24,926 nucleotides of DNA, taken from IMG/VR virus record IMGVR_UViG_3300024999_000372, positions 1 to 24,926 of that record; one strand, given 5' to 3'. The DNA is from a virus. The translations under genes were made by a program, and so were the position numbers. Positions 1 to 24,926 of the stretch are shown piece by piece. The notes under the pieces are model-generated. The model made no database searches. It saw only the letters and a program-made list of their open reading frames with translations, and was not told where the DNA came from. Numbering within the stretch: position 1 is the first letter of the stretch; each line of letters starts with the position of its first letter.

Positions 1-226
1 TAGTATCTTTATCAAAATCTAAAGCAAATATTTGTTGACTAATCCAATCTATACTTTTTCTACCTTTAAGTAATGCTGGTTTAAATGTTGCTCCATTGCT
101 TAATAAATTAGCTAATTCTTCAATTTCTAATTCTGTTTGTATTAATCTTTTTTGAATTCCACCTGTTTCATAACTATTAGGTTTCTTTTCAAAAGTCTTT
201 TTGTCCAACATACATTTCACTAACAT
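1..226 (-). CDS. DNA primase-like protein, N-terminal fragment
   Basis: Only about 75 residues are present because the gene runs off the left edge of the window. The ATG at 226-224 is preceded by AAGGAG at 241-236, a 9-base spacing. The fragment begins MLVKCMLDKKTFEKK and contains FKPALLKGRKSIDWISQQIF followed by ALDFDKD. That layout (a variable stretch, then a Trp/Ser/Gln motif, then a hydrophobic strand ending in D-x-D) resembles the start of the archaeo-eukaryotic primase (Prim-Pol) domain found in phage and plasmid primases, where the D-x-D carries catalytic metal ligands. This is a motif impression from a short fragment. The neighbouring RusA-like gene agrees with a DNA replication/recombination region beginning here. 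A helicase-primase fusion or another replication protein is possible. Confidence 0.45.
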   Translation of the reverse strand, partial: MLVKCMLDKKTFEKKPNSYETGGIQKRLIQTELEIEELANLLSNGATFKPALLKGRKSIDWISQQIFALDFDKDT

Positions 227-277
227 TTACAACAACTCCTTTATTGTTTTTATTTTTGATTTCCTTATAAAAATATT

Positions 278-379
278 AATAAGCAAACAGGTGTAAGGAT
301 TCACTTTTCGGGAGCGACCCTAGTTTGCTTATTGTGTATTTCAACACAAATAAAGACACTTCAATTAAGAAATGTCTTT
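278..379 (-). promoter_or_regulatory. Structured leader: three hairpins upstream of the primase-like gene
   Basis: The 186-base gap between the gene ending at 413 and the start at 226 holds consecutive inverted repeats. They are AAAGACA/TGTCTTT (352-358 with 373-379), TTGTGT/ACACAA (322-327 with 334-339) and an 11-bp perfect stem AATAAGCAAAC/GTTTGCTTATT (278-288 with 313-323). The last stem encloses two small hairpins, GGG-CCC and GUG-CAC in minus-strand reading, so it can fold as a multi-branched element. The 11-bp stem and the TTGTGT hairpin share bases 322-323 and partly exclude each other. After the 11-bp stem the minus strand reads ATTAATATTTTTAT, a weak U-tract, so this may be a terminator, an attenuator or an RNA regulator. 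I do not recognise a known riboswitch class. Confidence 0.5.
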
Positions 380-412
380 TATCTATTGAAATATTATATT
401 TAACATCTATTA

Positions 413-1045
413 TTAATCAGTAATTTCAATCTTACTAACTAATTCATTTACTTCATCAATATCTGCTACTTCATCCATATTTTCAATTGCAATTACATCA
501 ATCATACTATCATCAATTTCATCAACAACCTCACCTTCACCATCCACCAATCCATCACCCATAATTTTCTGTTTCTCTATTTCTTCATTCATTAATCTCA
601 TAAATTCCTCTTGTTGCTTTAGACTATCCAACTTTTCCTGCATAATTTCGAATATCTTTTCATTAAATTTCTTAATCTCATCAGGTATTTCAATCTCCAT
701 TTTCTCTAATATCTCTTTAAATAAATTTTGATCAATTAATATTCTCATTAGTTCTAATTCTTCTGATAGTGATTTAGTTTCAATATTTTTTAAAGAAGTG
801 AAATGAGTAATAATTAATAATTGCGTATATCTATCTATTGGGAAATTTTTTAAAGTTTCATCTTCTTGTATAAGTTTATTTATTGAAATTAATTTATTGA
901 AAACTTCTTCAATAATAGTTTGACGAAAATGTAAATCAAATAGAATGGTACTAGAATTAGATAAAGTTACTTGCAATGTTTCATTTAAGTGTGCATCTAA
1001 TTTTTTTAAAGTAGATAATGTTAATGGTTTATTTGTTTTTGACAT
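413..1045 (-). CDS. Hypothetical acidic helical phage protein
   Basis: The protein is 210 aa and starts at ATG 1045, with CGGAGG about 12 bases upstream. I do not recognise it with certainty. It is predicted mostly helical. Residues about 1-120 are a mixed region containing YTQLLIITHFTSLK, which faintly recalls tail-assembly-chaperone-like proteins. A charged segment rich in Glu and Lys (about 120-160) is likely coiled coil, and the C-terminal 45 residues are strongly acidic. It sits between the RusA-like resolvase and the primase-like gene, so a role in DNA metabolism is equally possible. The acidic tail might mediate protein-protein contact or DNA mimicry, but that is inference. Confidence 0.6.
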   Translation of the reverse strand: MSKTNKPLTLSTLKKLDAHLNETLQVTLSNSSTILFDLHFRQTIIEEVFNKLISINKLIQEDETLKNFPIDRYTQLLIITHFTSLKNIETKSLSEELELMRILIDQNLFKEILEKMEIEIPDEIKKFNEKIFEIMQEKLDSLKQQEEFMRLMNEEIEKQKIMGDGLVDGEGEVVDEIDDSMIDVIAIENMDEVADIDEVNELVSKIEITD

Positions 1046-1094
1046 GTTTGAATCAATCCTCCGTTTTATTTTTATTTTATTATTTTTAATTATA

Positions 1095-1511
1095 TTAATA
1101 ATTTATATAAATCTCTGTTCTAGGACGTTCTTTATCCCAACCACATTTCAAAGTTAAACATTCTAAATGTAAAGAATCATCATCAATAATTAACTGACTA
1201 GAAGACAACCCATCCAAAATAAATTTTGGGATCGTGTTATCTAAGTCTTTGCGAATTTTGGTTTTGAAGTAACTAACAAACGTCATTGAACATTTTTCAA
1301 TTTTTTTATTTGTTAATCCTTGATCTTCTACAAACCATACGATGAAATCTTTCCATGATTGTTTTAATGCGTTCATTTGAGGACGTTTCATAATCATCCA
1401 CTTATTAATTGAAGGGTGTGTGGGTTTGTCAATAGGTTTTTTCTTGCGTTTTGGGTACAAACGAAAATAATGCTCATGATATTTATCTAAAACATCATTA
1501 TCAATCACCAA
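1095..1511 (-). CDS. RusA-like Holliday junction resolvase
   Basis: This is a RusA-family endonuclease, which cleaves four-way DNA junctions as a dimer using a cluster of aspartates. The visible signature is RKDLDN (D89 and D91 in the TTG numbering), then PKFILDGL and IIDDDS (D110-D112). These match the family pattern D-x-D-N, then P-K-x-x-x-D-G-L, then D-D. Length (138 aa) is normal for the family. The start is uncertain. TTG at 1511 is the first canonical codon, but the only good ribosome binding site, AAGGGG at 1540-1535, is 23 bases away. It is 8 bases from an in-frame ATT at 1526, which would add five residues and complete the first beta strand (EIKLVI). The gene follows the terminator-rich gap and precedes the primase-like gene, suggesting the start of a recombination/replication operon. 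Confidence 0.85.
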   Translation of the reverse strand: MVIDNDVLDKYHEHYFRLYPKRKKKPIDKPTHPSINKWMIMKRPQMNALKQSWKDFIVWFVEDQGLTNKKIEKCSMTFVSYFKTKIRKDLDNTIPKFILDGLSSSQLIIDDDSLHLECLTLKCGWDKERPRTEIYINY

Positions 1512-1576
1512 TTTAATTTCTGAAATACTAACATCCCCTTAAAATTATATTTACTAATTAATCATAAAATTTCTCA

Positions 1577-1604
1577 ATTACACATTTCCATCTAAAAATC
1601 TCAA
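1577..1604 (-). promoter_or_regulatory. Possible sigma-70 promoter for the RusA-like gene
   Basis: On the minus strand there is TTGAGA (1604-1599) followed after 16 bases by TGTAAT (1582-1577), each 5 of 6 matches to the consensus hexamers. It lies about 50-80 bases upstream of the RusA-like start and just downstream of three hairpins that would stop transcription from the tail genes, where a promoter is expected. In such AT-rich DNA, matches of this quality also arise by chance. Confidence 0.35.
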
Positions 1605-1692
1605 ATTACAAAACACTTATAAATCAATACTTTACAGCACCTCAAAATTACCAAAATCATGAGCAAACTTAGATTTTATGTTGATAAAACTA

Positions 1693-1756
1693 AAAATAAG
1701 GATTGAAGCATATTAATACAATTTTTTATGTATCAACATGAATCAATCCTTATTTT
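1693..1756 (-). terminator. Long two-part hairpin, probable terminator
   Basis: A perfect 14-bp inverted repeat, AAAATAAGGATTGA (1693-1706) and TCAATCCTTATTTT (1743-1756), encloses a second helix of 11 bp (with G-U pairs) after a 2x2 internal loop. The apical loop has about 10 bases. In minus-strand reading it ends CCTTATTTTTAGTTTTATC, a moderate U-tract. The length and near-continuous pairing exceed a usual intrinsic terminator, so an RNase III-type processing site is another possibility. It sits between the tail-fibre operon and the RusA-like gene. Confidence 0.6.
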
Positions 1757-1796
1757 GTTTAGAATTTAGTATGAATTAAATTAACTAGATTTAGTT

Positions 1797-1831
1797 AAAA
1801 TTAATATTTACTATGTATAAATATTAATTTT
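1797..1831. terminator. AT-only bidirectional hairpin
   Basis: A 14-bp inverted repeat, AAAATTAATATTTA (1797-1810) and TAAATATTAATTTT (1818-1831), has a 7-base loop. The plus-strand side is followed by a long T-rich run (TTATTTTATTTTATT) and the minus-strand side by TTTTAACT. It could terminate in either direction, but its stem is only A-T pairs. It is one of three hairpins in the 1512-1897 gap, where I see no gene. Confidence 0.45.
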
Positions 1832-1870
1832 TTATTTTATTTTATTCAATTGTATGTTGCTGAGTTATCA

Positions 1871-1891
1871 AACTAACGCTGTCCGTTAGTT
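1871..1891 (-). terminator. Hairpin directly after the SGNH esterase stop codon
   Basis: AACTAACG (1871-1878) and CGTTAGTT (1884-1891) form an 8-bp stem with a 5-base loop, 6 bases past the stop codon of the esterase gene. The minus strand continues TTGATAACTC, with no real U-tract. It may protect the 3' end of the tail-gene mRNA or act with the two hairpins further downstream rather than terminate on its own. Confidence 0.45.
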
Positions 1892-1897
1892 GGGTAG

Positions 1898-2557
1898 TTA
1901 CCCATGTAGAATTTGTGTCCAACCTAAACTATCTAATGTTTCTTTTAGTTTTACCGCTAGTTTTTGTTGTCCACTGTAAACTAAATGCAAACCATCAATA
2001 TGGTAATCTGTGGGATCTGATAAATTAACTTGATGAAAATCACAAAAGACTACATCCAGCGTACCAGCTATATCTTCCATCGCTGCCCTAAACGTATCAT
2101 AATAACTGTCTGGATGTGTAGTCCATAATGTTGACATGCGATGTATGCTGCATAGTACAATACGGCTACAACCTGCGGTTTCAAGAGCGTTAACCATTGC
2201 AGTTATATTACTTTTAAAAGTATCTACCGTAACAGTTCCTAAATTACAGTCATTTATACCACCATAAATAACTGCTACCGTAGGGATCGGGGATAAGAAA
2301 TTGATGTGTCCCAATGGTATATTATAGGAACTAGGGTCGGCAAAATAATTTGTTGAGATAGCCGCTAACATCTGCGCTGTTGTAGTGCCATGCATACCAA
2401 AATTTAACTCTAAACAATTACCGCCAATTAATGTGCGAGCAATATAAGGATATGCTGTCGTATCAAAACAAAGTAGGTTCCAGTATGTCAAACTATCACC
2501 CATGCAACTGAGATAATTAATTTGTTTGTTTGTTGGATTACTAGATAAGCTGCTCAT
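1898..2557 (-). CDS. SGNH/GDSL-family hydrolase (tail-associated esterase)
   Basis: This is a serine hydrolase of the SGNH fold, a family that commonly removes acetyl groups from polysaccharides. All four blocks are visible: GDSL with the nucleophile S22, a Gly block at NFG (G54), GGIND with N102, and DGLH with D188 and H191. Length (219 aa) is that of a single catalytic domain. There is no signal peptide, consistent with a virion or fibre-bound enzyme. ATG 2557 is preceded by TTGAGGTGA, which overlaps the stop of the upstream fibre gene 11 bases away, so the two are probably translationally coupled. Base composition is unusual: 27 of 60 bases are G or C at 2041-2100 against 7 of 60 at 8641-8700, suggesting acquisition from elsewhere. 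The inferred role is deacetylation of host capsule or cell-wall glycan during adsorption. Confidence 0.85.
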   Translation of the reverse strand: MSSLSSNPTNKQINYLSCMGDSLTYWNLLCFDTTAYPYIARTLIGGNCLELNFGMHGTTTAQMLAAISTNYFADPSSYNIPLGHINFLSPIPTVAVIYGGINDCNLGTVTVDTFKSNITAMVNALETAGCSRIVLCSIHRMSTLWTTHPDSYYDTFRAAMEDIAGTLDVVFCDFHQVNLSDPTDYHIDGLHLVYSGQQKLAVKLKETLDSLGWTQILHG

Positions 2558-2568
2558 TAATTTTCACC

Positions 2569-3633
2569 TCAATTCGCCTGAGTAATCGCGCATATCATTA
2601 ACCCACTGGCTGATGCGCTAATTTTTAGATTATAAGTAAACCCAATAGGGCTAGGCAGGTAAGCGTTACCATTAGCAGGTACAGGAATAATACAAATTGC
2701 CGTACTATCATCATAAAAGGTTATTGTTATCACACTACCTGTCGTATTTGTCATAACTGCACTCAATAATACACCACCAAGTCCTGTTTTTGCTGATGGA
2801 GCAGTAGGACAATCGGCAACATTAAAAATAGTCCCATAAGTTTTTTTATAATCAATCATTACCTTTCGGTAAAAATCAATACCAGACGCAGAATCGACCA
2901 AAAAACCAGTAATATATGTTGTTTTGCTGTCCATCTTTGTGACTACAAGAGTATGATCTCCCGGTGTTAAATCAGTTGCTATGGTTATCGGATAATCATC
3001 ACGTTGATGGGTACCAAAGCCCCCAGTGTTTAAAGTACCATATGCGGTTCCATCAATAGCGAAGGAAAGTTCACCAAAATTATTAGCCAAAGTGACAACT
3101 ACACCTATCCTACGTCCAGTAAAGTTAAAAGTCATAGTTGCACCATCTGCTGAATTATCCCATTTATAACCACTAAAAGATACCTGATCTGACGTTGTGA
3201 TAATTCCATTTGAAATATAAGCATTTGATGCAGTAAGTGGAACTGGTATTAAACTAAACGCACTTTGTTCCTGTACTTTTATGGCCTTTGTCTCTGAATC
3301 TACATCTACCCCTACCCCCGTTATACTACCAGTTAGTTTCATACTCCCTGGACTAGCATCAGTGAATATCTCATTCCCATTTGCATTTTTATTTACTACA
3401 GCATTAGTAGTTCCTGGTGTAGTTTGATCAATATTAACTTTAACATTGCCTAAAGCAGTAACTATATCTGCTAAACTCTTTACTGTTTCTCCTGTTTTTG
3501 TAATTGCATCTCTTAATGCTGATAATTGAATATTTAAATTAGCATTGGTTACAGCAGGAATATTTGTTATTTCTGTTCTTAGAGAATTTGTTCCTCCAGA
3601 CAATATATCTGTTAAGGGAATATTTTCAGGCAA
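2569..3633 (-). CDS. Tail fibre/receptor-binding-type protein with a jelly-roll-like domain
   Basis: The protein is 354 aa. It starts at TTG 3633, with AAGGAG 9 bases upstream. Residues about 1-60 are helical (LSALRDAITKTGETVKSLAD and flanks) and could form a trimerising stalk. About 60-120 is a Thr/Asn/Gly-rich low-complexity region typical of fibres. From about 140 to 245 there is a beta-rich segment (FTGRRIGVVV, LSFAIDGTAYGTL, GDHTLVVTKM) resembling the jelly-roll carbohydrate-binding modules often found beside SGNH esterases. The last 90 residues form another beta domain. The next gene downstream is an SGNH hydrolase, which supports a glycan-recognition role. A different virion appendage is possible. 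GC content is raised over much of the gene. Confidence 0.6.
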   Translation of the reverse strand: MPENIPLTDILSGGTNSLRTEITNIPAVTNANLNIQLSALRDAITKTGETVKSLADIVTALGNVKVNIDQTTPGTTNAVVNKNANGNEIFTDASPGSMKLTGSITGVGVDVDSETKAIKVQEQSAFSLIPVPLTASNAYISNGIITTSDQVSFSGYKWDNSADGATMTFNFTGRRIGVVVTLANNFGELSFAIDGTAYGTLNTGGFGTHQRDDYPITIATDLTPGDHTLVVTKMDSKTTYITGFLVDSASGIDFYRKVMIDYKKTYGTIFNVADCPTAPSAKTGLGGVLLSAVMTNTTGSVITITFYDDSTAICIIPVPANGNAYLPSPIGFTYNLKISASASGLMICAITQAN

Positions 3634-3696
3634 TATATATCACTCCTTTATATTAATATTTAATTTAACATTATAATTTAAAATTATTTTAATATT

Positions 3697-3867
3697 TTAA
3701 ACCCAAACTCTATCTATATCATTAATAACTGTGATTCCAAATAGTAGGTTAAATAGTCCACCTATTGACAAATTATCTATAGGTGTGGTAGTATTAATTT
3801 GATTATTTATATTAATAATTTGTGTAGGGATTAATTGTTCATTATTTCCTAACCAAACGTATTTCAT
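3697..3867 (-). CDS. Small hypothetical protein (56 aa) between fibre genes
   Basis: A short frame begins MKYVWLGNNEQLIPTQI and ends DIDRVWV. Its ATG at 3867-3865 has AGAGGTGAT about 8-10 bases upstream, and it fills the otherwise empty gap between the collar-domain protein and the receptor-binding-type protein. It is rich in Asn, Ile and Thr, like the fibre proteins around it. I cannot assign a function. A small tail-tip or fibre-accessory subunit would fit the context. Confidence 0.6.
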   Translation of the reverse strand: MKYVWLGNNEQLIPTQIININNQINTTTPIDNLSIGGLFNLLFGITVINDIDRVWV

Positions 3868-3901
3868 ATTTTAAAAATCACCTCTTTTGTGAGAATTTAT
3901 T

Positions 3902-5263
3902 TTAATACTTAATTACATAGTTCATTACTAAGTAAGGTTGTAAATTATTATGTGCTAAACCACCACCTGTATTGGAAGTTCCCCAAGTTCCACTACCTGG
4001 ATCTAATCTCCAATCGTTTGTGAATATATCACTAGTATCTGTATTCGTATTATTCCATGCCGTGAACGTATGATTATGTGAAGGCATTTCGGGTGTAGTA
4101 AGAGTATGTGTTTTCTCACCACCACTTTCACCTAATGTATCAAATTCTGTTTGTAAAGAATCTAATCCTACTGGTACTTTACCTTTTAGATTTGGAATAT
4201 TAAAAGTAGTACTGCCATTTCCTACACCATAAGTATCACCAATTACATTAAATAATGCAGAATATGTATTTCTTGAAATAGCAGATCCATCGCAAATGAG
4301 ATACCCACTAGGAGAAACAGAACCAGCAAACATTTGAATTGAACCTATTACTACACCATTTGATGCAGAAGCAGGAGCAAATAGTGTTTGAAATGCTGAA
4401 TCAATTTGAATTGGTATATCTGATCCTTTTTGCACGATAATTTTACCAACAAGCATTGCATTTGTTGCTACTACTTGTGGAATTTCAGGTGGCTGACATG
4501 CTTTTGCTTGATCTAAACTAGCATCAACATCATAAAGAAATATATGTATTCGTGCAGAATCTATATCTGGTCTACACATACAACGATATACCCATACTAC
4601 AGCATATTTTCCATCTGTAAGAGTTGATAATGTGCCAGTTTTAGGATCATATTGAGTATTTGGAAATTGAGTTGCAATGCTACTAGAAAATGTACCATCA
4701 CCATTATTTATCCAAAGAAGCATTGTATCTACACTTGAATCTACTGTTGGAAAACTACTACTATATGATCCTTCCCATGCTTTTCCTGTATTTATAATAA
4801 TATTTCTACTTTCTGATACTTCTAAAGTAAGTCCAGATGCTCTCTCAAATCTCCTTGTTTCAATTAATCGTCTGTGAATTTTATTTGATAACCCAAGTCC
4901 AGGTTCATCCCAATCAATTACTGAGATTCCATCACCTATACGAGCAATAGTATATACTGGAGTATTATTAGACCAATTAATATCTAATAAATTAAGAGTA
5001 ATAACATATTGTGGATTACCATCATTATACTGAGCAATAAGATAGTTTGTAACCATATCAGTAGTTGCTAATGTTGTTTCTGGAATAGTATATTCTGTTA
5101 TTAAACCAGTATAATTAGTTGTATTATATAATCTAAAAATACCTTCACTTATTGTAATTGTTCCTAAACCTGTATTATAAGTTATTGTTGGTTTTATAAT
5201 AGTTCCAGAATTTGTTTTTAAATATGAACCAGATAAATTATTAGTATTATTATTTAAAGGCAT
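3902..5263 (-). CDS. Tail fibre protein with phage tail collar domain
   Basis: The protein is 453 aa. ATG 5263 is preceded by GAGGGGG, which overlaps the stop of the upstream gene. Residues about 1-300 are a beta-rich, Asn/Thr-rich fibre region with strands such as ITISEGIFRLY and YAVVWVYR. From about 305 to the end is a phage tail collar domain: IGSIQMFAGSVSPSGYLICD, then FNIPNLKGKVPVG and the His-rich stretch PEMPSHNHTF, ending NNLQPYLVMNYVIKY. The collar family occurs in short-tail-fibre proteins, and its conserved His-x-His can bind metal ions in trimeric fibre tips. The protein most likely forms part of the distal adsorption apparatus. Confidence 0.85.
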   Translation of the reverse strand: MPLNNNTNNLSGSYLKTNSGTIIKPTITYNTGLGTITISEGIFRLYNTTNYTGLITEYTIPETTLATTDMVTNYLIAQYNDGNPQYVITLNLLDINWSNNTPVYTIARIGDGISVIDWDEPGLGLSNKIHRRLIETRRFERASGLTLEVSESRNIIINTGKAWEGSYSSSFPTVDSSVDTMLLWINNGDGTFSSSIATQFPNTQYDPKTGTLSTLTDGKYAVVWVYRCMCRPDIDSARIHIFLYDVDASLDQAKACQPPEIPQVVATNAMLVGKIIVQKGSDIPIQIDSAFQTLFAPASASNGVVIGSIQMFAGSVSPSGYLICDGSAISRNTYSALFNVIGDTYGVGNGSTTFNIPNLKGKVPVGLDSLQTEFDTLGESGGEKTHTLTTPEMPSHNHTFTAWNNTNTDTSDIFTNDWRLDPGSGTWGTSNTGGGLAHNNLQPYLVMNYVIKY

Positions 5264-5269
5264 ATTATA

Positions 5270-5815
5270 TTACACCCCCTCAGTTACAAGTAAATTCTTC
5301 AAACCAACTGAATTATGTATACAATTTATTGCTTGTGTTGAAATAAACCAAGGTTGCAATTCTAAATTGCCATTACTAGAATTTACAGGTATTCCTTCAT
5401 TTAATACAGCATCAGTTCCAAATGATAAATACATATCTGTATCTGAGATATTAACAATAAGTAGATATTTTCTATTAGAATTAGCAGGGAGAATTTGAGT
5501 GGATGTGGTGGATACCTGAATTGTTGTGTGTGTTAATGTTAAATTTGGAAATGCTGCTATTACTGTGCGTTGTACACCTAAACCTTGAGGATCTTTTTCG
5601 TATGAATTGTTGACTGTAGTACCGTCTGTGGATATGCCTTTTTGAATGATTGCTGTCTTATCTGTCTCCCATGTAGTACCATTGAAAAGAAATTCATTGC
5701 CAGTATCTATTTCTACAAGTTTATCACCGACATCTGTATGAGTTGGTTTGGTATCAGTTGATAGAGCATAGTAAGTATTTAGATGTTTATAGTGTGATGC
5801 ATTTCTAACAGTCAT
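5270..5815 (-). CDS. Virion structural protein, tail-fibre-linked
   Basis: The protein is 181 aa. ATG 5815 has AAGGTGATA upstream. Residues about 20-55 contain DVGDKLVEIDTGNEFLFNGT, a segment like those in phage structural proteins where a short beta motif ends in W. The C-terminal 80 residues (STQILPANSNRKYLLIVNI, then LSFGTDAVL and FISTQAINCI) form a beta-sandwich-like region that I associate with small phage virion/decoration proteins. It ends 7 bases before the collar-domain fibre gene. It may be an adaptor or fibre-base subunit. The exact role is unknown. Confidence 0.55.
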   Translation of the reverse strand: MTVRNASHYKHLNTYYALSTDTKPTHTDVGDKLVEIDTGNEFLFNGTTWETDKTAIIQKGISTDGTTVNNSYEKDPQGLGVQRTVIAAFPNLTLTHTTIQVSTTSTQILPANSNRKYLLIVNISDTDMYLSFGTDAVLNEGIPVNSSNGNLELQPWFISTQAINCIHNSVGLKNLLVTEGV

Positions 5816-5929
5816 GTTGAATTATCACCTTCTTTATTGTTTTTGTTTGGATATAAGGTTATAGAAAAGGCTATTTGATTTGTTGAATGATCTTATTGTA
5901 TTTATTAGAATATTAAGCAAAAAATAAAA

Positions 5930-5954
5930 AAATAGTCTATTAACTAGACTATTT
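5930..5954 (-). terminator. Intrinsic terminator after the third endonuclease gene
   Basis: In minus-strand reading, AAATAGTCTA, a GTTAA loop, TAGACTATTT and then TTTTATTTTTT: a 10-bp stem, 5-base loop and long U-tract directly after the stop codon of the endonuclease gene (5956). This is the cleanest Rho-independent terminator in the window. Confidence 0.85.
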
Positions 5955-5955
5955 G

Positions 5956-7113
5956 TTATTTTTCTATATCTTTTTTAGTTATACATCTTAATTTTCCATA
6001 ATCATGTTTTTCTTTAAACTCAGAACAAATTATTTTACTATTATCTATATCGAATATAATCCAAGAATGACCTGTATTTAAATAATTTTTTGCTAAATTA
6101 ATTATTTCTACAATTTTATCATCTAAAGGTAATAAATCATTTTTAGAAATTAATCTAACCATTTTCCAGTCTTTATTTTTAAAATAATAATATCTTCTTA
6201 TTTCTTTTTTATCAAATTCTTCTTGTGTCATTTTACCAAAAATTACTCTTAAACCATGCCCTCCACCATCATATTCTATATAGATTTTTTCATCTAGAAA
6301 TGCAATATCTAATAATGATATTTTTGTGGCAAAATTTAATTCACCACCTAATAAATTATGTAAATATATTTGTTGTCTACTCGTTGGAGTGCTGCCATTT
6401 TTACATAAAGAGGCAATACTTTTTTCTACAGACTTTAATTTTATTTCTTCGACTTGCATAGGATTGTCACAACCAAATTTATTACGAAAAGTTTGTAAAA
6501 TTTTATTTTTAACTTCTTTATTTTTACTTGGATTATCTGTACCATATTTTACTAACCATGTTTTAATACTCTTACCTCGTATTTTATCAGTTTGTAAAGG
6601 ATAATCTACACCAAAATTATCATTATAATATTGCTTGGATTTTTCTATATAATCATCAGTTTGAAAATAAAATTCTTTTCCCCAATTAGATAAAGATGTT
6701 TCTATCTTTTTTTGTTTAACATTTTCTATTTGAGAATTATGTTCTACTCCATACTTATTTAAATTAGTTTGTTTCATTTTATCTTTAGATGATTGTAATT
6801 TTGCAACATTATTAACATTATATTTAATTAAATTACTTTCTTTAATTTTTTTACCTTTACATTCTTTACAACAGTCTTTATGTATTATACCATTTATATT
6901 TTGAGTTATATGTTTATTATAACTTTGAGAAAATTTTTTACCACAATAATCACATGTTACTTCAACATAAATTTTTGCATTTTCTCTTAAATCAAGAACA
7001 TCTATTACGATTATTTCATTATACTTCCAATTATAACCCTTTGGTTCTAAGAACTTTTTATTATTTGGTCTGCATTTTATATTAACATATTGAGGTAATA
7101 TTAACATGATCAT
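5956..7113 (-). CDS. Vsr-like homing endonuclease with six 23-residue repeats
   Basis: Free-standing endonuclease of 385 aa (383 if the second ATG at 7107, better spaced from AGGAGG, is used). Residues about 54-85 form a zinc-knuckle-like cluster (C54, C57, C81/C82, C85). Then come six tandem repeats of a Y/F/W-G-x-x-N/x-P-x-Q unit, with the aromatic at residues 98, 121, 144, 167, 190 and 213, an exact period of 23. The C-terminal nuclease (about 246-340) has QQIYLHNLLGGELN, D269 in LDIAF, E280 and H286 in IEYDGGGH, as in Vsr-like (EDxHD-type) homing endonucleases. A residue that is Asp in the paralogue at 21975-22865 is Gly here (G287). It has its own promoter, structured leader and terminator and interrupts the tail genes. 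Confidence 0.8.
   Translation of the reverse strand: MIMLILPQYVNIKCRPNNKKFLEPKGYNWKYNEIIVIDVLDLRENAKIYVEVTCDYCGKKFSQSYNKHITQNINGIIHKDCCKECKGKKIKESNLIKYNVNNVAKLQSSKDKMKQTNLNKYGVEHNSQIENVKQKKIETSLSNWGKEFYFQTDDYIEKSKQYYNDNFGVDYPLQTDKIRGKSIKTWLVKYGTDNPSKNKEVKNKILQTFRNKFGCDNPMQVEEIKLKSVEKSIASLCKNGSTPTSRQQIYLHNLLGGELNFATKISLLDIAFLDEKIYIEYDGGGHGLRVIFGKMTQEEFDKKEIRRYYYFKNKDWKMVRLISKNDLLPLDDKIVEIINLAKNYLNTGHSWIIFDIDNSKIICSEFKEKHDYGKLRCITKKDIEK
6333..6376. repeat. 44-bp exact direct repeat, copy 1
   Basis: This stretch is identical over 44 bases to 22352-22395. Both copies encode the QQIYLHNLLGGELN region at the start of the nuclease domain of the two paralogous endonucleases. The identity includes third codon positions, so it exceeds what protein conservation alone requires. 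The flanking bases differ on both sides. Confidence 0.85.
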
Positions 7114-7135
7114 TCCTCCTGTAGAATTTTATTAT

Positions 7136-7214
7136 CCTGAAGGTTATTAAAATAGGGAAGGGGATTCAGGAAATATCCCCTTTGTCATAAGTTGATCACA
7201 CTTATCTATCCCTA
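7136..7214 (-). promoter_or_regulatory. Structured 5' leader: three-way junction with a possible pseudoknot
   Basis: The leader lies between the predicted transcription start (about 7213) and the endonuclease ribosome binding site. It holds an outer stem TAGGGA/TCCCTA (7153-7158 with 7209-7214), an inner hairpin ATAAGT/ACTTAT (7187-7192 with 7200-7205) and an inner hairpin AGGGGAT/ATCCCCT (7159-7165 with 7175-7181). The loop of the last hairpin (7165-7170, TTCAGG) is perfectly complementary to CCTGAA at 7136-7141 in 3' sequence, which would give a 6-bp pseudoknot. The same loop also pairs partly with the AGGAGG ribosome binding site. This fits translational control of the endonuclease. No known RNA class is recognised. 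Confidence 0.55.
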
Positions 7215-7219
7215 AATGT

Positions 7220-7248
7220 ATTATACAATTATATTAGTATTTTGTCAA
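7220..7248 (-). promoter_or_regulatory. Perfect consensus sigma-70 promoter
   Basis: On the minus strand there is TTGACA (7248-7243), a 17-base spacer and TATAAT (7225-7220): both hexamers and the spacing match the consensus exactly. The expected start is near 7213. It drives only the endonuclease gene at 5956-7113 before the terminator at 5930-5954, so this selfish gene is probably transcribed by host RNA polymerase independently of the structural operon. Confidence 0.85.
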
Positions 7249-7265
7249 TAATTATTTCTTAATTT

Positions 7266-7490
7266 CTATTTTTTTACTATAATATTATCTTCTAATTTAT
7301 TAGTTCCTAACGCATTAAAATTAAATATATAATTACCAATTTCATCAATTATATATTCTGATTCTATAAAATCACCTTTTATATTTATAACATCTCCATC
7401 AGCAACCATTACTTGACCATTAACTAGAATATATATAATTTCATCATGTTTTTCAAAAATAAGAAATTTACCTTTCTTTATATCTACCAT
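7266..7490 (-). CDS. Small hypothetical beta-rich protein
   Basis: The protein is 74 aa. ATG 7490 has AAAGGAAGTG about 11 bases upstream. Strands alternate throughout (KFLIFEKHDEIIYILVNG, QVMVADGDVI, NYIFNFNALG), giving an Ig-like or small beta-sandwich impression. It follows the tail-tube-like gene by 21 bases and precedes the endonuclease cassette. A small tail-tube decoration or accessory protein would fit. No family is recognised. Confidence 0.55.
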   Translation of the reverse strand: MVDIKKGKFLIFEKHDEIIYILVNGQVMVADGDVINIKGDFIESEYIIDEIGNYIFNFNALGTNKLEDNIIVKK

Positions 7491-7511
7491 AATAATTCAC
7501 TTCCTTTATTG

Positions 7512-8285
7512 TTATTCTATAATATCAATAATAACCATTTGGTTAGAAGAGTTTGGAAATGCTTCGCAATTAAAATCAAATACAGAAGGTTCGCCCTCAG
7601 AAGCATTTTCGATGGTAAATGAACTTGCAATCTTAATTTTTGGCATAGTAAACCTTGCAGGTAAATCAACACCGTCTGTTTCTCTCCTCCAAAGAGTATC
7701 TGCCTCAATTTTATAATAACCTGCAAATTTACCAGATTCAATTACAATTTCTTTTGCAGTTGCAGCAGAATCATAATAATAATCTACTATTACTTTATCT
7801 CCTGCAATTAATTCATGAGAAAGTACAGTACCAGCAAAAGTAAGTGTTTTTGAGGCAAGTTGATAACCATTAGTTGCATTTGAAGGTATTGCAATACCAA
7901 TATCATCACCATTTACAGTTAAAAATACAAATAAAGGTGTTGCTGTTGCAACAGCAGGAGTTTCCGTAGTAGTAACTTCTTTAGAACTATTTAAAGTTAA
8001 TACTTCTTTTTTATGTACTTTGACAACTTTAGTAGTAACTGTAGTACCTGCTAACATTGCCAAAGATTCTGGTGATATCAGACTATCTTGCATTTTATAC
8101 ATTACTTCTTTATTACTCTCCCACATTAATCGCTTGGGATTCCCAGCACCTCCACGGGCATAACTGGCATCGGCAGTTATCTCGGTAGATGATGTCTTGA
8201 GACTTTCTAAATAAAGTACAGGTTTACCAGTAGCAATTTCTTTAAAAACAACATTAGATATTTCTCTAGTACCAAATCTTGCCAT
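7512..8285 (-). CDS. Tail-tube-like structural protein
   Basis: The protein is 257 aa. ATG 8285 has AAGGAGG about 8 bases upstream. The N-terminus (MARFGTREISNVVF, then ADASYARGGAGNPKRLMWE and DSLISPESLAMLAG) matches my memory of a widespread family of phage tube/structural proteins in Firmicutes phages, in which a Y-x-RGG-x-GN-x-R-x-x-W segment precedes a mixed beta domain. About 100-170 is a Thr/Val-rich insertion with two hydrophobic strands. The C-terminal 60 residues (FTMPKIKIASSFTIENAS, SVFDFNCEAFP) look like a beta-barrel edge. Its position after the connector genes agrees with the major tail tube. A head or tail-terminator role cannot be excluded. Confidence 0.6.
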   Translation of the reverse strand: MARFGTREISNVVFKEIATGKPVLYLESLKTSSTEITADASYARGGAGNPKRLMWESNKEVMYKMQDSLISPESLAMLAGTTVTTKVVKVHKKEVLTLNSSKEVTTTETPAVATATPLFVFLTVNGDDIGIAIPSNATNGYQLASKTLTFAGTVLSHELIAGDKVIVDYYYDSAATAKEIVIESGKFAGYYKIEADTLWRRETDGVDLPARFTMPKIKIASSFTIENASEGEPSVFDFNCEAFPNSSNQMVIIDIIE

Positions 8286-8301
8286 AATTAATTCCTCCTT
8301 A

Positions 8302-9027
8302 TTATAATTTAGTTATAAAATTTTTAATTTCAACTTTTTTAGGATCTGCACCATGTAATAAACTTTGAATACTAATCTCATAGTTATTAACTAATTGCAT
8401 ACGTTGAAATTGGTTATTAAACTGATAAATAGTCATTTCAAAAATACTATTTAAATCAGTATTTTTATTATAAAAAGCAAAAGCAGATATTAAATCACCC
8501 AAACTTAAATTTTCACCACTTTTTGATTTTATTTTATTTATTTTTTCTCTAGCTTTTTTAATTCTTTCGGCAATTTCTTTTGCTTTCTCATTTGCTGGAT
8601 TAAATTCAATATCTTCTTTATTTATCATACAATTTATCTCTTTTAATAAACTAATAATATTATCAAAATTATCCTTACAAATTATATTATTGTTATTATC
8701 ATCAAAATAAAAAAAATATTTTCCTAATTTAATAGGTTTTTTAAAAAATAATTCTAGCATTTCACAATAATTTATTCTAAATTGTTCATAATTTAAACAA
8801 CTATGAAATATAATATCAAAATTACTAACTTTACTTAAATCATCTTCTTCATTTTGTAAATTTGATTTATCAATTAATAACAAAGAAATATAATAATTAT
8901 ATTTACTATATCTTAATTTAACTATATCTTTTAATTTTATTGGATATAAATTACCAATGTCTATAGATATTGGTAATCCACTTAATAACAGTAATTCTAA
9001 ATCATCTTTTAAGATCATATTAATCAC
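8302..9027 (-). CDS. Conserved phage protein of unknown function, upstream of the tail-tube-like gene
   Basis: The protein is 241 aa from GTG 9027, or 238 aa from ATG 9018, which is better spaced from the AGG upstream and is my preferred start. Features are mixed alpha/beta at about 1-130 with a run of Asn (DDNNNNIICKDN), a basic helix at about 150-170 (AKEIAERIKKAREKINKIKS), and a C-terminal helical part containing SLGDLISAFAFYNKN and MTIYQFNNQFQRMQLVNNYE. The last segment matches a pattern I associate with unnamed proteins encoded near the tail genes of Gram-positive phages. It overlaps the preceding gene by 4 bases. A tail-assembly role is plausible but unproven. Confidence 0.6.
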   Translation of the reverse strand: MINMILKDDLELLLLSGLPISIDIGNLYPIKLKDIVKLRYSKYNYYISLLLIDKSNLQNEEDDLSKVSNFDIIFHSCLNYEQFRINYCEMLELFFKKPIKLGKYFFYFDDNNNNIICKDNFDNIISLLKEINCMINKEDIEFNPANEKAKEIAERIKKAREKINKIKSKSGENLSLGDLISAFAFYNKNTDLNSIFEMTIYQFNNQFQRMQLVNNYEISIQSLLHGADPKKVEIKNFITKL

Positions 9028-9509
9028 AACCTATTGGAAAAATCAATGAACTTATAAGAAATTACACAACCAAAATAGTCATCATTAATTTTAAAATCAC
9101 CACCAGAATAAAGTTCTAAACTAAAATCACCAACATCTTTCTTTTTATTAAACATGGAATCAATTTGATCAAGCATGTAATCATATCGAAGACCATATTC
9201 TGTTTCAATTAATGAACTATGTGAAAAAATATAAATATTTAATAATCCAGACTTAAATGAATTATTAATATACTTATAATTGCCAAATGACATTGTTATA
9301 TAATTTAATGGGTTATCTTGAATATTTATAGTATATTGATAAGGAAATATTTGCGAATATATTAAACTAGAAGGAATAAAATCATTTGGTAAATTATAAT
9401 TTAAGAAATCTTTAGAATTAATTACTAACGCTTTAAGTAAATTTTCATTGGTAATTAATTTATAAATAATATTATTTTTATAATCTGTTAAACTGCTAAA
9501 TTGACCCAA
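9024..9509 (-). CDS. Head-tail joining/tail completion-like protein
   Basis: The protein is 161 aa. It begins at TTG 9509, which directly follows an in-frame TAA, with AAAGG 10-12 bases upstream. The pattern is KLITNENLLKAL near residue 20, PYQYTI, ITMSFGNYKY and then IYIFSHSSLIETEYGLRYD. It resembles the phage tail-completion proteins that lie between the neck and the tail tube. Its place between the head-closure-like gene and the tail-tube-like gene supports this. It overlaps the next gene by 4 bases. Confidence 0.55.
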   Translation of the reverse strand: MGQFSSLTDYKNNIIYKLITNENLLKALVINSKDFLNYNLPNDFIPSSLIYSQIFPYQYTINIQDNPLNYITMSFGNYKYINNSFKSGLLNIYIFSHSSLIETEYGLRYDYMLDQIDSMFNKKKDVGDFSLELYSGGDFKINDDYFGCVISYKFIDFSNRL

Positions 9510-9543
9510 TTAAATCACTACCTTTACATTAACTACCTAAAAA

Positions 9544-10716
9544 TTAAAATAAATTTTTCAATCTAATACTCTTCTCAATAAATTTACCATTGCTATTGTC
9601 AGTTGCTTTTAACATAATATTATAAGTTACTAAATTAGCAGTAATACTACATTGATCTGCATCAATAATATTCAAAGTATAAGCATTTATAGGTGTAGTA
9701 CCTGGAATAATGCTAAAAGTAAATTCTGCTCCTTCAACTAAAATTCCATTGTTATATTTTTTTGCAATATAATTCTGAGAATAATTTTTAATAATATCTG
9801 CATTACCTAACAATTCATAAGTTATATTATCTTGAGGTACTTCAATCACATTTACAGTAATAGTATCCAATACAGTATTATCAGATGTTAATTTAGCAGT
9901 AATATTACAACTACCAATATTACTTGTTGCTGTAACTAATCCATTAGAATTAACCGTACAAATTCCAGTATTACTACTTGCAAAAGTTAATGAAGGAGTA
10001 GGGGAAATTAAATTATTGTTATTATAAACATTACAATTTAACTGTAGAGTAGTAGATTCTTGAATATCTACTAAATTGCCATTCAATATTGTAAGAGTAT
10101 AAACATGTTCTTCCTGACTAACCTCACTATACTTCATTTTAAAAATTAACAATCCAATACTTGAAATATCGTCTGGAACACTTGAAATTTGATAATTATA
10201 TTTTCCTAAATTATAAATATCATTAACTTTAATTTGTTGTGTTATTAATGTATTTGATACAATTAAAAGAAATGAATTATCAACAGTTTCAATATATTTA
10301 TTTTCTTCTGTGTTAAGATTAAGTGATTTTGAAATAATACAAGGTATTTGATATAAAACGGAGTTTTGATCATAATATTTTAATGTGTTGTTGCATCTAG
10401 TAATCAATCCAACATCATTTATCTGAGAAGTAGTATCTGTTTCAGTACATATCCATTTAGAACTATCAAAATTTATAATATTACCAATATAAATAGTCTC
10501 ATTTGGATAACATAATAATCTTTTCTTATTTGGATTTTTAATTAAAGAATTATCTTCAACAATACGAACATTTCTATCAACATCATTAATTTTTACTAAA
10601 TTATAACTTGTAGAATTTTTAAATTCAGTTGATATTATACTTTTCATATTGTTTACATATAAACTTTTTCTATCTATTCCTCGTCTTGCTTGATAGTCAG
10701 TCCACCAAGTTATAAT
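9544..10716 (-). CDS. Head-closure-like protein with C-terminal Ig-like (BIG2) domain, apparent ATT start
   Basis: The frame is open from the TAG at 10737-10735 downward, but its first ATG (10647) has no ribosome binding site. AAAGGAG at 10728-10722 sits 5 bases before an in-frame ATT (10716-10714). The added 23 residues read ITWWTDYQARRGIDRKS and onward, a stretch that looks coding and recalls head-closure proteins. I therefore take ATT as the start (390 aa). Residues about 1-200 resemble head-closure/joining proteins (YIGNIINFDSSKWICTE; then CNNTLKYYD; GLLIFKMKYSEVSQEEH). Next is a BIG2-type Ig-like domain (TLQLNCNVYNNNN, LTFASSNTGICTVNSNGLV), followed by a second Ig-like repeat to the end. 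Ig-like domains on phage surfaces often bind glycans weakly. Confidence 0.7.
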   Translation of the reverse strand: MITWWTDYQARRGIDRKSLYVNNMKSIISTEFKNSTSYNLVKINDVDRNVRIVEDNSLIKNPNKKRLLCYPNETIYIGNIINFDSSKWICTETDTTSQINDVGLITRCNNTLKYYDQNSVLYQIPCIISKSLNLNTEENKYIETVDNSFLLIVSNTLITQQIKVNDIYNLGKYNYQISSVPDDISSIGLLIFKMKYSEVSQEEHVYTLTILNGNLVDIQESTTLQLNCNVYNNNNLISPTPSLTFASSNTGICTVNSNGLVTATSNIGSCNITAKLTSDNTVLDTITVNVIEVPQDNITYELLGNADIIKNYSQNYIAKKYNNGILVEGAEFTFSIIPGTTPINAYTLNIIDADQCSITANLVTYNIMLKATDNSNGKFIEKSIRLKNLF

Positions 10717-10728
10717 ACCAACTCCTTT
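10717..10728 (-). promoter_or_regulatory. Ribosome binding site that points to an ATT start codon
   Basis: AAAGGAG (10728-10722) and a TTGGT spacer precede ATT at 10716. No ATG or GTG occurs in frame between the upstream stop (10737-10735) and ATG 10647. The TTG overlapping the spacer is in another frame and reaches a stop after three codons. Confidence 0.65.
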
Positions 10729-10745
10729 AAATTTCTAAAAATTAT

Positions 10746-10773
10746 ATAAAGGGAGTGAAATATCTCCCTTTAT
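10746..10773 (-). terminator. Hairpin between decoration-like and head-closure genes
   Basis: ATAAAGGGAG (10746-10755) and CTCCCTTTAT (10764-10773) form a 10-bp stem with an 8-base loop. In minus-strand reading it is followed by ATAATTTTTAG, a moderate U-tract. It may attenuate transcription from the capsid genes into the neck genes. Confidence 0.6.
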
Positions 10774-10788
10774 TATATTAGCAATATA

Positions 10789-11073
10789 TTAAAAACTTTT
10801 TTCTCTTAAACCAATAAATCTAAAAGCAGTTGGATTAGCAGCAGTTTTGTAATATAATTTATTAACAAAAACAGGGAAATTTTCTAACCTTTCTCCTGCT
10901 TTAAGAGTGATTGTATTTCCATCTGCTACAGCATTATCAATATTAAAAGTAATATCACCTGCTCCATCATTTATTAAAAGTTTAATTTCATAACAATTAA
11001 CTACAGTATTCAATTCTGCAACCCCAGCATTAGTAGAAAGAGTTACATATCCAGTTACATTAGCCATATTCAT
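10789..11073 (-). CDS. Small decoration-like virion protein
   Basis: The protein is 94 aa from ATG 11073, but the ATG at 11067 (MANVTGYVTL) is better spaced from AAGGAGG and is probably the real start (92 aa). It is almost all beta: AELNTVVNCYEIKLLINDG, GDITFNIDN, GNTITLKAGER, then FPVFVNKLYYKT. This looks like a small beta-sandwich. It lies among head genes, downstream of the capsid and just after another decoration-like gene. A head decoration or fibre protein is likely, but I cannot name a family. Confidence 0.55.
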   Translation of the reverse strand: MNMANVTGYVTLSTNAGVAELNTVVNCYEIKLLINDGAGDITFNIDNAVADGNTITLKAGERLENFPVFVNKLYYKTAANPTAFRFIGLREKSF

Positions 11074-11135
11074 ATTCCTCCTTAAATTTATATTTGTATT
11101 TAATAATATTTAATTCAATTTTTCAATAATAGTAA

Positions 11136-11519
11136 TTAAACTCCTATAGCAATCCATGCAACATTGGCAAATGTGGATGTAGCTGCTATAGGAGTTACAT
11201 CATTTGCAGCAGTTGGTTTCCATGATTTAATTCTAATACTACCTGCTGATGGTGCTCCAGCTTGATCTCCCACCGTTACAGAAGAATACATGTGTGTCAT
11301 AGATGGATCTCCAACTAATGATACTACTGCACCAACAATTGTAGTTAATCCAGTTGCTATATCTTTACTGGCAGCATCTATAGTTGCTGTTCCTCTTGCA
11401 ATCTTATATCCTGATGCAACACCTTGTACTAATAAATTAATTTTAGCAGTTGTAACTGTAATTCCATCAAGTACACCTAATTCACCTTGAGAAATATTAC
11501 TAAATTTAAAATCGCTCAT
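11136..11519 (-). CDS. Head decoration/head-fibre-like protein
   Basis: The protein is 127 aa. ATG 11519 has AAAGGAG upstream. The N-terminus contains SQGELGVLDGITVTTAKINL, a motif with the L-D-G-x-T spacing seen in phage head-fibre and tail-fibre stems. Then come Ala/Thr-rich strands (GYKIARGTATIDAA, IVGAVVSLVGDPSMT) and a C-terminal strand FANVAWIAIGV. The composition (small residues, few charges) is like that of surface-exposed phage proteins. The location after a connector gene and before another small beta protein supports a capsid-surface role. Confidence 0.55.
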   Translation of the reverse strand: MSDFKFSNISQGELGVLDGITVTTAKINLLVQGVASGYKIARGTATIDAASKDIATGLTTIVGAVVSLVGDPSMTHMYSSVTVGDQAGAPSAGSIRIKSWKPTAANDVTPIAATSTFANVAWIAIGV

Positions 11520-11556
11520 ATTTCAATCTCCTTTCTTTGATATATTTATATAAAAA

Positions 11557-11994
11557 TTAACCACCAGACTTATAAAAATTAGAATACAAATATCCATCAT
11601 ACAAATAATCATTAACTTTTAATTTTAATTCTCTGTCATATTGTGTTTTTAATTTACTCAATACTTGAAGTTTATCGGAAGGACTAAATAATTTAAAATC
11701 TTTATCTGAAAGATTTAATTTTAATAAATTACCATTATTTATTATTTCATCAAACCAAACTTTTCTCATATAATCAGCAATTATCCATTGTTCTTCTTCT
11801 TTTAAATTGTTTGTAAATAATTCTGAAGTATCATCTCTGATTAAAGATTGTTTACATTTTTTAAATAATGTCACAGCTTTAGATAAAGTTAATTTATTTT
11901 CAATAAGCATATCTTCTTCATCCAAAGATGTTAAATCAAAATCATCAATTTCGTGCATAAATTTTTGAAAAATTAGGTCGTAAGAGGTTGACAC
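11557..11994 (-). CDS. Head-tail connector-like protein
   Basis: The protein is 145 aa, all helical. GTG 11994 is chosen because a TGA lies in frame just upstream and AAAGGAGG is about 11 bases away. The sequence YDLIFQKFMHEIDDFDL, then ALTLFKKCK-like and LKEEEQWIIADYMRKVWFDE, then LSDKDFKLFSP matches a family I recall downstream of capsid genes in Firmicutes phages, thought to act in the head-tail interface. The function is inferred from memory of neighbours and position. Confidence 0.6.
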   Translation of the reverse strand: MSTSYDLIFQKFMHEIDDFDLTSLDEEDMLIENKLTLSKAVTLFKKCKQSLIRDDTSELFTNNLKEEEQWIIADYMRKVWFDEIINNGNLLKLNLSDKDFKLFSPSDKLQVLSKLKTQYDRELKLKVNDYLYDGYLYSNFYKSGG

Positions 11995-12014
11995 TATATA
12001 TCAAACCTCCTTTA

Positions 12015-12536
12015 TCATTTAGTTTTATTTTTATCTTGATTTTCTTTGTTAGCTTTTTCATCTTCTTTTATAAGACTAATTTTAACTTTAGTTTCATCTT
12101 CAATGGTATCAATTACAGAACCTTTTAAATTGCTATATTCACTAATTGCTAATTCAGCTAATAATTCTTTATTACCATCTGGAAGTTTTAAAATTTCTTC
12201 TTTTAATTCTTCTGCTTCTAAATTTGCTAACATACGTTTTAATTCAGAATGTAATTTTATATCCTCATGTTTTAAATTTAAAATTCCTAATGAATCAAAT
12301 ACTTTTTTATCTGGAACATAAATATCTCCAGTTTGAATTAAATCACTAGTGTATGCCATGTTTTCTAATTCTACATAAGGTAATGAAGCTGGGGCAGCAA
12401 TTTTCATTAAATTAATAGGTCTGCCATTTAATTGAATCCAATGAATTCTAGAATTGGAGTTGTTAATAATTCTAACTTTTACATCTGGATCGATTGTATA
12501 ATTAATATTATCTAATTTAATATCTTTTCTTGCCAT
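12015..12536 (-). CDS. Hypothetical head/neck protein
   Basis: The protein is 173 aa. ATG 12536 has AAAGGATG upstream. Residues about 1-75 are beta-rich (VKVRIINNSNSRIHWIQLNG, INLMKIAAPASLPYVELENM). Residues about 85-140 are helical (KHEDIKLHSELKRMLANLEA), and the C-terminus is a charged Lys/Glu/Asn tail. It is the first gene after the capsid terminator and is followed by the connector-like gene. It could be a neck or decoration component. I do not recognise the family. Confidence 0.6.
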   Translation of the reverse strand: MARKDIKLDNINYTIDPDVKVRIINNSNSRIHWIQLNGRPINLMKIAAPASLPYVELENMAYTSDLIQTGDIYVPDKKVFDSLGILNLKHEDIKLHSELKRMLANLEAEELKEEILKLPDGNKELLAELAISEYSNLKGSVIDTIEDETKVKISLIKEDEKANKENQDKNKTK

Positions 12537-12598
12537 AAAATAATCATCCTTTATTTTAATTTTGTTATCTATTCTAATTAATATTAAATATATAAATA

Positions 12599-12632
12599 AT
12601 TAAAGGAGTGATTATTATTTCACTCCTTTAAT
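12599..12632 (-). terminator. Terminator after the major capsid gene
   Basis: ATTAAAGGAGTGA (12599-12611) pairs with TCACTCCTTTAAT (12620-12632), 13 bp with an 8-base loop. In minus-strand reading it is followed by TATTTATATATTT. It is 43 bases past the capsid stop codon. Such a site would let the capsid protein be made in excess over the neck proteins. Confidence 0.7.
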
Positions 12633-12674
12633 ACATTTATATTATTATTTAATTTAATAAATATATTATTATTC

Positions 12675-13676
12675 TTAGAGCGATGTATTACGAAACATAC
12701 AGTAAAAATTACTATAAACAATGGTTAAACCGAATTTTTTATAGGATTTGAACTCTATACTGTCATCAGAATTCTCTGTTTCTTTCACAATAGTATCACC
12801 TTCAAATGCAACTTTAACAATCTTACTTTCATTAGTTGCAACAATAATAGCATATTGATCACTTAATACCTTAGTAGTATTGCCATCATCAGCAAAAGCA
12901 TTGGGTAATACAACAACACTTGCACCTCTAAATTTACCAATTCTACCAAATTCTCTACGTTCAGTTTTATCCATATCGCTAATAAAACCAGGAGTCTCTT
13001 CAATAGTACCTGCAAAAGTAGGAGTACAGAAAATAACTACATTATCACCATAAGATTGTACATTAGTAATCAATTGACCCATTTGACTAGGAATAAAAGC
13101 ATTAGCTTGTACTTTCATATTAGCTGATAAACCAGTAAACGAAGCAATTAAAGTAGATTGAATTTGAATATTAATTTTTTCCATAATACCATCTACAATA
13201 GCATTAATTAAATCAGTCCAGTCTATGTGGCCGTCTAAAAATTGCTCGAATTCCACATATACGGCCCCGCCATATGCTTCCATAGTCATATTAATGTAAT
13301 CAACATCTAATCTAGTTCTTTCAATTACACCACCAAGACCAACTTTGGTAATGAAGTTAAGTAAACCTCTTTTACCTTTCTTAGTTTTAAATTTAGGTTT
13401 TTGTCCCTGATCTAAAATTTGATACTCAACAAAACCACCATAAGCATCATCAACTCTTTTTGGTAGAATTTCATCAACATTTTCTTCGATTAATTCAAAA
13501 ATTTCATTTTTGTTATTTCTGAAACTCTTATATCTATTTTTACCATCAGGCACTAATTCTTTAAAAGCATTTCTTAATGCTTCATTTCTTTCAGCAGAAG
13601 TATATGTAACACCATCAACTACTGAATCTTCTCTATTATATGTAGCTTTTGCTAATTCAAAGTATTTTCTTTCCAT
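12675..13676 (-). CDS. Major capsid protein
   Basis: The protein is 333 aa. ATG 13676 has AAAGGAGG upstream, one of the strongest binding sites in the window. Residues about 1-110 are a charged arm (NEIFELIEENVDEILPKRVD). Residues about 110-330 have the HK97-fold look: long helices DLINAIVDGIMEKINIQIQS, a beta segment VQSYGDNVVIFCTPTFAG, RIGKFRGASVVVLPNAFADD and the final strand FGLTIVYSNFYCMF. Length, position two genes after the protease-scaffold, and the terminator that follows all agree. The family assignment is from pattern and context. Confidence 0.75.
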   Translation of the reverse strand: MERKYFELAKATYNREDSVVDGVTYTSAERNEALRNAFKELVPDGKNRYKSFRNNKNEIFELIEENVDEILPKRVDDAYGGFVEYQILDQGQKPKFKTKKGKRGLLNFITKVGLGGVIERTRLDVDYINMTMEAYGGAVYVEFEQFLDGHIDWTDLINAIVDGIMEKINIQIQSTLIASFTGLSANMKVQANAFIPSQMGQLITNVQSYGDNVVIFCTPTFAGTIEETPGFISDMDKTERREFGRIGKFRGASVVVLPNAFADDGNTTKVLSDQYAIIVATNESKIVKVAFEGDTIVKETENSDDSIEFKSYKKFGLTIVYSNFYCMFRNTSL

Positions 13677-13720
13677 ATTAACTATTCCTCCTTTAAAATT
13701 TATATTTGTATTTTATATTA

Positions 13721-14272
13721 TTAAGATTTTGTACAGGTAAACATTAATCCAAGTTCGCCAGCAGGTAAAGTTACAACTCTAGTTGCTTGTAATTCAATTA
13801 CAGCATTTGCATCTTGAACAGCAACCAAACCAATTTGTCCAGTACTAGTTGCATAGCCATATACAGGAGTACCAGCAGTAATAGTAGCAACAATAGCAGC
13901 ATAATCTGCATAAGTACCATCATCATACTTAAAGTTATTAGTATCAAACATATCACCAATTTTTAAACGATAAATTCTAGGCAAGAATTCATTTAAATTT
14001 AACCTAAAATTACCAAGAGACATATCACTTTCATCATACATTTTTTCTACACATGCTACTAAACCAACTCTTACAGTATTATTAGCAGGTAAACCAAGAG
14101 TTTTAGTATAATGTTCTTCTTCTAAAAGGAAACCATTTTGACAAGCAGTAGCAGCAAAATCAGTTGCATTCAAAGCATACTGAATGTTGTGTTCACCTGT
14201 TTTAACCCCTGCTACTTTTCTTAAATTAACAATACCATATCTTCCTGTTGCTACGTTATTAACATTAGCCAT
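13721..14272 (-). CDS. Probable capsid decoration protein
   Basis: The protein is 183 aa. ATG 14272 has AAGGAGG. It begins MANVNNVATGRYGIVNLRKV and then has beta-rich segments (NNTVRVGLVACVEKMYDE, PRIYRLKIGDMF, GTPVYGYATSTGQIGLVAVQ), ending in a hydrophobic strand GELGLMFTCTKS. Genes of this size placed between the scaffold/protease and the major capsid gene usually encode a decoration or stabilising protein. I cannot tell whether it forms trimers on the shell or is a minor capsid protein. Confidence 0.55.
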   Translation of the reverse strand: MANVNNVATGRYGIVNLRKVAGVKTGEHNIQYALNATDFAATACQNGFLLEEEHYTKTLGLPANNTVRVGLVACVEKMYDESDMSLGNFRLNLNEFLPRIYRLKIGDMFDTNNFKYDDGTYADYAAIVATITAGTPVYGYATSTGQIGLVAVQDANAVIELQATRVVTLPAGELGLMFTCTKS

Positions 14273-14309
14273 AAGTTAATTCCTCCTTAAATTTAATTTA
14301 TTTTTTATA

Positions 14310-15905
14310 TTACTTAGGTATTAATGAAGTCCAATCTTCTTTTTTCTTAATAGAAAAATTAAAAATTGGAATCTCTGTTTCAGTTTTCTTTTTAGTTTTA
14401 GAAAATTTTGTAGATAATTCTTTAGAAGCATACATAAGTTTAAATTCTTTCTCCATATCTTCAATAGAAATTTCTTTATCTTGAATAGATTGAATTTCTT
14501 CAACAGATAATACTTTTGAGAAATTTTCAATTAATTCTGCTTTAAGTTGTTTTTGCTGAGATTCAAATGCTTCTAATTGTTGCTTTGTAATTTCAGATTT
14601 GAATTCCAATAGGGAAGTATTAGATTGAGTAAGAGTTTCGTTAGAATTAATAAGTGTTTCATTTTCTGATTTTAAAGCAGAATATTTATTTTTATAATCT
14701 TCTAATTCAGGTTTAATTATTTCATATTCAGACTGAAGTTTAGAATAATTACTTCTCATTGCATCTAAAGCATCTTTTTCTTCTTTGGTAAGTCTTTCTT
14801 GAAATAATTCAATTCTTTCACCTTCAAAAGATACATTGTCTCCATCTTTTTTATATTCTTGACGATAAATTTTTGTGCCTTCCCAATTTTCATATTCAAA
14901 TCTGCCATCATATACTTGGTCAATAAAATACCATTCATTATCTTCTGATTCTACAGGAGACAATAATTTATATAATGCATATCTAATTTCAGAATGAGAA
15001 AGTTCAAATGTTTTAATGAATTTTTCTGGTTCTGAAATTTCTTCTTCTATTACAGTTTCTTCAATAATTTCTTCAATATTTTCAGTATTGAATTCATTCA
15101 ATTTAATTTCTAAATCTTCAAAACTCATACCTTCAATATCAAATGGTACATTATCAACTGTAAAATTGAATTTTTCTAGTAATTCTTTGATATTTTCGTC
15201 CAAAACTTTACCTCCTTCTTCTATGGGATTATTTATATTATTATATTGTGTAAGAGTGTCTTTTAACTCTTCCATCATAATAATAAACTTTTCTTTGAAA
15301 TTGCCTTCTGAAAACATACCAGTAGTTGCTAATGCATTTTCCATACCAGTACCAAAATCTTTATTTAAAAAAGTAATTCCTTGATACCTATAATCTGTGA
15401 TATTATAAACTTTATCTTTAGCATTATAAGAATATGAATCAATCAATATTTCCATTGATAATTTAATTTCATTATCTCTTTCTATAATATCTTGTGCATA
15501 ATTTGAATACTCCTTCCAAATATATGCATCACAAAATACATAATTTTTATCATTGAATTTTTCAATAGTATGATTACAATTTTCAGGTACTAATCCTATG
15601 GGAGTTTCTTTGTAAATTAATTTATATTCTCCTTCGTTTGTCTTACTTTCTTCTATTACCATATCATGACCACCAAACTGAGGTTGATCATTTTCATCAA
15701 ATATTACATTGGCAAGAATTGGGATATTTTTAATAGAGTCTTTTGTTTTCTCCATATTTTCTACATTAAATTCGCTTCGATTTGGATTTATCTGGTCATG
15801 GCAGACTCTAAGCCTCATTTTGATGAATTTATCAGAATCAAAACTATTGTCAATTTCATATGAAGTAGCAAGAGATAAATGTTGTAATTCTTTTGCTGTA
15901 TTCAA
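14310..15905 (-). CDS. Prohead protease-scaffold fusion protein
   Basis: The protein is 531 aa. It starts at TTG 15905, because a TGA lies three codons upstream and AAAGGTGG is 9 bases away. Residues about 28-195 look like a phage maturation protease: GGHD with H80, EIKLSMEI with S150 as likely nucleophile, and GITFLNKDFGTGMENALAT as the end of the domain. Residues 200-310 are acidic. A compact segment at about 310-385 (FELSHSEIRYALYKLL, YRQEYKK) is followed by a long coiled coil (about 395-460; LKSENETLINSNETLTQSNT) and a basic C-terminus, typical of scaffold. Fused protease-scaffold proteins remove the scaffold after prohead assembly. It precedes the decoration and capsid genes. Confidence 0.65.
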   Translation of the reverse strand: MNTAKELQHLSLATSYEIDNSFDSDKFIKMRLRVCHDQINPNRSEFNVENMEKTKDSIKNIPILANVIFDENDQPQFGGHDMVIEESKTNEGEYKLIYKETPIGLVPENCNHTIEKFNDKNYVFCDAYIWKEYSNYAQDIIERDNEIKLSMEILIDSYSYNAKDKVYNITDYRYQGITFLNKDFGTGMENALATTGMFSEGNFKEKFIIMMEELKDTLTQYNNINNPIEEGGKVLDENIKELLEKFNFTVDNVPFDIEGMSFEDLEIKLNEFNTENIEEIIEETVIEEEISEPEKFIKTFELSHSEIRYALYKLLSPVESEDNEWYFIDQVYDGRFEYENWEGTKIYRQEYKKDGDNVSFEGERIELFQERLTKEEKDALDAMRSNYSKLQSEYEIIKPELEDYKNKYSALKSENETLINSNETLTQSNTSLLEFKSEITKQQLEAFESQQKQLKAELIENFSKVLSVEEIQSIQDKEISIEDMEKEFKLMYASKELSTKFSKTKKKTETEIPIFNFSIKKKEDWTSLIPK

Positions 15906-15922
15906 TATTTTTCACCACCTTT

Positions 15923-16099
15923 CTAAAAAATCATTTTATTACTAAAAATAAATTGTTTTTTATCTATTTGTTTAAAATTAAACAATAGAGTAGGAGAGTT
16001 TTCAAAAATAAAAAAACCATTAGTTTCAGCTAATAGTTTAAAACCATTTTGAAACAATTTATTTTTTAGTTCTTCTGAAAAACAATGAATAAATTTCAA
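15923..16099 (-). CDS. Small conserved phage head-region protein (58 aa)
   Basis: The TTG at 16099-16097 overlaps the stop codon of the preceding endonuclease, with AAAGGAGG 9 bases upstream, inside the endonuclease coding sequence. The product reads MKFIHCFSEELKNKLFQNGF, continues through IFENSPTLLFNF and ends FSNKMIF. It resembles a small protein family I recall near portal/protease genes in Firmicutes phages (EELK-x-x-L start, F-E-N-x-P middle, aromatic C-terminus). The function is unknown. It fills the gap before the protease-scaffold gene, and its stop lies just upstream of the TTG start at 15905. Confidence 0.7.
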   Translation of the reverse strand: MKFIHCFSEELKNKLFQNGFKLLAETNGFFIFENSPTLLFNFKQIDKKQFIFSNKMIF

Positions 16100-17178
16100 A
16101 TAGCAAATGCCTCCTTTAAATCAATATTAAAATTAGACATAAAAAAAGATATTAGTTTATTTCTAATACCTTCAAAATTATTCTTTAAATCTGTAGGATA
16201 GAGGTCTATAAAGTAATAACCATCTAAACTGTTAAAATAATTAATTTTATCAATAGTCTTTTCCTTATATTTTTGAAACATTAAATATTTTGATTCATTT
16301 TTATACATACCAAAATATTCTAGAATAATAATAATGTCGTTATAATATATAAAAAAATCTGGTTTATATCTTCCACTTTTATTATTAAATAATATCTTAT
16401 CATTTTTTATTATATTATAATAATTTTTTAAAAATTTATATAATAATATTTCTTCTTTACTATCAAATCTAATATTATCAATATAATTAATATTCTCAAT
16501 TTTTATATTTTTATAAATCAAATATTCTTTTATAATTCCAATTCCACGATAATATATCATGCTTTTATGAAAATATTTATAAATAGTTTTTAAATCAAAT
16601 AATAAAATTTCAGATGGATCATTAATTACTTTATCATTAATTGCTGAATTAATACCATTACTTATCATATCAAAACAATTATAATCTTTATTCCAAAATC
16701 CTTCTCTTACCTGCAAAGTATTAAAATTATATTCCTTAAGTTTCATCTCAGGAAAGCATCTAGAAATAAAATCAAAACAAGAATGCCATTTTTTCTTTAT
16801 TCTACTATATAATTTTGCATCTTTAAGTAATTTTGAAAAGAAAATATTATATATAAATTCCTTTGTTATTTTAATATTATTTATTCTTAAATAATACTTA
16901 AAGAGTAATATATCGTATTCTAAAATATAATCTGTTTTGAATTTTTTAATTTCATTATTTAATAATCTTTTATAATCTATAAATACTTGATTTAAATTAT
17001 GATATTCCGTCCTATTAATTTTCTTGCATTTTAAATTAAGATTATTTAATTTTACCCATATCTGTTGTCTAGTTCTTTTTAAAATATATGATAATTCAAA
17101 TACATCATTATATTTATATTTTTCTTTTAAAATTTGTATCTCTTCATCAGTCCAAATAATTTTGTCCAATATTATCAT
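16096..17178 (-). CDS. Free-standing homing endonuclease, SANT-like DNA-binding plus PD-(D/E)XK nuclease
   Basis: The protein is 360 aa from the first ATG (17178), but GGAGG abuts that codon. TTG at 17169, 9 bases from GGAGG, is a better start (357 aa). Residues about 9-48 (WTDEEIQILKEKYKYND; then TRQQIWVKLNNLNL) look like a SANT/Myb-type helix-turn-helix. The middle is Lys/Ile/Asn-rich and helical. Residues about 238-310 carry a PD-(D/E)XK-type core: SKEE (E242/E243), YKPDFFI with D274, ILEYFG with E287, then a Lys-rich helix. It is unrelated in sequence to the two Vsr-like endonucleases here. It sits between two conserved small genes, so it is most likely a mobile insertion that cuts allelic phage genomes. 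Confidence 0.7.
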   Translation of the reverse strand: MIILDKIIWTDEEIQILKEKYKYNDVFELSYILKRTRQQIWVKLNNLNLKCKKINRTEYHNLNQVFIDYKRLLNNEIKKFKTDYILEYDILLFKYYLRINNIKITKEFIYNIFFSKLLKDAKLYSRIKKKWHSCFDFISRCFPEMKLKEYNFNTLQVREGFWNKDYNCFDMISNGINSAINDKVINDPSEILLFDLKTIYKYFHKSMIYYRGIGIIKEYLIYKNIKIENINYIDNIRFDSKEEILLYKFLKNYYNIIKNDKILFNNKSGRYKPDFFIYYNDIIIILEYFGMYKNESKYLMFQKYKEKTIDKINYFNSLDGYYFIDLYPTDLKNNFEGIRNKLISFFMSNFNIDLKEAFAI

Positions 17179-17207
17179 CCTCCAATTTAAATTATTTTAA
17201 ATTAAAA

Positions 17208-17233
17208 AAGAACTGGCAATTAAACCAGTCCTT
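17208..17233 (-). terminator. Terminator overlapping the end of the DUF5659-like gene
   Basis: In minus-strand reading, AAGGACTGG, a TTTAATTG loop and CCAGTTCTT form a 9-bp stem with one G-U pair, followed by TTTTTAATTT. The stem includes the last codons and stop of the gene ending at 17220. It would lower read-through into the endonuclease gene. Confidence 0.65.
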
Positions 17234-17402
17234 GTTTACGTTTTGTAAGATATTCACATAATGTTTCAGTCCTTAAAAATACCCAACAATATTTATTTGT
17301 GTTTTCATTTAATGTTCTAGCAATATATCTTTCACCTATATTTAATAATTCTTTCTTAAGTCTATTACTGTAACAATAAAAAGGTTTCAAAATTAAAAAC
17401 AC
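17220..17402 (-). CDS. Small DUF5659-like phage protein
   Basis: The protein is 60 aa from GTG 17402. AAAGGA almost touches that codon, so an internal TTG (17390) or ATT (17393) may be the real start, giving about 56-57 aa. The sequence KPFYCYSNRLKKELLNIGER, then YIARTLNENTNKYCWVF and a helical end matches the widespread small phage family I know as DUF5659-like (F-Y-x-Y-S start, W/F-V-F strand). Its function is not established. It follows the portal gene by 15 bases and carries a terminator on its own stop codon. Confidence 0.6.
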   Translation of the reverse strand: MFLILKPFYCYSNRLKKELLNIGERYIARTLNENTNKYCWVFLRTETLCEYLTKRKQGLV

Positions 17403-17417
17403 TTCCTTTAAATTATA

Positions 17418-18998
17418 TTACCTTTTATTTGTTTCTCCATCTCTCGCTTTAATGCCTCCATCAGTTAAATCTCCATCTGCAACTGACGGACGGCCTCCTT
17501 CGTCATCTTGACTACCAGAATTTTGATTCATACTAATAGGAGCAACCCATAATCCTTTTGATTTAATTAAATTTTCAAATTCTAAAGTAGCATTGTAATC
17601 ATTAGTATTGTGACCATTGATGCTAGTAAGTATATTTAATGATCCTCCAATAGAAGTTAATTTATATTCTCTGTCAAAAAATTCTTGCTGATTATACCAA
17701 GTTGTTTTCCAAATATTAAGTTTAAATGTATATTTTTTGCGTAAGTTTACATTGCTAATTCTATAATTAAACCAACTCTGTATTTTATCTAACATGCTAA
17801 AAACTATTGATTGGATATAAATTAAATTCTGTGCTATACCAACAGATGAATTTGTACTTGAACCTCCGAGTAATAAAGGATTTGCTCCTGCTTGCATATA
17901 TGCCATCGATTTAGCAAATTCAGCTAAATTAGTTTTTTCATTTTGTATGCTTCTAAATGGAATTTCACGTAGAGGATATGGTGATCCAGTTATAGTAACT
18001 TTATCAGAAACCCCAGAAGCTACAACATTTACCCATTGAGACACAATATCTGGTTCTACTAATGGAATTCCTGTTTCTTTATCGTGTGGAAATTCAATAT
18101 TAATGAGTTTTATTGAATCGTCCCTTGAACTCTCAATCTCCTCATCAATTAAATCATTTAACAAATATAACTCAGTAAATAATTGACTATATAATGGCAA
18201 GAAGAAAGTATCATTGTCTCCACCTAATTTAATACAACATACTTTATCACTAGATAGAGGTTGCCACTCTGGATACCTTAATCTATCTGAATTAGTTTTA
18301 TACTTATTATACAAAACCTTAAATTCATCAGGATATATTTCTTCCCATACGAATTCAGAAAGTTCACTATCCCTTAATAATTCTTCAAAATATTTAAAGT
18401 TAAATTCTACAGTAAATTGTCCTGATTTTATTGAACGTAATCTAACATATTTTATTGGCAAATCCCATAAATAAGGGAAATTACCATCATTCTTTTCAAA
18501 TCCACAGTAAGCACCATATCTAACTAAACTTTCTATAATTCTACGTCCTGTTTTTTTTATATCTATACTATCAATATATTTTCTAACAGTAGAAAACTCA
18601 TTATTAAAATTCTTTAGAAGTTTATTTATTATCTCTTGTGATTCTTCTTCAGATAATTCTTTTGATGTTTGATTAGCAATTTCTTCTTTTAATTTTTGCA
18701 TTGTAGAAAAATCAGGTTGAAGATAATTATCTAATGTAGCCATATTTGTAGTTAAATTAACTAATACTTTATACATTCCTTCAGGTGCATATAAATTATC
18801 TGATAAATCAAGTATCTCATTTTGATATTTTTGTGGATTGCCTAACCATAATTTTATTTTATCAATTGTTACATTTTTTAAATTTCTACGTTTATTTGTA
18901 AATAATCCACCTATTCTTGATAGAGAAAAGTTTTTTGCTGATTCCCATGATTTTTTTAATGAGAATAGGGTGGGGGAGAGGTTTTGTTGATTGTCCAT
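17418..18998 (-). CDS. Portal protein
   Basis: The protein is 526 aa, within the usual portal size. ATG 18998 has AAAGGAGG. Portal proteins form the dodecameric ring through which DNA enters the head and to which the terminase docks. Diagnostic stretches are APEGMYKVLVNLTTNMATLD near residue 70, KTGRRIIESLVRYGAYCGFE at about 150-170, DKVTITGSPYPLREIPFRSI in the second half, and the helix GSSTNSSVGIAQNLIYIQSI followed by SMLDKIQSWFNYRI. The C-terminal 40 residues are hydrophilic and disordered-looking (Gly, Asp, Asn). It lies directly after the terminase gene. Confidence 0.8.
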   Translation of the reverse strand: MDNQQNLSPTLFSLKKSWESAKNFSLSRIGGLFTNKRRNLKNVTIDKIKLWLGNPQKYQNEILDLSDNLYAPEGMYKVLVNLTTNMATLDNYLQPDFSTMQKLKEEIANQTSKELSEEESQEIINKLLKNFNNEFSTVRKYIDSIDIKKTGRRIIESLVRYGAYCGFEKNDGNFPYLWDLPIKYVRLRSIKSGQFTVEFNFKYFEELLRDSELSEFVWEEIYPDEFKVLYNKYKTNSDRLRYPEWQPLSSDKVCCIKLGGDNDTFFLPLYSQLFTELYLLNDLIDEEIESSRDDSIKLINIEFPHDKETGIPLVEPDIVSQWVNVVASGVSDKVTITGSPYPLREIPFRSIQNEKTNLAEFAKSMAYMQAGANPLLLGGSSTNSSVGIAQNLIYIQSIVFSMLDKIQSWFNYRISNVNLRKKYTFKLNIWKTTWYNQQEFFDREYKLTSIGGSLNILTSINGHNTNDYNATLEFENLIKSKGLWVAPISMNQNSGSQDDEGGRPSVADGDLTDGGIKARDGETNKR

Positions 18999-19064
18999 TT
19001 AAAACCTCCTTTCTGTTTATTTTGATTATATTTATTTTTGAATGTATAATATTATATTATTAGT

Positions 19065-20870
19065 TTATCGTCTTGCACGAGATGATTTATTTGCTATTGC
19101 AAAATATGATGAGGGGGATATGTTAGTGTTTTTCTTTTTCCCTGTAATATGTTTTCTTCTTAATTCTGATAAATACCATGCAAGCATAGCTATACAATAA
19201 GCTCTATCATCATATAATCTACCTACTCTATCATCCCTTAAATCATATCTATAATTACCATTTGTTCCATCATATCTATACATGTTAACTAACTCTTCTT
19301 TAGCTAAATCAATATTTTTTAAAGCTAATTCTTCATCAAAAGATAATTTATATGATTTTTCACTATCGGCAAAAGTTAAAAATCCTTTCATATCATAATC
19401 TTCAGTAAAACTTATTAAATCAAGATTTAACATTTCAATAAGTGCATCAAATAATATTTTTTTATATTTTTGTGGTGAAAGCAATTTAATTTTATCAACC
19501 GCATTTGGAAATTTTGAAATATAATCTGATGATTCAATTTTATCAATTAAACCTTTATGTTTAATTCCAGTATTATCTTTCCAATCTTCCATAAGATAAT
19601 CTGCAATATTAACACCACCACCACCACTCCCTGCATCAATACAGATAGTTTCTATATTTTCATAATCAGCAGATTGTTTACCATTATAATCTAAAATCAT
19701 TTGTTTTAAATGATTTACTTGTTCTGGTGTTCTCATTGGTGTTTTCTTTTTCTTAGCAATATCAACAAAACTTACACCATTGCATATTTCCATTTTATAA
19801 CCAATATTATCATCGAATATAATCTCTCCAACCATTGTAATAGCATTGTCATAAGATCTACTAGGATCATATGCTAATGCAAACTTTCTATTACTATCAT
19901 TAGCAAATATAGGTTTTCTTAATTGAGAATTTCTAATAAGTACAGATCTTTTAATAATTTGCTTATCAGAGCCTTCCGTAGTAAAAATATTTTTGTATTC
20001 CCTCATTCCCTTGTCGTAATTCTCACGCATAGCATTATCTATTGTTTGTTGACTAAGTAATGGAACTGGATATAATTTTCCATTAAAAGTTGCATTTATT
20101 ACTACGTCAGAATTTATATCTGCTACAAAATAATTAGAATCACCAATCATCATTTTTTGTGCATATTCTCTATATATTCTAAAAAAGAATGTATCTGTAC
20201 TTGATGCTGAAGATGCAAATATTGCTTGGTTTGGAAATTGTCTTGGAAATGTTGATACATCAATATCTCCACCAAGTCTAAAACTACTATTTTGAGTAAT
20301 AAATGGCAATGATGCAGTAAATAATTCATCTGGAGCAAAACCACTTTCGTCATAAAAATTGCAATTTGAGCGTTTAGAACGAATGTTATTAATTGCCCCA
20401 TTTAATGAATTTACTGCACTACCGTTATAAAGGTTATATTCAAAAGAACTTGGATTGTGCGTAAAACCATCTTTATTAGAAGCACTTTTTACAGTTTCAT
20501 TTAGAAAAACATCTGTTAAACCAGTAAAAGATGCTATTTCTTTTTTTGCTATTTTTTCAATTTTTGAAAACATTTCTTGACTTTGGCTTCCTGAACCAGC
20601 TAAAATATAAGCCTGAAAATTTGGTATAAGTAAACTTTTTGCCATTAAAAAAGGAGAGCCAAGAGTGGTTTTCCCTGATGATCGTCCCATACACCAAACA
20701 CAATTAGGAGTATACCAACTTTTTAAAAATACAAACTTTTGAAAATCAAGAAGATCTAATCCAAAAAATCTTTCCGCAAAACGCACGGGAAATTTTCTAC
20801 CCCAATTAACTATTTCAGCAAGTTTCAAATATCCGTCTATTTTTCTTTGTGACATAGTTTTTTTATTCAC
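19065..20870 (-). CDS. terL: Terminase large subunit
   Basis: The protein is 601 aa. GTG 20870 is chosen because AAGGTGG is 8 bases upstream. ATG 20855 is the alternative. This is the ATP-driven DNA packaging motor and headful/cos nuclease. Walker A is GRSSGKT (62-68), Walker B NFYDE (171-175). The RNase-H-like nuclease has D335 (ALAYDPS), D412 (ICIDAGSGGGG) and D554/D555 (YDDRAYC). The C-terminus is basic, as expected for contact with DNA or portal. The frame is intact, with no intron or insertion. It overlaps the upstream candidate small terminase by 8 bases, implying translational coupling, and the portal gene follows. Confidence 0.95.
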   Translation of the reverse strand: MNKKTMSQRKIDGYLKLAEIVNWGRKFPVRFAERFFGLDLLDFQKFVFLKSWYTPNCVWCMGRSSGKTTLGSPFLMAKSLLIPNFQAYILAGSGSQSQEMFSKIEKIAKKEIASFTGLTDVFLNETVKSASNKDGFTHNPSSFEYNLYNGSAVNSLNGAINNIRSKRSNCNFYDESGFAPDELFTASLPFITQNSSFRLGGDIDVSTFPRQFPNQAIFASSASSTDTFFFRIYREYAQKMMIGDSNYFVADINSDVVINATFNGKLYPVPLLSQQTIDNAMRENYDKGMREYKNIFTTEGSDKQIIKRSVLIRNSQLRKPIFANDSNRKFALAYDPSRSYDNAITMVGEIIFDDNIGYKMEICNGVSFVDIAKKKKTPMRTPEQVNHLKQMILDYNGKQSADYENIETICIDAGSGGGGVNIADYLMEDWKDNTGIKHKGLIDKIESSDYISKFPNAVDKIKLLSPQKYKKILFDALIEMLNLDLISFTEDYDMKGFLTFADSEKSYKLSFDEELALKNIDLAKEELVNMYRYDGTNGNYRYDLRDDRVGRLYDDRAYCIAMLAWYLSELRRKHITGKKKNTNISPSSYFAIANKSSRARR

Positions 20871-21963
20871 TAACTATGCCACCTTCTCTAATTTTTATTT
20901 TTAATAATCTATTTTCTTCTTCTAATTCTATATTTTTCTTTTGTAAATTTTGAAGTAAACTACGTTGTTCATTAATCATAAAAGTATAATCATTTTCATC
21001 AAATTGTAATTGTTTTAGAATACTATTATTACTAATATCTGCTACCTGTTTCATTCCTTCGCAAGTTTCTATATCAAAAAGATTTACTTCCACTTCCATA
21101 AAACCTTTTTCTTGAAGTTGTTTAATAATTCCAGATAAAGTACCTGCACCTTTAGATTTATTAGTTGCATGATTAACTGAGATTCCATTATCTTTAGCCA
21201 TAGCAAGAATAGCACGATATATTTTATCTTTAGTTTCAAATAAAGACTTAACTCCACCAACTTGACTTTGAACATTACTTATATCATTAGTCATTAATGT
21301 TAATGCTTGATTAAGTTTATCTATTTGATTAAAACTTTTAACTATTTCAATTACTATAGGCAATTTAAAAGAATCTTCAAGTGTTGATTCGTCAAGAAAA
21401 TCAACTAATGTATTATATAAATATTTTTTATCCATTGGATTATCATTTTCAAATGGATCATAACCAACCATACGAATTACATCTTCTTTATTACGTTGGT
21501 CTTCTTCATTTGTATCTAATTTTATTTCAGTCTCAAATATATTTGTATTCTTATCTGATTCTAATGGAGTTGATTCTGAAAATGTTCGAGATCCATATTG
21601 TGGCAATGAATTTACTTTTTGAAAATATATCTGTGCAATGTTACTATTACTATTATTTGCTTGTTGTTCTGCACTATAATATAAACTTGATTCAAAATAT
21701 ACATCAAGTAATCTACATAAAAAATATAGTGCAATTTTACAATCATCATATTTTTTAACCAAATATTCGTACAAATCTATACAACATTGACGGCATACAA
21801 CCATCCGTTGATTATTTGCTTTTAAAATTATTGAATTAGATTTATAAAAATCTTTATCTTGATTTTTTTCTTGTCCACAACAAACACATTTAAAAATAAC
21901 TTTTTCTTTTTTAGGTTGTGGCGTACTTGCCACAGTTTTTTTTACTCTAGGAATAAACGCCAC
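20863..21963 (-). CDS. Candidate terminase small subunit (zinc ribbon plus coiled coil)
   Basis: The protein is 366 aa. A zinc-ribbon-like cluster lies at C26/C28/C29 and C57/C60/C61 (FKCVCCG then VCRQCC). It is followed by a helical segment (YDDCKIALYFLCRLLDVYFE), an acidic middle, and a coiled coil at about 325-355 (QRSLLQNLQKKNIELEEENR). Similar zinc-finger proteins stand beside the large terminase in Clostridium-type phages, so a DNA-recognition subunit is the best guess. No helix-turn-helix is obvious. GTG 21963 lies only 1 base from AAGGAG. An in-frame ATT at 21954 is 10 bases away, so the true start is uncertain. Confidence 0.55.
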   Translation of the reverse strand: MAFIPRVKKTVASTPQPKKEKVIFKCVCCGQEKNQDKDFYKSNSIILKANNQRMVVCRQCCIDLYEYLVKKYDDCKIALYFLCRLLDVYFESSLYYSAEQQANNSNSNIAQIYFQKVNSLPQYGSRTFSESTPLESDKNTNIFETEIKLDTNEEDQRNKEDVIRMVGYDPFENDNPMDKKYLYNTLVDFLDESTLEDSFKLPIVIEIVKSFNQIDKLNQALTLMTNDISNVQSQVGGVKSLFETKDKIYRAILAMAKDNGISVNHATNKSKGAGTLSGIIKQLQEKGFMEVEVNLFDIETCEGMKQVADISNNSILKQLQFDENDYTFMINEQRSLLQNLQKKNIELEEENRLLKIKIREGGIVSE

Positions 21964-21974
21964 ACTCCTTATAT

Positions 21975-22865
21975 TTAACTTACTTTTAAATCTTTATCAG
22001 TAATTTTTCTTAATTTACCATATTTGTCATCATTAATTTTATTACCTATATTAATATTATAATGTGAATGACCTTTGTCATTAGATTTAAGCCATTCTAA
22101 AGCATTATTAAATTCTTCTAATATAATTTTATCAGAAGGTAAATAATCATAAGGTGATTTAATAAATATTTGTTTCCAACCATTTCTTTTTAATATTTGA
22201 TATCTAATAATTTCTTTTTTATTAAATTCTTTTTCATTAATATTGCCTAATTTAACTTGTAAATCATGTCCTCCACCTGAATATTCTAAAGCTATTTTAT
22301 TATTTATAAATGCTATATCTATTGCGTACCCCTTAGTATAATCATCAACATAATTTAATTCACCACCTAATAAATTATGTAAATATATTTGTTGTTTAGA
22401 ACATTCAATACCATTATTATCAGACATAGTTTTCATTGCTTTTTCTTTAATTGATTGAACTTTCATTGGATGATCTTCACCATATTTATCTAATAAAATT
22501 AATTTATTTTTTATTTTAATATCTTTTCTTTGAAATTGATTTTCTACTCCATATCTAATTAAATTTAATTCTTTATTTTTTATTGACTTACATTCATCAC
22601 AACAATCAAAAGAAATATCATTTTGTTTTCTTGCATTATATCCGTCATACCTAGTTGGATATTTTTTACCACAATAATCACATTGTACAATAACATCTAT
22701 ATGACTATTTAATGGAACATCTTCTATTCTTACTTCTAATAATGTGTTTTTAGGAACACGCATACCATCTTTTGTTTTTCTCTTAGGTAATGGATAACCT
22801 AAACTTTCATAATGTTTTATCTTTTTACCATTTAATTTTATTTCAACTGTTTTACTAACTAACAT
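21975..22865 (-). CDS. Vsr-like homing endonuclease with two 23-residue repeats
   Basis: Free-standing endonuclease of 296 aa. ATG 22865 has GGTGAT about 6 bases upstream. It is a paralogue of the endonuclease at 5956-7113. A zinc-knuckle-like cluster (CDYCGKK at C62/C65, then CCDEC at C88/C89/C92) is followed by only two repeats with the aromatic at Y105 and Y128 (RYGVENQFQ and KYGEDHPMK), 23 residues apart. The nuclease has QQIYLHNLLGGELN, D183 (AIDIAF), E194, H200 and D201 in LEYSGGGHD, then NGWKQI. All expected acidic/His residues are present. It lies just upstream of the packaging genes and ends 12 bases before the next start codon. Confidence 0.8.
   Translation of the reverse strand: MLVSKTVEIKLNGKKIKHYESLGYPLPKRKTKDGMRVPKNTLLEVRIEDVPLNSHIDVIVQCDYCGKKYPTRYDGYNARKQNDISFDCCDECKSIKNKELNLIRYGVENQFQRKDIKIKNKLILLDKYGEDHPMKVQSIKEKAMKTMSDNNGIECSKQQIYLHNLLGGELNYVDDYTKGYAIDIAFINNKIALEYSGGGHDLQVKLGNINEKEFNKKEIIRYQILKRNGWKQIFIKSPYDYLPSDKIILEEFNNALEWLKSNDKGHSHYNINIGNKINDDKYGKLRKITDKDLKVS
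22352..22395. repeat. 44-bp exact direct repeat, copy 2
   Basis: Identical to 6333-6376. It encodes the start of the nuclease domain of this endonuclease. The bases immediately outside differ on both sides. A second shorter shared stretch lies in the zinc-knuckle coding region (ACCACAATAATCACAT, near 22670 and 6940). Confidence 0.85.
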
Positions 22866-22939
22866 TATCTATCACCAATACCTTTCTACGCAATTTTATT
22901 TTTTGTTCTCTACACATTTCCTTTAAATTAAAAATAAAA

Positions 22940-22997
22940 AAGAAGTTAGGTTGCGTAGAGAGGGGGATAGCTACTTCCCCTAAATACCTAACTTCTT
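22940..22997 (-). terminator. Branched terminator or attenuator upstream of the first endonuclease
   Basis: A 12-bp perfect stem AAGAAGTTAGGT/ACCTAACTTCTT (22940-22951 with 22986-22997) is followed on the minus strand by TTTTTATTTTT, an excellent U-tract. Its 34-base interior can form a GGGGA/TCCCC hairpin. The interior sequence TTGCGTAGA (22951-22959) is complementary to TCTACGCAA at 22885-22893 (9 bp), and TTGCGTAGAGA pairs nearly fully with TCTCTACACA at 22907-22916. These two downstream pairings compete with the terminator stem at its base and would suit an anti-terminator. Confidence 0.65.
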
Positions 22998-23019
22998 AAA
23001 ATAAACTTATATAATATTT

Positions 23020-23238
23020 TTATTTTAATAATTCATCTAATTCTTTTTTATATTTATTTATATCTTCAAGAGAACCATCTATACAATTATTTAATAAAGT
23101 TATAATTATATTAATATCAATTACATGATTTTCTTGTATATATTTTAGCAATGCTTTAAATGTTAATTTTCTTGTTACTTCTTGAAAAATTTTAGTATTT
23201 AATAAAAATAAATTATCATTCAATCTAATCAACCTCAC
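23020..23238 (-). CDS. Small hypothetical helical protein
   Basis: The frame gives 72 aa from GTG 23238, but the GAGG that would serve as binding site lies within those first codons. TTG at 23223, 9 bases after GAGG, is more likely (67 aa, MNDNLFLLNTKIFQEV). It is mainly helical (LLKYIQENHVIDINIIITLL, then EDINKYKKELDELLK). No family is recognised. Terminator-like hairpins flank it on both sides (23256-23326 and 22940-22997), so it may be its own transcription unit or weakly expressed. Confidence 0.5.
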   Translation of the reverse strand: MRLIRLNDNLFLLNTKIFQEVTRKLTFKALLKYIQENHVIDINIIITLLNNCIDGSLEDINKYKKELDELLK

Positions 23239-23255
23239 ATTTTTATTTTAATAAA

Positions 23256-23289
23256 TTCTTGCTTTTATGCATAATTTAATGCACAAGAA
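23256..23289 (-). promoter_or_regulatory. Second hairpin in the leader of the small helical gene
   Basis: TTCTTG (23256-23261) pairs with CAAGAA (23284-23289). Inside, TGCAT (23268-23272) pairs with ATGCA (23279-23283) around a 6-base loop. The minus strand then reads TTTATTAAAATAAAAATG before the next gene's binding site. Two bases are shared with the adjacent terminator stem, so the two may be mutually exclusive. Confidence 0.35.
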
Positions 23290-23326
23290 AATTCACCCTT
23301 AAAAAATAATATCAAGGATGAACTTT
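23288..23326 (-). terminator. Terminator after the cysteine-rich gene
   Basis: AAAATTCACCCTT (23288-23300) pairs with AAGGATGAACTTT (23314-23326), 13 bp including two G-U pairs in the minus-strand RNA and a 13-base loop. It ends TTTTCTTG. It is 23 bases past the stop codon at 23349. Confidence 0.6.
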
Positions 23327-23348
23327 ATCTACATTAATATTATATTAC

Positions 23349-24041
23349 TTATTCATCATTACACATTTGAATATAATTCTTATGATTCTCCCATCCAATT
23401 TCCTTACCTTTAATATAAATGTCACCAATTAAATTAAAAATACACTGTGGACAATTATCTCTTTTTAATACTTCTTCAGTAAAATAAGCAATTAATTTTA
23501 ATTCTTCAATTTCTTCAGAACTAATATAATTCTCACATTCTTCATCACAGTCTATGCATTCACTACAACCAGGACACTTACTTTCTTCACAATCATCACA
23601 TTTATCTTCAATTTCATCTTCATCATAATCTTCAATAAAAATATCTGCAAATTCATCTAAGATTCCCTTAACTAATCTCCTATTACCGCGACTTTCTTGA
23701 ATTCTCTGTGTATATACTTCTAATAATTCATCATAGTCAAATTCTTCTACTACTTCGTCTTCACACTCTCCACAACATTCTTCCTTACTACATTCACCAC
23801 TTTCACAACAATTATCATAATCATTACATGTTTCACATTGACATTGACAATCAGCATTATCATCATCATATTCATAAGGATTTTCATCTAATTCATCAAT
23901 CTTATCTTTATTATATTCACTCAAACCACTAACAAAATCTTGATAAGTTTCAAAATCCACTTCTTCACCGTCAATATAGAACTTTGATGCTACGTGTTCA
24001 AAAGTTTCATCGTCATAATAATGTTTGGTTGTTAATTGCAT
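23349..24041 (-). CDS. Cysteine-rich acidic protein, probable multi-zinc or metal-binding
   Basis: The protein is 230 aa. ATG 24041 has AAAGGAG upstream. It has 20 cysteines. Ten fall in residues 65-93 (C65, 67, 69, 72, 78, 79, 84, 89, 90, 93), seven in 148-169 (C148, 151, 156, 159, 162, 165, 169), with C197, C200 and C227 near the end. The second cluster has regular C-x2-C, C-x4-C spacing. Between the clusters is a helical segment (QRIQESRGNRRLVKGILDEF), and the whole chain is very rich in Glu and Asp. No signal peptide is seen, so the cysteines act in the cytoplasm, where metal binding is likelier than disulfides. I know of no family. Function is unknown. It lies between the ClpP-like protease region and the packaging genes. 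Confidence 0.7.
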   Translation of the reverse strand: MQLTTKHYYDDETFEHVASKFYIDGEEVDFETYQDFVSGLSEYNKDKIDELDENPYEYDDDNADCQCQCETCNDYDNCCESGECSKEECCGECEDEVVEEFDYDELLEVYTQRIQESRGNRRLVKGILDEFADIFIEDYDEDEIEDKCDDCEESKCPGCSECIDCDEECENYISSEEIEELKLIAYFTEEVLKRDNCPQCIFNLIGDIYIKGKEIGWENHKNYIQMCNDE

Positions 24042-24110
24042 AATTTAAATTTCTCCTTTTAATATGTAAATTTATTTTGATTGATATGTTATATTAGTAT
24101 TATATATTGA

Positions 24111-24482
24111 TTACAACATATCCTTTTCTTTTAAGATTAAAGTGTTTTTAGAGCATTCGATACTAGCATTTGCATTCATACTAGTAACTTGTAAACTATG
24201 ATCAACATTCATCTTATTTAGAATTAATGTCACACTGTCATCCATACTAAGACCACTGTTAATTAACCCAGTATAGAAACCTGCATAATAACTTGCATCT
24301 TTTAATCCTGACTTAAATTCATTATTATCTAATTGAATATTATCATCTTCTACTAAGTTGTCACTAGATATTTCTAATGGTTCGAAGAATAAAATTACTT
24401 CGGAAGTATTAGAAGATAGGGGAGTGGATAAAGTTAATTCTTGTTCTTGTAAAGTTGTATTTGATTTATTATTATTTGTCAT
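24111..24482 (-). CDS. Hypothetical acidic phage protein
   Basis: The protein is 123 aa. ATG 24482 has AGGAG upstream, within 19 bases of the stop of the ClpP-like gene, so they are co-transcribed. The first 50 residues are Ser/Thr/Asn-rich and acidic, likely disordered. Residues about 60-95 form a helical segment (YYAGFYTGLINSGLSMDDSV then TLILNKMN) of a type seen in small phage proteins. No function can be assigned. Confidence 0.55.
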   Translation of the reverse strand: MTNNNKSNTTLQEQELTLSTPLSSNTSEVILFFEPLEISSDNLVEDDNIQLDNNEFKSGLKDASYYAGFYTGLINSGLSMDDSVTLILNKMNVDHSLQVTSMNANASIECSKNTLILKEKDML

Positions 24483-24501
24483 ATTATATTTTTTCTCCTA
24501 T

Positions 24502-24926
24502 TTATAGAATTTTATCAACGCATCCAAAAATCATTGCTTCTTCAGGCCAAAGAGAAACATCTAAGTCAAGTTTAGTAATTTCATCTAATTTATTTTGAGT
24601 AATATCGGTATATTTTAATATTATATCTTGACATCTACGCCATAATTCCTCTAAATCTTTTAATTTTCTCTTAGATTGTTCTACTGATGTATTCCCTAAT
24701 TCATAAGATTGCACCTGATGATACAAAAATCTTGTATGTCTTTGACAAATACGTTCTGAACAAGAAATAAAAATTTTAAAAGCACCAGAAAAAATTATTC
24801 CATATGCTTTACCAATAATTCTATATCCCATATCTTTAAGTGTTTCAATAGTAGAAACAATACTTAAAGTTGCATAAACTGAACCGCCATAACTTGAAAT
24901 TTTTAATATTATAGGTTCTGCATCTT
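24502..24926 (-). CDS. ClpP-like serine protease, C-terminal part
   Basis: The gene enters from the right edge. About 140 residues are visible. From the edge it reads ILKISSYGGSVYATLSIV, matching the ClpP/S14 substrate-binding strand (I-N-S-x-GGS-V). Next is AYGIIFSGAFKIFISC, where the Ser in FSGAF aligns with the ClpP nucleophile, and FLYHQV, whose His lies 23 residues later as in phage ClpP-like proteins. The end LDLDVSLWPEEAMIFGCVDKIL-type segment carries the usual Asp and the E-E-A-x-x-x-G-x-x-D signature. Such proteases act in prohead maturation in some phages, but a second candidate maturation protease exists at 14310-15905, so the role here is open. Confidence 0.8.
   Translation of the reverse strand, partial: DAEPIILKISSYGGSVYATLSIVSTIETLKDMGYRIIGKAYGIIFSGAFKIFISCSERICQRHTRFLYHQVQSYELGNTSVEQSKRKLKDLEELWRRCQDIILKYTDITQNKLDEITKLDLDVSLWPEEAMIFGCVDKIL

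Follow-up and report, generated by a model that had tools for sequence, protein, structure and literature searches.

The SPbeta-group phages (SPbeta itself, Brevibacillus phage Sundance and the 130-kb phages of Clostridioides difficile) are the closest described systems to the locus analysed here. In these phages, a YonJ-like exonuclease/phosphoesterase, the gene in the YonG position, YonF and YonE follow one another in this order, and a protein encoded upstream has an RNA-polymerase-type PHROG match. The yonP–bhlB cluster of SPbeta is described as one message of the late-acting RNA polymerase YonO (PMC8270828). The window, i.e., the whole stretch of DNA analysed (24,926 nucleotides, IMG/VR virus record IMGVR_UViG_3300024999_000372, with no larger genome record behind it), shares this context with its relatives: YonJ-like, YonF terminase and YonE portal genes occur in order and have SPbeta-group relatives, the names YonJ and YonG being assigned partly by position. 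The difference lies in a cysteine-rich (Cys-rich) acidic gene (23349–24041, minus strand). In none of the eight other SPbeta-group records examined is there a Cys-rich gene directly before the YonG-position gene, the ends of this interval being set by position and a ninth record (L106) starting too late to count. SPbeta-like phages that carry the Cys-rich protein are known from metagenomes alone.

On the minus strand of the window, the genes run in the order ClpP-like protease, c7, Cys-rich gene, a small ORF, homing endonuclease, YonG-position gene, large terminase and portal, and further on a capsid-like gene. First of all, the ClpP-like gene (24502–24924) is cut by the window end; its part from 24831 matches Pfam CLP_protease above the cut-off and a PHROG of ATP-dependent protease. 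Next to it, c7 (24111–24482) encodes a conserved protein of 123 amino acids and of no family: neither Pfam nor NCBIfam matches it, nor does any phage in GenBank at E ≤ 1. It is 52–86% identical to the sequences of the ten phages aligned with it, with 48 invariant columns. After the Cys-rich gene come the homing endonuclease (21975–22865; phrog_12131, E 3.6e-32), the gene in the position of YonG, the small terminase (20863–21963; phrog_3314, function unknown, named by its place before the YonF-like gene), the large terminase (19065–20870; phrog_2, E 9.3e-26) and the portal protein (17418–18998; phrog_2739, E 7.2e-59). The portal has matches in 50 phage records of GenBank, none reaching 60% identity; these include SPbeta-like phages of Bacillus and Staphylococcus, phage Sundance and the 130-kb Clostridioides phages.

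This arrangement recurs in the relatives (contigs designated by L numbers). When the ORFs of the window and 31 relatives were clustered by single linkage and gene order was read from the clusters, 26 of the 27 records that have upstream genes showed the ClpP-like gene among these (the exception is L015, whose contig starts close by), and 31 of 32 showed the large terminase downstream (the exception, L020, ends first). A member of the homing-endonuclease cluster of the window lies between the Cys-rich and YonG-position genes in 27 of 32 records. L004 (10780–12029) and L005 (3155–5695) encode an identical Cys-rich protein, and the ORF of this cluster before the YonG-position gene is absent in the former and present in the latter. 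Further upstream, the genes tested in L001 or L004 encode a PhoH/PIN protein, a beta-CASP nuclease, the exonuclease/phosphoesterase that occupies the YonJ place and a protein whose PHROG match is of the RNA-polymerase type; the nuclease near the YonJ-place gene (L001, 6191–7624; same cluster in L016 and L029) is of the beta-CASP/RMMBL metallo-beta-lactamase type. In L028 (5352–6539), and also in L029 and L030, a 395-amino acid protein of NxDxxR-type repeats follows the Cys-rich gene beside a 719-amino acid protein.

The first-pass annotation had placed the gene in a phage late region, which is supported by the large terminase and portal genes that follow and by the yonP–bhlB cluster, which YonO reads in SPbeta (PMC8270828); by analogy with the transcription of that cluster in SPbeta, the Cys-rich gene would be expressed late. 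The genomic neighbourhood also allows an assembly role, that is to say, a head-assembly or packaging factor acting with the adjoining protease, the small neighbour and the terminase. The gene keeps a fixed place between the ClpP-like gene, for which the best PHROG in L016 and in L001 (where the gene is complete) is head maturation protease, and the terminase and portal genes. Such a factor is nonetheless rather improbable: the eight other SPbeta-group records have no Cys-rich gene in the corresponding place, the gene is reduced to a remnant in L077, and no ClpP-like gene is found between the apparent YonJ-like and Cys-rich genes in L081, L082, L085, L086 and L087. Zinc-binding CxxC proteins of the McsA type are partners of Clp systems, and repeated CxxC pairs and a nearby ClpP-like gene are found here likewise; however, NCBIfam gives no match for the window protein at E ≤ 0.1, and McsA is matched only by a gene next to the Cys-rich one in L081, at E 0.013 and with 15 bits where the cut-off is 210.

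In part of the other subgroup (L081, 1656–2114; L085, 4862–5344), a different small protein with CxCxxC and a PPLPKMNGSPEN block stands in the place of c7, with no ClpP-like gene before it. In L081 it has no GenBank phage match and only weak family matches, and its paralogy with the Cys-rich protein, at 7% probability, is unsupported. In L077 (6442–6531), only 29 codons of the Cys-rich gene are left before a stop, and a 128-amino acid ORF (6512–6898) that is probably a free-standing endonuclease overlaps this remnant; the truncation is likely a replacement event. In L010 (2558–3371), the frame is broken at a run of A after 19 codons, which may be a sequencing error. Because of the L077 remnant and the broken frame of L010, the gene may be dispensable, and the remnant, together with the absence of an equivalent in the eight other SPbeta-group records, suggests an accessory role.

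The Cys-rich ORF itself starts with ATG, its coding part runs from 24041 to 23352 on the minus strand, and a ribosome binding site-like sequence, AGGAGA, lies before it (24052–24057, minus strand). AGGAG-type sites also precede the relatives with a readable start; in L001, whose protein is identical to that of the window, the ORF is preceded by AAAAGGAG. As noted at first pass, the protein has 20 Cys in 230 residues and a very high Asp/Glu content: translation and counting gave exactly 20 Cys (8.7%), 72 Asp/Glu (31%) and 18 Lys/Arg, with a net charge of −54. From the Cys fraction of the other ORFs of the window (1.24%), only 2.8 Cys would be expected (P of at least 20, about 2e-11), and the Cys fraction of this ORF is the highest among 32 non-overlapping ORFs. 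The grouping of the Cys into two clusters holds for 17 of the 20, at positions 65, 67, 69, 72, 78, 79, 84, 89, 90 and 93 (cluster 1) and 148, 151, 156, 159, 162, 165 and 169 (cluster 2), and not for 197, 200 and 227, which lie outside both. Since the maximum 19-residue hydropathy mean is only 0.45, no transmembrane helix is expected. A low-complexity artefact was rejected, because the frame is open in the relatives (except L010 and the L077 remnant), silent TGT/TGC changes occur at kept Cys in both clusters, and the place of the gene is constant.

The Cys-rich proteins are a real family of phage proteins with an unusual build and a putative function. Relatives are encoded on 46 IMG/VR contigs, several of which represent one phage (e.g., L004–L008). 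The window protein as query reached 16 viral contigs and its alignment 31 in all; c7 as query added three contigs with a downstream relative (L060, L061 and L078) and L077 with its remnant; L078 as query added three more (L081–L083), and the alignment of those another nine (L085–L093). Few sites have probably been sampled, since the IMG project numbers in most of the contig names lie close together.

The statement that the protein has no recognised family agrees with Pfam (no family at E ≤ 1) and NCBIfam (none at E ≤ 0.1). When 20 members were scanned in Pfam, only weak matches of single members were obtained (best E 0.025), and none of the 13 families listed is Fer4. PHROGs matches are weak, mostly to nameless families (best E 0.012). 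Against PDB sequences, the best match of the C-terminal module profile has E 0.011 over 16 residues and that of the whole-protein profile E 1.7, and the profile of the L085 group gave six matches (best E 0.71). In GenBank phages, tblastn found no match for the window protein and L021 (E ≤ 10) or L078 (E ≤ 1), and matches at E 5 or worse for L061 and L090. A plasmid search with the relative L021 only found none, and a literature search found nothing that appeared to describe the protein. A pattern scan of bacterial and archaeal genomes gave no relatives and a search for c7 gave 0 of 398 genomes; an empty result of such a cellular search is no proof of absence if there is no positive control. 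When 391 genomes of one class were searched with profiles, A2 gave two weak matches and A9 four; all six were rejected as relatives, two being lipoprotein-like and four lying in glycosyltransferase-like frames of about 360 amino acids with 0.7–2.5% Cys.

The modules of the protein were defined from an alignment of 20 members and a second alignment of 10 with another N-terminal domain. Their order is N-domain, Cys/acid linker (cluster 1), optional hairpin, Cys cluster 2, C-terminal hairpin and optional tail. In the window (all on the minus strand), the N-terminal domain (residues 1–51, 23889–24041) consists of strands 3–9, 16–23 and 26–28 and a helix at 30–51, and is followed by the predicted disordered cluster 1 (residues 65–93, 10 Cys, 23763–23849). 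The middle helical hairpin (residues 101–137, 23631–23741), whose pattern in the alignments is FDYxELL ... ILDEFADIFI, has a loop without Cys (RGNRR) where several relatives have GCPEC. Cluster 2 (residues 148–169, 7 Cys, 23535–23600) leads to the C-terminal helical hairpin (residues 175–214, 23400–23519), with a CPQC loop at 197–200; in the first group this hairpin ends in GKxIGWND. The optional tail, which is found in L004, L012, L023, L060, L083 and L090, is guessed to be beta-alpha.

In relatives, other types stand in the place of the N-domain of the window protein. Over the whole family, the KHYYDDET..FYIDGEEVD and MNLFEAK.IYDS..FYINGNSVD types are perhaps related to each other, and a third, unrelated-looking type of about 125 residues is modelled as alpha/beta (block pLDDT 76–92 in L085). 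All three types meet the Cys clusters at one point, and the clusters are up to 92% identical in DNA. For example, when L061 is compared with nine relatives that carry the two other types, DNA identity is 66–92% past [NS]PYxY and 54–65% ahead of it; eight of the nine are at least 77% identical past the junction, and L060 only 66%. The C-terminal hairpin is common to both groups behind different N-domains (profile comparison, 96% probability, E 2e-9), and is repeated in the middle hairpin (89% probability, E 2e-6). Pairwise alignment for internal duplication was clear in one of seven proteins (L018, with 0 of 1000 shuffles as high) and found none in the other six, the window protein included. 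A changing N-domain on a constant C-terminal module points to one activity shared by all and a partner that varies. Parts are exchanged outside this gene as well: between the window and L002, the ClpP-like protein is 91% identical, the large terminase 25% and the portal 95%, so that mosaicism specific to the Cys-rich gene was rejected, and within the packaging module (window 17418–20870) the same figures for terminase and portal mark a gene replacement.

For Cys conservation, 32 sequences were compared, among them that of the window and some truncated by the end of a contig; the set excludes L010, which is broken, the fragments L022 and L025, and identical copies. Homologues lacking the Cys would have spoken against the first-pass annotation, yet all 32 hold 11–26 Cys, with net charges of −26 to −57. 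Over the pairs of the first alignment, D and E being scored as alike, Cys was kept in 2662 of 2957 comparisons in cluster 1 (acidic residues 3392/4960, the rest 2840/6203) and in 1314 of 1633 in cluster 2 (acidic 1226/1945, the rest 354/2058). That is to say, aligned linker Cys are retained in 80–90% of comparisons against 17–46% for other non-acidic residues, the former being an upper figure because alignment programs favour Cys matches. The hairpin Cys are less steady (148/330 in the middle and 708/1200 in the C-terminal hairpin): the loop Cys C197 of the window is present in every row of two alignments, and the CPxC of the C-terminal loop is replaced by CGAEL, CTCGYEL or CDCGCEM in some relatives. 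Since Cys number, spacing and hairpin loops vary, no full Cys site is common to all. Cluster 1 is under little overall constraint (pN/pS 0.90–0.98), and the modules of the gene range over 0.44–0.98 beside c7 (0.40), ClpP-like (0.78), portal (0.71), terminase (0.91) and YonJ-like (0.85), ratios that are near saturation and decide nothing because the neighbour genes mix deeply diverged types; fast diversifying selection finds no support in them.

The abundance of thiols and carboxylates raises the question of a metal store or buffer, which, metallothionein-like and without a partner, would soak up Zn, Cu or Fe during infection. The 20 Cys with CxC and CxxC, the strong acidity and a Cys number that stays high while most linker residues drift would suit it. 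Metallothioneins are small, lack ordered domains and consist of Cys to a very large extent; the window protein shares the dense CxC/CxxC Cys with them, but it is longer, with only 8.7% Cys over 230 residues, very acidic and modelled at moderate confidence in its N-domain and hairpins. Moreover, these domains, and the swapping of N-domains, would be superfluous for storage, and the Cys positions are well kept when aligned, which makes a store improbable.

Another reading starts from CSECIDCDEECE (residues 159–170, 23532–23567, minus strand), which fits C-x2-C-x2-C-x3-C-[PEG], the signature of 4Fe-4S ferredoxins. Cluster 2 would then house a [4Fe-4S] centre, a switch that responds to redox state or oxygen; the host is assumed to be anaerobic, which is a guess. 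The pattern matches nine of the 32 members (mean in shuffles 0.24), six of which carry CxxCxxCDEHCG, and CxxCxxC alone occurs in 24 of 32 (mean in shuffles 8.1); as the relatives are not independent, these counts are not probabilities. A neighbour of the L085 model in BFVD also bears the name 4Fe-4S ferredoxin-type. On the other side, the signature is missing from 23 of 32 members, the Fer4 profile is unmatched and sets of CxxC fit zinc too. An iron-sulphur protein is regarded as unlikely.

In structure prediction (AF2), the window model has a pLDDT of 58 and a pTM of 0.23, with the N-domain (block-mean pLDDT 73–85 over residues 1–40) and hairpins better and the linkers below 50, and the L085 model has a pLDDT of 68 and a pTM of 0.50. 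Linkers of such low pLDDT would fit a metal that is missing from the model. Fold searches with the window model gave at best a Z of 4.6 in VIA among 179 chains and E 0.4 in BFVD, and the L085 model a best VIA Z of 5.7, all within the range counted as common; the CsoR and ZraP rows for the window model, with scores in that range, were not taken as evidence. No fold is claimed as new, because the modules were modelled within whole chains. The L085 model resembles the predicted structures of A0A8S5PLB4 and A0A8S5R4M8 (Siphoviridae sp. ctL0q1 and ctEkS11; Foldseek E 3e-3, probability 0.99–1.00), of which one is the protein annotated as 4Fe-4S ferredoxin-type. This likeness, which is one between models, is limited by the length of the targets (177–178 amino acids), the TM-score of 0.45–0.51 of target, the rmsd of 16–19 Å over 189–227 columns and an E above 0.001, and it concerns L085 and not the window protein, whose model has no BFVD match at E ≤ 0.001. 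Sequence-profile and structure searches gave no convincing match to a characterised family, and the view that no clear precedent exists needs to be qualified by these siphovirus neighbours of L085.

The same models bear on the idea that the acidic surface mimics DNA and blocks a DNA-binding host protein of defence or housekeeping. Ocr and ArdA are acidic DNA mimics, and strong negative charge is shared with them (31% Asp/Glu and net −54 in the window, and 32 of 32 compared sequences acidic). Much of this acidity, however, lies in linkers of pLDDT below 50, which would offer no fixed phosphate-like spacing; in addition, mimicry leaves the kept Cys unexplained, and Pfam and NCBIfam offer no family match. 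A DNA mimic is accordingly considered very improbable.

What the evidence favours, at about an even chance, is a metal-thiolate-scaffolded modular protein of an SPbeta-like phage clade, probably made late, with an exchangeable N-domain on a conserved helical module. Metal binding is the best explanation because kept Cys lie in disordered-looking acidic linkers between ordered, exchangeable domains. Among the roles suggested at first pass (metal storage, a zinc-scaffolded takeover factor, a DNA mimic), which sequence does not tell apart, modular swapping together with well-kept linker Cys speaks more for a scaffold than for a bulk store or a mimic that is acidic and nothing else. The Cys of the acidic, otherwise unstructured linkers would be ligands of Zn2+ (most likely) or of an Fe-S cluster, and the bound metal would fold the linkers into compact knots. 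By these knots, the N-terminal recognition domain, which is exchangeable, may be fixed to one or two hairpins that are conserved and have a Cys-bearing loop. In this putative adaptor, choice of the partner would fall to the N-domain and a common job to the C-terminal module; this job may be head maturation/packaging or action against a host factor.

A wider proposal, which is speculative and rather unlikely, is that the locus is a polymorphic phage effector system: one slot would hold varied recognition domains on a common metal-thiolate/hairpin chassis, adjacent homing endonucleases would drive the exchange, and related phages would direct one metal- or redox-dependent activity at targets, in the host or in assembly, that differ between them. 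With this analysis, a lone odd ORF has become a family on 46 contigs whose modules are defined and whose place in the genome is fixed. This makes it testable whether phages use metal-thiolate knots to scaffold recognition domains that can be exchanged, and what purpose a polymorphic slot before the terminase genes may have in uncultured SPbeta-like phages.
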